This document shows positions 1 to 64,000 of a stretch of DNA of 64,000 nt, piece after piece. The stretch is taken from NCBI GenBank assembly GCA_036362785.1, contig CP143625.1, forward strand, positions 1 through 64,000. Direction: 5' to 3'. The translations under genes were made by a program, and so were the position numbers. This DNA comes from a beta proteobacterium MWH-UniP1. Lineage in GTDB: Bacteria; Pseudomonadota; Gammaproteobacteria; Burkholderiales; Burkholderiaceae_A. Each line of letters opens with the position of its first letter. Positions within the stretch are counted from its first letter, which is position 1. Under the pieces are notes generated by a model that saw only the letters and a list, made by a program, of their open reading frames with translations, did no database searches and was not told where the DNA came from.

Positions 1-1
1 C

Positions 2-10
2 TGTGGATAA
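2..10 (-). promoter_or_regulatory. DnaA box upstream of dnaA
   Basis: TGTGGATAA is the exact reverse complement of the DnaA box consensus TTATCCACA. It lies 28 bases before the dnaA ATG and just upstream of a -10-like TAAAAT (25-30). DnaA bound here would cover the -35 area, which fits autoregulation. It could also be the edge of an origin that extends beyond the window start. Confidence 0.75.
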
Positions 11-24
11 CTCTTGGTCTCAGG

Positions 25-30
25 TAAAAT
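25..30 (+). promoter_or_regulatory. possible -10 element of dnaA
   Basis: TAAAAT matches the -10 consensus at 5 of 6 positions. It ends only seven bases before the dnaA ATG, and no Shine-Dalgarno sequence lies between. If real, transcription would start at or next to the ATG and give a nearly leaderless mRNA. There is no good -35 hexamer; the expected place is taken by the DnaA box. Confidence 0.35.
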
Positions 31-37
31 TCGGCCC

Positions 38-1465
38 ATGGAATCCCTCTGGCAAGACTGTCTTTTGCATTTTGAACGCGAGCTGCCTAGCCAGCAGTTT
101 CAAACCTGGTTCAAACCCCTTGAATTGCTTCGTATTGACCAAGACGGCCAATACAGCAAGGTGGTTTTGGCCGCCCCCACCCGGTTTAAGCAAGGGTGGG
201 CCAAAAGCCAGTTCACCCAATCCCTGTCTTCTTGGTGGTCACAGACTCTGGGCACCCCAGTGGATCTCGAAATCGAGGTTTCTGGCCCAGAAGCACTTCA
301 AGACAGCCAAACCAGTCAAAAAAACAGCCAACAAGCCGAAAACCAAAGCTTGGTGTCAGACACCCCAGAAAATACAGGGACACCCAAGTTAGCCGCCCAT
401 CAGCCGGCCAAAGCCAATCCAGACCAAGACGATGCCCAGCGGCAACAAAGTCGATTAAACGGCGACTGGACTTTCGATACCTTCGTGCCCGGTAAAGCCA
501 ATCAGCTTGCCCGCGCGGCAGCACTTCAAGTGGCCGACAATCCGGGCAAGGGTTACAACCCCCTGTTTTTGTATGGGGGCGTGGGACTCGGTAAGAGCCA
601 CTTGATTCATGCGGTCGGTAACGCCTTGCTGCAGCAAAATAAAAATGCGCGGGTCAGATACATCCATGCAGAAGCTTATGTCAGCGACGTGGTCAAGGCC
701 TATCAAAGGAAATCTTTTGATGAATTCAAACGCTACTACCACTCTCTTGATCTGCTGTTGATTGACGATATTCAGTTTTTTGCTGGTAAACAACGCACCC
801 AAGAAGAATTCTTCTACGCCTTTGAGGCCCTGATTGCCGCCCAAAAGCAAATCATCATTACCAGTGACACCTACCCCACCGAGCTTGGCGAAATCAATCC
901 GAGACTGGTTACCCGATTTGCCTCTGGCCTGACGGTAGCGATTGAGCCACCCGAATTGGAAATGCGGGTAGCGATCCTGATGAAAAAAGCGGAACAAGAG
1001 AGTTTCCCATTACAGGAAGAGGAAGCTTTTTTTATTGCTAAACAACTCCGCTCTAACGTACGCGAGTTGGAAGGGGCCCTGAAAAAAATCATTGCCTATT
1101 GCGGCTTTCATCAGACCAAACCCTCTATCGAGGTGGTGAAAGAAGCCTTGAAAGACCTGTTGTCGATTCAGAAAACTTCTATTTCGGTCGAGAACATACA
1201 AAAGTCCGTGGCAGATTTCTACAACATTAAAGTCGCCGATATGTATAGCAAACGCCGGCCGGCCAACATTGCCATGCCGCGTCAGATCGCCATGTACTTG
1301 GCCAAAGAACTGACCCAGAAAAGCTTTCCCGAAATCGGTGACCTGTTTGGTGGGCGCGATCACACCACCGTTCTTCATGCAGTGAAAAAGGTATCCGAAC
1401 AACGCCAGCGCAATGCCGAGCTTAACCACCAGTTACATATCTTGGAACAACAACTCAAGGGATAA
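38..1465 (+). CDS. dnaA: chromosomal replication initiator DnaA
   Basis: DnaA is the AAA+ ATPase that binds DnaA boxes, melts the origin and helps load DnaB. The 475-residue protein has the N-terminal domain I (about 1-85), a polar Gln/Asn-rich linker (about 86-140), Walker A GGVGLGKS at about 180-187, Walker B LLLIDDIQ at about 236-243, and the C-terminal DnaA-box-binding helix with [10 protein letters not shown] near 435. An in-frame start eight codons upstream is possible, but MESLW at 38 matches the usual beginning of betaproteobacterial DnaA. DnaA boxes flank the gene on both sides, which supports both the identity and self-regulation. Confidence 0.97.
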
Positions 1466-1671
1466 ATTGTGGATAACCAACAACAACCCAAGAACAACTC
1501 AGAGTGGTTGACACAACGACAAAAGGTTGTGCACAACACCAAGACCTTATTCAATTTTTATCCACAGACTTTTACAACCCGTATCACCAAAGCGGTTCTT
1601 GCATTGCGGGGCTTATGCACAGAAAAACAGGCCCTTATCTATGACTACTACTTTTTGAAAGTATAAACATC
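1466..1671. other. oriC: probable oriC, dnaA-dnaN spacer with DnaA boxes
   Basis: This 206-base spacer contains four DnaA boxes: TGTGGATAA at 1468-1476 (minus orientation, perfect), the palindromic TTGTGCACAA at 1527-1536 (one mismatch, readable on both strands), TTATCCACA at 1558-1566 (plus, perfect) and TTATGCACA at 1613-1621 (plus, matches TTATNCACA). AT-rich stretches lie at about 1545-1580 and 1647-1671. The position beside dnaA, dnaN and gyrB is the classic bacterial origin location. A 65-codon open frame across it (1469-1666) begins inside a DnaA box and resembles nothing I know, so I treat the region as non-coding. Confidence 0.8.
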
Positions 1672-2799
1672 ATGAATCTGATCAAAGCACAACGTGATGC
1701 GCTTTTAAAACCACTACAAACCGTTACGGGTATTGTGGAACGGCGACATACCCTACCGATTTTGTCCAATGTTCTGATTAACAAAACCGGAACACAGGTG
1801 TCATTTTGCTCAACAGACATTGAGATGCAGATCAAAACCCAGTCAGAGATGGGCTCTGGATCTGACGATCTCGCCACCACGGTAGCGGCGAGAAAACTAT
1901 TAGATATCTTGCGAGCCTTATCGGATCAGCAAGAAATCTCCATGTCGTATGCCAATAAAAAGTTGGTTCTTGCACAAGGCAAATCAAAATTTAGTCTGCA
2001 AACACTTGCGGCAGAAGAGTTCCCCACGGTCACTGTTGCAGATGACTATCCTGCCAAGGTTGAATTAAGCCAAAAGGCGTTAAAGCACTTACTGCATCTT
2101 GTTCACTTTGCCATGGCGCAGCAAGATATTCGTTACTATCTCAATGGCCTATTGCTGGTGATTGATAAAGACAGTCTAAAAGCGGTTGCAACCGATGGCC
2201 ACCGTTTGGCTTTTTCGGCAGTGAAATCAGGTGATGCAGGTGTCAACATTTCTAATGCGGGTGACCGGCAAGAGGTAATTTTGCCGAGAAAGGCTGTTTT
2301 GGAGTTACAACGGCTTTTGTCTGAATCTGATGAATCCGTCACCATTGAACTGGCCGCCAACCAAGCTCGTTTCCGCTTTGATCAGATTGAACTCATCTCA
2401 AAATTAATTGAAGGAAAATTCCCTGATTACCAACGTGTGATTCCTGTGGGTCACTCGAAACTGATCACACTCGATCGCGAAATCCTGTTGGGTTCTTTAC
2501 AGCGTGCGGCAATTCTAACCACCGATAAATTCAAAGGCGTGCGTCTCACGTTGTCCGCTGGCTTATTGCGAGTTTCCAGCACCAACGCCGAACAAGAAGA
2601 AGCTTCTGAAGATCTAGAGGTGGATTACTCTGGAGACCCAGTGGATATTGGGTTTAATGTTCAATATCTCTTAGATGTTTTATCCAACCTCAAAAACAAG
2701 ACGGTTGAAATTGCCTTGCAAGATCCAAATGCAAGTGCGCTAATCACTACCCCAGAAGATCCAGAATTTAAATATGTTGTGATGCCGATGCGGATTTAA
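1672..2799 (+). CDS. dnaN: DNA polymerase III sliding clamp (beta subunit)
   Basis: DnaN is the ring-shaped beta clamp that tethers DNA polymerase III to its template. The 375-residue product is close to the usual 366-375 and has the typical opening (MNLIKAQRDALLKPLQTV, then RRHTLPILSN). The three repeated clamp folds cover the whole length, and the family-type C-terminus YVVMPMRI is intact. It follows dnaA across the probable origin and precedes gyrB by 45 bases. The start is the first ATG after the spacer. Confidence 0.97.
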   Translation: MNLIKAQRDALLKPLQTVTGIVERRHTLPILSNVLINKTGTQVSFCSTDIEMQIKTQSEMGSGSDDLATTVAARKLLDILRALSDQQEISMSYANKKLVLAQGKSKFSLQTLAAEEFPTVTVADDYPAKVELSQKALKHLLHLVHFAMAQQDIRYYLNGLLLVIDKDSLKAVATDGHRLAFSAVKSGDAGVNISNAGDRQEVILPRKAVLELQRLLSESDESVTIELAANQARFRFDQIELISKLIEGKFPDYQRVIPVGHSKLITLDREILLGSLQRAAILTTDKFKGVRLTLSAGLLRVSSTNAEQEEASEDLEVDYSGDPVDIGFNVQYLLDVLSNLKNKTVEIALQDPNASALITTPEDPEFKYVVMPMRI

Positions 2800-2805
2800 G
2801 TTTAA

Positions 2806-5322
<2,517 letters not shown>

Positions 5323-5371
5323 TCGACCGCTCAGTTTATGAACGATTGGACACCCTGTAAAAGTTGCCCTT

Positions 5372-6280
5372 ATGCCGGTTGACTTAACAGATCAGCTTGT
5401 CATCGCGCTTTCATCGCGGGCGCTTTTTGATTTCGAGGAAGAAAATCGAATCTTTGAGCAATCCGATGACCGGGCCTATATGCAGCTTCAGAGCGAGCGT
5501 ATGCAGACACCGGCAAACCCGGGTGTTGCCTTTCCTTTGGTTCGCAAACTACTGTCGTTTAATTCCCCCGATCGGCAACGCGTAGAAATTGTGGTGTTGT
5601 CTCGAAATGATCCTGTTTCTGGTCTGCGGGTATACCACTCAGCACAGGCCCATGGGCTGCCGATTCAACGGGGAGTGTTTACACGGGGCCGATCCCCTTA
5701 CCGTTACCTGAAATCACTTGGCGCCCACCTTTTTCTTTCCGCCAACGCATCGGATGTCGAACAGGCCCTGCAGGCGGGCTATCCGGCAGCTCACGTGTAC
5801 CCCCACTCGGCAAAGTCTGTCGAGAACTTTCCAAATGAATTGCGGATTGCCTTTGACGGAGATGCGGTGCTGTTTAGTGACGAAGCCGAGCGCATTTATC
5901 AGCAGCAGGGGTTAGATGCCTTTGTTGCCCACGAGATTCAGCGGGCCGACACCCCACTGCCCCCTGGCCCATTTAAGCCCTTGTTGCTCGCCCTGCATCA
6001 ACTTCAGCAGGACACTCGTGACAACCCCACCATGAAGCTCAGGACGGCCTTGGTCACGGCCCGCTCTGCCCCCGCCCACGAGCGGGCTGTCCGCACGCTG
6101 ATGGATTGGAAGATCGAAATTGATGAGGCCATGTTCCTGGGGGGGTTAAACAAGGGCGATTTTCTAAAAGAATTCGAACCCGATTTCTTTTTTGACGATC
6201 AGACCAGGCATTGTGAATCCAGTGCCAGTGCCGGCCCGACCGGCCATGTCCGATCGGGCGTCACCAACGAACCAAAGTAG
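5372..6280 (+). CDS. cytosolic 5'-nucleotidase (PF06189 family)
   Basis: The product looks like the 5'-nucleotidase family related to eukaryotic cytosolic NT5C1, which dephosphorylates nucleoside monophosphates. I recognise the N-terminal VIALSSRALFDFEEENRIFE block, the central FDGDAVLFSDEAE (about 170-183, HAD-like Asp motif) and the C-terminal LVTARSAPAHERAVRTL and MFLGGLNKGDFLKEF blocks (about 225-270). No signal peptide or membrane segment is visible, so it should be cytosolic. It starts 49 bases after gyrB and ends two bases from the opposing topB stop, leaving no room for a separate terminator. The exact substrate cannot be read from the sequence. Confidence 0.85.
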   Translation: MPVDLTDQLVIALSSRALFDFEEENRIFEQSDDRAYMQLQSERMQTPANPGVAFPLVRKLLSFNSPDRQRVEIVVLSRNDPVSGLRVYHSAQAHGLPIQRGVFTRGRSPYRYLKSLGAHLFLSANASDVEQALQAGYPAAHVYPHSAKSVENFPNELRIAFDGDAVLFSDEAERIYQQQGLDAFVAHEIQRADTPLPPGPFKPLLLALHQLQQDTRDNPTMKLRTALVTARSAPAHERAVRTLMDWKIEIDEAMFLGGLNKGDFLKEFEPDFFFDDQTRHCESSASAGPTGHVRSGVTNEPK

Positions 6281-6282
6281 TT

Positions 6283-8811
6283 CTAATCTTTAGATTTCTT
6301 TGTTCCGGTTTTGCTGGCTTTGGTGGCACTTTTTTTCGCACCCGCTTTTGGTCCCGCAGCTTTGGGCGCCCTGGCCTCAAATTCAAATCCAATTTTCCCT
6401 TCCGGTGTCTTCACCAGATATGCCTTGAATTTACGCCGGGTTCTTGCGGAAACAAATCCATCGAGCAAATCGGTCTTGCCGGTGGCCAGGAGTTTTTGAA
6501 CCTGCTCCGGCGAAATGGTCTGCTGCAAGATCATCATGCCGGTGCGGAAATCACAGCTTGGCCCTGGGCCCACACTTTTTTCACAGACATAAGCGTTGCC
6601 ATGGACAAAGACATTCGCATTGCATTTCGGGCAAGACCCAAGGGCGGTTTGGTTACTGAAATCCACAGGCTCGTTGGCACCTTCGGCGTCAGGGCTATTG
6701 CCAAAATCAAACTCAAGTTTGTGGTCTGCTGTAATTTTTAGGCTGGCCACAAATGGTCGACCCATTTTGCTGCGAAAACCGTCGACTGGGCCGAATGTTT
6801 TTTCTGACAATAAGGTTTCGATTTCGGGCAACTCAAATGCCCGGCCGCCTGGAATTTTCGAAATAGAAAAATCACAGCTGCTGCAGGCAAATCGCCGATA
6901 GTTTTCCTTCACCACGCCCCCACATTTCGGACAGGGTGTTTTTAAGGTGGCGTAATCACCCGGGATCGTGCTGTCGGTATAGTTTTTCGCCTGATTCACA
7001 ATATGCTCAGTGATCGCGGCAATTTCTTTCATGAAGGCTTCGCGAGACATCTTGCCTTCTTCAATCTGTCGAAGTTTGTATTCCCATTCGCCGGTTAACT
7101 CTGGCATCGATAACTCTTTGACATCTAGGCCACGCAACAGCGTCATCAGCTGGAAGGCTTTGGCAGTCGGAATTAATTCGCGGCCATCTCGAATCAGATA
7201 TTTTTCAGCAAGCAGCCCTTCAATAATCGCGGCACGTGTGGCGGGCGTGCCCAGACCTTTGCCGGCCATGGCCTCACGAAGCTCTTCATCGTCAATGGCT
7301 TTGCCAGCACTTTCCATTGCAGAGAGCAGGGTCGCCTCACTAAAACGGGCAGGCGGCTTGGTCTTTAAGCCTTCGGCAGCAACCGGGTCGGCAATCGGCT
7401 TTTCCTTCGGGCCTACGGGCACCAACATGGCGTCACTACCGGCACTTTCACGACCATAGACGGTCATCCAGCCGGGGTTGACCAGTACCTTGCCTTCGGT
7501 CTTGAATTGGTCCGATCCGATCGTGCTGATGCGTGTCGTGACTTGAAACTCTGCTGCTGGATAAAACACCGCCAAGAAGCGCCGAACGACCAGTTCAAAT
7601 ATTTTTTGTTCTGGCTCGGACAGGGCTTTGGGCAAGACACCCGTTGGAATAATGGCAAAGTGGTCTGAGACCTTGGTGTTGTCGAAAATCCGTTTATTGG
7701 GTTTGATCCATTTGTTTTTCAGAATTTCTTGAGCGAACCCAGAAAAACTCGCGGCTTTGGCCAAGGCGTCAATCGTGGTCTGAACCGTCCCGATGTAGTC
7801 TTCTGGCAGGGCTTTGGAGTCGGTTCTGGGATAGGTCAGAACTTTGTGTTTTTCATACAAGGCCTGCGCAAGGCCCAGAGAGTTCTTGGCAGAAAAACCA
7901 AATCGTGCGTTGGCTTCACGCTGAAGACTGGTGAGATCAAATAATGCTGGCGCAATCTGGCTAGAAGGCTTGCTTTCTTCGGTGACGGTGGCGGGCTTGC
8001 CCTGGCAGCGCTTGGCAATCTCGTCGGCTTGTTTGGCGTCCCAAACCCGTTCAGCCTTTAGTTCGGGGTCCTGATCATTCTTTTTGAAACCGGGGGCAAA
8101 CCACCGTCCCTCGTAAGGGCCTGCATTGGCCTGAAAGGTTGCGTGAATCTCAAAATAGTCTCGGGCCACGAATTTGCGAATCTTTTCTTCGCGCTCGACC
8201 ACCACGGCAAGCGTTGGGGTCTGCACCCGGCCCACGGTGGTGAGAAAAAACCCACCTTCTTTTGAGTTAAAGGCGGTCATGGCTCGGGTGCCATTGATGC
8301 CAACCAGCCAATCGGCCTCGGACCGGCACCGTGCCGCATCGGCAAGCGGTGTCATGTCGTGATCGGAACGCAGCTGCGCAAAGGCGTCCCGAATCGCTGA
8401 TGGCGTCATGGACTGCAGCCACAGTCGTTCAATGGGCTGCTTTGCCTTGGTGTGCTGGACGATATAGCGAAAAATCAGTTCACCCTCACGGCCCGCGTCA
8501 CAGGCATTGACCAGCCGATCAATGTCCTTCTTTTTGATGAGCCTGGCCAAGGTCTTGAGTTTGGCTTCGCTCTTGGCAATCGGATTGAGATCAAAGTGCG
8601 GGGGAATCACGGGCAGGTTCGCAAATGACCATTTGCCCCTTTTGACGTCGTATTCTTCGGGGGCCGTGATCTCCAAGAGATGGCCCACAGCCGAGGCCAC
8701 GACCATGTCGTCACGCTCAAACACGTCGTCATGTTTGGTGAAGCCGCCAAGTGCTTTTGCAATATCAGAGGCGACGGAGGGCTTTTCAGCGATAACCAGT
8801 GCTTTGCTCAT
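6283..8811 (-). CDS. topB: DNA topoisomerase III
   Basis: TopB is a type IA topoisomerase that passes single strands and resolves intertwined DNA. The 842-residue protein starts at MSKALVIAEKPSVASDIAKA (TOPRIM), has DAGREGELIFRYI, and carries the active-site tyrosine in LTYPRTDSKALP at about residue 327. After the catalytic core come two zinc-finger-like cysteine clusters (CPKCGG...CSSC and CPKCNA...C) and a Lys/Ala/Thr-rich tail, as in the long betaproteobacterial TopB forms rather than the ~650-residue E. coli enzyme. An upstream in-frame start adds 21 residues that do not match the family. dprA lies just upstream on the same strand. Confidence 0.93.
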   Translation of the reverse strand: MSKALVIAEKPSVASDIAKALGGFTKHDDVFERDDMVVASAVGHLLEITAPEEYDVKRGKWSFANLPVIPPHFDLNPIAKSEAKLKTLARLIKKKDIDRLVNACDAGREGELIFRYIVQHTKAKQPIERLWLQSMTPSAIRDAFAQLRSDHDMTPLADAARCRSEADWLVGINGTRAMTAFNSKEGGFFLTTVGRVQTPTLAVVVEREEKIRKFVARDYFEIHATFQANAGPYEGRWFAPGFKKNDQDPELKAERVWDAKQADEIAKRCQGKPATVTEESKPSSQIAPALFDLTSLQREANARFGFSAKNSLGLAQALYEKHKVLTYPRTDSKALPEDYIGTVQTTIDALAKAASFSGFAQEILKNKWIKPNKRIFDNTKVSDHFAIIPTGVLPKALSEPEQKIFELVVRRFLAVFYPAAEFQVTTRISTIGSDQFKTEGKVLVNPGWMTVYGRESAGSDAMLVPVGPKEKPIADPVAAEGLKTKPPARFSEATLLSAMESAGKAIDDEELREAMAGKGLGTPATRAAIIEGLLAEKYLIRDGRELIPTAKAFQLMTLLRGLDVKELSMPELTGEWEYKLRQIEEGKMSREAFMKEIAAITEHIVNQAKNYTDSTIPGDYATLKTPCPKCGGVVKENYRRFACSSCDFSISKIPGGRAFELPEIETLLSEKTFGPVDGFRSKMGRPFVASLKITADHKLEFDFGNSPDAEGANEPVDFSNQTALGSCPKCNANVFVHGNAYVCEKSVGPGPSCDFRTGMMILQQTISPEQVQKLLATGKTDLLDGFVSARTRRKFKAYLVKTPEGKIGFEFEARAPKAAGPKAGAKKSATKASKTGTKKSKD

Positions 8812-8900
8812 AGGGCGCGGATCATAGGCGCACTCCATGAGAACCTGCAAACATTTTTTTATCCTGAAAACCAAAAATACCTAATAAAGTAAGTAAACAC

Positions 8901-9887
8901 TTATGTAAAAGATCTTTGTTTAAGCCACTTTCCATCAGGTAATCTGCTAGCGAGTCCACAAAGCTCTAAAACCAACAAGGCGCCGTAGAGATCCTTTTCT
9001 GCCACACCGCTCTGTGTCGCTAAGTCGGCGACTGCCAGGGGGTAGAAATTCAAGGCCTTTAAGACCCGCTGGCTTGTCTCGTCGAGCGCCAGCTCTAGTG
9101 GCCTTTGAGAGCTGTTTTGATCAAGGCGGCCTTTTCGAGCGGGGCTGCGGGTCTTCGATAAAGGCTCCCCCATGAAAGAAACCGTCCCCGGCATTGCGTT
9201 GGCTACCTGAACGCCGAGATCTTCAAGTAGCTGCTCTGGCGATTGGGTGAGTTGGGCCCCCTGACGGATCAACGCGTTGCAGCCGATGCTTTGCATCATG
9301 TGAATGGATCCGGGCACAACGAAGACATCAATGCCGAGTTCTAAGGCATGTCGAGCGGTGATTAACGAGCCACTTTTGGGCGTTGCTTCTACAACCAGAA
9401 CCGCCCGAGATAGGGCGGCAATAATCCGGTTGCGCTGAGGAAAATAACCCGGTAACGCAGGCGTGCCTGCGGGGTATTCCGTAATGAGCGCACCCCCCTG
9501 CGACACAATCTGTTCGGCAAGCGCGCGGTGTTGTGGGGGATAGATTGTTTGTAATCCGTGGCCCAGTACTGCAATTGTCTGACCTGGCCCATCCAAGGCA
9601 CCCTCGTGGGCGCTGGCATCAATGCCCTGGGCCAGTCCACTGATGACAGTGAGGCCGGCTTTGGAAACAACACTGGCAAACCAGTGGGCATCGGCGAGCC
9701 CTTGGCTGCTGGCTTGGCGGCTACCAACAATGGCCAGGCCCGGATTTTGGGCCATGGTGCTGACAAGATTTTTATTGCCCCTTCCGTAGATCCGTAAAAC
9801 GGCAGGGTGTGTTTGGCCCAGTGGCGTGGGAAAATCACTGGCAGAGGCGTTGAGTTCGAAAGTCTGTTGGTTGGCAAGAGAGGTCAT
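8901..9887 (-). CDS. dprA: DNA processing protein DprA
   Basis: DprA (Smf) binds incoming single-stranded DNA during natural transformation and loads RecA on it. The 328-residue protein has the Rossmann-like core: AIVGSRQASSQG, GLAQGIDASAHEGAL and YFPQRNRIIAALS, then a C-terminal winged-helix region (about 265-325). It is shorter at the N-terminus than E. coli Smf (374). It is co-oriented with topB. In many betaproteobacteria a small gene smg sits between dprA and topB, but here only 89 bases separate them and no such gene is present. It diverges from def. Confidence 0.93.
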   Translation of the reverse strand: MTSLANQQTFELNASASDFPTPLGQTHPAVLRIYGRGNKNLVSTMAQNPGLAIVGSRQASSQGLADAHWFASVVSKAGLTVISGLAQGIDASAHEGALDGPGQTIAVLGHGLQTIYPPQHRALAEQIVSQGGALITEYPAGTPALPGYFPQRNRIIAALSRAVLVVEATPKSGSLITARHALELGIDVFVVPGSIHMMQSIGCNALIRQGAQLTQSPEQLLEDLGVQVANAMPGTVSFMGEPLSKTRSPARKGRLDQNSSQRPLELALDETSQRVLKALNFYPLAVADLATQSGVAEKDLYGALLVLELCGLASRLPDGKWLKQRSFT

Positions 9888-9993
9888 CTGGCTAAACTAA
9901 GCCACCTGCAGGCTTTCCACTATCGACCAAATTGGCTAAGAATCTCAGCCCAAGCAAAGTGGTTGAGATGCGTAATCATCTTGGAGCAAGACG

Positions 9994-10554
9994 ATGGCAA
10001 AGTTGAAGTTGTTGCACTACCCCGATGAGCGGCTAAGAACCGTCGCTAAGCCGGTGGCCGTGGTGGATGACCGGATTCGTGAAATTGTTCGTGACATGGC
10101 CGAGACCATGTATGCCGCGCCAGGCATTGGACTTGCGGCCACCCAGGTCAATGTGCATGAGCGCATCATTTTGATTGATACAACCGAAGAGCAAAATGAC
10201 CTTCGGGTCTTGATCAACCCTGAGATTGTTGCCCACAGCTCGGATAAAAAAGTCTTCCAAGAGGGCTGTTTATCAGTACCTGGTATTTACGACGAAGTAG
10301 AGCGGCCGGATGCCATTCGAGTTCGCGCTCTGAATGAGCGTGGCGAGTCGATTGAGTTTGACGCCGATGGATTGCTCTCGGTCTGTATTCAGCACGAGAT
10401 TGATCACTTAAATGGCAAAGTCTTTGTTGATTATTTGTCTCGCCTAAAACAGGGTCGCATTAAGACCAAAATGATCAAGGCCAAAGAGAGCGGCGCTTTT
10501 GACGTCGATCCGGAATTTACGCGCCGGCCGGACCGCATGGTTGAAAAAGTCTAG
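9994..10554 (+). CDS. def: peptide deformylase
   Basis: Def removes the formyl group from the N-terminal methionine of new proteins. The 186-residue product has all three family motifs: GIGLAATQV (about 45-53), EGCLSVP (Cys metal ligand, about 90-96) and QHEIDHLNG (His ligands and catalytic Glu, about 133-141). GGAG at 9980-9983 serves as ribosome binding site. The next gene, fmt, follows after 18 bases, so the enzyme that adds the formyl group and the one that removes it are probably cotranscribed. Confidence 0.97.
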
Positions 10555-10572
10555 GTCAGGCGTAACCAATTT

Positions 10573-11547
10573 ATGCGTCTGGTCTTTGCGGGAACGCCCG
10601 AGTTTGCTCGCCGAGCCTTAACAGCCTTGCATCAGGCTGGTCACGATATTGTGGCCGTGTTAACTCAGCCAGATCGGGTCTCCGGCCGCGGGCTGACCTT
10701 ATCAATGAGCCCCGTTAAGAGTGAAGCGCTCCGGCTTGGTCTACCGGTTTTTCAGCCCCAATCTTTACGGCAGGGTAAGCCTGGCGCGCAGGAAACCAAA
10801 GAAGCTTTATCTGCACTCTCACCAGAGTTGATGGTGGTGGCTGCCTATGGATTGATTCTGCCCAAAGAGGTTCTAGCGCTTCCAAAGTTCGGCTGTCTCA
10901 ACATTCATGCCTCGTTGCTGCCGCGCTGGCGGGGGGCCGCACCGATCCAGCGGGCGATCGCTGCCGGGGATTCGCAAACGGGTGTCGCACTGATGCAAAT
11001 GGAAGAGGGTCTGGACACGGGACCGGTTTGGCAAGAGGAGGTCACGCCGATCTTTCCTACGGACAATTTTCAGTCGCTGCATGATCGGCTTGCCGATCTG
11101 GGCGCCAATTCTGTTGTCGATTTGTTAAAGGATTTTCCGCCAGCTGGCCGGCAGCCCACGATCCAATCCTTAGACGGCGTTGTCTATGCCCATAAGATTG
11201 GCAAAGAAGACGGCCAGATTGATTGGTCAATGACGAGTCGCCAGGTCTGTGATTTGATTCGGGCCTTTGATCCGGTGCCTGGGGCAGTGACTGGTTTTGC
11301 GGGTGAGTGTGTAAAACTCTTTGATGTCTCAGATCTTGCCGGCGGCCCGGCGGGCCAGGCCTTGAAAAACCATAGTCCCGGACAAATTATTCAGGCAGAC
11401 AAAGACGGATTATTGGTGGCCTGTGGCCAGGGAGCTGTCAGAATAGGCGCCCTCCAGAGGCCTGGCGGGAAGCGGCTGGGGTTTCGGGAATTTTTAAACG
11501 GCCGACGTGTCTTATCCGGCCAACAGTTTGAGACCGTTTCCGGTTGA
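10573..11547 (+). CDS. fmt: methionyl-tRNA formyltransferase
   Basis: Fmt transfers a formyl group from 10-formyltetrahydrofolate to initiator Met-tRNA. The 324-residue protein has the usual start (MRLVFAGTPEFARRAL), the folate/catalytic block NIHASLLPRWRGAAPIQRAI (about 110-130) and the C-terminal tRNA-binding OB domain (about 205-315). It lies between def and htpX in a tight plus-strand run, the standard context. Confidence 0.97.
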   Translation: MRLVFAGTPEFARRALTALHQAGHDIVAVLTQPDRVSGRGLTLSMSPVKSEALRLGLPVFQPQSLRQGKPGAQETKEALSALSPELMVVAAYGLILPKEVLALPKFGCLNIHASLLPRWRGAAPIQRAIAAGDSQTGVALMQMEEGLDTGPVWQEEVTPIFPTDNFQSLHDRLADLGANSVVDLLKDFPPAGRQPTIQSLDGVVYAHKIGKEDGQIDWSMTSRQVCDLIRAFDPVPGAVTGFAGECVKLFDVSDLAGGPAGQALKNHSPGQIIQADKDGLLVACGQGAVRIGALQRPGGKRLGFREFLNGRRVLSGQQFETVSG

Positions 11548-11568
11548 TCTGACAAAGGAGTTTTAAGC

Positions 11569-12423
11569 ATGGGAAATTGGCTAAAAACAGCCGTGTTGAT
11601 GTCGGCTATTGTGGCCTTGTTTGGTGTCATTGGCAGCATGCTGGGCGGTCAAAGCGGCATGTTGATGGCGCTCGGCTTTGCTCTGCTCATGAATATTGGC
11701 GCGTACTGGTTTTCCGACAAGCTCGTCTTGCGGATGTACAACGCCCAGGAAGTCGATGCCTCCACAGCACCAGAGTTTTACAACATGGTGAAAGAGCTGG
11801 CAGATCGTGCGCAGATGCCGATGCCTCGTGTTTATATTATTGATGAGCAGGCCCCTAATGCGTTTGCCACGGGCCGAAACCCGGAGAACGCTGCGGTTGC
11901 TGCCACCACTGGCATTTTGCGGCTTTTGTCGGCAAAAGAAATGCGTGGTGTCATGGCCCACGAGTTGGCCCACGTGGCCCATCGCGACATTTTGATTTCC
12001 ACCATTTCCGCCACCATGGCCGGTGCTATTTCTGCGCTGGCGAATTTCGCCATGTTTTTTGGTGGCCGTGATTCTTCTGGCCGCCCTGCCAATCCGGTGG
12101 TGAGCATTGCCGTGATGATTCTTGCTCCTTTGGCGGCCAGCCTGATTCAAATGGCCATTTCACGTGCCCGTGAGTTTGAAGCGGATCGTGGTGGTGCCGA
12201 AATGTCTGGCGATCCTTTGGCTTTGGCCAGCGCCTTAGAAAAAATTGATCACTACGCCCGTGGAATTCCATTTGAGGCTGCTGAGCGGCACCCAGAAACC
12301 GCCCAGATGATGATCATGAATCCGCTGTCTGGCCGCGGCATTGCTGGTTTGTTTTCCACCCATCCTGCCACCGAGGATCGCGTGGCAAGGTTACGCGATC
12401 TTGCGCGTTCGATGAATGGATAA
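11569..12423 (+). CDS. htpX: membrane protease HtpX (M48B)
   Basis: HtpX is a zinc metalloprotease of the inner membrane that helps clear misfolded membrane proteins. The 284-residue protein has two N-terminal membrane segments (about 4-25 and 30-50), the zinc motif HELAH at 131-135, two further hydrophobic segments (about 143-162 and 178-200) and the third metal ligand in [15 protein letters not shown] good ribosome binding site (AAAGGAG) precedes the ATG. Its stop overlaps the rsmB start by eight bases, which implies translational coupling. Confidence 0.95.
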
Positions 12424-13795
12424 GGCCGCTGGCTCGCGCCCCCTGTCGCAGGACATTGCTCAGGCGGCGCGAGAAATCGCGGTCATCCTAGAAAAAAACG
12501 AATCCCCACGTAACGCAAAGCTGCCCTCTGCTGTTGCTGATTTAACTTATCGGGGTCTTCGGCATTGGGGCCTTGCCCAGGTTCGCGCCAAGAGACTGGC
12601 ATCCAAATTGCCAAGCACAGAGATCCTGGCCGTCTTGGCTATCGCCTGGGCCGCGCTTCGAGAACAGCTTCGCGCAGATCATGTGGTGGTCGATGAGGCG
12701 GTGGCCGCCACAAAATTCTTGGCGGGGGATCGGCAAGGTCGTAACCAAGGGGCACAAAACAAGCTTGCTGGCTTTGTAAATGCTTTGTTGAGAAAGACCC
12801 TGTCGGACCCAGCCTCTGCCAATCGCGATTTAGAGGATCCGGTCGCCAGGTGGAATGCACCCATCTGGTGGATCCAAAAAATTCAGGCGGATTATGGAAA
12901 ACAGGCCCCCGCGGTGCTGGATGCCTTGGCCCACCGTGGCTCTTTGACGCTTCGGTTATCGCCTGCGGCACCCGCTATGGCCGATTACATGGCTTTGCTT
13001 GAGACGTCTGGATTCCAGGGCGTTCAGGTGGGGCCGCATGCGGTCGTTATCCGTCCTGCAAGCGCAGTCGAGCGTATCCCCGGGTTTTCTGCTGGGCAGG
13101 TCAGTGTGCAAGATGCCTCAGCCCAGTGGGGGGCCGAGATTTTTTCAGAACTAAAACCCACGAATGTCTTGGATGCGTGCGCTGCCCCGGGTGGGAAGTC
13201 GGTCGCCATGGCCCAGCATCTTTCGGCAACGATTTGGGCCATGGATCAGTCCACTCCCCGGCTGGAGCGGCTTGCCCGGGATCTACCACGGGTTCAACAG
13301 ACCCTGATGGGTACCATCAAAACGATACAGGCCGACGTTTTAAAACCAAGTGGCTGGCCTGCCGGCCTGCCGGCATTTTTCGATGCAATCTTGTTGGATG
13401 CCCCGTGTTCGGCATCTGGGGTGACCCGGCGCCACCCAGAGATTGCCTGGCGGCGGGATCCGCAGGCGATCGCCCATGTGGTTGATATCCAACGCCGCAT
13501 GCTGGATATTCTTTGGCGAAGACTGAAACCCGGGGGAGAATTGGTCTTCGTCACGTGTTCCGTGTTTTCAGAAGAGGGTGAAGAACAGCAACGAGCATTT
13601 CTTGAGCGGACCCCAGATGCCCAACTGATGCCGTCACCAGGACGGTGTCTGCCAATGGCAAATCTTGCGGAAGGCCAAGACCAAGATGGCTTTTTCTTTG
13701 CAAAATTTAAAAAAAGACTCGGAACAGATGATGCGACTTCTTCCAATTCTGCTGTTGTGGCTGGCCACGCTGATGTCACCAGCCCTGGCCAATGA
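12416..13795 (+). CDS. rsmB: 16S rRNA m5C967 methyltransferase
   Basis: RsmB methylates C967 of 16S rRNA. The 459-residue protein has an N-terminal NusB-like helical domain (about 1-140), the SAM-binding motif [10 protein letters not shown] near 252-261, the motif IV cysteine in DAPCSASG near 329-336, and the catalytic cysteine in [14 protein letters not shown]. Family members normally end near [10 protein letters not shown]; here about 30 unrelated residues follow because the frame stays open across the start of the next gene. The two genes overlap by 68 bases. Confidence 0.95.
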
Positions 13796-14351
13796 GTCAG
13801 AGTCCATCCGTTTAAATCAACCCACCCTGTCTTTATCGCTGGAAAAAACCTGGGCTATTGATGCCAATGTCCAGGTGACACTCAGTCCGGTGTTGATTGA
13901 GGCAGTCAGTCGTGGCGTGCCGCTTTATTTTGTCGCCGAGTTTGAAATCCTTAAAAACCGGTGGTATTGGTTTGATGAGAAAGTGCTCACACAAACAAAG
14001 GTCGTGAGACTAAGCTATCACGCGGTTACCCAACAATATCGAGTGGCTGTGGGCGGCCTGCATCAGATGACGTATCCAGAGCTTGATCAGGCGTTAATGG
14101 CAGCCACCAGCATGCGTGGCTGGCAGATCGGGGACCCCGAAGGTCAGACGCTGGTCTCGGTGATGCAAGCGGTTCAGGCCAAGCCTGACGCCTATGAGCT
14201 GCGACTTCGTGTCCGCCTCGATAGCGCACAGCTGCCAAAACCACTGCAAGTCAATGCCTTGACCAATCGCGACTGGAACCTTTCGAGTGATTGGGTCCGC
14301 CCCAAAGTCGTCACCAAATCAATGTCCGAATTATCGGGAGCATTGCAATGA
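13728..14351 (+). CDS. DUF4390 domain protein, exported
   Basis: The roughly 207-residue product belongs to the DUF4390 family (function unknown), commonly found between rsmB and an ntrY-like kinase in betaproteobacteria. It starts [20 protein letters not shown], a clear signal peptide with likely cleavage after PALA, so it should act in the periplasm or at the envelope. Two adjacent ATG codons (13728, 13731) are possible starts. An earlier in-frame ATG at 13665 would put a charged stretch before the signal peptide and is less likely. The stop overlaps the kinase start as ATGA, so it may work with that sensor. Confidence 0.8.
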   Translation: MMRLLPILLLWLATLMSPALANESESIRLNQPTLSLSLEKTWAIDANVQVTLSPVLIEAVSRGVPLYFVAEFEILKNRWYWFDEKVLTQTKVVRLSYHAVTQQYRVAVGGLHQMTYPELDQALMAATSMRGWQIGDPEGQTLVSVMQAVQAKPDAYELRLRVRLDSAQLPKPLQVNALTNRDWNLSSDWVRPKVVTKSMSELSGALQ

Positions 14352-16555
14352 GCCTGGCCTTGCGCCTTGCGTTATTGATGGTGTTTGTGTTGGCGGGGGT
14401 TTTGATTCTGCTTTTGGCGGCAGCCAGCTCCAGCAGTTCGGCCTTTGATCGTTATTACCCATGGTTGATTGGCGCGAATGCGGTGGTTGCCGCCTTGATG
14501 GCTGCCCTAACGGTGGGTGTCGTGATTCGCGTCTGGCGGCGCTATCGTCAAAAAGTCTTCGGCGCACGAATCATGGTGCGTCTGGCCATTGCCTTTGCAT
14601 TGATTGGGGCGGTGCCAGTGGCATTGGTGTCGTTGGTCTCGGCCCAGTTTCTGGCCAAAACGATTGATAGCTGGTTTAGTCAGGGCGTGAATGTGGCCCT
14701 GGAATCGGGTGTTGCCATGGGCAGGGCCTCTTTAGAGGCGATTCAAACCGATGCCATGTCTAAGGCCCGCCGTCTGGCCATTGCAATCGAAGAAGTGCCC
14801 CCCAGCCAGATGATTGCCAGCATTGAAAAAGTTGTGGATGGCCGCGAGGGTGTCGACGTTTTGGTGCTATCTGGGTCTGGGAGTGTTTTGGCAAGTCGAA
14901 GTGCCCAGCTCACCACGCTTGTTCCGGAGCTGCCTCCCGCCGAGGCACTCAATCGCGCCAAAGCAGCACGTCAATATGTTTCAGTCGAGCCCCAGGCGGG
15001 CGCGACAGACCGGGCCTTGCAGGTCCGGGCAATTGCCATGAGTTCTCGCGTCACAGCAATGGGGGACGAGACCCGTTTTGTTCAGTGGGTGGAGTTAATT
15101 CCTCCCGGCTTAACACGCAATATTGAAGTGTTAAACGATGGTGTTCGCGACTATCAGCAGCTTGCTTTGGGCAAACAGGGCTTAAGAAAAATCTATGGCG
15201 TGACGCTTTTACTCACCCTGCTGCTTGCTTTTTTTGGGGCCTTGCTCAGTGCGGTTTTGTTAAGCGGCTGGTTAGCGGGCCCATTGCGTCAGCTGGAGCG
15301 TGCGACCAAGGCAGTCGCTTCCGGAGACTATCGCCCCCTGCGTTTTGATCCGAAATCAACTGATGAATTAAATGTCTTGGTGGGCTCATTTAATGCCATG
15401 ACCGCCCAGCTCAATGAGGCCCGAGAAATTGCTCAGAAGAGCCGGCTGCGCTTGGAAGAGTCCAATCTTTTTTTACAGCAGGTGTTGGGCCATCTTTCCG
15501 CGGGTGTGCTGGTCTTGGATGAAGCTTGGCGGCTGATCGACTTTAACGGCAGTGCTGAGCGTATCTTGGGCATGCCTTTGATCACGCAAAAAGCCGTCAT
15601 GCTTTCTGAGATTCCCATTTTGGCGGCCTGTCAGGACCAGATTAGAAAAGGTTTGGCCGATCAAGAGGACATTCAATTTCAACACGAGACGAGCCGTGCA
15701 GATGGATCAGCACTGACCTTGTTGGTCAGTGGCTCTCGGCTACCGGGTAAGGCACCCCAATATGTGGTGATTTTTGATGACATTGGGGAACTCCTGTCGG
15801 CCCAGCGATCAAGGGATTTTGCTGAAATGGCCCGCCGCCTTGCCCACGAGATCAAAAATCCGTTAACTCCGATACAACTATCGGCAGAGCGCCTGCAGCG
15901 GCGTTTATTAGATCGGCTGGTCCAGGAAGATGCCGATTTGCTCAACCGTTCGACGCAAACCATTGTGGATCAGGTCACGGCCTTAAAGGCCATGGTCGAT
16001 GAGTTTAGAAATTACGCACGCCTACCGGCCGCCAATCCAGAACCGGTGGAACTCAGACGTCTGTTGACTGAGATGCAGACCCTTTATGCAACAGACAAAC
16101 GTATTCAATGGCCCGCCGCCCAGGGCGAATTTTGGATTTCTGTTGACCGTGCCCAGCTGATTCAGGTGATTCACAATTTGATCCAGAACGCGCAGGATGC
16201 GATTGGCGACGCCCCGCAAGCTAGCCTGAGTCTGGCCCTGGAAACTATCCCAGCGGGCCCTGGCGCGGCCCGAATTCGGCTTGCAGTGGCAGATACGGGT
16301 CCGGGAATCACGCCCGAAATCAAGACGCGTCTGTTTGAACCCTATTTCACCAGCAAGGCCAAGGGCAGTGGTTTGGGCCTTGCAATCGTGAAGAAAATTG
16401 TTGAAGAGAATCGTGGCCGGGTGAGCCTGACCAACCGGGCAGAAATCTGGCCCAACGATGGCCCTGGTGCGGTGGCCTTAGTTGAATTTGCGAAACTCGG
16501 CGATGCGTCCGACAATCTCAAAGATATGGAAAAAACCCAGCGGGCATATGGCTGA
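14348..16555 (+). CDS. ntrY: NtrY-like sensor histidine kinase
   Basis: This 735-residue membrane histidine kinase has two N-terminal membrane segments (about 5-27 and 40-62), a third near 80-105, a periplasmic stretch, a fourth segment near 280-305, then HAMP (about 308-360), PAS (about 375-480), HisKA with HEIKNPLTPI (phospho-His near 500) and HATPase with NLIQNAQDAI, ADTGPGI and KGSGLGLAIV. This architecture fits NtrY, a kinase tied to nitrogen or redox and envelope signals in other proteobacteria; the signal here is unknown. It is coupled by ATGA to the DUF4390 gene and overlaps the response regulator by eight bases. Confidence 0.88.
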   Translation: MSLALRLALLMVFVLAGVLILLLAAASSSSSAFDRYYPWLIGANAVVAALMAALTVGVVIRVWRRYRQKVFGARIMVRLAIAFALIGAVPVALVSLVSAQFLAKTIDSWFSQGVNVALESGVAMGRASLEAIQTDAMSKARRLAIAIEEVPPSQMIASIEKVVDGREGVDVLVLSGSGSVLASRSAQLTTLVPELPPAEALNRAKAARQYVSVEPQAGATDRALQVRAIAMSSRVTAMGDETRFVQWVELIPPGLTRNIEVLNDGVRDYQQLALGKQGLRKIYGVTLLLTLLLAFFGALLSAVLLSGWLAGPLRQLERATKAVASGDYRPLRFDPKSTDELNVLVGSFNAMTAQLNEAREIAQKSRLRLEESNLFLQQVLGHLSAGVLVLDEAWRLIDFNGSAERILGMPLITQKAVMLSEIPILAACQDQIRKGLADQEDIQFQHETSRADGSALTLLVSGSRLPGKAPQYVVIFDDIGELLSAQRSRDFAEMARRLAHEIKNPLTPIQLSAERLQRRLLDRLVQEDADLLNRSTQTIVDQVTALKAMVDEFRNYARLPAANPEPVELRRLLTEMQTLYATDKRIQWPAAQGEFWISVDRAQLIQVIHNLIQNAQDAIGDAPQASLSLALETIPAGPGAARIRLAVADTGPGITPEIKTRLFEPYFTSKAKGSGLGLAIVKKIVEENRGRVSLTNRAEIWPNDGPGAVALVEFAKLGDASDNLKDMEKTQRAYG

Positions 16556-17252
16556 CATTCTCATCGTTGATGACGAAATCGGCGTTCGTGAATTACTAAG
16601 CGAAGTCCTTCAAGATGAAGGCTATGCCGTCTCGCTTGCTGAAAACGCAGCCCAGGCGCGGGATCTTCATTCCACAAAACATCATGATCTTGTCCTCCTG
16701 GATATCTGGATGCCGGACATGGATGGTGTGTCGCTTCTGAAAGAGTGGGCAGCCCAACAACGCTTAACGGTGCCCGTCATCATGATGTCGGGGCATGCCA
16801 CCATTGAGACTGCTGTCGAGGCCACCCGAATTGGCGCAATTGATTTTTTAGAAAAACCCATTGCACTCACCAAACTCTTACAAACGATTGAATCGGCACT
16901 CACCCGGCAAGCGAAAAAAGCCCTGACACCCGAGCTTTCCGCCTATGCATTAAATCAGGAGCCCGAGACCGAATACACCAATCTCGAGCCAGCCGAACCA
17001 AGCACACCCCAGCCTGAGAGCACGCCGGTACCCACGCCTTTGTCCCTGCGGGAAATTGCCCAGCAGACACTTGGCAGTATCGATGTCGATGCGCCGCTCA
17101 GAGAAGCGCGGGACGCCTTTGAGCGGGCGTATTTAATCTATCACCTTGAAAACGAAAACGGCAGCATGACTCGCGTTGCCGAAAGCACCGGTTTAGAGCG
17201 AACCCACCTTTACCGAAAGCTCAAGCAGCTGGGCATTGACAAGCGTTAATTA
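16548..17252 (+). CDS. NtrX-like response regulator lacking the AAA+ domain
   Basis: The 234-residue protein begins MADILIVDDE: receiver domain with acidic residues D8/D9, phosphoacceptor D52 in LLDIWMPDMDG, and Lys near 103 in EKPIALT. A Pro/Glu/Thr-rich linker (about 130-180) leads to a Fis-type HTH at the C-terminus (about 190-234, ending RTHLYRKLKQLGIDKR). Full NtrX has a ~230-residue sigma-54-interacting AAA+ domain between these parts; no Walker A or GAFTGA motif is present here. It can therefore probably bind DNA but not activate sigma-54 polymerase. It overlaps ntrY by eight bases. The last residues and the TAA lie around 17247-17249. Confidence 0.85.
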
Positions 17253-17281
17253 GCCCATTCAATTCTTCTAGGCACGATGTC

Positions 17282-18673
17282 ATGAAAATTCTGATCTTAG
17301 GGGCAGGCCGTGTTGGCGCAAGCCTTGCCGAACAGTTGGTGCTGGAGAAAAATGACATCACGGTGGTCGATACCTCTGCCGAGAGTCTGGCGGATCTGCA
17401 AGAGCGGTTTGATTTGCGCACCGTGACCGGAACAGCAACCTCACTGGCAGTCTTGGAGGAAGCAGGCGCTGCAGATTCAGACATCATGATTGCGGTTACG
17501 GCAGACGATGAGGCCAATCTCGTGGCCTGTCTATTGGCGCAGCGTCGATTCAATGTTCCTAAGCGGATTGCGCGGTTTCGTTCCACCCAGTGGGTTCAAA
17601 ATCCGGATCTATTAGGCCCAGATGCCTTTGCTGTTGATATGGCCATTAGTCCAGAGCAGACGGTGACGGACTATTTGTTAAAACTGATTGAGATTCCCGA
17701 GGCCTTGCAGGTGATTGAATTTGCCCGAGGCCTGGTCAGTTTGTTGGCGGTCAAGGCGGACTCGGCAAGTCCGCTGGTGGGCCACCCGGTGCGCGACTTA
17801 AAAGACCACCTTCCCCAGATCGAGAGCAGGATTGTCGCCATTTTTCGCGATAAAGCTGCGATCGCTCCCGATGGCGATACCCGGATCGAAGCGGGTGATG
17901 AGGTCTTTTTTGTTACCGCCACCAAAGACATTCGTCAGGTCACCAAAGAACTTCGGCAAGAAGAACGAAGCGTCAAACGCATGATGATTGCCGGCGGCGG
18001 AAACATCGGTTTCCGTGTCGCCAAGGGTGTTGCTGGATACATGACCCCGAAAATTATCGAGGGCAATCGCAACCGTTGTAATTATTTGGCCCAGCAGTTA
18101 AATGGCCAGGCCTTGGTGTTACATGGCGACTCCACCGACGAAGAACTACTTGCCCAAGAAAACGTGGGCAACATGGATTTGTTTTTGGCGCTGACCAACG
18201 ACGACGAAAACAACATCATGTCGGCCTTGTTGGCCAAGAAAATGGGCGCGCGCCGGGTCATTGCCTTAATTAATCGCCGGGCTTATGCCGAGTTGATGGA
18301 GTCTGGCCGGCTTGATGTTGCGATTACCCCTTCTCACGCCACGATTGGTGAGCTGTTGAAGTACGTTCGCCGTGGCGATGTGGCTGCTGTGCATAGTCTG
18401 CGTCGTGGTGCAGCCGAGGCATTAGAGGTTGTCGCCCATGGCGATAAAAAAACATCCAAAGTGGTGGGCCGGCGGATCGAGGAAGTCGCCTTACCTGCGG
18501 GTGCAAGCATTGGTGCCTTGGTCAGGGGTGTGGACACTGAAGATGCCCAGGTCTTAATGGCCCATCATGACACCGTGATTGAGAGTGACGATCATCTGAT
18601 TGTGTTTGTGACCGACAAACGGATGATTCCAAAGGTAGAAAAACTTTTTCAGGTAACAGCAGGTTTTTTCTAA
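17282..18673 (+). CDS. trkA: Trk potassium uptake regulatory protein TrkA
   Basis: TrkA is the cytoplasmic nucleotide-binding subunit that gates the Trk K+ channel. The 463-residue protein has two RCK repeats: Rossmann motif GAGRVG at 7-12 with an acidic ribose-binding residue downstream (VVDTS), and a second GGGNIG near residue 237, each followed by a TrkA-C domain. It starts 33 bases after the response regulator and is followed after 14 bases by trkH, so channel and gate are likely one transcript. Confidence 0.96.
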   Translation: MKILILGAGRVGASLAEQLVLEKNDITVVDTSAESLADLQERFDLRTVTGTATSLAVLEEAGAADSDIMIAVTADDEANLVACLLAQRRFNVPKRIARFRSTQWVQNPDLLGPDAFAVDMAISPEQTVTDYLLKLIEIPEALQVIEFARGLVSLLAVKADSASPLVGHPVRDLKDHLPQIESRIVAIFRDKAAIAPDGDTRIEAGDEVFFVTATKDIRQVTKELRQEERSVKRMMIAGGGNIGFRVAKGVAGYMTPKIIEGNRNRCNYLAQQLNGQALVLHGDSTDEELLAQENVGNMDLFLALTNDDENNIMSALLAKKMGARRVIALINRRAYAELMESGRLDVAITPSHATIGELLKYVRRGDVAAVHSLRRGAAEALEVVAHGDKKTSKVVGRRIEEVALPAGASIGALVRGVDTEDAQVLMAHHDTVIESDDHLIVFVTDKRMIPKVEKLFQVTAGFF

Positions 18674-18687
18674 GGTATCAGGCTGCA

Positions 18688-20178
18688 GTGGAAAGAATCG
18701 AAGACACCCGGGTGGAGAGCAACTGGCCATTTCTGGCTGTTGTTCGCATTCTGGGGATTGTGATTGCGCTTTTTTCACTCACGATGTTGGTGCCTGTTGG
18801 GGTTGCGCTGTACTACAACGATGCCGCCTTGCTGGCCTATGACGAGGCCATCTTAATTACTGGGATCTCAGGCATTTTGATTGCCGCGGTAACCTGGTGG
18901 CATAAGCGGGAGCTTTATCCCCGAGATGGTTTTTTATTGGTGGCCTTGGTCTGGATGGTCTTGCCGGTTTTTGCGGCAATTCCCTTTCTTCGATATTTCC
19001 CAGACATTACCTTTGCCCAGGCCTATTTCGAGGCGGTCTCGGGCCTGACCACCAGTGGTTCTACTGTTTTGGTGGGATTGGATGGCATGCCCCAGTCGAT
19101 TTTGATCTGGCGATCTTTGTTGCAATGGCTCGGTGGCATGGGCATTTTAATTCTGGCCTTGGCCATTTTGCCGCTTCTGGGTGTCGGGGGCATGCAGATT
19201 TATCGTGCCGAGATGGCGGGCCCAATCAAAGACAGCAAGCTGACCCCGCGAATCGCCGAGACAGCCAAGCTGCTTTATGGCGCTTACCTGTTTTTTTCAA
19301 TTGCCTGTTTTTTCGCCTATTGGGGCGCAGGCATGACCCCTTTTGATGCGGTGGTGCACACAGGAAGCACTATGGCACTTGGCGGCTTGTCTTCGCACGA
19401 CGCAAGCTTTGGCTACTTTAATAACCCCCTGATTGAGTGGGTCGCAATTATTTTTATGCTGATTGCGGGTGTGAACTTCGTTGTGCATGCCATTGCATTG
19501 CGTACCCTGTCGATCAGGTCTTATCTTGTTGATGCCCAGGCCCGGTGGTTTTGGTTTACCGCCTTGGCGGGCAGTGGGGTGGTGGGAACTTTTCTTTTTT
19601 TAAACGGCGTGTATCCGACCTTTCCAGAATCCATGCGGCATGCATTGTTTAATACGGTTGCCGTGGCCACCACAACAGGCTATTCCACCCAAGACTATGG
19701 GGCCTGGCCGCCTTTTGCGGCCTGGTTCATGATTTTTCTAAGTGCTTTTGCCACGAGTTCTGGTTCGCCAGGTAGTGGTATTAAGATGATTCGGCTGGTA
19801 TTGCTGGTAAAGCAGGCCCGACGCGAGTTGATGCGAATCATTCACCCTCGATTGATTAGCCCTGTGCAGCTTGGCGATTCTGTAGTGAGCAATAAAGTAA
19901 TTTTTGCGGTCTTGGCCTACATGCTTTTTTATGGCGCAACCGTGATGGTGGCGTCTTTTCTTTTGTTGATGACCGGCATGGACCCGATCACGGCAGTCAG
20001 CGCCACGCTGGCCAGCGTGAATAACCTTGGCCCTGGGCTTGGGGATGTTGGGCCAGCAGCTACCTATGCCAATTTATCGAGTTTTCAGCTCTGGATCTGC
20101 TCGATCACGATGCTCTTGGGCCGACTTGAACTCTTAACGCTTATCGTGGTGCTGACGCCGGCTTTTTGGAAAGACTAG
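18688..20178 (+). CDS. trkH: Trk potassium uptake protein TrkH
   Basis: TrkH is the membrane pore of the Trk K+ uptake system. The 496-residue protein is highly hydrophobic with the four pseudo-repeats of the SKT superfamily; pore-loop signatures are seen at ASGLTTSGSTVL-type (VSGLTTSGSTVL), STMALGGLS, VATTTGYST and ASVNNLGPGLG. Translation probably starts at GTG (18688). Its 3' end overlaps the opposing MFS gene by 38 bases. Confidence 0.95.
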   Translation: MERIEDTRVESNWPFLAVVRILGIVIALFSLTMLVPVGVALYYNDAALLAYDEAILITGISGILIAAVTWWHKRELYPRDGFLLVALVWMVLPVFAAIPFLRYFPDITFAQAYFEAVSGLTTSGSTVLVGLDGMPQSILIWRSLLQWLGGMGILILALAILPLLGVGGMQIYRAEMAGPIKDSKLTPRIAETAKLLYGAYLFFSIACFFAYWGAGMTPFDAVVHTGSTMALGGLSSHDASFGYFNNPLIEWVAIIFMLIAGVNFVVHAIALRTLSIRSYLVDAQARWFWFTALAGSGVVGTFLFLNGVYPTFPESMRHALFNTVAVATTTGYSTQDYGAWPPFAAWFMIFLSAFATSSGSPGSGIKMIRLVLLVKQARRELMRIIHPRLISPVQLGDSVVSNKVIFAVLAYMLFYGATVMVASFLLLMTGMDPITAVSATLASVNNLGPGLGDVGPAATYANLSSFQLWICSITMLLGRLELLTLIVVLTPAFWKD

Positions 20179-21469
20179 CCGGATCGCGGGCAACCGATAA
20201 CGACAGCACGGTCAGGCCAATCCAGATGGCTGTGGCGGCAAAGCCCCACTGAAATGCCGCGCCATCATAGCGGCGTACGCCCTCGACCAACAGGCCATTC
20301 CAGCGCCAATCCAGAATTGCGCCAAAAAGCGGCTGCAGACCAATGGCGCCGAGCGTGACCGAGAGATTCACAATCGATGTGATGGTGGCCGTCTTTTGTC
20401 CGCCCACCAAGTCTTTGCCATAGGCAAATGAAATCACCATGGCTCCTGCAGAAATGCCGATCAACCAAAGTACAAAAACGGTTAGCCACAGCGATGCGAA
20501 TGTAGCGCCACTGGCCAACAAAGCAAATCCAACCAACGACAAACAAGTGCCCACCAGCAAAGGTTTTTTACGTTGGCCGCTTCGGTCAGACCAGGGGCCA
20601 AAAATTAGGCTGCCGATCGCAAATCCCACCATCATCAACGATGTAAACCCAGTCGCGGTGCGAGCACTAATGTCAAAAACTGTTGTTAGAAACGGCACCC
20701 CCCACAGGCCCGCCATCATCACCATACTGCCAGTGACCGCGGTCTGGCCAATGCACAAAAACACCAGGTCTCGCATGGGTAGCCCAGCCAGAGACTCACG
20801 AATGGTCATTTTTGCCAACGCATCTTTTGTCTCGGGCGCTGGTGACCAGCTTCGATAGCCACGCTCGCTGGGATCGTCGCGCATGATAAAGATCATGCCC
20901 ACCATGAGCAGTAAGGCAAAGCCAGCACTTCCTGCGACTACGATTCGCCAGCCGAACTCATCGGATAAAAGTCGCAGCGGAAATCCAGCCAACACAGCAC
21001 CGAGTGTGCCGACCGCAAGGGATAAGCCCGAGATCGACGCGAATTTTTGCGGCGAGAACCAGTGGGCAGCAAGTTTGAGCATGCCGATCCAGCCCACTGC
21101 GGCCGCACCACCAATAATGCCCCGCCCAACGGCAGCGGTAGTGAAGGATTCTGCAAACGCGAACAACAGGGTGCCTGCTGCGGCGGCAGCAGAAGCGCCA
21201 ATAAAGAGTTTACGTGGCCCAAATTTATCAGCGAGCAGCCCTGACGGCAGCTGCATGATGGCGTAACAGTAGAAATAAGTGGCGGACAACCAGCCCAAGG
21301 CCGTTGCCGTTTGCGCAAGTTCTTTCGACAGTTCGTGAGCAAGGGCAGCCGGCGTTACCCGTTGAAAAAAACCGTACAGGTAAAAGGCGGCTGCTAGCCC
21401 CCACATGAGAAAGGACAGCCCAAGGGGCGGGATCGCCGCCCGAAGGGCGTCTTTATGGCTTGAAGTCAC
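20141..21469 (-). CDS. MFS transporter
   Basis: This 442-residue protein has about 12 hydrophobic segments and the MFS loop motif GLLADKFGPRKLF between segments 2 and 3, with a related GPWSDRSGQRKKP in the second half. It resembles the sugar-phosphate/organic acid (nitrate-like) MFS permeases that move small anionic substrates, but the substrate cannot be told. It converges on trkH with 38 bases of 3' overlap. The dehydrogenase gene lies 21 bases upstream on the same strand, so they may share a transcript. Confidence 0.85.
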   Translation of the reverse strand: MTSSHKDALRAAIPPLGLSFLMWGLAAAFYLYGFFQRVTPAALAHELSKELAQTATALGWLSATYFYCYAIMQLPSGLLADKFGPRKLFIGASAAAAAGTLLFAFAESFTTAAVGRGIIGGAAAVGWIGMLKLAAHWFSPQKFASISGLSLAVGTLGAVLAGFPLRLLSDEFGWRIVVAGSAGFALLLMVGMIFIMRDDPSERGYRSWSPAPETKDALAKMTIRESLAGLPMRDLVFLCIGQTAVTGSMVMMAGLWGVPFLTTVFDISARTATGFTSLMMVGFAIGSLIFGPWSDRSGQRKKPLLVGTCLSLVGFALLASGATFASLWLTVFVLWLIGISAGAMVISFAYGKDLVGGQKTATITSIVNLSVTLGAIGLQPLFGAILDWRWNGLLVEGVRRYDGAAFQWGFAATAIWIGLTVLSLSVARDPASLSKKPASAPR

Positions 21470-21490
21470 GCTCGAGAAGGGCCTTGAGAT

Positions 21491-22339
21491 TTAATAGTTA
21501 TAAAAGCCGCGCTTTGTTTTTCGGCCCAGATAGCCCGCATCCACCATTTCTTTAAGTAATGGGGCAGCGCGATATTTTGGATCTTCAAAGGCTTTATAAA
21601 GCACATCCATGACGGCGAGCAGCACATCTAAGCCAATCAGGTCGGCTAAGGCCAAGGGGCCAATGGGATGGTTGCAGCCCAGCTTCATGCCTTCGTCGAT
21701 TTCTGCGGCGCTGGCCAGGCCCTCTGCATAGACAAAAATTGCCTCGTTGATCATGGGGCACAGGATTCGGTTGACCACAAAACCCGCCTGGTTTTTCACG
21801 CCGATGGGGGTCTTGCCCAAGGCGGTTGCCAGCTCTGTAACAGTCTGAACAGTGGCATCGGAGGTTTGCAGGCCACGAATCACTTCTACCAGGGCCATCA
21901 TGGGGACTGGATTGAAAAAGTGCATGCCGACAAACTGTGCTGGGCGCTGTGTTGCTGCAGCAAGTTTGGTGATAGACAAAGAAGAACTGTTGGTGGCGAT
22001 AATGGTTTCAGGGCGCAGTACTGCTTCTACTGCCTGAAGAATTTTTATTTTGATGGCCTCGTTTTCCGTGGCTGCTTCAATGACAAGGTCCGCTTTGGCA
22101 AGATCATCTACCTTGGTCGTTGTGCAGATATGGCGCAGTGTTTCCTGTTTCACGTCTTCCGTGAGTACGCCTTTTTTGATCAGCCGATCCAATGAGCTGC
22201 TAACAGTGGCTAACCCTTTTTCCAGGGCAGGCGCAGCGATATCTTGCATGATGACGTCAAACCCTTTTGCAGCAAAGGCTTGTGCAATGCCGTTTCCCAT
22301 GGTGCCGGCACCAATAACGCCAATGGTTTTAATGGCCAT
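21491..22339 (-). CDS. hbd: 3-hydroxybutyryl-CoA dehydrogenase
   Basis: The 282-residue enzyme oxidises 3-hydroxyacyl-CoA with NAD(P)+ (or the reverse) in fatty acid, butyrate or phenylacetate metabolism. It has the nucleotide motif [14 protein letters not shown] at 6-19, the catalytic His/Glu region ([17 protein letters not shown], about 140-156) and the C-terminal block [16 protein letters not shown]. Its length fits the stand-alone short dehydrogenase (Hbd/PaaH), not the FadB multifunctional form. metW lies 12 bases upstream, and no other acyl-CoA genes are nearby. Confidence 0.9.
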
Positions 22340-22350
22340 AAGTTTTTCCT

Positions 22351-22944
22351 TTATTTCTTTTTAAAACGATACACGGCGAGCGTGCTTCTTAAGCCAGCAA
22401 GCCAGTTAATCTTTTGGTTATCGTGTAAAAACGCTCGATTCAGAATTTCAAAGCCAAGTTTGGCCAACAACTCTTCAAAATCATTGGCGGTGGCAAAGTG
22501 GCGGTTGGGTGTGTTGTACCAGGCAAAAGGCAGACGCTTATTCACCGGCATGTGCCCGCTTAGCAATGACGTTATCGTAGACCAGTGCCCAAAATTTGGA
22601 ATACTGACAATACACTCACTGCCAATTTCTCCAATCTCACGCAAGACCCGCTCGGTCTCTTGGGTCGCCTGCAGGGCCTGAGACAGCACGACGACATCAA
22701 ACCTGCCGCGGGCAAACATGGCCAAGCCACGGTCGATGTCTGCTTGTATTACAGGCACTTGACGGCCCACACAGGCCAAAACTTTTTCGTCGGCAATTTC
22801 TACCCCAACGATTTCGCAGTCTTGCTCTTGAGATAACCAGTGCAGCAAGTCGCCATCACCGCAGCCAAGGTCTAAGACACGGGTTTTGGGTTTGATCCAG
22901 GTGGCAATCTCTGCCAAGTCGGCCCGCAAGAGTTTTTTGCTCAT
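22351..22944 (-). CDS. metW: methionine biosynthesis protein MetW
   Basis: MetW is a small SAM-methyltransferase-fold protein that partners MetX in methionine synthesis. The 197-residue product has the SAM motif [12 protein letters not shown] (about 23-34), SIPNFGHW and the C-terminal AVYRFKKK. The start [10 protein letters not shown] at 22944 overlaps the metX stop as ATGA, showing translational coupling. An in-frame start three codons earlier is possible. Confidence 0.95.
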
Positions 22945-24092
22945 GCCTGACACTCCTTGGCAACACGATCAAAATAGGTGGCGATCAGACGATGATAACG
23001 AGCATCGTCCATTAAAAAGGCGTCGTGACCATGGGGGGCATCAATCTCCGCGTAGGTGACAGATTTTTTTTGTGCCAATAGCGCCTCAACAATTTCACGG
23101 CTCATTTCGGGCGGGAAACGCCAGTCGGTCGTAAACGAGACCAGTAGGCTGTTGGCCGTAATGGGTGAAAAAGCCTTGGTCAGCTGGCCGTCGTGATCTT
23201 TCGCTGGATCAAAATAATCCAGGGCCCGTGTAATCAGCAGATAAGTATTGGCATCGAAATAAGTGGAAAACTTTTCCCCCTGATAACGCAGATAGGACTC
23301 AATTTCGAATTCCACATCAAAGCCAAATTTGTACTGGTTTCCCCCCCGAAGCTGGCGGCCAAACTTTTCTGCCATATCGTCATCTGAAAGATATGTGATG
23401 TGGCCAATCATGCGTGCGACCGACAAGCCAAGCCGTGGCACCGTATTTTTCGCGTAGTAATTGCCACCATGGAAGTCTGGGTCATTCACAATGGCCCGTC
23501 GTGCGACTTCATTGAACGCGATGTTCTGCGCTGAAAGCCTTGGGGTAGAGGCCACGATCACCGCATGCCGAAGCCGGTTGGGATAAGCCATTGCCCATTG
23601 CATGGCCTGCATGCCGCCAAGGCTGCCACCCATGACGGCCGCAAATTGTTCGATCCCCAGTTGGTCGGCAAGGCGGGCCTGGGCATTGACCCAGTCATCA
23701 ACAGTCACCACTGGAAAACTTGCCCCATAGGGCTGGCCGGTTGCTGGGTTGATCGAGGCTGGCCCAGTTGAGCCGAAACAGGACCCCAGGTTGTTGATCC
23801 CAATGACAAAAAATCGATTGGTGTCGACGGGCTTTCCTGGCCCCACCATGTTGTCCCACCAGCCGATGTCTTTTGGATTGCTGGCATGCCAGCCTGCTAC
23901 ATGATGGGATGCGTTGAGCGCATGACAGATCAGAACGGCGTTACTTCGGTCGGCGTTGAGCTGCCCATAAGTCTCATAAACCAAGTGATATGGCGCAAGC
24001 GACTGCCCGCTCTTTAAAGCAAGCGGTTCGGTGAACTCAGCGGTTTGAGGAACAACGGCACCTACAGACTGGGCCTCGGGTTTTTTTTGCAT
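22941..24092 (-). CDS. metX: homoserine O-acyltransferase MetX
   Basis: MetX acylates homoserine in the first committed step of methionine synthesis. The 383-residue alpha/beta-hydrolase has the nucleophile elbow [12 protein letters not shown], the oxyanion/CoA region [17 protein letters not shown], and a catalytic Asp/His pair in the C-terminal third (His in [11 protein letters not shown]). Whether it uses acetyl-CoA or succinyl-CoA cannot be settled by eye; proteobacterial members include both. It forms a coupled pair with metW. The region upstream carries a long inverted repeat (24131-24176). Confidence 0.95.
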
Positions 24093-24130
24093 GCCTAATT
24101 CTGACCTAAGCCGTTAAAAGTACCTAGCCG

Positions 24131-24176
24131 GGCCAGGTTCTGTCAAACCCGTGACAATCTTTGACAAAGCCTGGCC
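24131..24176. repeat. 17-bp imperfect inverted repeat upstream of metX
   Basis: The arms GGCCAGGTTCTGTCAAA (24131-24147) and TTTGACAAAGCCTGGCC (24160-24176) are complementary at 15 of 17 positions and separated by 12 bases. Each arm contains TTGACA, the perfect -35 hexamer, pointing outward: the left toward metX (minus strand), the right toward the LuxR-type gene. It could be a double operator over divergent promoters, or a hairpin in the metX leader. There is no T-run next to it, so it is not a typical terminator. Confidence 0.65.
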
Positions 24177-24225
24177 TGTGGCTTTGGCGTGTCCACACAG
24201 AGTTGACCTTTTGTGACAATTTTTG
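24151..24225 (+). repeat. direct repeat GTGACAATYTTTG, two copies
   Basis: GTGACAATCTTTG (24151-24163) and GTGACAATTTTTG (24213-24225) match at 12 of 13 positions. They lie 62 bases apart, about six helical turns, in the divergent metX/LuxR spacer. Such phasing suits a protein binding two sites on the same face, but chance cannot be excluded in AT-rich DNA. Confidence 0.4.
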
Positions 24226-24262
24226 GACTACTGCAATTTGATACTCACTCTTGCCCACTATG

Positions 24263-24270
24263 AAAGGAGG
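24263..24270 (+). promoter_or_regulatory. strong ribosome binding site of the LuxR-type gene
   Basis: AAAGGAGG lies six bases before the ATG at 24277. It decides this start over an upstream in-frame start at 24223. Confidence 0.8.
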
Positions 24271-24276
24271 CAAGAG

Positions 24277-24624
24277 ATGACTACCCACCCCAACCACTAT
24301 CGACCCCAGCGGCCAAACCAGACGGTTATTCCGCCAACATCCTTGCTGGCGCGAGATGCAGCACCCAGGCCCTTTCGGCGGCTTGAAGTCCGCCCACTTG
24401 AGCAGCCTCAGGCAATTACTCCCCGCCAGCAAGAGGTTCTTTACTGCCTGGTTGAAGGCAAACCCACCAAAAGGATTTGCGCTGAATTAGGCATGTCCGA
24501 GGGAACAGCCAAGGTTCACATTGGGGCGATTTTCCGTGCACTACGGGTGAGAAACCGGACGCAGGCGACTCTGGTGGCACTGAAAGAGGGCTGGATTTAC
24601 CCCGAGATGTGGTCTCGTTCTTGA
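24277..24624 (+). CDS. orphan LuxR-type (GerE) HTH regulator
   Basis: The 115-residue protein has a Pro/Arg-rich, probably unstructured N-terminus (about 1-45) and one GerE-type HTH (about 48-108: ITPRQQEVLYCLVEGKPTKR, then LGMSEGTAKVHIGAIFRALR). There is no receiver, autoinducer-binding or PAS domain, so it has no visible signal input. It is transcribed away from metX, and its 3' end overlaps the opposing ptsI by 28 bases. The spacer before it holds a long inverted repeat and direct repeats, which are plausible targets for this protein. Its regulon is unknown. Confidence 0.8.
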   Translation: MTTHPNHYRPQRPNQTVIPPTSLLARDAAPRPFRRLEVRPLEQPQAITPRQQEVLYCLVEGKPTKRICAELGMSEGTAKVHIGAIFRALRVRNRTQATLVALKEGWIYPEMWSRS

Positions 24625-26381
24625 TTCCACTTTGCCAGGGCGGCGGACAACTTATTGGGGTCGCCCTGGCGCAAGATTTTTGCAGAGTGTTTTACACAAT
24701 CACTTGCCCGGGAGCGCAACAGTTCTTGCTTTACCACCAAGACTTGGGCGGGATGCATTGAAAACTCACGAAGACCAAAGCCAAGCAATAATCGGGTAAG
24801 GTCTGGATCACCAGCCATTTCGCCGCAGACGGATACTGGCACCTTGCGTTTGTCGCAGGACTGGATAACGCCCCGAATCAATCGGAGCACGGCAGGATGT
24901 AAGGGGTTATACAAATGGGCCACTTCCCCGTCCGCACGATCAATTGCCAGGGTGTATTGAATTAAATCGTTGGTACCCAAGGATGCAAAGTCAATCACTG
25001 GGATCAACCCATCAATTGCAAGTGCCGCAGCGGGCACCTCAATCATGGCCCCAATCGGAATTGCGGCATCAAATTTCTTGTTTTCTGCCTCTAGTTGCTC
25101 CATCGCGTGTTTGACCAGCTTTCTGGCGGCAGCCATCTCTTGCGGACCGCTCACTAGGGGAACAAGCAGTTTGATGGGGCCGTGGGCAGAGGCACGCAGA
25201 ATTGCCCGAAGCTGCGTGATAAAGAGTTCAGGTTCGGCAAGACAAAGACGAATGGCTCGAAGGGCCAGGGCGGGATTGGACGGTGTTTCTCGATGGGCTG
25301 AGACACTGGGCACCTCTTTGTCCGCCCCAGAGTCGAGTGTTCGAATGGTGACCGGGCGACCCTTCATGGCTACCACGACATCGCGATAGGCCTCGTACTG
25401 TTCGTCTTCTGAAGGTGGGTCGTTGCGATTCATATACAGAAATTCGCTTCGGAAAAGCCCTACGCCATGGCAGCCGACATCAAGCGCTCGCGGGGCATCG
25501 GCGGGCAAGTCTAGGTTGGCAAATAACCGAATCGATTCTCCGTCCAGGGTCTGGGCCGCGACATTTTTCAGTCGGACAAGCCGGCTTTTGGCCAGTGCCT
25601 GCTCGGCCTGGCGAACCTCATAGATGCTGCGGATTGGCGCATCGATACTGCCAAGAACAACACCAGCTTCTGCATCGATGATGATTGGTTCGCCCTGTTT
25701 GACGAGTCGGTGCAGGGTCTGAAGGCCGACCACGGCGGGCAGCCCAAGACTGCGGGCAAGAATGGCCGTGTGGGAGGTGGGGCTGCCGGTATCCGTTGCA
25801 AAACCAACAAAGGAGTGCTGTTTTAATAACAGCATGTCCGCAGGTGCAATGTCGTGGGCCACCAAAATCCAGGGTAATGCAGGGTCGTCTTCCGCGGAAC
25901 CAACGTGATCAGAAGGCAATGCTATTCGGTGGCCGCCATCGGGGTGACGCATGGCTTTTAGAATCCGTTCAACAATCTGGCGGACATCCGTACGGCGTTC
26001 TCTTAGGTAGGCATCATCAATATTGTCGAATTGCTCTGCGACTAATTCATATTGCTGCACAAGCGCCCATTCAGCATTACAGCATTCCGACAAGATGCGA
26101 TCGCGGGTTGCCTCGATCAGCATAGGGTCGTGCAACACAATCGCCTGCAAGTCTAGAAACGCCCGTAATTCAGCGGCCACTTCCTGGCCAAGGTCACCCC
26201 GCATCCGTTCAAACTCTTCATCAACCGCATGAACAGCAGCGTAGAGTCGATTTACTTCTTGGGGGGCTTCATCTTTTGAGGTGTTGCGTCTTGGCACATC
26301 TAAAGATGCTGGGGCTAGTACCCAGGCCTTGCCAATCGCTATTCCACGGCCAACAGAAATTCCCGATACAGAAAAAGCCAT
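24597..26381 (-). CDS. ptsI: PTS enzyme I (PEP-protein phosphotransferase)
   Basis: Enzyme I takes phosphate from PEP and passes it to HPr. The 594-residue protein has the N-terminal HPr-binding helical domain, the swivelling His domain with phospho-His204 in GSPTSHTAILA, and the C-terminal PEP-binding barrel with GTNDLIQYTLAIDR and VCGEMAGDP. There is no GAF domain, so it is not the PtsP form. It follows ptsH by two bases and EIIA(Man) before that. No sugar permease (EIIB/EIIC) is in the window. Confidence 0.95.
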   Translation of the reverse strand: MAFSVSGISVGRGIAIGKAWVLAPASLDVPRRNTSKDEAPQEVNRLYAAVHAVDEEFERMRGDLGQEVAAELRAFLDLQAIVLHDPMLIEATRDRILSECCNAEWALVQQYELVAEQFDNIDDAYLRERRTDVRQIVERILKAMRHPDGGHRIALPSDHVGSAEDDPALPWILVAHDIAPADMLLLKQHSFVGFATDTGSPTSHTAILARSLGLPAVVGLQTLHRLVKQGEPIIIDAEAGVVLGSIDAPIRSIYEVRQAEQALAKSRLVRLKNVAAQTLDGESIRLFANLDLPADAPRALDVGCHGVGLFRSEFLYMNRNDPPSEDEQYEAYRDVVVAMKGRPVTIRTLDSGADKEVPSVSAHRETPSNPALALRAIRLCLAEPELFITQLRAILRASAHGPIKLLVPLVSGPQEMAAARKLVKHAMEQLEAENKKFDAAIPIGAMIEVPAAALAIDGLIPVIDFASLGTNDLIQYTLAIDRADGEVAHLYNPLHPAVLRLIRGVIQSCDKRKVPVSVCGEMAGDPDLTRLLLGFGLREFSMHPAQVLVVKQELLRSRASDCVKHSAKILRQGDPNKLSAALAKWNQERDHISG

Positions 26382-26383
26382 GG

Positions 26384-26653
26384 TTAGGATTCCTCGCCAA
26401 ATCGGTTTGCGAATAGCTCGACAATCGCCAAGAGTGCCTCGTCGGCCTGATCACCAATAGTTTCGACTTCGACCTCGGTGCCTTTACCGGCGGCTAACAT
26501 CGTGACCCCGAGTACGCTTTTGGCATTGACCCGCTTGTTGTTGCGGGACAGCCAGACTTCGCAGGGATACTTGGTGGCCAGTTGGCTAAGCTTTGATGAC
26601 GCCCTGAGATGTAAGCCAAGCGCGTTGATGACCGAGACAGTCTGTTTGGGCAT
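26384..26653 (-). CDS. ptsH: phosphocarrier protein HPr
   Basis: HPr carries phosphate from Enzyme I to EIIA. The 89-residue protein has the active His15 in GLHLRAS and a conserved regulatory Ser46 in AKSVLGV, the site phosphorylated by HPr kinase in bacteria that have that enzyme. It lies three bases after EIIA(Man) and two before ptsI, clearly one operon. Confidence 0.97.
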   Translation of the reverse strand: MPKQTVSVINALGLHLRASSKLSQLATKYPCEVWLSRNNKRVNAKSVLGVTMLAAGKGTEVEVETIGDQADEALLAIVELFANRFGEES

Positions 26654-26656
26654 AGG

Positions 26657-27058
26657 TTATCCAGCCGGACTAATTGGGGCGCAGTTGGGGGCGATGCAAT
26701 CGGCCAGCTTGTCTGCCAATTGCTTGGCAGGAAGGTGTCGATAGGTTAGCGCCTTGAGCATCATGGGTACACTCACACCAGTCAATCCTTTCACCTCGAT
26801 TTCAGGGTGAATGGACATCCAGGCGGATGCCGCATTCGATGGTGTTGCGCCCAACAAATCAGCCAGCAGAAGCACCTCGGCCGGCCGGCCTTCTTCAATC
26901 CAGATCTTTTCGATGGCCGCCGCTGCTTCATCAAGGGAGGCGTTTGCCGCGATGTCTGCCACCAATACGTCTGGAATGTAACGACCAAAGGCATGGCAGG
27001 CGACAGCATGAAGGGCCTGCCCCAGGGGCGCGTGGCAGATCAGAATCAATGCGGTCAT
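26657..27058 (-). CDS. PTS EIIA component, mannose family
   Basis: The 133-residue protein resembles the EIIA domain of the mannose-type PTS, with the phospho-His at position 9 in LICHAPLG and the DLLGATPSNAA block that follows the second strand. In mannose transporters EIIA is fused or linked to EIIB; here it stands alone with HPr and Enzyme I. This composition fits a phosphate-relay used for regulation rather than sugar uptake. It starts 35 bases after gshB. Confidence 0.9.
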   Translation of the reverse strand: MTALILICHAPLGQALHAVACHAFGRYIPDVLVADIAANASLDEAAAAIEKIWIEEGRPAEVLLLADLLGATPSNAASAWMSIHPEIEVKGLTGVSVPMMLKALTYRHLPAKQLADKLADCIAPNCAPISPAG

Positions 27059-27093
27059 GAATGAATAAAGGGATGGGCGACGATAAACCGAGT

Positions 27094-28053
27094 TTATTGC
27101 GCTGGCATGACAGCGTCTATAAATATTGCTGCCACATCGATTCCCGCCTGCGCCGTGATTTCTTGAAATCCAGTTGGGCTTGTTACGTTAATTTCGGTTA
27201 AGCACTTGCCAATGATGTCGAGTCCGATCAGCGCAAGCCCCCGGGGGGCGAGCTTTCGCCCCACCGCCCGTGCGATTTCTCGGTCATGCTCAGAAATAGG
27301 CTGAACGACACCCTTGCCACCAGCCGCAAGATTGCCCCGGGACTGACCAGCCGGCGGTATGCGGGCCAGTACATGATCGATCGGCTCACCGTTAATCACG
27401 ATGATGCGTTTATCCCCATCAATAATTTCTGGCAGATAGCGTTGGGCCACGATGCTTGTGGAACCGGTCTGCGTGAGCACTTCGATGGCCGATGGAAGAT
27501 TGGGGTCATTGGATTGCAGCACGAAAACACCAGCCCCACCCATGGCATCCAAAGGTTTGATCACGATTTTCTCGTGATGGGCTGCAAAGGCCTTGATCGA
27601 TTGAATATTGCTTGAAATTAGCGTGGGTGGCGTAAATTCAGGAAACTCCAGGGCCGCCATTTTCTCCCCATGATTGCGTAGAGCCTGAGGGGAGTTCACC
27701 ACAGGCACACCCTGCCGTTCGGCAATCTCAAGCAGTTGCGTGGCTACAAAATAATTCTGATCAAAAGGCGGGTCTTTGCGCATGATGATGACATCAAAGA
27801 CAGTGGCTTCTTTCCAACTCGCCTCATCTTCGATCCACCATGGCTGGGCCTCGGGCTGATCAATCCGAATTCGGTGGGAAAACACCTGCAGTCTGGCTTG
27901 ACTCTGATCGGCAGCGGCCCGAAGTTCCTGAAGGCTTGCCGCATGAATTTCAATGCCACGTTTTTGGCATTCCCGCATCATGGCAAAAGTGGTGTCTTTG
28001 TAAGTGGCAAAGCCGCTAAGTGCGTCGCAAACAAACAAGACCCGCTGGCTCAT
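27094..28053 (-). CDS. gshB: glutathione synthetase
   Basis: GshB joins glycine to gamma-glutamylcysteine with ATP. The 319-residue ATP-grasp enzyme has the family blocks IMRKDPPFDQNY, IVIKPLDAMGGAGVF, IDHVLARIPPAGQSRGNLAA and LTEINVTSPTG. It overlaps the upstream gshA by four bases (ATGA), so both steps of glutathione synthesis are translationally coupled. Confidence 0.97.
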   Translation of the reverse strand: MSQRVLFVCDALSGFATYKDTTFAMMRECQKRGIEIHAASLQELRAAADQSQARLQVFSHRIRIDQPEAQPWWIEDEASWKEATVFDVIIMRKDPPFDQNYFVATQLLEIAERQGVPVVNSPQALRNHGEKMAALEFPEFTPPTLISSNIQSIKAFAAHHEKIVIKPLDAMGGAGVFVLQSNDPNLPSAIEVLTQTGSTSIVAQRYLPEIIDGDKRIIVINGEPIDHVLARIPPAGQSRGNLAAGGKGVVQPISEHDREIARAVGRKLAPRGLALIGLDIIGKCLTEINVTSPTGFQEITAQAGIDVAAIFIDAVMPAQ

Positions 28054-29330
28054 GATGCGCCCTGCTCCAGCTCCATTGATGCGGCCAATAAGGCCAGACG
28101 AGCAATTACCCCGTAGACATAGAATCGGTTCGGCGCGGCATCTGGGTGGCTGGCATAGTCGGGCTGCAGGCAGCTTTCATCAAAGGGTAGTGGCGCAAAT
28201 TTCATGCCCGGCGCATTTAAGTTTTCATCGGGGCCACGCTCAGCATGGACCCGATAAAAGCCACCCACCACATAGCGATCCACCATGTAGACAACAGGCT
28301 CGGCTACTGCGTCGTCAACGCTTTCCAGGGTGGGCACACCCTCTTGAATCAGGACATCACTGACCTGCATACCCTCTTTGACCACCGCCATTTTGTTGCG
28401 TTGTTTGCGGTTGAGATTTACCACTTCACTGGCATCTTTGACCGTCATCACGCCCATGCCATAGGTGCCGGCATCGGCCTTCACTACAACATAGGGTTGT
28501 TGGGTAATGCCCAGTTCGTTATATTTTTTCTGAATGCGAGACAACATGCGCGAGACGTTATCGGCCAGACAAGACTCCCCCTCTCGCGCATGAAAATCAA
28601 CATTTGTACAGGTTGCAAAATATGGGTCTAGCACCCAGGGGTCGATTTTGATTTGCTCGGCAAACATCTCGCAGACTTTCGAATAAGCCGCGAAGTGTTG
28701 GGATTTGCGGCGTACCGACCAGCCCGCATGCAGCGGCGGAATGATCTTTTGGCCTTGAATTCCCTTCAGAATTTCTGGAACGCCCGCCGACAAATCGTTG
28801 TTGAGCAAAATACCGCAGGGATCAAAGCCAGCCACCCCCACACGGTTTCCGTTCCTAATCAAGGGTTCTAACAGCAGCTGTTCGCCGTTGGGCAGATCAA
28901 TCGGCGTTGGACTGGTGATCTCTGGAATTAAGGTGCCAATCCGAATATCAAGCCCCGATTGCTTTAGCAGCGCTGCAAGCCGGGCGACATTGGTGAGGTA
29001 GAACGTGTTTCTTGTGTGATTTTCAGGAATTAGCAAAAACCGCCGGACATCCGGGCAACGGCGCTCCACTGCAGCACTCATGGCCTGAACAGCCAGCGGC
29101 ATAGCATCTTCGGACAGGTTATTGAATCCACCCGGGAATAAATTGGTATCCACTACCGATAACTTGAATCCGGCATTCCGTAGATCGACCGATGCATAAA
29201 ATGGCGGCACGTGGCTGGCCCACTGCGAACGGAACCAGTACTCGATATCGGCACTGGCAGTCAGGATCTGCTGCTCTAGGTGCAGCAGGGGGGCGCCGCC
29301 ATCGGCAGCATTGAGTATTCGAGGCACCAT
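28050..29330 (-). CDS. gshA: glutamate-cysteine ligase (PF08886 type)
   Basis: This 426-residue protein belongs to the proteobacterial GshA family PF08886, unrelated in sequence to E. coli GshA. It makes gamma-glutamylcysteine, the first step to glutathione. Recognisable blocks are YASVDLRNAGFKLSVVDTNL, FPGGFNNL, LLIPENHTRNTFY and VVKADAGTYGMGVMTV (ATP-grasp-like). No Shine-Dalgarno sequence precedes the ATG; instead a -10-like TACAAT ends eight bases before it. It probably heads a gshA-gshB-EIIA-ptsH-ptsI operon. Confidence 0.93.
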   Translation of the reverse strand: MVPRILNAADGGAPLLHLEQQILTASADIEYWFRSQWASHVPPFYASVDLRNAGFKLSVVDTNLFPGGFNNLSEDAMPLAVQAMSAAVERRCPDVRRFLLIPENHTRNTFYLTNVARLAALLKQSGLDIRIGTLIPEITSPTPIDLPNGEQLLLEPLIRNGNRVGVAGFDPCGILLNNDLSAGVPEILKGIQGQKIIPPLHAGWSVRRKSQHFAAYSKVCEMFAEQIKIDPWVLDPYFATCTNVDFHAREGESCLADNVSRMLSRIQKKYNELGITQQPYVVVKADAGTYGMGVMTVKDASEVVNLNRKQRNKMAVVKEGMQVSDVLIQEGVPTLESVDDAVAEPVVYMVDRYVVGGFYRVHAERGPDENLNAPGMKFAPLPFDESCLQPDYASHPDAAPNRFYVYGVIARLALLAASMELEQGAS

Positions 29331-29338
29331 AACTGGGC

Positions 29339-29368
29339 ATTGTAGCCAAGCTTTTTAAACCCTGTTAT
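29339..29368 (-). promoter_or_regulatory. possible gshA promoter
   Basis: On the minus strand ATAACA (29368-29363; 4/6 match to TTGACA) and TACAAT (29344-29339; 5/6 match to TATAAT) are 18 bases apart. The -10 ends eight bases before the gshA ATG, so the message could be leaderless or nearly so. It lies just downstream of the amtB terminator, as a new operon promoter should. Confidence 0.4.
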
Positions 29369-29383
29369 TTAAGACCCCAGAAG

Positions 29384-29413
29384 AAAAAACACCCGCCAGT
29401 TGCCCGGCGGGTG
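29384..29413 (-). terminator. rho-independent terminator after amtB
   Basis: On the minus strand an 8-bp GC-rich stem (CACCCGCC at 29413-29406 with GGCGGGTG at 29397-29390) and a 8-base loop are followed by six T (29389-29384). It lies 33 bases after the amtB stop and separates the ammonium operon from gshA. Confidence 0.88.
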
Positions 29414-29446
29414 GTGAAGAAACACATCGACAAGGAAAAACAAGAC

Positions 29447-30889
29447 TTACATGTAATACGCTTTCTCCCCGTGGGAGGTCACGTCTAATCCTTCACGTTC
29501 TTCATCCTCGGGCACGCGCAGGCCAACCACCATCTTCACAATCAGCAGCGCAATCACTGAGACCACTGCGGACAGGATGACGGTAGTGACCACGGCCTCA
29601 GCCTGAATCAGCACCTGGGCTCCGATGGAGTAGTTGTCCCCAACTTTGTTGGCCACATAGTCATAGATGCCCATGCCACCCAGCCAAGGCGCTGCAAATA
29701 CACCCGTCAGGATTGCTCCCACAATGCCGCCCACACCGTGGACGCCAAAAACATCTAGCGCGTCGTCGGCTTTGAGCAGTTTTTTCAGCCCAGTCACCCC
29801 CCAGAGGCAAACAAATCCGGACACCAGACCGATCACCAAGGCGCCGATCAATCCGACAAAGCCTGCTGCAGGGGTAATAGCGACCAGTCCAGCGACCGCG
29901 CCAGATGCGGCACCCAGCATGGACGGCTTACCCTTTAAGACCCACTCCCCAATCGTCCAGGCCATAACTGCCGTAGCGGTCGCAAACAGAGTGTTGGTGA
30001 TCGCCAGCATTGCCGTACCGGTTGCTTCCAAGTTAGAGCCACCGTTAAAGCCAAACCAGCCCACCCACAGCATTGCAGCACCGACCATGGTTAGCGTCAG
30101 AGAGTGAGGTGCCATGGACTCTTTGCCGTAGCCAACCCGTTTGCCCACCATGTAGGCGGCGACCAGGCCCGCAACACCTGCGTTGATATGAACCACGGTG
30201 CCACCAGCGAAATCGAGCGCGCCTTTTGCCCAGAGTGCACCTGCAGCAGCAACCACGGCCTCGAGTGACTTGGCATCAGTAATTGCATCTGGACCATCCC
30301 AATACCAGACCATGTGTGCAGTCGGAATGTAGGCAAAGGTGAACCATAGGATCAGGAACAGCAGGACCGCGGAGAACTTCATGCGCTCTGCCGTCGCTCC
30401 CACAATCAGTGCACAAGTAAGGGCAGCAAATGTGCCCTGGAAAGCCACGAAGATCAGCTCGGGGATGACCACGCCCTTGCTAAATGTTGCAGCGATGGAA
30501 TCAGGTGTAATGCCAGTCAAGAAGATCTTATCGAATCCACCGATATACGGGCTACCACCGGTAAAGGCCAGCGAGTAGCCATAAATTGCCCACAACATAA
30601 AAATCATGGATGCACCGACCATGACTTGCATGAGTACCGACAACATATTCTTGGTTCGCACCAGTCCGCCATAAAAGAGGGCAAGCCCCGGAATAATCAT
30701 TGAAAAAACCAAGATCGTTGACAGCATCATGTAAGCCGAGTCACCTTTGTTTGGTACGGGAGCTGCTGGCGGCGTTGCGGCCGCAGCAGGGGGGTCAGCA
30801 GCGAAAGCGAGCGATGCCAAGCCTGCGGTGCCGACTGCCGCCAAAATAGTCGGCGCGTATTTCGCGAGAGTAGAAGTGAAAGTTTTCAT
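29447..30889 (-). CDS. amtB: ammonium transporter
   Basis: AmtB is the inner-membrane ammonium channel blocked by P-II protein. The 480-residue product starts MKTFTSTLAKYAPTILAAVG, with a signal peptide (to about 30), an Ala/Pro-rich spacer and about 11 membrane helices. The pore twin histidines are H234 (TVVHINAGVAGL) and H384 (FGVHGVGG). An upstream in-frame start adds 38 residues without hydrophobic character that overlap the glnK end region, so I reject it. GAGG before the ATG is the ribosome binding site. glnK lies 31 bases upstream, the standard pairing. Confidence 0.96.
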   Translation of the reverse strand: MKTFTSTLAKYAPTILAAVGTAGLASLAFAADPPAAAATPPAAPVPNKGDSAYMMLSTILVFSMIIPGLALFYGGLVRTKNMLSVLMQVMVGASMIFMLWAIYGYSLAFTGGSPYIGGFDKIFLTGITPDSIAATFSKGVVIPELIFVAFQGTFAALTCALIVGATAERMKFSAVLLFLILWFTFAYIPTAHMVWYWDGPDAITDAKSLEAVVAAAGALWAKGALDFAGGTVVHINAGVAGLVAAYMVGKRVGYGKESMAPHSLTLTMVGAAMLWVGWFGFNGGSNLEATGTAMLAITNTLFATATAVMAWTIGEWVLKGKPSMLGAASGAVAGLVAITPAAGFVGLIGALVIGLVSGFVCLWGVTGLKKLLKADDALDVFGVHGVGGIVGAILTGVFAAPWLGGMGIYDYVANKVGDNYSIGAQVLIQAEAVVTTVILSAVVSVIALLIVKMVVGLRVPEDEEREGLDVTSHGEKAYYM

Positions 30890-30920
30890 AAATGCCTCGT
30901 TCAAAAAGTGGTCAACACCA

Positions 30921-31319
<399 letters not shown>

Positions 31320-31331
31320 TTAATGCTCGGA

Positions 31332-32129
31332 TTAGAAAGCTTTGGTGATTGAAATTGCTGCGCCGGAGTCGTAAAGCTTTTTCGACCGATTGTCAGTTGA
31401 TGTGTACCAAGCTTTTGTATCGGCACTCATGCTTGACGTGTTGTAAGCCGTTAACCCGATTACCCATCCCTCTAAGTCATAGGCAACTCCAATCGAGTAG
31501 TCGGTAAAATCTTTGGTTCCCGCGGTTTTATTAGCTAAGTCTGTTAAACCAACATGCGCCTTTAGCATGAGCTTTGAAGCAATCTCTCTAGAGAAACTTA
31601 AGTCGTAGTACATCGTGCCCTTGGCATCCGTAGTGAGAGATATGTCTGCCGGAGTTTTACCAAGACCAAAGTATTGATCACCAAGGGTTCGTGAGACTTT
31701 CAGTGAGATCGGCCCGTAACCTGCGCCGATATAGGCCTCTCTGGTGTTGAAGACGTTTTTTGATTCGGTATCGCTTTTTCGTGCGCCAGGGTAGTAGTAA
31801 TAGATAGCGCCGAGGTCAAAGCTAATACCCATGGCTTCAAACTTGTATCCGCCATAAAGGTCTTGCTCAATTCCAGCCGAGTCATTTGCTGCCCACTCTG
31901 AAACCGAGGAGTTCCAGTTACCTAGGTAGAGCCCTGACTTGTGGGCAAAGTCGATACCACCCTGAATAGCTGGTTTTTTGTTGGATTGGGAGATGCCGCG
32001 GAACCGGTAGTCCGACGTCAGACCGAAATTTCCACTAATTGTGTAATCAGGTTCCGGCGCTTTTTTATCTTGTGCCAATGCGGGTGCGGTCAGGGCGGCC
32101 AGTGAAAGTGCAACCAAGGTCTTTTTCAT
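31332..32129 (-). CDS. TorF-family (TIGR02001) outer membrane porin
   Basis: The 265-residue protein has a signal peptide cleaved after APALA (about 19), alternating beta-barrel-type strands (GNFGLTSDYRFRGISQSNKK is the family signature) and a C-terminal Phe typical of outer membrane proteins assembled by BAM. It fits the TIGR02001/Gcw_chp putative porin family. It is the first gene of the porin-glnK-amtB cluster with an AAGGAG ribosome binding site, so it may let ammonium or another nitrogen source through the outer membrane. The true substrate is unknown. Confidence 0.85.
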   Translation of the reverse strand: MKKTLVALSLAALTAPALAQDKKAPEPDYTISGNFGLTSDYRFRGISQSNKKPAIQGGIDFAHKSGLYLGNWNSSVSEWAANDSAGIEQDLYGGYKFEAMGISFDLGAIYYYYPGARKSDTESKNVFNTREAYIGAGYGPISLKVSRTLGDQYFGLGKTPADISLTTDAKGTMYYDLSFSREIASKLMLKAHVGLTDLANKTAGTKDFTDYSIGVAYDLEGWVIGLTAYNTSSMSADTKAWYTSTDNRSKKLYDSGAAISITKAF

Positions 32130-32179
32130 GGGAATGCTCCTTGTAGGGGTTCGATCTAAAGTGATCGCAAGAAGACAAA

Positions 32180-32194
32180 GCGAAAGTCGTGCCA
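32180..32194 (-). promoter_or_regulatory. sigma-54 promoter of porin-glnK-amtB
   Basis: On the minus strand TGGCAC-GACTT-TCGC matches the -24/-12 consensus TGGCAC-N5-TTGC with one mismatch, and the GG and GC pairs have the required 10-base spacing. The predicted transcription start is about 32169, giving a 40-base leader with the AAGGAG site near its end. The nitrogen genes behind it make the assignment convincing. Confidence 0.85.
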
Positions 32195-32279
32195 GGTCCT
32201 TTGGCGTCCGTCTGGCGGACCGGTGGGATGTCTTTTGGGTCTAGTGGCCAGGGTCTGCTGGCCGAAGGGCTGTCGATTC

Positions 32280-32305
32280 GCACTAAAAAAGTGCGCTTTA
32301 CGCAC
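32280..32305. promoter_or_regulatory. NtrC-type enhancer site
   Basis: CGCACTAAAAAAGTGCG contains GCAC-N7-GTGC (32280-32294), the same half-site layout as E. coli NtrC sites. An overlapping second dyad GTGCG-CTTTA-CGCAC (32291-32305) follows. The first dyad is centred about 118 bases upstream of the predicted sigma-54 start, a normal distance for an NtrC enhancer. It also lies about 80 bases before ubiK on the other strand. Confidence 0.75.
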
Positions 32306-32370
32306 CGAATTGAGCCGGAATCGCTATCCTCTCTTCCAGTCCTATCAAGAGGCGTGCTAAATTTGGACTC

Positions 32371-32637
32371 ATGAATAAACCCCCATTCCCTTCTTTTCCG
32401 CCCCTTCCCAAGGCGTTTGCTGATTTACAAGACAAAGTCACTGAGTTGATGAAGTCCTCTCCGGCTGCAGATGTAGAAAAGCACATGAAGGGTGCCTTGG
32501 CTTCTGCTCTAAATCGGATGGACGTGGTGACACGGGAAGACTTCGATATTCAGCAACAGATGCTGTCTCGTGCCTTGGAAAAGCTCTCTGTGTTGGAAAA
32601 GCGTGTTGCTGAGCTTGAAGCCAATAAAAAGGCCTAA
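32371..32637 (+). CDS. ubiK: ubiquinone biosynthesis accessory factor UbiK
   Basis: UbiK (YqiC, BMFP family) assists aerobic ubiquinone synthesis together with UbiJ. The 88-residue protein has a Pro-rich start and a C-terminal coiled coil (about 50-85, MLSRALEKLSVLEKRVAELE), the family pattern. It diverges from the porin operon and is followed by comM after 48 bases. Confidence 0.88.
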   Translation: MNKPPFPSFPPLPKAFADLQDKVTELMKSSPAADVEKHMKGALASALNRMDVVTREDFDIQQQMLSRALEKLSVLEKRVAELEANKKA

Positions 32638-32685
32638 CCCCTTCGGTCGATAGCGGTTTTTGCTTGCCCCGGGAACAATCCCCGG

Positions 32686-34230
32686 GTGTCATTAGCAATT
32701 GTTCATTCTCGAGCCATTTCAGGCCTGACTGCCTTGCCCGTTCGGGTCGAAGCAGATTTGGCCAACGGCCTGCCCCAGTTCTCGGTTGTTGGGCTGCCCG
32801 ATGCGGCAGTCCGAGAGGCCCGAGATCGCGTCCGTGCTGCGATCGTTAATTCTGGCTTCGATTTTCCCCAGCGTCGTGTCACGGTGAACCTAGCGCCGGC
32901 CGACCTGCCGAAAGACTCTGGCCGTTTCGATTTACCGATTGCCATCGGGATTTTGGCCGCCAGCGGCCAAATCGCTTCAGGCCATTGTGACCAGGCTTTG
33001 CAAGATCACGAGTTTGTTGGCGAACTCTCGTTAACCGGAACCCTTTTGCCTGTTAGGGGTGCTTTCGCGCTTGCCATGGGGGTGATCAATGGCCCCTCTT
33101 TGACAGGCAGCTTAATTCTGCCAAAGGCCAATCAAGAGGAGGCTTCGCTTACTGAATCCAATCGACTGCGTTTTGCTGCAGGCCTGCGGGAAGTGACTGA
33201 TTTTTTACAAAAAAACCACCCGCTAGACGGGCCACTTGAAATTGATCAAGCGTTACTCACGATCTCTGATCGGGATTGGTCGGATATTCGGGGGCAGGAT
33301 TTGGCCAAGCGCGCGGCGCTAATCGCTGCGAGTGGTCAACATAACCTTTTGATGTTTGGTCCACCCGGCGTGGGAAAGTCCATGATTGCATCCCGTATGC
33401 CGGCCGTTTTGCCCGCACTTACAAAAAGTCAGGCCTGTGAGTTGGCGGCGATCAAAAGTCTTGAGTCAACCGTGGATCATCACAACTGGAGAATGCCTCC
33501 GTTTCGATCACCTCATCACAGCACCCCAGCGCGGGCCATTATTGGCGGTGGTCAGCCCATTCGACCTGGCGAAATTTCGCTTGCCCATCACGGTATTTTG
33601 TTTTTAGACGAGCTACCCGAATTTTCTCGTGACGCCTTGGAGAGTCTGCGTGAGCCGCTTGAGACCGGAGAGGTGAGCGTGGCACGGGTCCGTCATCGCG
33701 CCCAATTGCCAGCCAATGTGATGTTGGTGGCTGCCATGAACCCCTGCCCCTGTGGTTATTTTGGTGTGTCGCATGGCAAACGCGTTTGCAAATGCTCGCC
33801 TGACCGTATTGATCGTTACCGCGGGAAGATATCTGGCCCATTGATGGATCGGTTTGATATTGCTATTCAGCTTTGCGCTGTGGATGATCAGACACTCAGA
33901 AAAGCAGCGCGTGTTGATTCGGCGAGCCGTACTTCGGAAATTGCAGCGATCGTCGCTCAGGCCAGAAGCACTCAGATAGATCGACAAGGTAAGCTCAATA
34001 GCCGTCTTTCGGTGCCTGAGATCGAGCGCGTCGCCGTGCTGGATGCAAACTCGGAGCAACTCCTGCAGCAGGCCTCTCGCCAGTGGGGCTGGAGCGCACG
34101 GTCTTGGCACCGTGTGTTACGGGTGGCGCGCACGGTAGCAGATGTCGACTGCAGCCCCAAGATTACTTTCGGCCACGTGAGTCAGGCCATTGAATTACGT
34201 CGGGCTATGGATGCCCATTTGTTGTCTTAG
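32686..34230 (+). CDS. comM: YifB/ComM-type Mg chelatase-like AAA+ ATPase
   Basis: ComM is a hexameric helicase that extends branch migration during natural transformation. The 514-residue protein has the N-terminal ChlI-like domain (VEADLANGLPQFSVVGLPDA, about 20-40), Walker A GPPGVGKS near 226, a Cys cluster in MNPCPCGYFG...CKCSPDRI, and the C-terminal helical lid. It begins at GTG overlapping the end of a small GC-rich dyad (32668-32686). With dprA also present, the window holds two transformation-related genes. The 3' end overlaps the opposing MFS gene by 26 bases. Confidence 0.92.
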   Translation: MSLAIVHSRAISGLTALPVRVEADLANGLPQFSVVGLPDAAVREARDRVRAAIVNSGFDFPQRRVTVNLAPADLPKDSGRFDLPIAIGILAASGQIASGHCDQALQDHEFVGELSLTGTLLPVRGAFALAMGVINGPSLTGSLILPKANQEEASLTESNRLRFAAGLREVTDFLQKNHPLDGPLEIDQALLTISDRDWSDIRGQDLAKRAALIAASGQHNLLMFGPPGVGKSMIASRMPAVLPALTKSQACELAAIKSLESTVDHHNWRMPPFRSPHHSTPARAIIGGGQPIRPGEISLAHHGILFLDELPEFSRDALESLREPLETGEVSVARVRHRAQLPANVMLVAAMNPCPCGYFGVSHGKRVCKCSPDRIDRYRGKISGPLMDRFDIAIQLCAVDDQTLRKAARVDSASRTSEIAAIVAQARSTQIDRQGKLNSRLSVPEIERVAVLDANSEQLLQQASRQWGWSARSWHRVLRVARTVADVDCSPKITFGHVSQAIELRRAMDAHLLS

Positions 34231-35446
34231 GCTTTCTTAATAACCAAAGCAGGGAAAAGGCCTGAGTGGCGATCCACACGACAAACGCGGCCCGAAGACT
34301 GTCGGCACTGCTAAAGCCAAAAGACCCAAACACATCGGCCACGACACCCATGCCCCACTGCACGCTAAAAGCGCCAATAAACACCACGAAATTTAAACTG
34401 GTGTTGGCGCGGCCTGCCATCTGCGGTGGAAATGACAGCGTGGCTTTGGCGTAATTCACGGCAGTAAACCCGGTAGCAAAAACCATCAGGCACCAGCCAA
34501 ACAATGAACTACCCCAGATATTAAAGACGGCTGCGGCGCTGGTGATGAGTAAGACTGCACTGCCGCCAATAATGATGGCGTCTAACGACCAGCCCCATTT
34601 TTTAATTTTGGTTGACAGCATCCAGCTCATTGACAGATGGGCAATGGTAGTGACCACGCCCAGTATCAAGAGTGAGACAGCCGCCTGCGTCGATGTTTGA
34701 CCGTCGACAACGCGAAACCAGGGCCCCATCCACAGGCCTTGCACGGCCATAAAACCACCGTGAATGAAGATTGAAAACGGAATAACGCGACGAATCTCTG
34801 CGTGCGAAAAAATTTCCTTCACCCCAGACAGGGTGTCTTGCCAATAAGGCTTGTGATTGGGGTCTGGTTCCGGCAATTGTGGCAATAACCAAAGCAGTCC
34901 CAGCAGGGATAAAAAGAATAGACCACCGGTCGCCAAAAACACGCCCCGCCATCCGATATGGGGAAGCGCCAGCTCGACGGGTAGTGTCGCGACCAGCGCG
35001 CCAAAGGAGCCCACCACAAGCATGAGCGATGCCAAGGCAGGCTGAAGATCGTCTCGAAAACAAATCCGATAGGCCTTGTAAGACGCCATTAGGCACGCTG
35101 ACACCCCAATGCCAATGAATGCGCGGCCGATCCAGAGGGCCACAAATTCGGTTGCGAAGCTGCTTATCACGCAACCCACCACCGCGAACAGAAGCAACAC
35201 GATTTCTACTGTTTTTGGGCCTTTGCGATCCAGTAAGGCCCCCAGGGGGATTTGCATGGCGGCAAAGGTTAAAAAATAGGCACTTGATAAGAGCCCTAAC
35301 TCAGATGCGGACAGCCCGAGTTCATCAGTCAATGGGCCAGATAGCACCGCGTTGACGGATCGCACGATATACGACAGCAGGTAAGCTGCTGCGAACGGTA
35401 TAAAAACCTGTGCAACTCTGTAAGGGGGTAAGGCGGGTAAGGACAC
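34205..35446 (-). CDS. MFS transporter
   Basis: The 413-residue protein has about 12 membrane segments and the MFS loop motif GALLDRKGPKTVE. It is a different family member from the one at 20.1 kb. Substrate unknown. A putative lipoprotein gene lies 12 bases upstream on the same strand, so the two may be cotranscribed. It converges on comM with 26 bases of overlap. Confidence 0.82.
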   Translation of the reverse strand: MSLPALPPYRVAQVFIPFAAAYLLSYIVRSVNAVLSGPLTDELGLSASELGLLSSAYFLTFAAMQIPLGALLDRKGPKTVEIVLLLFAVVGCVISSFATEFVALWIGRAFIGIGVSACLMASYKAYRICFRDDLQPALASLMLVVGSFGALVATLPVELALPHIGWRGVFLATGGLFFLSLLGLLWLLPQLPEPDPNHKPYWQDTLSGVKEIFSHAEIRRVIPFSIFIHGGFMAVQGLWMGPWFRVVDGQTSTQAAVSLLILGVVTTIAHLSMSWMLSTKIKKWGWSLDAIIIGGSAVLLITSAAAVFNIWGSSLFGWCLMVFATGFTAVNYAKATLSFPPQMAGRANTSLNFVVFIGAFSVQWGMGVVADVFGSFGFSSADSLRAAFVVWIATQAFSLLWLLRKPKTTNGHP

Positions 35447-35458
35447 GAGAGAGATAAC

Positions 35459-36046
35459 TTAGGGCAAAAGAATTAGAGACTTAACAAAGAGTTCCGCGTC
35501 GGCTTCAGACAGGCTGTCGGTTGGGCCAAGGGCGATGATTTCAACGACCTGGGTATTGGCTGGCAAGCTCTGAGATGCAGGCGTGGTTCGGGTCACAGTG
35601 CGCATCCACAGCATGGCCTCTTTGTCATCCCCGCTGGAATTGACGCGCATGGTTCCTTTTGCCCGAAGCTCTTGGATCACTTGGCCGCTGCTTTGAATCG
35701 TTGTGCGCTGAATGGTGTCCGGTCGTGCTGCAATATTGGCCAGCATGGCGGCTTCGAGATGGCCGGCTGTTGATTTTGCCGTGTTAGATATCCAGCCCAC
35801 AGCAAACAAATTCTCGTCAATTTTTGCTGAGCGCAGGGTCAAGGACACCACGGCCTTGCTCTCGGGCAAAGACAATGCGCGGCTAACTTCAACTGGTTTC
35901 GCGGGAAATGTGGCCTGCCATTTGGCCTCTTCATGCCGCAGGTCTCGCCAGTCGTATTTTGGCGCGCAAGCCAGCATAATGAACCCAGTGGCGCTGATCA
36001 AGAGCCAACGCAAATAGAATCTGGTTTTACGCAAGGGGTGAATCAT
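35459..36046 (-). CDS. hypothetical exported protein, possible lipoprotein
   Basis: I do not recognise a named family beyond similar uncharacterised Burkholderiales envelope proteins. The 195-residue product has a basic N-terminus and one hydrophobic stretch ending FIMLAC (about 18-27), which could be a weak lipobox with Cys27. The rest is soluble with no clear motif. It is upstream of the MFS gene (12 bases) and diverges from the DUF1840 gene with 15 bases between start codons. Confidence 0.6.
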   Translation of the reverse strand: MIHPLRKTRFYLRWLLISATGFIMLACAPKYDWRDLRHEEAKWQATFPAKPVEVSRALSLPESKAVVSLTLRSAKIDENLFAVGWISNTAKSTAGHLEAAMLANIAARPDTIQRTTIQSSGQVIQELRAKGTMRVNSSGDDKEAMLWMRTVTRTTPASQSLPANTQVVEIIALGPTDSLSEADAELFVKSLILLP

Positions 36047-36061
36047 GGGGAGCAGTGTAAC

Positions 36062-36394
36062 GTGATCATTGAATTTAAAAGCAAGGCGGCGGGAGCGTTT
36101 TTCATGACTGAACCAGTAATGAAAATGGTGTTTGCCGCGATTGATGTGGAACTCACTCCCAAAGGAATTTTTACCGAGACACAGGTGCCGCTGATTCGTG
36201 AGCGCTTAGCCCAGGCCATTGAGCGTTCTAGGGGTGCTGATCAAGCCCGTATTCATCAGCATGACGATGCAGTTCGCCAAGGAGAAGCGAGCGGCCGCGA
36301 TTTACCCGTGGGGTTATCTCAGCGTGCCTTTCCTCTTTTGGAAATGCTGACTGCGGCTGAAAAAAAGAAAGTGTCGGTGGTCTGGGGCGTTTAA
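36062..36394 (+). CDS. DUF1840 domain protein
   Basis: The 110-residue product starts at GTG with [20 protein letters not shown], the typical opening of DUF1840 proteins (function unknown, common in betaproteobacteria). The open frame runs further upstream, but that extension overlaps the divergent lipoprotein gene and does not match the family. The C-terminal part ([20 protein letters not shown]) is conserved in the family. Its stop overlaps the opposing metH stop by four bases. Confidence 0.78.
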
Positions 36395-39300
36395 AACCCA
36401 AGGACTGGCGCAAGCCGGCTCTTGGCAATGTCGCCGGTCACGCCGGCCCGCTTGGCGTAATCCGCCACCTGGTCGTCACCAATGGTTCCCAGATTGAAGT
36501 AACTCGCGCTCGGGTGCCAGAAATAAAAACCGCTCACCGCCGAAGCAGGGGTCATGGCCAGGTTCTCGGTGAGTCCCATGCCAACTTCTTGTGCGTTGAG
36601 CGCCTTGAATAAATCGGTCTTCACCGTATGATCCGGGCATGACGGGTAGCCCGGCGCCGGCCGAATGCCCTGATATTTTTCAGCGATTAGTTCCGCGTTG
36701 TTCAACTGTTCGTTGGGGGCATAGCCCCAGAACTCGGTTCGAATGCGCTGGTGCAGTCGTTCAGCAAAGGATTCAGCGAGCCGGTCGGCAATCGCCTTTA
36801 CCAAAATGGCGTTGTAATCGTCGCCCTTTGCCTCAAAGTCTTGGGCAAGCTTGTCGGCGCCATCAATACTGACCGCAAAGCAGCCCAGATAGTCTGGGAT
36901 ACCGCTATCGGCAGCAGCAACATAGTCCGCCAGGCTCTTATTAAATTCCCCGGTGGGTTTTTGGGTCTGCTGTCGCAGGCCCACCCAGGTCAGCAGCGGC
37001 TGCTGGTGTGCGTCATCCGCGTAGATCGTAATGTCTTCCGGCGCAGTCCGCTGGGCTGGAAATAGCCCAAAGACACCATTGGCCGTGAGTTTGCGTTGTG
37101 AGACCAGTTTAGCCAGCATGGCCTTGCCATCGGCATAGACCTGACGGGCCTGCTCACCGACGATGTCGTCGTCCAAAATCGCAGGATAAGGACCAGCCAA
37201 ATCCCAAGTCTGGAAAAATGGGGTCCAGTCAATCGTGTCAACCAGCTCATTCAAATCGTAAGACTTCAATACCCGGCGACCGATGGTCTTGGGTTTGGGT
37301 GGCTTAATGGTGCTGAAATCAATCCTCGGTGCGTTGGCCCTGGCCTGCTCCAAACTCAATACCGGTGTGGTGGTCTTGGCGGCGTGACGCTCCCGCAGCT
37401 TTTGATAGTCCCGCATTAAGTCGCCAAGGTAGGCGCCTTTTTGTGCGGGGTCGCTGGTCAATGACTGCGAGACGGGCACCGACCGGCTGGCATCGGGCAC
37501 CCAGATGACGGGGCCAGAATAATTAGGGGCAATTTTTACAGCGGTGTGTACACGCGAAGTGGTGGCGCCACCAATCAGCAGTGGGATCTGTTTGCAACGG
37601 CACCAGTCGTCACGTTCCATCTCTTTGGCAACGTGGGCCATCTCTTCGAGTGACGGTGTAATCAGGCCAGACAAGCCAATAATGTCAGCGTTGTGGTCTT
37701 TGGCGGCCTGAAGAATCTGCTGGGCGGGCACCATCACGCCCAGGTTCACAACTTCAAAGTTATTACATTGCAAGACCACCGACACGATGTTCTTGCCTAT
37801 ATCGTGCACATCGCCTTTTACTGTAGCGATAATGATCTTGCCCTTGGCCTGAGTCGTGCCGGAAGCTTTTTGTTCTTCTTCAATAAAAGGTACCAAGTGG
37901 GCCACGGCCGCCTTCATCACCCGGGCGGATTTGACCACCTGTGGCAAGAACATTTTCCCCTGGGCAAAGAGATCCCCCACCACATTCATGCCCGACATCA
38001 GCGGGCCCTCAATCACTTCAATCGGCCGACCGCCACGGGCTGCAATTTCCTGGCGGGCCTCTTCGGTGTCTTCAACGATGAAGTCGGTTAAGCCATGGAC
38101 CAGGGCATGCTCTAAGCGTTTTTGTACGTCAAAGCCACGCCATTGCAACTTCGTTTCTTCGCGCTTGCCGTCGTTTTTCAGTGAGCCGGCAAAGTCGATC
38201 ATGCGCTCGGTGGCATCAGGCCGGCGATTGAGCACGATATCCTCAACACGCTCACGCAACTCGGGATCGAGATCTTCGTAAACGCCAAGCTGACCAGCAT
38301 TCACAATGCCCATGGTCATGCCAGCTTTCACGGCGTGATACAGAAACACCGTGTGAATCGCTTCACGGGCTGGATCATTGCCACGGAAAGAGAAGCTCAC
38401 ATTGGACACGCCACCTGAAATCTTGGCATGTGGCAGATTGGCCCGAATCCACTTGCAAGATTCGATGAAGTCAATTGCATAGGCATTGTGTTCTTCGATA
38501 CCCGTTGCGATTGCGAAGATATTTGGGTCAAAGATAATGTCTTCTGGCGGAAATCCCACTGACTCCGTTAAGAGTTTATAAGCCCGGCTGCAGATGTCTT
38601 TACGGCGCTCGAGCGTATCGGCCTGACCTTTTTCATCAAAGGCCATGACAATCACGGCCGCACCATACTGGCGGCAGAGTTTGGCCTGGCGCAGAAACTC
38701 TTCTTCGCCCTCTTTCATCGAAATCGAATTCACCACGGCCTTGCCCTGTACACAACGCAGGCCGGCCTCGATCACGGACCATTTCGATGAATCAATCATG
38801 ATCGGCACGCGAGAGATATCAGGCTCCGAGGCAATCAGATTCAAAAACCGCACCATGGCGGCTTCAGAATCCAACATGGCCTCGTCCATGTTGACATCAA
38901 TAATCTGCGCGCCATTTTCAACCTGCTGCCGTGCGACGGCAATCGCCTGTTCAAACTCGCCCGCAAGAATGAGTCGTGCAAATTGTTTCGAGCCGGTGAC
39001 GTTGGTTCGCTCACCCACGTTCACGAAGAAAGATTGCTCATCAATATTGCAGGCTTCAAGGCCCGACAGCCGCAGCTTCGGTGCAATGGTTGGAATGGGC
39101 CGGGGGGGATAGTCGCGAACCGCTTTGGCAATCGCCGCGATGTGGTCGGGCGTGGTGCCGCAGCAGCCCCCTACGATATTGACCCAGTGCTGTTCTGCAA
39201 ATTCTTTTAGAAACCCCGATGTAATCGGCGGCGTTTCGTCAAAGCCGGTCGGCGCCATCGGGTTGGGCAGCCCAGCATTGGGGTAGATACAAATCGCGGT

Positions 39301-40152
39301 GTCCGCGAGCCGGGAAATCTCTTCTACATAGGGCCGCATGAGTGCGGCGCCCAAGGCGCAGTTCAGGCCAATGGTGATGGGCCGTGCGTGCCGCACACTA
39401 TTCCAAAAGGCTTCTACGGTCTGGCCCGACAAAATACGGCCCGAGGCATCGGTGATCGTGCCGGAAATCATCACCGGCCAGCGCATGCCGCGCCGCTCAA
39501 ACACCGTTTCCATAGCGAAGATGGCAGCCTTGGCATTGAGCGTGTCAAAGATCGTTTCCAGTAACAGCAAATCAGCCCCGCCATCCAGCAGGGCCTCGAT
39601 CTGTTCGGCGTAGCTGGCTTTTAGCTGCTCGAAATTAATATTGCGTGCGCCTGGATCGTTCACATCGGGTGAGATCGATGCGGTCCGCGGTGTTGGGCCA
39701 ACGGCGCCGGCAACAAATCGTGGATGGTCTGGCGTTGAAAATTTTGCACAGGCCGCCTTGGCGATTCTGGCGGACTCTAGGTTCATCTCCCGCGCAAGTT
39801 CGGGCAGGTGATAGTCCTCTTGTGCAATGGTGGTTGCACCAAAGGTATTGGTTTCGACGATATCGGCGCCAGCAGTCAGATATTGATCATGAATTTCGGC
39901 AATGACATCGGGCCGTGTCAGCGAGAGCAGCTCATTGTTGCCTTTGACATCAATGCCTTCACTGACGGCTTTGGCAATGGCGGCCTGCACAGCAGGGTCC
40001 AAGTCTTTGGCCTTGGTGCCGCGATATTCGTCTTCCGAGAGCTTGTACTGCTGAATCATGGTGCCGGTGGCACCATCTAATACCAAAATCCGCTTGGCCA
40101 GTTGTTGGCGAAGCGGGGCAAAGGCTGGCGATTCAGGCAGTTGCACTGGCAT
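36391..40152 (-). CDS. metH: cobalamin-dependent methionine synthase
   Basis: MetH methylates homocysteine from methyltetrahydrofolate using B12. The 1253-residue protein has the homocysteine domain with zinc Cys motif [11 protein letters not shown] (near 328), the pterin domain ([18 protein letters not shown]), the B12 cap and Rossmann domain with DVHDIGKNI (His near 782) and the SAM-dependent activation domain ([15 protein letters not shown]). All four modules are in one chain, while some Burkholderiales split the gene in two. I chose the ATG at 40152 over a TTG six codons upstream. Confidence 0.97.
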
Positions 40153-40228
40153 GACGGTGTCGGGGACCAAGAAATTTCAAAGAAACGAGCATTTTAGCCC
40201 CTTGGCTAGGCTTAGAGGCTTGTGTCGC

Positions 40229-40250
40229 GAGGGGCAATTCTTTACCCCTC
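40229..40250. repeat. stem-loop between MBL gene and metH
   Basis: GAGGGG (40229-40234) and CCCCTC (40245-40250) form a 6-bp GC-rich stem with a 10-base loop, just after the MBL stop on the minus strand. No T-run follows, so it may be a weak or rho-assisted terminator, a processing site, or part of the metH leader. Confidence 0.35.
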
Positions 40251-40261
40251 TTGCATCAAGC

Positions 40262-41257
40262 TTAATTTTTTAGCGTATCAAGCCAGCAGACCAGGCCGTC
40301 GCTGTTGAGTTTCAAATCAAGATCCAGCACCTCTAAGCATTGGGCCTGCGTTAAGGCCACACCGTGATCCTTCAGCTGTGAGAGCATCAACCCGGCGAGA
40401 TCTTGGCGAATCAGACTCGCACGATCAGGCCCTGCCCCCCGATGGCGAAGACCAATTTCGGCGTATTGGTCGGTCTGTCGAAGTAAAAAATCACCATGCC
40501 GGCCGACATCGCAGACCTGGGCGTAGTGCGTTAGATAAACAGCCGGCGGCTTTGCGGCCAATAGCCGTCGAATCGTCGGGCCCAACTCATCGGGGGAAAA
40601 CTGTGAGGGCGACGAGGTCACAAAAATATAGGCCCCGTTGGCGGTGTCGAAGTCGCGATAGGAGATGCCAAAGGTGTCGCCCGTGAAAAAGCTATTGGTC
40701 TTGGTGTCACGGATATACACATGGTGTTTGGCGTGGCCCGGGGAGTCCCAGAATTCAAATACCCGGCCAGCAAGCGAAATCGTGGCGCCCTCTGGGGTTT
40801 CCAAAATTCGATCTTGCGGAATTGGTTCGAGGCCACCGTATTCACGAACGGCCATCTCCTGCCCATAGACATCGCAGACGGCGGCCCAGAGTTTGGATGG
40901 ATCCACCATATGCCGTGTTCCCCGCGGATGAACAGTGAGCCGCGCATTGGGGCACAGCCGCATTAACTCGCCCGCACCGCCCGCATGATCCAAGTGCACG
41001 TGGGTCAAAACAATCCAATCAACATGCTCAGGGCCAAGACCCAGCGCACGAATCGATTCAATGACCCGCGGTGCAGCGTACTTGGTCGAGGTGTCAATAA
41101 TTGCCACACGGCCCTGCTCAACAACAAGGTGCACTGCGTCGAACTCATCTCGGAAATACCCGGAATCAATGGCGTAAATACCGTTGTCAAAGTTTCGAAG
41201 TACTGGCGTGATCAAGGGGGCTTGGGCATGCTGATGGTGGGACGTGGGAAAGGTCAT
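40262..41257 (-). CDS. MBL-fold metallohydrolase
   Basis: The 331-residue protein has the metallo-beta-lactamase motif THVHLDHAGG (85-94) and further ligands in WDSPGHAKHH and the GDTFG Asp. It has no signal peptide. Such enzymes hydrolyse thioesters, lactones or phosphodiesters; the C-terminal ~90 residues look like an extra helical domain rather than a known partner. It lies between gatB and metH on the same strand, 24 bases after gatB. Substrate unknown. Confidence 0.82.
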   Translation of the reverse strand: MTFPTSHHQHAQAPLITPVLRNFDNGIYAIDSGYFRDEFDAVHLVVEQGRVAIIDTSTKYAAPRVIESIRALGLGPEHVDWIVLTHVHLDHAGGAGELMRLCPNARLTVHPRGTRHMVDPSKLWAAVCDVYGQEMAVREYGGLEPIPQDRILETPEGATISLAGRVFEFWDSPGHAKHHVYIRDTKTNSFFTGDTFGISYRDFDTANGAYIFVTSSPSQFSPDELGPTIRRLLAAKPPAVYLTHYAQVCDVGRHGDFLLRQTDQYAEIGLRHRGAGPDRASLIRQDLAGLMLSQLKDHGVALTQAQCLEVLDLDLKLNSDGLVCWLDTLKN

Positions 41258-41281
41258 GATGGATGGTTTCTTGATAAAGAA

Positions 41282-42730
41282 TTAGGACGACAGCCTTGCT
41301 TTCACCAGGTCAGTCACCTGTTGTGGGTTGGCCTTGCCTTGAGATTTTTTCATGACCTGACCTACTAAGGCATTCATGGCCTTTTCTTTTCCGGCTTTAA
41401 ATTCATCCACCATTTTTGGATTGGCGGCAATGACCTGATCGACAAGACTAGCAATCAGCCCGGTGTCTTGAATCTGCCGCAGGCCTTTGGCGTCGATGGC
41501 GGCATCGGCAGACTCGAATTCGCCTTGCCAAATGGCGTTAAAGACTTCGCGGCCAATCTTGTTGCTGACGGTGCCATCGGCCACGCGGGCAATCACCCCG
41601 GCAAGCTGTGCTGCCGATACACGCGATGCAGCGATCTCAATGCCATCACGGTTGAGCTGCGTGGCGAGCTCACCCATCATCCAGTTGGCAACCAGCTTCG
41701 GGTCGACCTTTTCAGCAGCCAACACCGCAAAAAAATAATCGGCACTGTCACGGCTTGCCGCAACCATCGATGCATCATAGTCCGACAGGCCATAGTCGCG
41801 GGTCAGACGCTCACGCAGGCCTTGCGGCAGTTCTGGCATTTCTGCACGGATTTGATCAATCCAGTCTTGCGAAATCACCAGTGGCGGCAAGTCGGGATCG
41901 GGGAAGTAACGGTAATCGTGGGCGTCTTCCTTAGAGCGCATGGCCCGTGTTTCCTCACGGTCCGGGTCGAACAGCCGTGTTTCTTGAACAACCTTGCCGC
42001 CGTCTTCAATCAATTCAATCTGTCGTCTTGCCTCGACTTCAATGGCTTTTTCTAAAAAGCGAAATGAATTCAGATTCTTAATTTCGCAGCGGGTACCAAA
42101 TTCTTGTTGGCCCATGGGGCGCACAGATACGTTGGCGTCCACCCGGAAAGAACCCTCTTGCAGATTGCCATCACAAATGCCGATCCAGGTGACAAGGCTG
42201 TGTAGCGCTTTTGCATAGGCAGCCGCTTCTTTTGCCGAACGCATGACGGGCTCACTCACAATCTCAAGCAGTGGTGTGCCGGCCCGATTCAAGTCAATGC
42301 CAGAGCAGCCAGTGGGTAGACCCTCAATGCCTTCATGAATGGATTTGCCCGCGTCTTCTTCAAGGTGTGCCCGAGTCAATTCAATCGTCTTCATACCCTG
42401 CTCGGTCACGATGGTGATCGTGCCACCCTGCACCACGGGGATTTCGTACTGGCTGATCTGATAGCCCTTTGGCAGATCAGGATAGAAATAATTCTTGCGG
42501 GCAAAGATAGATGTGGGCGCAATCTTGGCGCCGATGGCCAGACCGAATCGAATGGCGCAGGCGGCTGCCTCGCGATTCATCACGGGCAGCACCCCGGGCA
42601 GCGCCATATCCACCATATGGGCCTGGGTGTTGGGTGCAGCGCCAAACTGTGTGGATGCCGGCGAAAAGATTTTGGACTTGGTCTTGAGTTGAACATGACA
42701 CTCCAAGCCGATCACGATTTCCCAGTTCAT
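41282..42730 (-). CDS. gatB: Asp/Glu-tRNA amidotransferase subunit B
   Basis: GatB phosphorylates mischarged Glu-tRNA(Gln) or Asp-tRNA(Asn) and amidates it with GatA-supplied ammonia. The 482-residue protein starts [20 protein letters not shown] and has the family block [14 protein letters not shown] and the C-terminal tail domain ending [20 protein letters not shown]. Its ATG overlaps the gatA stop (ATGA). An upstream in-frame start adds 14 residues inside gatA and is unlikely. Confidence 0.97.
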
Positions 42731-44256
42731 ACCGCACCTCCTGCCGCCATCTCGGGGGTTTTGGTGTGCCAATCACTCGCCTGCTGGAATTGGTGGGCAA
42801 CTTTTAAGAGATGTGCTTCCTTAAAGCGAGGCCCAATGAGCTGTAATCCCACGGGCCGTCTTGCGTGTTGACCCTGACCAAAACCGCAAGGAATCGACAT
42901 CGCTGGAAGGCCGGCCAGGTTTGCACCGAGGGTATAGATGTCGGCCAGATATTCCTGCAGGGGGTCGCTATGTTGTCGGTCAATGTCCCAGGCGACCGTG
43001 GGCGCCACTGGCCCAGCGATCACATCACACTGGGTAAAGGCCGCATCAAAGTCCTGGGCCACCAGGCGTCGCACCCGCTGGGCCTGGATGTAATAGGCGT
43101 CGTAATAACCGTGGGAGAGCACAAAGGTGCCAATCAGAATCCGGCGGCGGACTTCTTTACCAAAACCTTCGGCTCGCGAGCGGCAATAGAGATCCTGAAG
43201 GTCTTTGGGGTTGGCTGCCCGGTGACCAAACCGGACGCCATCGAACCGGCTGAGATTGCTCGAAGCTTCGGCAGGTGCGATCACGTAATAGGCCGGAATG
43301 CTCAAGGCGGTTCTGGGCAGGCTCACCGGGACGGTGGTGGCGCCGAGCCGCTCAAGTGCTTTGATCGCTGAATGAATCGCAGATCGAACCTCATCGCTCA
43401 AGCCCTCGGCAAAGAATTCCTGGGGCAGCCCAATCCGTAGTCCAGCCAGCGGCGTAGTCGCCCCGCCCGATGCGATGGGCTCGGCAATGCCCAAAGCAAA
43501 GTCTTCGGGGGCCATTTCTAGGCTGGTGGCGTCTTTGGGGTCAAAGCCACACATCGCCGATAGCAGCACGGCACAGTCCAAGGCGGTTCTGGCCATCGGG
43601 CCGGCCTGGTCTAGGCTCGAGGCATAGGCAATCATTCCCCATCGAGAGGCCCGACCGTAGGTTGGTTTGATGCCAGTAAGTGCACACATTGAAGAAGGCT
43701 GGCGGATCGAACCACCGGTGTCGGTGCCGGTAGCCGCTGGGGCAAGGCCTGCGGCCACAGCCGCTGCAGAGCCACCAGATGAGCCCCCAGGCACGGCCTT
43801 GGGGTCCCAGGGATTTCGTACTGGGCCATAGGCCGAATAGGTGTTGCCCGAACCCATGGCGAACTCATCACAGTTGAGTTTTCCAAGCCCCACCATGCCC
43901 GCATGAGTGAGCCGCTCAACCACGGTGGCATCAAACGGGCTGCGATAGCCCGCCAAGATCTTGGAACTGGCCGTGGTTGGCCAGTCACGGGTAACGAAGA
44001 TGTCCTTGTGGGCAACTGGCAGGCCAACCAGCGAAAATGCTGAGTTCGCCTTCTCTTGCCCCTGATCAAGCCGAGCCTGGGCGGCCTTGGCCTGGGCCAA
44101 GGTCACATCAGGGTCAACGGCCAAGAACGAGTTGGTGGTGTCTGACTGAATACGAGCCAGATAGGCTTCGGCCAGCTCAACGGCGCTGCATTGCCGGCTG
44201 GCCAGGGCCTTGGCCAGGCTGGCCAGATCGGAATAGGGCTGAAATGGGGCCGTCAT
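42727..44256 (-). CDS. gatA: Asp/Glu-tRNA amidotransferase subunit A
   Basis: GatA is the glutaminase/amidase subunit. The 509-residue protein has the amidase-signature Ser-Ser-Lys triad: K84 (AHKDIF), S159 (GGSSGGSAA) and S183 ([11 protein letters not shown]). It overlaps gatC upstream and gatB downstream by four bases each, so the three subunits are translationally coupled. Their presence suggests that Gln-tRNA or Asn-tRNA is made by the indirect route. Confidence 0.97.
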
Positions 44257-44540
44257 TCCACCACCCTGGGCACGATAAACAGGCCTGCTGCGGATTGTGG
44301 CGCGTTTTGCATCAGGGTCTCGCGGGGTGGCAGGGGCTCGGCCACATCATCCCGAAGCCTCAGGGCCACATCATGGGGATGGGCCATGGGCGCCACGCCC
44401 TGAGTTGGGGCATTGGAGAGCTCCCCCACCCAATTCAGAATTGAGGCCAAGGCGGGGAGAACGTCTCGCTGCTCCTCCTCGGAGATGGCGAGTCGGGAGA
44501 GTCGGGCAAGCTTTTGAAGGTCTTTAGATTCGAGGTCCAC
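44253..44540 (-). CDS. gatC: Asp/Glu-tRNA amidotransferase subunit C
   Basis: GatC is the small linker subunit of GatCAB. The 95-residue protein has the family pattern [20 protein letters not shown] at the start and a C-terminal [20 protein letters not shown] segment that wraps around GatA. It heads the gatCAB operon and diverges from mreB, with 61 bases between the start codons. Confidence 0.94.
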
Positions 44541-44589
44541 GGCCGGAAAATTTTGGTTGTCGTTGTGCTTTATTATCCTTTTCTTTTAA

Positions 44590-45645
<1,056 letters not shown>

Positions 45646-45665
45646 AGGGAGCGCCATTACGTAAT

Positions 45666-46595
45666 ATGGCACTCTCTCAAAGCCCGCCACCGCTTTTTAA
45701 ACAAGGCCTCTCTGCGCGTTTTCAGCTGCTGATAGCAGTCAGTGCTGCAGCGGCCTTGATTTATGTAGACCTGCACTTTAGCCTGCTTAAACCCCTTCGT
45801 CAGGGGCTCAGCGTTGTTCTGTATCCAATTGAGCAAGTTTTGTTGGCACCCCGCGCAGCTTTTTCTTGGCTTGGCGACTATGCAGGTGTGATTGTCTCAA
45901 CGGTAGATCGGCAGAATGTCCTTGCACAACGCGAGGTGCAAACTGCTGATCAGTTGTTACAGATTGAACAGTTACGCGCAGAAAACGAGGGCCTGCGGGG
46001 GCTTTTAGATCTGCGTAAAGCCGTTAAACAAAAGACACTCGTGGCAGAAATTAGTCACGAGATGCGCGATGCATTCAGTAGCCGTGTGGTGATTGATCGC
46101 GGCAGTCAGCACGGTATTGCACCAGGCCATCCTGTGATCAACGCCCAAGGCGTTGTCGGCCAGGTGGTGCGTGTCTCCCCCATCACGGCAGAGGTCTCTT
46201 TAGTCACCGACCCTTCTTTGGTGATTCCAGTGAGTTTGCCGCGCTCAAGCTCAAGAACCGTAGCAGTCGGCGCTGGTGATGGGCAGCAGGTGGAACTGCG
46301 CTATTTGAATATCAATGCAGAGGTCGAACCGGGTGATATTTTGGTGACCTCTGGCTTAGACGGCCTTTATCCACCGGGGCTGCCCGTGGCCAAGGTCAGT
46401 CGCGTAAAACGCGCGGGTAGCGGGCAGTTTTCAAATGTCTTGTCCGCGCCTGTTGCGCCGGTGGGCACTTTGCGACATGTGCTGGTGATCATGGTGGATG
46501 CAAGCCTGATTCCGCCCGCACCCAGGGACTTGGATAAGGCCCAGCCGGCTGGCAAAAAGCCCGCAGCCACAACAACAGGCACTTTGAAAAAATGA
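45666..46595 (+). CDS. mreC: rod shape-determining protein MreC
   Basis: MreC bridges MreB and the wall synthases in the periplasm. The 309-residue protein has one N-terminal membrane segment (about 20-40), a coiled coil (about 75-115) and the two beta-barrel domains with DRGSQHGIAPGHPVINAQGV and VTSGLDGLYPPGLPVAKV. The C-terminus is Pro/Ala/Lys-rich. Its stop overlaps the mreD start by four bases. Confidence 0.95.
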   Translation: MALSQSPPPLFKQGLSARFQLLIAVSAAAALIYVDLHFSLLKPLRQGLSVVLYPIEQVLLAPRAAFSWLGDYAGVIVSTVDRQNVLAQREVQTADQLLQIEQLRAENEGLRGLLDLRKAVKQKTLVAEISHEMRDAFSSRVVIDRGSQHGIAPGHPVINAQGVVGQVVRVSPITAEVSLVTDPSLVIPVSLPRSSSRTVAVGAGDGQQVELRYLNINAEVEPGDILVTSGLDGLYPPGLPVAKVSRVKRAGSGQFSNVLSAPVAPVGTLRHVLVIMVDASLIPPAPRDLDKAQPAGKKPAATTTGTLKK

Positions 46596-47098
46596 GACGC
46601 ACCATACTGGGTAGAACACCCTCGACTGCCATGATCACCGCATCGTTTGTGGTGGCCTTGGTGTTGGAGATGTTGCCCTGGGGTAGCTGGCCAATGCCTG
46701 AATTTTTGGCGTTAGTTTTGGTGTTTTGGAATGTCTTTCAGCCGCGCCGGGTGGGAATCGCTTTGGCGTGGTTATTAGGCATTGTGATGGACGTTCACTC
46801 GGGCGCGCTGCTAGGGCAGCATGCCTTGGTCTATTCATTGCTGTCTTATGGGGCCATTGCAATGCATCGGCGTTTGCTTTGGTATTCCGTTCCCGCTCAG
46901 GCCTTGCAGCTATTTCCATTATTTTTGTTGGCCAATGTTGCTGTGACGCTTGTTAACGTATTTTTCTCGGGCGTAGCGCCTTCTTGGGTGTTTTTCTTTG
47001 CCCCCGTGCTCACCGCGATTCTTTGGATACCGCTCACCAATCTAGTGCTGAGCCGGTTGAATCGCGCACGTGACTCAACCGCAGCAATCGGGCGATAG
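46592..47098 (+). CDS. mreD: rod shape-determining protein MreD
   Basis: MreD is a small membrane protein of the elongasome. The 168-residue product is almost entirely hydrophobic with five or six membrane helices and the family motif GIALAWLLGIVMDVHSGALLGQHAL (shown in part: GIVMDVHSGALLGQHA). It is ATGA-coupled to mreC and followed by mrdA after 12 bases. Confidence 0.92.
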   Translation: MRRTILGRTPSTAMITASFVVALVLEMLPWGSWPMPEFLALVLVFWNVFQPRRVGIALAWLLGIVMDVHSGALLGQHALVYSLLSYGAIAMHRRLLWYSVPAQALQLFPLFLLANVAVTLVNVFFSGVAPSWVFFFAPVLTAILWIPLTNLVLSRLNRARDSTAAIGR

Positions 47099-47110
47099 GG
47101 CGATCCGATC

Positions 47111-48958
47111 ATGAATGACTTTCGCTCGAATACGTCCAGCGACTTTCGGGTGCGCGCCTCGTTTATGGCGCTTTTGGTCTTGGTGCTGTTCGGGGTGCTG
47201 TTGCTGCGCTTTGCCTATCTGCAGATTTGGCGATATTTTGATTTCCATGCCTTGTCTGAGGACAATCGGGTGGCATTGCTGCCGGTGCAGGCACCTCGCG
47301 GGGAAATTTTTGATCGACATGGTCAAATCATTGCCCGTAACACGTCTGCATTTGCGTTAGAAATTGAGCCCCACAAGGTGCCCGATCTTGAAGAGACTCT
47401 GGCGTTTTTGGGCACGTTGATCAAAATTGATGAATTGGATCTGCGGCGCTTTCGGCGATTAAAGGGGGAGCTGCGGCGGTTTGACTCGATTCCGCTAAGG
47501 CCGATTATGAACGATGCCGAAGTGGCTAAAGTCGTGGTGCATTTACATCGCTTGCCGGGCGTTTCAGTCAATGTCCGCTCCATCCGTTTTTATCCTCATA
47601 ACGACTCATCGTCTCATCTGCTTGGCCATATTGGCCGCATTTCGAAATCCGACCGCGAGCGTTTAGAGCAGACAGATCAGGCATCGAGTTACTTTGGCAC
47701 ATCGCACATTGGCAAGCTCGGCCTTGAGCAGTCTTACGAGGCGGAACTTCGCGGCCGAACAGGCTTTGATCGCATGGAAATTACAGCAGGCGGTCGCATG
47801 GTCAGAAGCCTGGAGCGCCGACTGCCAATTCCAGGGAAAAACCTGAGACTCTCGATTGATGGAGAGCTGCAACGGACGATTGAACAGGCCTACGGTAATC
47901 GACGTGGGGCCTTGGTCGCACTGGAGCCCAGCACCGGTGAGGTCTTGGCCTATGTGTCGATGCCAAACTTTAACCCCGCCTTGTTCATCGACGGCATTGA
48001 TGCGGCCACCTGGGATAGCCTAAACAATTCACCCGATAAGCCGCTTTTAAATCGCCCGTTACGGGGCACGTATCCGCCGGGGTCCACCTATAAGCCCTTT
48101 ATGGCAATCGCTGCATTGGAGTCGGGCAAACGTAAGCCAGAGGACACCATTAACGACCCGGGCTATTTTATGTTTGGTAACCACAGGTTTCGTGACAGCA
48201 ATCCAAACGGCAATGGCATTGTTGATTTGAAAAAATCAATTGTGGTCTCAAGCGATACTTACTATTACATTTTGGCCCGCGACATGGGCGTGGACCTGAT
48301 CCATGAGTACATCCGGCCGTGGGGTTTTGGTCAGAAAACGGGGATTGATTTGATTGGCGAGGCCTCGGGGATTTTGCCCTCCTCTAAGTGGAAAGAAGAG
48401 CGGTTTAAACAGCCGTGGCTGCCCGGGGAAAACATGTCGATTGGAATTGGACAGGGTTACAACTCGTTTTCCATTTTGCAGCTGGCCAATGCGACTGCCA
48501 CGCTAGCCAATCGCGGCGTGATGATGCGGCCACGAATTGTTCAGTCGATTGATGACCCCAATACAGGTCTAGTAAAAAAAACCGAGCCCGAGATTGTTCG
48601 CACCCTACCGGTTAGTCAACAGGCCCTGGATTTGGTGATTGATGCCATGGTCGAGGTCAATAAATCCGGCACCGGTGCTCGGGTATTTGCAGGCGCACCG
48701 TATTCGGTTGCTGGCAAAACAGGCACGGCCCAAGTGGTGAGTATTGGTCAGAACGAAAAATATAACGCAGCTAGAGTTGCCGAAAGATTTCGGGACCACT
48801 CTTTATACGTGGCATTCGCCCCTGCGGAACAGCCCAAAGTGGCAGTCGCCTTGATTGTCGAAAACGGTGGATTTGGTGCTGCAGCGGCCGCGCCAATTGC
48901 GCGGCAGGTATTTGATCATGTTCTTTTAAAGAAACCAGGAGCCAACAGTGGCCGCTGA
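47111..48958 (+). CDS. mrdA: penicillin-binding protein 2 (elongation transpeptidase)
   Basis: PBP2 crosslinks new peptidoglycan during elongation. The 615-residue protein has an N-terminal membrane anchor (about 17-37), the PBP dimer/pedestal domain and the transpeptidase domain with active Ser near 325 (PGSTYKPF), the SxD motif SSDTYYY (as in E. coli PBP2, SAD) and KTG near 536 (AGKTGTAQV). It overlaps mrdB by 11 bases. Confidence 0.96.
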   Translation: MNDFRSNTSSDFRVRASFMALLVLVLFGVLLLRFAYLQIWRYFDFHALSEDNRVALLPVQAPRGEIFDRHGQIIARNTSAFALEIEPHKVPDLEETLAFLGTLIKIDELDLRRFRRLKGELRRFDSIPLRPIMNDAEVAKVVVHLHRLPGVSVNVRSIRFYPHNDSSSHLLGHIGRISKSDRERLEQTDQASSYFGTSHIGKLGLEQSYEAELRGRTGFDRMEITAGGRMVRSLERRLPIPGKNLRLSIDGELQRTIEQAYGNRRGALVALEPSTGEVLAYVSMPNFNPALFIDGIDAATWDSLNNSPDKPLLNRPLRGTYPPGSTYKPFMAIAALESGKRKPEDTINDPGYFMFGNHRFRDSNPNGNGIVDLKKSIVVSSDTYYYILARDMGVDLIHEYIRPWGFGQKTGIDLIGEASGILPSSKWKEERFKQPWLPGENMSIGIGQGYNSFSILQLANATATLANRGVMMRPRIVQSIDDPNTGLVKKTEPEIVRTLPVSQQALDLVIDAMVEVNKSGTGARVFAGAPYSVAGKTGTAQVVSIGQNEKYNAARVAERFRDHSLYVAFAPAEQPKVAVALIVENGGFGAAAAAPIARQVFDHVLLKKPGANSGR

Positions 48959-50147
48959 TCGATCTGTGCGCCCCACACCCGGCGGCCCAATTGGCTGGTG
49001 GCTGAGCCTGCGGCGCTTGTTCTCAGTGTTGGACGGACCTTTTATCAGCCTGTTTTTCGGTGTGGCTGCCCTGTCTTGCTTAATTGTGTATAGCGCAGGG
49101 TATGACTTTCAGGGCCGCTTTCTGGACCATCTGCGCAACTTATTATTGGCCTTTGTGATCATGTGGGCAGTGGCCTATGTGTCGCCCACACAACTGCAAC
49201 GCGTTGCAGTGCCCTTGTTTGTATTGGGCGTGTTGTTACTTCTTGCGGTAGCCGTTGCTGGTGACACATCGAAGGGGGCCCGCCGTTGGCTCAATATCGG
49301 CATCACCCGAATTCAGCCCTCTGAATTAATGAAAATTGCCATGCCACTGATGTTGGCTTGGCTGGTGCACCGGTATGAGGGCTTGAAAAATATCCGTCAG
49401 TGGTTGATTGCACTGCTTTTACTGCTCATTCCCACCGCCTTCATTTTGGCCCAGCCAGATCTTGGCACGGCAATGTTGGTATTTGCGGCAGGCCTATTCG
49501 TGCTCTTTTTTGCTGGGCTGTCTTGGCGACTGGTGTTTGTGGTGTTGGGGGCGGCCGTGATTGGCATCATTGGGCTGATTATTTTTGGTGATGCGGTCTG
49601 TGCCGACGGTGTGGCTTGGCCAGGCCTGCGCGAGTATCAGCGGCAACGGGTCTGTACATTGATTGATCCCATGCGGGACCCCTTGGGCAAGGGATTTCAC
49701 ATTATTCAGTCGGTCATCGCGGTTGGGTCCGGGGGGCTTTTTGGTAAGGGCTGGATGCAGGGCACCCAGACCCATTTGGAGTTTATTCCCGAGCGGACCA
49801 CCGACTTTATTTTTGCGGCCTATTCCGAAGAGTTTGGGCTCTTGGGCAATATCTTGTTGCTGGCACTTTATGCGGGCCTGATTCTGCGGGGCCTGTGGAT
49901 TGCCATTGGCGCACCAACACTCTTTTCCAGGCTACTGGCAGGCGCAATTTCACTGACCATCTTCAACTACGCTTTTGTCAACATGGGCATGGTTACCGGC
50001 ATCTTGCCGGTGGTGGGAGTGCCTCTGCCCTGGATGTCTTACGGGGGAACCGCCATGGTGACCTTGGGCTTTGGTGCTGGCATTTTGCTCAGCATTGCCA
50101 GAACCCGTTCCCAGACTGTGCAAGGCTTCGTTCTACAGCGACAATAG
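48948..50147 (+). CDS. mrdB: SEDS glycosyltransferase RodA
   Basis: RodA polymerises glycan strands together with PBP2. The 399-residue protein has about ten membrane helices and the SEDS blocks GARRWLNIGITRIQPSELMK, QPDLGTAMLVF and the C-terminal GVPLPWMSYGGTAMV. Translation starts at GTG inside the end of mrdA. aceK follows after 53 bases. Confidence 0.95.
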   Translation: MAADRSVRPTPGGPIGWWLSLRRLFSVLDGPFISLFFGVAALSCLIVYSAGYDFQGRFLDHLRNLLLAFVIMWAVAYVSPTQLQRVAVPLFVLGVLLLLAVAVAGDTSKGARRWLNIGITRIQPSELMKIAMPLMLAWLVHRYEGLKNIRQWLIALLLLLIPTAFILAQPDLGTAMLVFAAGLFVLFFAGLSWRLVFVVLGAAVIGIIGLIIFGDAVCADGVAWPGLREYQRQRVCTLIDPMRDPLGKGFHIIQSVIAVGSGGLFGKGWMQGTQTHLEFIPERTTDFIFAAYSEEFGLLGNILLLALYAGLILRGLWIAIGAPTLFSRLLAGAISLTIFNYAFVNMGMVTGILPVVGVPLPWMSYGGTAMVTLGFGAGILLSIARTRSQTVQGFVLQRQ

Positions 50148-50200
50148 TTTCACAAGCGGCACGAAGCCGTTCGCTAACGATCAGATTAGGGGAGAACAGC

Positions 50201-51919
50201 ATGGGCCAGCCCATGGCAGCTGCAAAAACCATTTTGAGTGGGTTTGATCGGCACTACGGACTTTTTCGCTATAACGCCCAGCAGGCCAAGCAATGTTTTG
50301 AGTCGGGCAACTATCACGGCATTCGCCGACTCGCCCGTGAACGGATCGCTTTTTATGATCTGCGGGTACGCGAGGCCTATGATCGGATGAAGCTTGAGCT
50401 GGGGGAAAACACCCTATCGGGCAATTTTTGGAAAGAAGTGAAACGGGCCTTTACCCTGCTCATCATCGACCATCGCCAGCCGGAGCTTGCCGAGACTTTT
50501 TTTAACTCTGTCACAACCAAGCTGTTGAACCGAGAATATTTTCGAAATGACATTTTGTTTGTGCGGCCACAGGTCTCCACCGAATATCTCGATTCTGACC
50601 CCCCCTCGTACCGAATTTATTACCCCAAGCAACGAGGGCTAAAGCAAACGCTGCTTGATATTGCTGTGGACACCGGCCTTGCCTGCCCATGGGATGACAT
50701 CTCTCGTGATTTGCGTTTTGTGCGACGCGCGATTTGCGAGCGGCTTGAGCGGCCCTGGCATTCGCAAAGCGATTTGCAAGTCCATGTATTGCGGTCTTTG
50801 TTTTTCCGCAATAAGGGGGCTTATTTGATTGGCCGCATTGTCAATGACGGCGATCCGATCCCCTTTGCAGCGGCCATCTTGCGCAACGACGATGGCAGGC
50901 TTTATATCGATACCGCGCTATTTGAACCCCAGCAGATTTCGGTGTTGTTTTCCTTTGCTCGATCGTATTTCATGGTGGATATGGAAGTGCCATCGGCCTA
51001 TGTGCAGTTTTTGCGCACACTCATGCCGAACAAAGCCAAGAGTGAGCTCTACACCATGCTGGGGCTACATAAGCAGGGCAAGACCTTGTTTTATCGTGAT
51101 TTTCTACTGCATTTAAAGAACTCTCACGATCGATTCCGAATTGCCGATGGCATCAAAGGCCTGGTGATGTTGGTGTTCACCCTGCCGTCTTTTCCATATG
51201 TATTTAAGCTGATTAAAGACAAACGCAATAAAGACGTGACCCGGGAACATATTGAATCGAAGTATCAGCTGGTAAAGGTCCACGACCGGGCGGGCCGCAT
51301 GGCAGACACCTGGGAGTACTCCAATGTGGACTTTCCACGGGATCGATTCGAACCCAGTTTGTTGGATGAGATTCGTGAGGTTGCGCCCAGCATGGTGACC
51401 GAAGTGGGCGGTCGGGTGGTACTCAAGCACCTCTATATTGAGCGGCGCATGGTGCCGCTGAATTTATATTTGGAACACGCCACAGAGACTGAAGTGGACC
51501 AGGCAATCAAAGAATATGGCGACTCGATTAAGCAGCTGGTTGCCGCCAACATTTTCCCGGGCGACATGCTTTATAAAAACTTTGGCATGACCCGTCAGCG
51601 GCGGGTGGTGTTTTACGACTATGACGAAATTCAGTATCTAACGGAGTGCAATTTCCGCCGCATTCCGCCGCCGCGCACGCCGGAGGATGAAATGGCCTCG
51701 GAGCCCTGGTACACCATTGGGCCCAACGATGTCTTTCCGGAAGAATTTGAGACTTTTTTATTGGGCCAGCCCCGGCTGCGGCAGGCGTTTATGCGTTACC
51801 ACGCTGATTTATTAACGCCAGAGTATTGGGCTGCCCAGCAGGAGCGAATTAAACAAGGCATTTTGGATGACGTCTACCCCTATGCAGAGTCATTGCGGTT
51901 TTTACATTACCAACAATGA
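50201..51919 (+). CDS. aceK: isocitrate dehydrogenase kinase/phosphatase
   Basis: AceK switches isocitrate dehydrogenase on and off by phosphorylation, controlling flow into the glyoxylate shunt. The 572-residue protein (E. coli 578) has the N-terminal regulatory part (YNAQQAKQCFESGNYHGIRR) and the kinase core with ATP-loop and catalytic residues around FPGDMLYKNFGMTRQRRVVF and YDEIQYLTECNFR. The ATG at 50201 has AGGGGAGAA as ribosome binding site. The open frame extends 102 codons further up inside mrdB, but that part is unrelated. No aceA/aceB lies nearby. The next gene starts inside its stop (ATGA). Confidence 0.95.
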   Translation: MGQPMAAAKTILSGFDRHYGLFRYNAQQAKQCFESGNYHGIRRLARERIAFYDLRVREAYDRMKLELGENTLSGNFWKEVKRAFTLLIIDHRQPELAETFFNSVTTKLLNREYFRNDILFVRPQVSTEYLDSDPPSYRIYYPKQRGLKQTLLDIAVDTGLACPWDDISRDLRFVRRAICERLERPWHSQSDLQVHVLRSLFFRNKGAYLIGRIVNDGDPIPFAAAILRNDDGRLYIDTALFEPQQISVLFSFARSYFMVDMEVPSAYVQFLRTLMPNKAKSELYTMLGLHKQGKTLFYRDFLLHLKNSHDRFRIADGIKGLVMLVFTLPSFPYVFKLIKDKRNKDVTREHIESKYQLVKVHDRAGRMADTWEYSNVDFPRDRFEPSLLDEIREVAPSMVTEVGGRVVLKHLYIERRMVPLNLYLEHATETEVDQAIKEYGDSIKQLVAANIFPGDMLYKNFGMTRQRRVVFYDYDEIQYLTECNFRRIPPPRTPEDEMASEPWYTIGPNDVFPEEFETFLLGQPRLRQAFMRYHADLLTPEYWAAQQERIKQGILDDVYPYAESLRFLHYQQ

Positions 51920-53595
51920 AATTTGATACGGTGATTGTTGGCGCTGGTAGCGCTGGGTGTCTTTTGGCCAATCGTCTGTCGGCAGACCCTAGCCATCAGG
52001 TCTTGTTGATCGAGGCTGGTGGTGAAGATGACTGGCTCTGGATAAAAATCCCTGTGGGGTATTTGTTTACGATTGCCAATCCCCGTACAGATTGGTGTTT
52101 TAAGACCGAGCCGGATCCGGGCTTGAACCATCGTTCGATTCACTATGCCCGCGGCCGTGTGATTGGTGGCTGCTCCTCGATCAACGCCATGATTTACATG
52201 CGGGGCCAGGCCAGTGATTATGATCGCTGGGTGTCCGCCACGGGGGATGTACGCTGGAACTGGAATCAGTCTCTGGAGATCTATAAGTCACTAGAGGACT
52301 ATTTTGGCGGGGAAAACGCTTGGCATGGTCGTGGCGGCGAGATGCGTGTCGAGGCACCGCGTGTTCGTTGGGAAATTCTGGATGCTTGGCGTCAGGCCGC
52401 CCAAGACCAAGGAATTCCATCGATCGATGAATTCAATCGCGGGGACAATTTTGGCTGCGCCTATTTTCAGATGACTCAAAAGCGTGGCGTGCGCTGGTCG
52501 ATGGCCGATGCGTTTTTGCACCCGATTCGTCACCGCAAAAATCTCACTGTCTTGACTCAGGCCCAGGTGCTGAGATTAATCACCGCACCTATTTCCGAGT
52601 TCACGCGCAATCAACCGCGCTATCAAAAGCAGGCCTGGGCCAATGCCAGCTTAGAGATCACTGGCCTTGAGATTCTTCATAACGGGTCGCGCCAATTGGT
52701 TAGCGCCCGCGACCAAGTGATTCTGGCGGCGGGCGCGGTGAGTTCGCCTCATTTGCTTCAGGTCTCAGGCATTGGCCCTGCCCGGGTGCTATCCGCAGCC
52801 GGCATATCACCAACCCATGATCTGCCCGGTGTTGGGGAAAATCTGCAAGACCATTTACAGATTCGCACGGTTTACAAGGTACAGAATTGCAAGACCGTGA
52901 ATACGCTGTATCGCAACTGGTTCACCCGCTTGGGTATGGGGCTGCAATATGCCCTGTTTCGATCTGGCCCAATGACCATGCCGCCATCTACTCTTGGGGC
53001 CTTTGCCAAAAGTGATTCCAGTCAGATGACGCCCAATATGGAATGGCATGTGCAGCCGTTGTCCTTACCTAAGTTCGGAGAACCCCTGCATCCGTTTAAT
53101 GCAATCACACCGAGTGTCTGCAATCTTCGGCCCAGTTCGCGGGGTTGGGTTCGCCCTGCCCATCCGGACCCTATGGCTTCGCCGAAGATTTTTTGTAATT
53201 ATTTATCGACCGAAGACGATCTTCAGGTGGCGGTTGCGGGGCTGCGGGCTACGCGACGCATCATGCAAAGCAGGGCACTAGCGGCCTTTGCACCAGAGGA
53301 AGTTTTACCCGGTGTGGCTTTACAGAGCGATAGCGAGTTACAAAGTGCTGCCAAAGAACTCGGCACCACCATCTTTCACCCAGTGGGCACCTGCGCTATG
53401 GGCAAAGTAGATGATGCTGGCCGACCCGATCACCCCGGCACGGTCTTAGATAGCGCGCTTCGGCTGCGCGGTGTGGCGCGGTTGCGGGTGGTGGATGCCT
53501 CGGCCATGCCCACGATCACTTCGGGCAATACCAACGCCCCGGTGATGTTGATTGCCGAGCAGGCCGCCCGAACGATTTGCGCTGAACGTGACTAA
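51916..53595 (+). CDS. GMC-family FAD oxidoreductase
   Basis: The 559-residue flavoenzyme has the N-terminal FAD motif VIVGAGSAGCLLANRLS, the GMC signature GRVIGGCSSINAMIYMRG (about 80-97), the catalytic His region FHPVGTCAMG and C-terminal VVDASAMPTITSGNTNAPV. It resembles choline or other alcohol dehydrogenases, but no betaine aldehyde dehydrogenase or regulator is adjacent, so I leave the substrate open. It overlaps the aceK stop by four bases, suggesting the two are made together. Confidence 0.88.
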   Translation: MKFDTVIVGAGSAGCLLANRLSADPSHQVLLIEAGGEDDWLWIKIPVGYLFTIANPRTDWCFKTEPDPGLNHRSIHYARGRVIGGCSSINAMIYMRGQASDYDRWVSATGDVRWNWNQSLEIYKSLEDYFGGENAWHGRGGEMRVEAPRVRWEILDAWRQAAQDQGIPSIDEFNRGDNFGCAYFQMTQKRGVRWSMADAFLHPIRHRKNLTVLTQAQVLRLITAPISEFTRNQPRYQKQAWANASLEITGLEILHNGSRQLVSARDQVILAAGAVSSPHLLQVSGIGPARVLSAAGISPTHDLPGVGENLQDHLQIRTVYKVQNCKTVNTLYRNWFTRLGMGLQYALFRSGPMTMPPSTLGAFAKSDSSQMTPNMEWHVQPLSLPKFGEPLHPFNAITPSVCNLRPSSRGWVRPAHPDPMASPKIFCNYLSTEDDLQVAVAGLRATRRIMQSRALAAFAPEEVLPGVALQSDSELQSAAKELGTTIFHPVGTCAMGKVDDAGRPDHPGTVLDSALRLRGVARLRVVDASAMPTITSGNTNAPVMLIAEQAARTICAERD

Positions 53596-53665
53596 GAAAC
53601 TTTCGCACCGTATCTAAGCCGTGTTTTTAGCGCCGAATCAGCAGCACCACTGAAGTCGCTTGATT

Positions 53666-54469
53666 TTAGGTCGCGTAGTCAATGACGAGCGGCGCATGAT
53701 CGGAAAATCGATCAGCCGTGTGGATAAAGGTCGCCTTGGCCAATTTCGCAATGCCCGGTGTTGCAATTTGATAGTCGATGCGCCAGCCAACATTGTTTGC
53801 CCGGGCCTGGCCACGCTGGCTCCACCAGGTGTATTGATCTGGGCGTGGGTCCAGCTGTCGAAAGACGTCCACCCAGCCAATCTCGTCAAACACGGTGGTG
53901 AACCAGGCACGCTCTTCGGGCAAGAAGCCAGAATTTTTCAGATTGCCTTTCCAATTCTTTAAGTCGATTTCCTTGTGGGCGATATTCCAGTCCCCGCAGA
54001 TCACAAATTCACGGCCATCTTTTTGGTGCTCAGCAAACCACTCCTTTAGCACCGGCAAAAAAGCATCCAGAAATCGAAACTTCGAGGCCTGCCGCTCTTC
54101 TGACGCCGACCCCGATGGCAGGTAGACACTCACCACTGACAGTGGGGTTGCGGCTTGATCAAAATCAGCCCGCAACACTCGCCCCTCGTTGTCAAACTCT
54201 TCAACACCAAACCCCCGAATGACACGGGTTGGCGTAAGCCCGCTGTAGAGCCCCACGCCGCTGTAGCCTTTCTTTTGGGCAGCGTAGAAGTGCCCCTTTA
54301 GATCCCGATCGTTATGGACGATGGACAAATGCACATCGGTCAAATCGGATTCCTGCGCTTTTAACTCCTGAACACAGATGACGTCGGCATGTTGGCCGCC
54401 GAGCCAGTGCAGGGCGCCTTTGTTGGCCGCTGATCGGATGCCATTGAGGTTGAGCGATATGATGCGCAC
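53666..54469 (-). CDS. xth: exodeoxyribonuclease III
   Basis: Xth is the AP endonuclease and 3'-5' exonuclease of base excision repair. The 267-residue protein has the EEP-family motifs SLNLNGIRSA (5-14), VQELKAQ (catalytic Glu), GDWNIAHKEIDLKN and the C-terminal SDHAPLVIDY. It starts at GTG with GGAG upstream, and diverges from pyrE. The 70 bases between its stop and the GMC gene stop show no clear terminator. Confidence 0.95.
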   Translation of the reverse strand: MRIISLNLNGIRSAANKGALHWLGGQHADVICVQELKAQESDLTDVHLSIVHNDRDLKGHFYAAQKKGYSGVGLYSGLTPTRVIRGFGVEEFDNEGRVLRADFDQAATPLSVVSVYLPSGSASEERQASKFRFLDAFLPVLKEWFAEHQKDGREFVICGDWNIAHKEIDLKNWKGNLKNSGFLPEERAWFTTVFDEIGWVDVFRQLDPRPDQYTWWSQRGQARANNVGWRIDYQIATPGIAKLAKATFIHTADRFSDHAPLVIDYAT

Positions 54470-54535
54470 AGCGATGGGCTCCAGATGGATAGAGAATGAT
54501 TGGAAATTTAAACCTAAGGTATATTGTCTCGCATC

Positions 54536-55228
54536 ATGTCTAAGCCCCCTTTAACCCCGTCCACAGACCAGGAATTTATCCGGTTTGCCATTGATGCCGG
54601 TGTCTTGCGTTTTGGAAATTTCGTGACCAAGGCAGGCCGGCAATCGCCTTATTTTTTCAATGCTGGCCTGTTTCACCACGGCGGCACCCTGGGCAGTCTT
54701 GCGGGCTTTTATGCCAAGACATTTCTGGCGGCTGAGTTCGATGGCCGGCTGCAGGCCGACATGTTGTTTGGGCCTGCTTATAAGGGCATTACCTTGGCCA
54801 GCGCAACTGCTGTGGCCCTGGCACAGTCAGGCCGGGACATTGGTTTTGCCTATAACCGCAAAGAAGCAAAAGATCATGGGGAAGGCGGTGTGGTGGTGGG
54901 CGCCGAGCTCAAGGGCCGCGTGCTCATCATTGACGATGTGATTTCGGCGGGCACGTCAGTCCGCGAATCAGTGGAAATTATTCGTGGCCAAGGGGCAACG
55001 CCTGCAGGTGTCTTGATTGCCCTGGATCGAATGGAACGCGGGGGAACAGCGGCCGCTCCCACTGATCGGTCGGCAGTTCAAGAAGTGCAAGATCTCTACG
55101 GCATTCCGGTGATTGCCATTGCCAATTTAACGGGCCTGATGCAGTTCTTAGAATCGAGCAAGGATTCCGAGCTTGCCCATTACAAAGCGGCCGTAAGTGA
55201 CTACCGCCAACAATGGGGCGTGATTTAA
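54536..55228 (+). CDS. pyrE: orotate phosphoribosyltransferase
   Basis: PyrE makes orotidine monophosphate from orotate and PRPP. The 230-residue protein has FGNFVTKAGRQSPYFFNAGL near the start and the PRPP loop VLIIDDVISAGTSVRE (about 120-135). Two starts are possible: ATG at 54536, with no Shine-Dalgarno but a -10-like TATATT 11 bases before it (54520-54525), or TTG at 54524 with AAGG upstream. I prefer the ATG because the TTG would lie inside the hexamer. The stop overlaps that of the opposing M48 gene by four bases. Confidence 0.94.
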   Translation: MSKPPLTPSTDQEFIRFAIDAGVLRFGNFVTKAGRQSPYFFNAGLFHHGGTLGSLAGFYAKTFLAAEFDGRLQADMLFGPAYKGITLASATAVALAQSGRDIGFAYNRKEAKDHGEGGVVVGAELKGRVLIIDDVISAGTSVRESVEIIRGQGATPAGVLIALDRMERGGTAAAPTDRSAVQEVQDLYGIPVIAIANLTGLMQFLESSKDSELAHYKAAVSDYRQQWGVI

Positions 55229-56145
55229 AAGACAGGGCCGGGCGGCAGGGTGTCGATGGTTTTCCCGATCGCTCGGGCATACAGTGGTAGTACCTGATCC
55301 AGGTTGCGTTCAATGTCGCGAATGCGACTATTGCCGGATGGGTGGGTGGAGAGCCATTGGGGCGGTGCATTTTTCGAGGCTGCCGACATTTTTCTCCACA
55401 GGGTCACGCCAGATCGGGGATCAAATCCACCCCGGGCAGCGATATCCATACCGATTAAATCTGCCTCGCTTTCATCGTCGCGTGAAAATTTCAAAATGGT
55501 GAGCTGAGCACCATAGTCCATCACTGTCCGTCCGACTTCACCAAAGCCAAGTAACGATGACAGTAAGCCAGCCCCAATTCCAGTGACTTGGTTTTTGGCA
55601 AGCTGAGCCCGGGAATGTTCACGCAGCGCATGGGCCATCTCATGGCCCATGATCATGGCCACTTCATCATCGGTGAGTTGTAGTTTTTCAAGGATGCCAG
55701 CGTAAAACCCGATCTTTCCGCCTGGCATACAAAAAGCATTGATGGCGTTCGATTTGAAGAGTTGCACTTCCCATGCCCACTGATTTGCCCTTGGGTTCCA
55801 CCTTGCGGTGTAAGGCAAGAGTCGATTCGCAATCTGCTTAAGTCGAATCAGCTGGGGGTCGTTGTCGTCGGCCAAGACATTTTTCTTCGAGGCGTCGGCC
55901 TTCATCTTGACGAACTGCTGCTGGGCGGACCGCTCCAACTGATCTGCGGGGACCAGTTTGGCAAAGGCGGATGGTTTTTCAACCCGAACGCCCTCTGCCG
56001 TATCGAGTCCTTGTTCCTGGGCGTGGGCGAGCGGAGCAAAGCCAGAAAAACTGGCGATCGCAAGAATTCCAATTAGGCCGCAGGCCCGAGAAAAGCGTGA
56101 CAAGATCAAAGCAAAAACCCCGATAAGCGAAGACAATAGGCGCAC
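55225..56145 (-). CDS. M48 family metalloprotease, periplasmic
   Basis: The 306-residue protein has a long signal-type N-terminus ending AHA-QEQ (about 42), then an M48 zinc protease domain with HEMAHALREH (about 177-186) and the downstream Glu in ESEADLIGMDIA. It lacks the TPR domain of BepA, so it is closer to LoiP/YcaL-type outer-membrane quality-control proteases. It diverges from the AmpG-like gene with 34 bases between start codons. Confidence 0.88.
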   Translation of the reverse strand: MRLLSSLIGVFALILSRFSRACGLIGILAIASFSGFAPLAHAQEQGLDTAEGVRVEKPSAFAKLVPADQLERSAQQQFVKMKADASKKNVLADDNDPQLIRLKQIANRLLPYTARWNPRANQWAWEVQLFKSNAINAFCMPGGKIGFYAGILEKLQLTDDEVAMIMGHEMAHALREHSRAQLAKNQVTGIGAGLLSSLLGFGEVGRTVMDYGAQLTILKFSRDDESEADLIGMDIAARGGFDPRSGVTLWRKMSAASKNAPPQWLSTHPSGNSRIRDIERNLDQVLPLYARAIGKTIDTLPPGPVF

Positions 56146-56179
56146 CCGTTAGTATCGGGCTAAACATGGCCCGACAAGC

Positions 56180-57508
56180 ATGACTGTATCGAATCGCAAA
56201 CCACCCAAGCCCCTTACTTTGAACCAGATTCAAGACGACAGTTCCGCCAAGAGTTTGACACCACCGCCGCGTAAATCGTTGTTGGTGATGACACTGATTC
56301 TGGGCTTTGCCAGCGGCCTGCCTCTGGCCTTGTCGACGGGAACACTACAGGCCTGGCTCACCGTCGAGGGCGTGGATTTAAAAACACTGGGCTGGCTGAC
56401 ACTGCTGGGCCTGCCCTACACCTATAAGTTTCTGTGGGCCCCGCTCTTAGATCGTTATCAGCTGCCTTTTGCAGGGCGTTGGGCGGGCAGGCGTCGGGGC
56501 TGGATCGTGGCCCTGTTGCTGGCGATGGCGGCTGTATTGCTGGCCATGTCGCAGCAGGCCCCGTCGGCATCGACCGATAGCCTCTGGGGACTGGCAATCT
56601 TGGCCTTTTGCCTGGTCATTCTCTCGGCCAGCCTCGACATTGTCTTTGATGCCTGGCGTGCCGAGTCTCTGGCGCCAGAGCAGCGCGGCCTTGGTGCCGC
56701 CTGGTCGGTGATTGGCTATCGGCTGGCCATGCTGACTTCCGGCGGCCTAGCCCTGATGCTGGCCGACCTGTATCTTGGGTTTGCCGGTGTTTACGGCCTG
56801 ATGGCCATTTTTTGTGTAGCCCTTGGGACGGTTGCGATATTTGCGCCAGAGCCCACACAAGTGACACCGCCAAGATCTTTGGTGGCCGCAGTGGTCGAAC
56901 CTTTTCGAGAGTTTTTCAGCCGCCAGGGCGCGATATTGATTCTGCTCACCATTATTTTTTATAAGCTTGGCGATGCCTTTGCGGGCAGTCTCTCCACGGC
57001 GTTTTTAATTCGAGGGGCGGGATTCAGTCCGGCCGAGGTGGGCGCTGTAAACAAAGGCGTGGGGCTCTTGGCCACCCTGGTTGGTGGGTTGGCGGGTGGC
57101 CTGTTGATGGCCAGAGTCCCGTTGTGGAAGGCCTTGCTCGGCTTTGGGGTGTTGCAGGCCATCACCAATTTGGGCTTTTGGTGGCTGGCCGCCTTCCCAC
57201 CAAGCCTGATGGATATGACGGCAGTGGTGCTTTTAGAAAATCTGGCGGGCGGCATGGGGACTGCAGCCTTTGTCGCCTTGCTTATGACCTTATGTGATGC
57301 GCGGTTTACGGCCACGCAGTTTGCGCTCTTGTCGGCTCTTGCCTCGATTGGCCGTGTGGTGGTGGGCCCCGCCGCGGGGGTCTTGGCCAGTGATTGGGGC
57401 TGGGCAGATTTCTTCTTGGTGACCACTGCAGCTGCTCTGCCCGGCCTGTTTATGCTGGTCGCCATTCGACGTTACCTGATTAGTCCTGATACGCCCTCGT
57501 CCCAATAA
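56180..57508 (+). CDS. ampG: AmpG-like muropeptide MFS permease
   Basis: The 442-residue protein has about 12 membrane helices after a 30-residue polar N-terminus and the AmpG-type sequence LGFASGLPLALSTGTLQAWL followed by LGLPYTYKFLWAPLLDRY. AmpG imports anhydro-muropeptides for cell wall recycling. The match is by eye, so a related permease is possible. It ends at a shared bidirectional terminator. Confidence 0.82.
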   Translation: MTVSNRKPPKPLTLNQIQDDSSAKSLTPPPRKSLLVMTLILGFASGLPLALSTGTLQAWLTVEGVDLKTLGWLTLLGLPYTYKFLWAPLLDRYQLPFAGRWAGRRRGWIVALLLAMAAVLLAMSQQAPSASTDSLWGLAILAFCLVILSASLDIVFDAWRAESLAPEQRGLGAAWSVIGYRLAMLTSGGLALMLADLYLGFAGVYGLMAIFCVALGTVAIFAPEPTQVTPPRSLVAAVVEPFREFFSRQGAILILLTIIFYKLGDAFAGSLSTAFLIRGAGFSPAEVGAVNKGVGLLATLVGGLAGGLLMARVPLWKALLGFGVLQAITNLGFWWLAAFPPSLMDMTAVVLLENLAGGMGTAAFVALLMTLCDARFTATQFALLSALASIGRVVVGPAAGVLASDWGWADFFLVTTAAALPGLFMLVAIRRYLISPDTPSSQ

Positions 57509-57543
57509 AAAACCCGCAAGGCCGAAGCAGTTGCGGGTTTGTT
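57505..57543. terminator. bidirectional terminator, ampG / uspA
   Basis: AAACCCGCAA (57510-57519) and TTGCGGGTTT (57531-57540) form a 10-bp stem with an 11-base loop. Minus-strand transcripts end in TTTTTT, a strong terminator for uspA; on the plus strand the T-run is weaker (TTTGTT). Confidence 0.88.
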
Positions 57544-57567
57544 GGCAGCGACTCGGTCGCGGCGTCT

Positions 57568-57993
57568 TTACTTTACAACCAAGACGGGAATCGGGCTCAC
57601 GCTAACAAGTTTGGTGGTGACCGAGCCCAGAATCAGGTCGCTGATACTGCTGCGGCCTTTGCCCCCCATGACCAGCATGTCGACTTTTTCCTTTTTCACC
57701 ACGTCCAGAATCGTGGCCGCAATCTCGCCGTGGCCTTTGATGACCTGGGCAGTCATGCCCGCGTCTGCCAGGGTTTTTTTGGCCTCTTTAAGTTCTTCTT
57801 CGGCGATCTGGTCCATGTACTGCTCGACCTGATGGCGATCAATGCCTTTGGCAACAGGCGAAATCAGTGCTGATAAGTGCACGTTCAGGAGCGTTAGGGT
57901 TGGTGTTTCCTTGAGCTGCCGTGCAAGCTGAATGGCATGGTTGACTGCGCGCAGCGAATTTTCGGAACCATCAACAGCAATAGCGATATGCAT
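57568..57993 (-). CDS. universal stress protein UspA family
   Basis: The 141-residue protein has the Usp fold with the ATP-binding pattern G-2X-G-9X-G(S/T) in MGGKGRSSISDLILGSVT near the C-terminus and the start HIAIAVDGSENSLRAV. It is cytosolic. It lies 32 bases after glmS and is followed by a strong terminator, so it may be the last gene of the glmU-glmS transcript or have its own promoter. Confidence 0.9.
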   Translation of the reverse strand: MHIAIAVDGSENSLRAVNHAIQLARQLKETPTLTLLNVHLSALISPVAKGIDRHQVEQYMDQIAEEELKEAKKTLADAGMTAQVIKGHGEIAATILDVVKKEKVDMLVMGGKGRSSISDLILGSVTTKLVSVSPIPVLVVK

Positions 57994-58025
57994 GACTCAA
58001 ACCCCCCAATCAATCGAATAAGTCT

Positions 58026-59882
58026 TTATTCTACCGTGACACTTTTGGCCAGATTCCGGGGTTTGTCGACATCATTACCCCGGGCAAGGGCCACATGATA
58101 GGCCAAGAGTTGTAGCGGGATGACGTGCAGGATGGGCGATAGCGGCCCAGCATGATCCCCTAAGGAAATCACGTGGACCCCATCGGAGGGGGAAATCCCC
58201 GAGCCCTTGTCGGCCACGATATAGAGCTCGCCACCCCGGGCCCGGACCTCTTGCAGATTGCTTTTGAGCTTTTCCACCAGCTGGTCGTTGGGCGCAATGG
58301 CAATCACCGGCATATCAGCATCAACCAGGGCGAGCGGGCCATGTTTCAGTTCGCCAGCCGCATAAGCTTCGGCATGGATATAACTGATTTCTTTTAATTT
58401 CAGCGCGCCCTCCAGGGCGATTGGGTAATGAATGCCTCGGCCCAGAAATAGCGCGTGGTGTTTGTGAACGAACCGTGCCGCCCAAGACTTAAATTCAGGC
58501 TCTGCAGACAGAATCTGGAGCATCGCCGCAGGCAGGTGTCGCATCTGGGTAAGCAGCTGTTTTTCCATGGCGTCGCCCAGTCTGCCGCGGGCTTTTGCAA
58601 TGACCAGTGTTAGCAAAAATAGCGCCGCAAGCTGGGTGGTAAACGCCTTGGTCGAGGCCACGCCAATCTCAGGGCCTGCACGCGTTAAGAATCGCAGACT
58701 CGATGCCCGCACCAGGGATGATTCCGGAACGTTGCAAATCGCTAGGCTGGCCAGCCGGCCTGGACGGTCCGTGAAGTGAAGGGCTGCAAGGGTATCGGCG
58801 GTTTCCCCAGACTGCGAGATGGTGATCACCAGGGTGTTGGGCAGCATGACGCTGTCGCGGTAGCGGTATTCGCTGGCAATCTCCACAGATGTGGGCACCT
58901 TGGCAATTGATTCCAGCCAATAGCGGGCCACCATGCCGGCGTGATAGCTGGTGCCGCAGGCCAATATCAAAATGTGATCTACCTGCGACAGGATTGGCCC
59001 TGCCTGGTGACCAAATAGTGCTGGTGAAATTGACTGCGCGCCAATGACTTCTTCGAGCGTGGCGGCAATGGCACCTGGCTGCTCAAAAATTTCTTTTTGC
59101 ATGTAATGGGCATACGGCCCAAGCTCAATCGCATCCAGTGACAGGCTGCTCACAGAAGCTGCGCGTGTCACCGGACGACTGTGTTGATCAAGAAGCTGGA
59201 CCTGACTGTGGGTCAGGCTGACCAGATCACCATCTTCCAAGTAAATGATGTTACGCGTGACCTGCAGCAGTGCCGATGTGTCTGAGGCAAGAAAATTTTC
59301 TGCGGCACCCTCTTGGCCAAGACCAACCAAGAGTGGCGCACCCTGGCGGGCCCCCACGAGTAGGCCCTGATCTTGATTGCAAATCACTGCAATCGCATAG
59401 GCCCCGTGAAGCTCTTTTCTGGCGGCATCCACAGCCTGGCTTAGATTGCTGCAGGATTTTCGATAGTGATGAACCAGGTGGGCAATCACCTCGGTATCGG
59501 TCTGCGATGTGAACACATAACCTTTGTCACGCAGCTGAGTGCGCAGGGCATCATGGTTTTCAATGATGCCGTTATGCACCACGCACACGGATAGCCCGTT
59601 GGCTTCCGAGACATGCGGGTGGGCGTTGTCCGTGGTGACACCGCCATGTGTGGCCCAACGGGTGTGGGCGATGCCGATATTGGCCACCAGATGATTGGTC
59701 TGAGATTCCAGTTCGGCCACCCGGCCAACTGCGCGCACCCGGACAATGTCTTGATTACCAAGAAATGCAAGGCCTGCCGAGTCATAGCCACGGTATTCGA
59801 GTTTTTTTAATCCCTCGATCAGTACGGGAACAATATTACGAACATCAGCGGACTTGGCGACTGCACCAACAATTCCACACAT
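58026..59882 (-). CDS. glmS: glutamine-fructose-6-phosphate aminotransferase
   Basis: GlmS makes glucosamine-6-phosphate, the entry to UDP-GlcNAc. The 618-residue protein starts MCGIVGAVA, where Cys2 becomes the N-terminal nucleophile after Met removal, followed by the glutaminase domain ([21 protein letters not shown]) and two SIS domains with CGTSYHAG and SQSGETADT. Two extra codons upstream (TTG start) would block the Cys, so ATG at 59882 is chosen. It lies two bases after glmU. Confidence 0.97.
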
Positions 59883-59884
59883 AA

Positions 59885-61267
59885 TCAATGCGCCTTTTTG
59901 TGGGGCCGTTTATAGCCCTTGATCGTCACCTGCTGACTGCGCGATAAGGTTAACTCGTTAGCCGGTGCATCTTGTGTCAGGGTGGTTCCCGCGCCCAGCG
60001 TGGCGCCCTTGCCAACGGTGACTGGGGCTACCAACTGCGTGTCAGAGCCGATAAAGGCGTCGTCTTCAATCACCGTGCGGTGCTTTTCTGCGCCATCGTA
60101 GTTACAAGTGATCGTGCCTGCGCCCACATTGACACGGCTGCCGATGGTGGCATCTCCCAGGTAGGCCAGGTGATTGGCTTTTGAGCGCGGGCCGAGTTGT
60201 GTATTTTTAATTTCCACGAAGTTGCCCACATGGGCGCCCTCACCGAGTTCACTGCCCGGGCGAAGCCGTGCAAAAGGACCCACCACAGCCTGCGGCCCAA
60301 CAATTGCATTTTCAATATGGGAGAAGGCCTCAATCTTGGCACCAGCACCTATCTGACTATTGCGAATAACGCAGTGAGGCCCAATCACAGCTCCTTTGCC
60401 AATGCTGACCTTTCCTTCGAAGATGCAGCCAACATCAATCACTACATCATTAGCACAGCTGAGTTCTCCACGGACATCAAAGCGCGCGGGGTCCATCAGG
60501 CACACCCCTTGATCCATCAGGGCCTGTGCTTGACGCTGTTGATAGAGCCGCTCGATCTCGGCGCGTTGCGCCTGGCTATTGATGCCAAGTATTTCGTTGT
60601 TAGAACTTGGCTGGACTGAGCCAATGGGTTGCTGATCTTTAGAGGCCATTTGAATAATGTCGGTGAGATAAAACTCACCCTGGGCGTTGTGGTTGGTCAG
60701 ACGGCCCAGCCAGCCAATCAGAGCAGGGGTTGGGGCGATGAGAATACCGGTATTAATTTCAGAGATTTTACGAATCTCAGCATCGGCATCTTTTTCTTCA
60801 ATGATTTGTGAAATCTTGCCAGCACGGTCGCGCACGATTCGGCCGTAGCCGGTGGGGTTTTCAAGCCTGGCGGTCAGTAAACCCATTTGCTGGTGTTCAT
60901 TGGCAACCTGGACCAAGCGTTTTAAGGTGGCCACGTCAATCAGGGGTACATCGCCATACAGCACCAGCGTGGGAACCTCTTTTGCAAGCAATTCAACCGC
61001 CTGCGCAACAGCATGGCCAGTCCCCTGGGGCGGGTCTTGCAGAACAAAATGAATCGGCGTGGCAGATTGTTTTACCGCGGAATCAAACTTCGCCCGGACC
61101 AAATCAGCGCCATGGCCAATCACCACGATAATTTTTTTCGGACCAAGTGCCTGCGCCGTAGACAAGACATGGCCCAACATGGGGGTGCCGGCAACTTCAT
61201 GCAAAACCTTGGGCAGATCGGAGCGCATCCGTGTGCCCTTGCCTGCCGCCAAGATCACGATATTCAT
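59885..61267 (-). CDS. glmU: bifunctional GlmU
   Basis: GlmU acetylates glucosamine-1-phosphate and attaches UMP to give UDP-GlcNAc. The 460-residue protein has the pyrophosphorylase motif LAAGKGTRM (6-14) and a C-terminal left-handed beta-helix with hexapeptide repeats and the acetyltransferase block [20 protein letters not shown]. It pairs with glmS; the upstream symporter gene overlaps it by four bases. Confidence 0.97.
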
Positions 61268-62697
61268 ATGTGACGCGCCTCGCCGCCGTGGCCATGGCCG
61301 CGGTTAGGCGACATGTAAGAACCAATAATCATGCCCAAAAAGCTTGCAAAAAGACCCATCAACTGGGGCTCTCCGGGGCCTTCAAACCCTGTGATTTCTA
61401 GAATGATCCAGGTGGTCAGCCCCAATGTGATCGCGAGCCCTGCACCGAGATTGCTTGCCCGTTTCCAAAAGAGCCCAGCTGCCAACGGCACGAAAGCGCC
61501 CGCAAGCGTAATCCGGTACGCATGCTCCACCATTGTGTGAATGTTGGAGTCTGTTGCAATCGCGTAGTAAGTCACAATCGTGGTGAACACCAAGACGGTG
61601 AGCCGTGTTGCCCATAAAAACTGATGATCCGTCATGCGTGGTGCAAACCCTTTGAGTACGTTTTCGGTAAAGGTGACCGACGGCGCCAGCAAGGTGCCCG
61701 ATGCGGTGCTCATGATGACCGACAGGAGTGCTCCGAAAAATATGACCTGAATCACAAATGGCATATGACTCAGAATCAGCGTTGGAAGAATAAGCTGTGA
61801 GTCTTCCACAAGGTATTTTTTGACCATTTCGGGGTCAATAATGTTGGCGGTGTAGGCTAGGAAAAGGGGCACTGCAGCGAAGAAAAAATAGCTCACTCCC
61901 CCTAAGGCCGTGCCCCAGATGGCCACCGATTCATTTTTTGAAGAGTTCACCCGTTGAAACACATCCTGCTGTGGGATCGAGCCCAGGGCCATGGTGACCA
62001 AGGCAGCAACCCAGCCCAGCATGTCCATTGGGTCAAGTGTGGGGAGAAATTCGAATTTGCCCTCGGCAGATGCCTTGGTAATCACATTGGCAACCCCGCC
62101 AGCCTGGTCGGCGGCATTGTTGGCCACGATCAAAAGACCAATGATGATGACAATCATCTGCACAAAAGTGGTCATGGCCACCGACCACATCCCGCCGAAC
62201 AAGGTATAGACCAGAACCACACCGGCACCGATGAGCATGCCCTGGTTTGTCGAGATCAGATCATTGGACAAGACATTGAAGACCAGACCCAAGGCGGTGA
62301 TCTGGGCCGATACCCAGCCCAGATACGACACGATGATGCAGATGGAGAGTAGTAATTCGGTCTGACGGTTGTAGCGCACACGGAAGTAGTCGCCCAGCGT
62401 CATCAGGTTCATGCGATACAGCGGTCTGGCAAAGATCAATCCAAACAAAACAAGACATATGGAAGCGCCAAGCGGATCCGAGATCAGCCCACGGAACCCT
62501 TTTTCTAGAAATGTTGCCGAGATGCCCAACACGGTTTCTGCCCCGAACCAGGTGGCAAAGACCATGGCCAGCACGATGGGCATGGGCAAATTGCGTCCGG
62601 CCGTGATGTAGTCCTTGGCGTTGTGAACCTTGGTCGCGGCATATAAGCCGATCGCGATGGAAATCGCCAGGTAAGCAATGACCAGCCAGAGCAGCAT
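61264..62697 (-). CDS. sodium:solute symporter (SSS family)
   Basis: The 477-residue protein has about 13 membrane helices and SSS-family features ([21 protein letters not shown] early on, [32 protein letters not shown]). The substrate is unknown. The C-terminus is a short His-rich tail ([11 protein letters not shown]), possibly metal-binding. Its stop overlaps the glmU start as ATGA, an unusual partner for the UDP-GlcNAc genes; coupling may only reflect genome compaction. Confidence 0.85.
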
Positions 62698-62738
62698 GTC
62701 GTGGGCCCTATTGACAGGTTAAGGGTGGGAACCAGTAC

Positions 62739-62760
62739 AAAAAACCGGCATTACGCCGGC
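62739..62760 (-). terminator. rho-independent terminator after ubiB
   Basis: On the minus strand a 5-bp GC stem (CCGGC with GCCGG, loop GTAAT) is followed by six T (62744-62739). It lies 57 bases after the ubiB stop and separates ubiB from the symporter-glmU-glmS unit, so that unit should have its own promoter between 62698 and 62739. Confidence 0.8.
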
Positions 62761-62816
62761 AACAGTGATTATAGGATTGCCCGGTGTCTTGTAGCGCTCC
62801 GGGTCGGCGTGGGGGC

Positions 62817-64000
62817 CTAATGGAGCCAGACCAGCCAGCGGCTGTCCGTGCCCAGCAAGACCACCACCAAAATAGCCGCCAGCAGGCCTGACATTAGCCA
62901 CAGCACTGCCCGGGTCTGGCGTTGCGATCGTGCCAAGGCCTGGACCTGTTTTTGCAGTTCTTGGGGGTTTTGGTTGGCCGCATGGGCTAAGGCTTGATGC
63001 AAGAGTCGCGGCATCTGGGGCAGGGTCGTAGCCCAGCGTTCGGATTCCTTCATCAGGCCCTTGCGCAGCGCCCGAAACCCGATTTGCTCCTGCATCCAGC
63101 GCTCTAAAAATGGTTTGGCGGTTTTCCACAGATCTAGATCAGGGTCTAACTGTCGGCCCAGACCTTCGACATTGAGCAGGGTTTTCTGAAGTAGCGTGAG
63201 TTGCGGCTGGATTTCCACATTGAATCGCCGCGAGGCCTGAAAGAGCCGAACCAACACCTGGCCAAGCGAGATCTCTTTTAGGGGCCGGTCAAAATACGGC
63301 TCACAGACCCCCCGAATCGCGGTCTCGAGTGCGTCAATCCTTGTCTCGGCGGGAACCCAGCCTGACTCGACATGAAGCTCGGCTACGCGGCGGTAGTCCC
63401 TGCGGAAAAAGGCCAGAAAGTTCTGGGCAAGATAATTCTTATCGGTTTCTGAGAGCGTGCCCACGATGCCGAAATCCAGGGCGATGTAGTTGCCAAAATG
63501 GGGCCCACGATCGGCAACCAAGATATTGCCGGGGTGCATATCGGCATGGAAGTAGCCATCGCGAAAGACCTGGGTGAAGAAAATCTCCACACCGTCTCGC
63601 GCTAATTTTTTCAAATCGATGCCACGTGCCTGGAGTTCATCAAAGCGGTTGATGGGAATGCCATAAATCCGCTCCATCACGATCACATCATGACGACAGA
63701 GGTCCCAGACCATTTCCGGGATCTTTAAAAGCTTGGAATTTTCAAAGTTGCGTCTTAGCTGGCTCGCGTTGGCGGCCTCACGCACGAGATCAAGTTCGTC
63801 GTGCAGATAGCCATCAAACTCTTCGACGTTCTCCACAGGCTTTAAGCGACGGCCGTCGCTGGAGAATCGGGCAACAAATCGGGCGATGAGTTTCAGTAGG
63901 CCCATGTCTTGCTCAATGATGCCCACCATGCCCGGGCGCAAGACCTTGATGGCGACCTCACGGCCATCGAGTAGCCGGCCTAAGTGGACCTGGGCGATCG
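62817..64000 (-). CDS. ubiB: ubiquinone biosynthesis protein UbiB (partial)
   Basis: UbiB is an ABC1/COQ8-type atypical kinase needed for ubiquinone synthesis. The 394 visible residues run from the window edge ([20 protein letters not shown], the kinase N-lobe with its Lys) through [23 protein letters not shown] (DFG-type metal loop) to two C-terminal hydrophobic segments that anchor it in the inner membrane. The N-terminal about 130 residues lie outside the window. An internal start at 63941 only marks the track edge, not the gene start. ubiK elsewhere in the window serves the same pathway. Confidence 0.94.

Follow-up and report, generated by a model that had tools for sequence, protein, structure and literature searches.

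Upstream of a predicted porin gene, within the 64,000-nucleotide stretch of DNA analysed here (the window), a sigma-54 promoter motif and an NtrC-type inverted repeat lie on the same strand of a single intergenic region, which raises the question of whether they form a working nitrogen-controlled promoter for the genes behind them. Our comparative analysis makes it very likely that an NtrC-activated sigma-54 promoter drives a three-gene nitrogen-scavenging operon, torF-glnK-amtB. Such an architecture, in agreement with its downstream genes, had been proposed in a sequence-only reading of this DNA; the proposal is supported by the presence of rpoN and glnA-ntrB-ntrC in the genome, by the promoter type of glnA, by gene order and by conservation.

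The torF-glnK-amtB locus and its upstream motifs

The first gene, torF (31332-32129, minus strand), encodes a TorF family putative porin, assigned by profile match (TIGR02001, PF09694) and modeled as a 12-stranded barrel; an AAGGAG ribosome-binding site precedes its ATG (32137-32142, minus). It is followed on the same strand by glnK (30921-31259), a PII signal protein gene by profile match, and by the ammonium transporter gene amtB (29447-30889, by profile match, with the start set at the methionine of MKTF). Residue 51 of GlnK, counted in the translation, is a tyrosine, which we take to be the uridylylation site. The same-strand gaps between the three genes are 72 and 31 bp, and a single, co-transcribed operon is therefore likely. 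Its probable end is a hairpin with a T run resembling an intrinsic terminator, 3' of amtB (29390-29413, minus), a pattern equally common in shuffled sequence; gshA, of the TIGR02049 type, lies past this hairpin (28050-29330). The promoter region is bounded by a divergent ubiK/BMFP-like gene (32371-32637, plus; above the cut-off for PF04380, below that of the NCBIfam UbiK model), after which comes yifB (32686-34230).

The intergenic region between torF and the ubiK-like gene is 241 bp long and carries both motifs on its minus strand. The candidate -24/-12 promoter, TGGCACGACTTTCGC (32180-32194, minus), is the sole exact match to TGGCAC-N5-TYGC in the 64 kb window and is retained in relatives. 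The sequence-only reading had described TGGCAC-N5-TCGC with correct spacing, and the exact box is indeed found at 32194-32180 with GG and GC separated by the canonical 10 bp; with the -12 C at 32180 as reference, the predicted +1 falls at about 32168. The box alone is little proof of a promoter, since shuffled windows average 0.6 exact matches against the single real one. With one mismatch allowed there is no enrichment (12 matches in the window versus 15.4 in shuffles), and the whole genome holds 21 exact matches versus 10 for the reversed pattern.

The putative enhancer is a GCAC-N7-GTGC dyad, GCACTTTTTTAGTGC (32280-32294, minus), retained in many relatives. Its centre at 32287 lies at about -119 from the predicted +1, within the range of 80-200 bp upstream and in keeping with the earlier estimate of some 118 bases. 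The stricter enteric palindrome TGCAC-N7-GTGCA was searched for and is absent at this site; the dyad is flanked by C and G where the full enteric palindrome has T and A. Two GCAC-N7-GTGC dyads occur in the window versus a mean of 1.8 in shuffles, and GCACY-N5-RGTGC occurs 15 times in the genome versus 11 in the control, so that each motif singly is only modestly above genome control, within about twofold. None of 400 shuffled windows and none of 20,000 shuffled versions of the 241-bp region placed a dyad ahead of a box at a distance of 60-250 bp, and multiplying the genome counts yields a rough expectation of 0.03 for the pair. Among the 21 exact genomic sigma-54 matches, that of torF alone is preceded by an exact dyad within 300 bp. 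The signal beyond chance is thus the combination of box and dyad, neither motif being striking singly.

Regulators, conservation and competing readings

The genome examined is a single contig of 2,049,113 bases, estimated to be 99.82% complete. It encodes rpoN, glnD, two PII proteins and glnA-ntrB-ntrC; the presence of ntrC and rpoN, which had been named as a check on the sequence-only reading, is thus confirmed, with glnA-ntrB beside ntrC. NtrC has a receiver, an AAA+ and a Fis-type HTH domain, and it is the sole full-length match (G000:C1:1269725-1270867) among the five that the sigma-54 activator domain PF00158 gives in this genome at E<=0.01; the remaining four, which include yifB in the window, are partial and much weaker. 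Across 26 genomes of the family there are one to four PF00158 matches per genome at E<=1e-12, and within the genus one match in 4 of 7 genomes and two in 3 of 7, the six other than our own being multi-contig drafts. The NtrC translation (L046:5377-6873, minus) reads GSFTGA at the sigma-54 contact motif, of which the usual form is GAFTGA.

The region upstream of glnA is an internal model for candidate NtrC promoters of the same organism. Its promoter, AGGCACGGTTTTCGC, begins 58 bp before the ATG with one mismatch to the exact pattern, and exact dyads lie at -197 and -136. It shares with torF the -24/-12 type (with the common end TTTCGCTTT) and dyads of the form GCAC-N7-GTGC, and differs in having two exact dyads rather than one and an A as the first base of the -24 box.

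A further intergenic sigma-54 box, TGGCACGTATTTTGC, is found at G000:C1:557137-557151 (L048:7137-7151, plus), with an NtrC-like dyad upstream, CGCACCAAGACAGTGGC, that has one mismatch. It precedes a peptide-type ABC transporter (an SBP_bac_5 protein and two permeases), which is probably another nitrogen operon.

Matches to torF at E<=1e-15 are present in 21 of the 26 family genomes, with glnK downstream in every one of these 21 loci. In the 20 loci with upstream sequence, the window included, the box is found 17 times with up to one mismatch and 19 times with up to two, an exact dyad 13 times and the pair 12 times. The sister genus g3, with the box (up to one mismatch) in 5 of 7 loci and an exact dyad in 1 of 7, is the main source of the shortfall. 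The box was likewise present in all five MAG loci (one Rubrivivax, one Comamonadaceae, one Burkholderiaceae and two labeled 'Proteobacteria') and the pair in four; glnK lies downstream in four, the fifth (L074) being cut at a contig end. As in the window, gshA lies downstream of amtB in two MAG loci (L070 and L071); it was not found in the examined stretches of L072 and L073.

Within the order, TIGR02001 is matched in 94 of 150 genomes, our own included. The survey covered 115 loci (G081:C2:1047600 was left out, and of two secondary fragments one was joined to the adjacent match and the other dropped), of which 81 adjoin glnK, 31 do not and 3 lie at contig ends; adjacency was defined as a tblastn match to glnK at E<=1e-4, no more than 700 bp away and on the same strand. 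Where 200 bp or more of upstream sequence was available, loci were scored for a box with up to one mismatch and obligatory GG and GC, for an exact dyad, and for the two 60-200 bp apart. Ahead of torF genes adjoining glnK (n = 80) the box occurs in 61 loci, the dyad in 60 and both in 44, compared with 1.8%, 1.1% and 0.0% in shuffles of the same upstream regions; the strict pair is missing from the other 36. For torF genes that do not adjoin glnK (n = 30) the corresponding counts are 4, 2 and 1, and for those at contig ends (n = 3) 2, 1 and 1. The commonest letters are TGGCACG-N5-TGCT in the 61 boxes and GCACC-N5-GGTGC in the 44 dyads, the fixed letters stemming partly from selection, and the starts of dyad and box are a median of 107 bp apart, compared with 100 bp at the window's locus. 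By these sequence counts, the pair is conserved beyond chance ahead of torF-glnK in both the family and the order.

These data bear directly on the readings that compete with NtrC control. That the motifs arose by chance and a housekeeping promoter drives the operon might be argued from the near-control frequency of each motif singly, yet their joint occurrence and conservation speak against it; moreover, a scan of 28900-32500 for a simple sigma-70 consensus returned one site, at 29368-29339, and none ahead of torF, and we regard this reading as scarcely credible. Somewhat less remote, though still very improbable, is a genuine box operated by a sigma-54 activator other than NtrC. Many members of the family do carry two to four PF00158 proteins, which gives this reading its footing, whereas in the one-contig genome NtrC alone matches the domain in full, and the torF dyad shares its GCAC-N7-GTGC form with both dyads ahead of glnA-ntrBC.

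The remaining competitor concerns a second, overlapping inverted repeat, GTGC-N7-GCAC (32291-32305, minus), which the sequence-only reading had counted as another dyad. The repeat exists, but its half-sites are reversed: the minus strand reads GTGC, GCAC and GTGC in order at 11-bp steps, and the last two alone make up the NtrC-type site. Of 60 comparable loci, the window's own alone has GTGC at the outer offset, and on this count we reject a functional second NtrC dyad; the reversed half-sites and this lack of recurrence together make the repeat unlikely to be an NtrC site as drawn. It is probably nonfunctional as a dyad and contributes at most one extra NtrC half-site. Since the hairpin-forming segment 32290-32306 has a terminator-like score for the minus strand, it could also be read as a transcription terminator or RNA element that happens to contain the dyad. 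Terminator-like matches in 28900-32500 are, however, not enriched (3 versus 3.3 in shuffles), the outer repeat has the same 1-in-60 recurrence whereas the NtrC dyad is seen repeatedly, its spacer differing between loci, and the nearest upstream genes, ubiK and yifB, sit on the other strand; on these grounds the terminator reading was rejected as most improbable. As a guess, the outer GTGC may be a half-site remaining from a second site 22 bp upstream; two congeneric relatives (L052 and L055) show such an arrangement, with an exact dyad and a one-mismatch dyad 22 bp from it. Where relatives carry a pair of exact dyads, 9 of the 17 pairs are spaced 31 or 32 bp apart.

Proposed nitrogen control and related operons

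The motifs and the genes suggest a model for NtrC control of the operon, for which the workings of the Ntr cascade and of GlnK-AmtB are established knowledge. Under nitrogen shortage GlnD would uridylylate PII, and NtrB would then phosphorylate NtrC. Bound as oligomers to the dyad near -119, NtrC would reach by looping the sigma-54 RNA polymerase waiting in its closed state at -24/-12 and would open this complex at the expense of ATP. The products would be an outer-membrane channel, the ammonium transporter AmtB and GlnK, which would block AmtB once nitrogen returns. We infer NtrC binding and nitrogen induction at the torF promoter from these features, and the operon is most likely switched on under nitrogen scarcity.

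In E. coli, glnK-amtB has a sigma-54 promoter with upstream NtrC sites. The enteric arrangement is like the torF operon in these elements, but no torF porin is known to stand in front of the enteric genes. The nearest known system is the nlmA-glnK-amtB (orf1-glnK-amtB) operon of Herbaspirillum seropedicae, which is reported to be NtrC-dependent, with 21-fold higher amtB::lacZ expression when nitrogen was limiting (PMC3023670). The order of membrane protein, glnK and amtB in that operon is the same as here, where the genes share one strand with short gaps; that nlmA belongs to TIGR02001 is suggested by this gene order, and the genome studied here is of about 2 Mb. In Burkholderia cenocepacia the P-II gene BCAL0729, said to carry a sigma-54 site, and the porin gene BCAL3473 both go up on nitrogen depletion; the spacer between the -24/-12-like elements of BCAL3473 is extended, and its product is described as a porin that transports amines and is under sRNA control; the main text of that paper mentions neither TorF nor amtB (PMC10117139). 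A study of the NtrC regulon of the same species lists several porins and, in the portion available, names glnK once, in the introduction, and amtB never (PMC5491218).

The torF promoter is thus a well-supported further example of a well-understood switch, and it brings little surprise because the H. seropedicae operon and the nitrogen-induced genes of B. cenocepacia were already known. Less ordinary are that sigma-54 has apparently been left with one activator and that a porin is tied to ammonium uptake. A wider reading, which we hold tentatively and think rather less probable than its negation, is that sigma-54 has shrunk to a dedicated nitrogen factor, with NtrC as sole activator and a regulon of glnA-ntrBC, torF-glnK-amtB and perhaps the peptide ABC transporter, and that TorF serves as a specialised entry point in the outer membrane for ammonium, when scarce, or for small nitrogen compounds. 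The comparative evidence backs the regulation of a conserved porin-glnK-amtB operon and, across an order, links a porin family to ammonium limitation. A genome with a single sigma-54 activator would offer a clean natural background in which to define a sigma-54 regulon in full.

The TorF porin family

TorF scores 166.4 bits against TIGR02001, for which the curated cut-off is 47.15. Its AlphaFold2 model, built on an alignment of 63 proteins out of 89 extracted, is a barrel of 12 strands with a mean pLDDT of 86. Foldseek placed OccAB3 first (TM-score 0.41), its E-value order being led by larger porins with poor TM-scores. A second structural comparison ranked KdgM (Z 15.9, rmsd 2.4, 162 aligned residues, 9% identical) and NanC (Z 15.5, rmsd 3.2, 193 aligned, 7% identical) highest, with many other barrels close behind at 6-15% identity. 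A search of the PDB sequences with the TorF profile gave no relative, just three nanobody-type chains (E 0.12-0.15) taken as noise. A C-terminal F, as expected in outer-membrane barrels, is present in 86 of the 89 extracted proteins. Pfam labels the family as of unknown function, and a paper search for TorF/Gcw_chp by name gave a single paper with one mention, a combined query giving none. Its place in the operon is what suggests that TorF may admit ammonium or small nitrogen compounds.

Among the torF genes that do not adjoin glnK, one (L132, in genome G118) has both a sigma-54 box and an exact dyad, and there the porin alone may be nitrogen-controlled.
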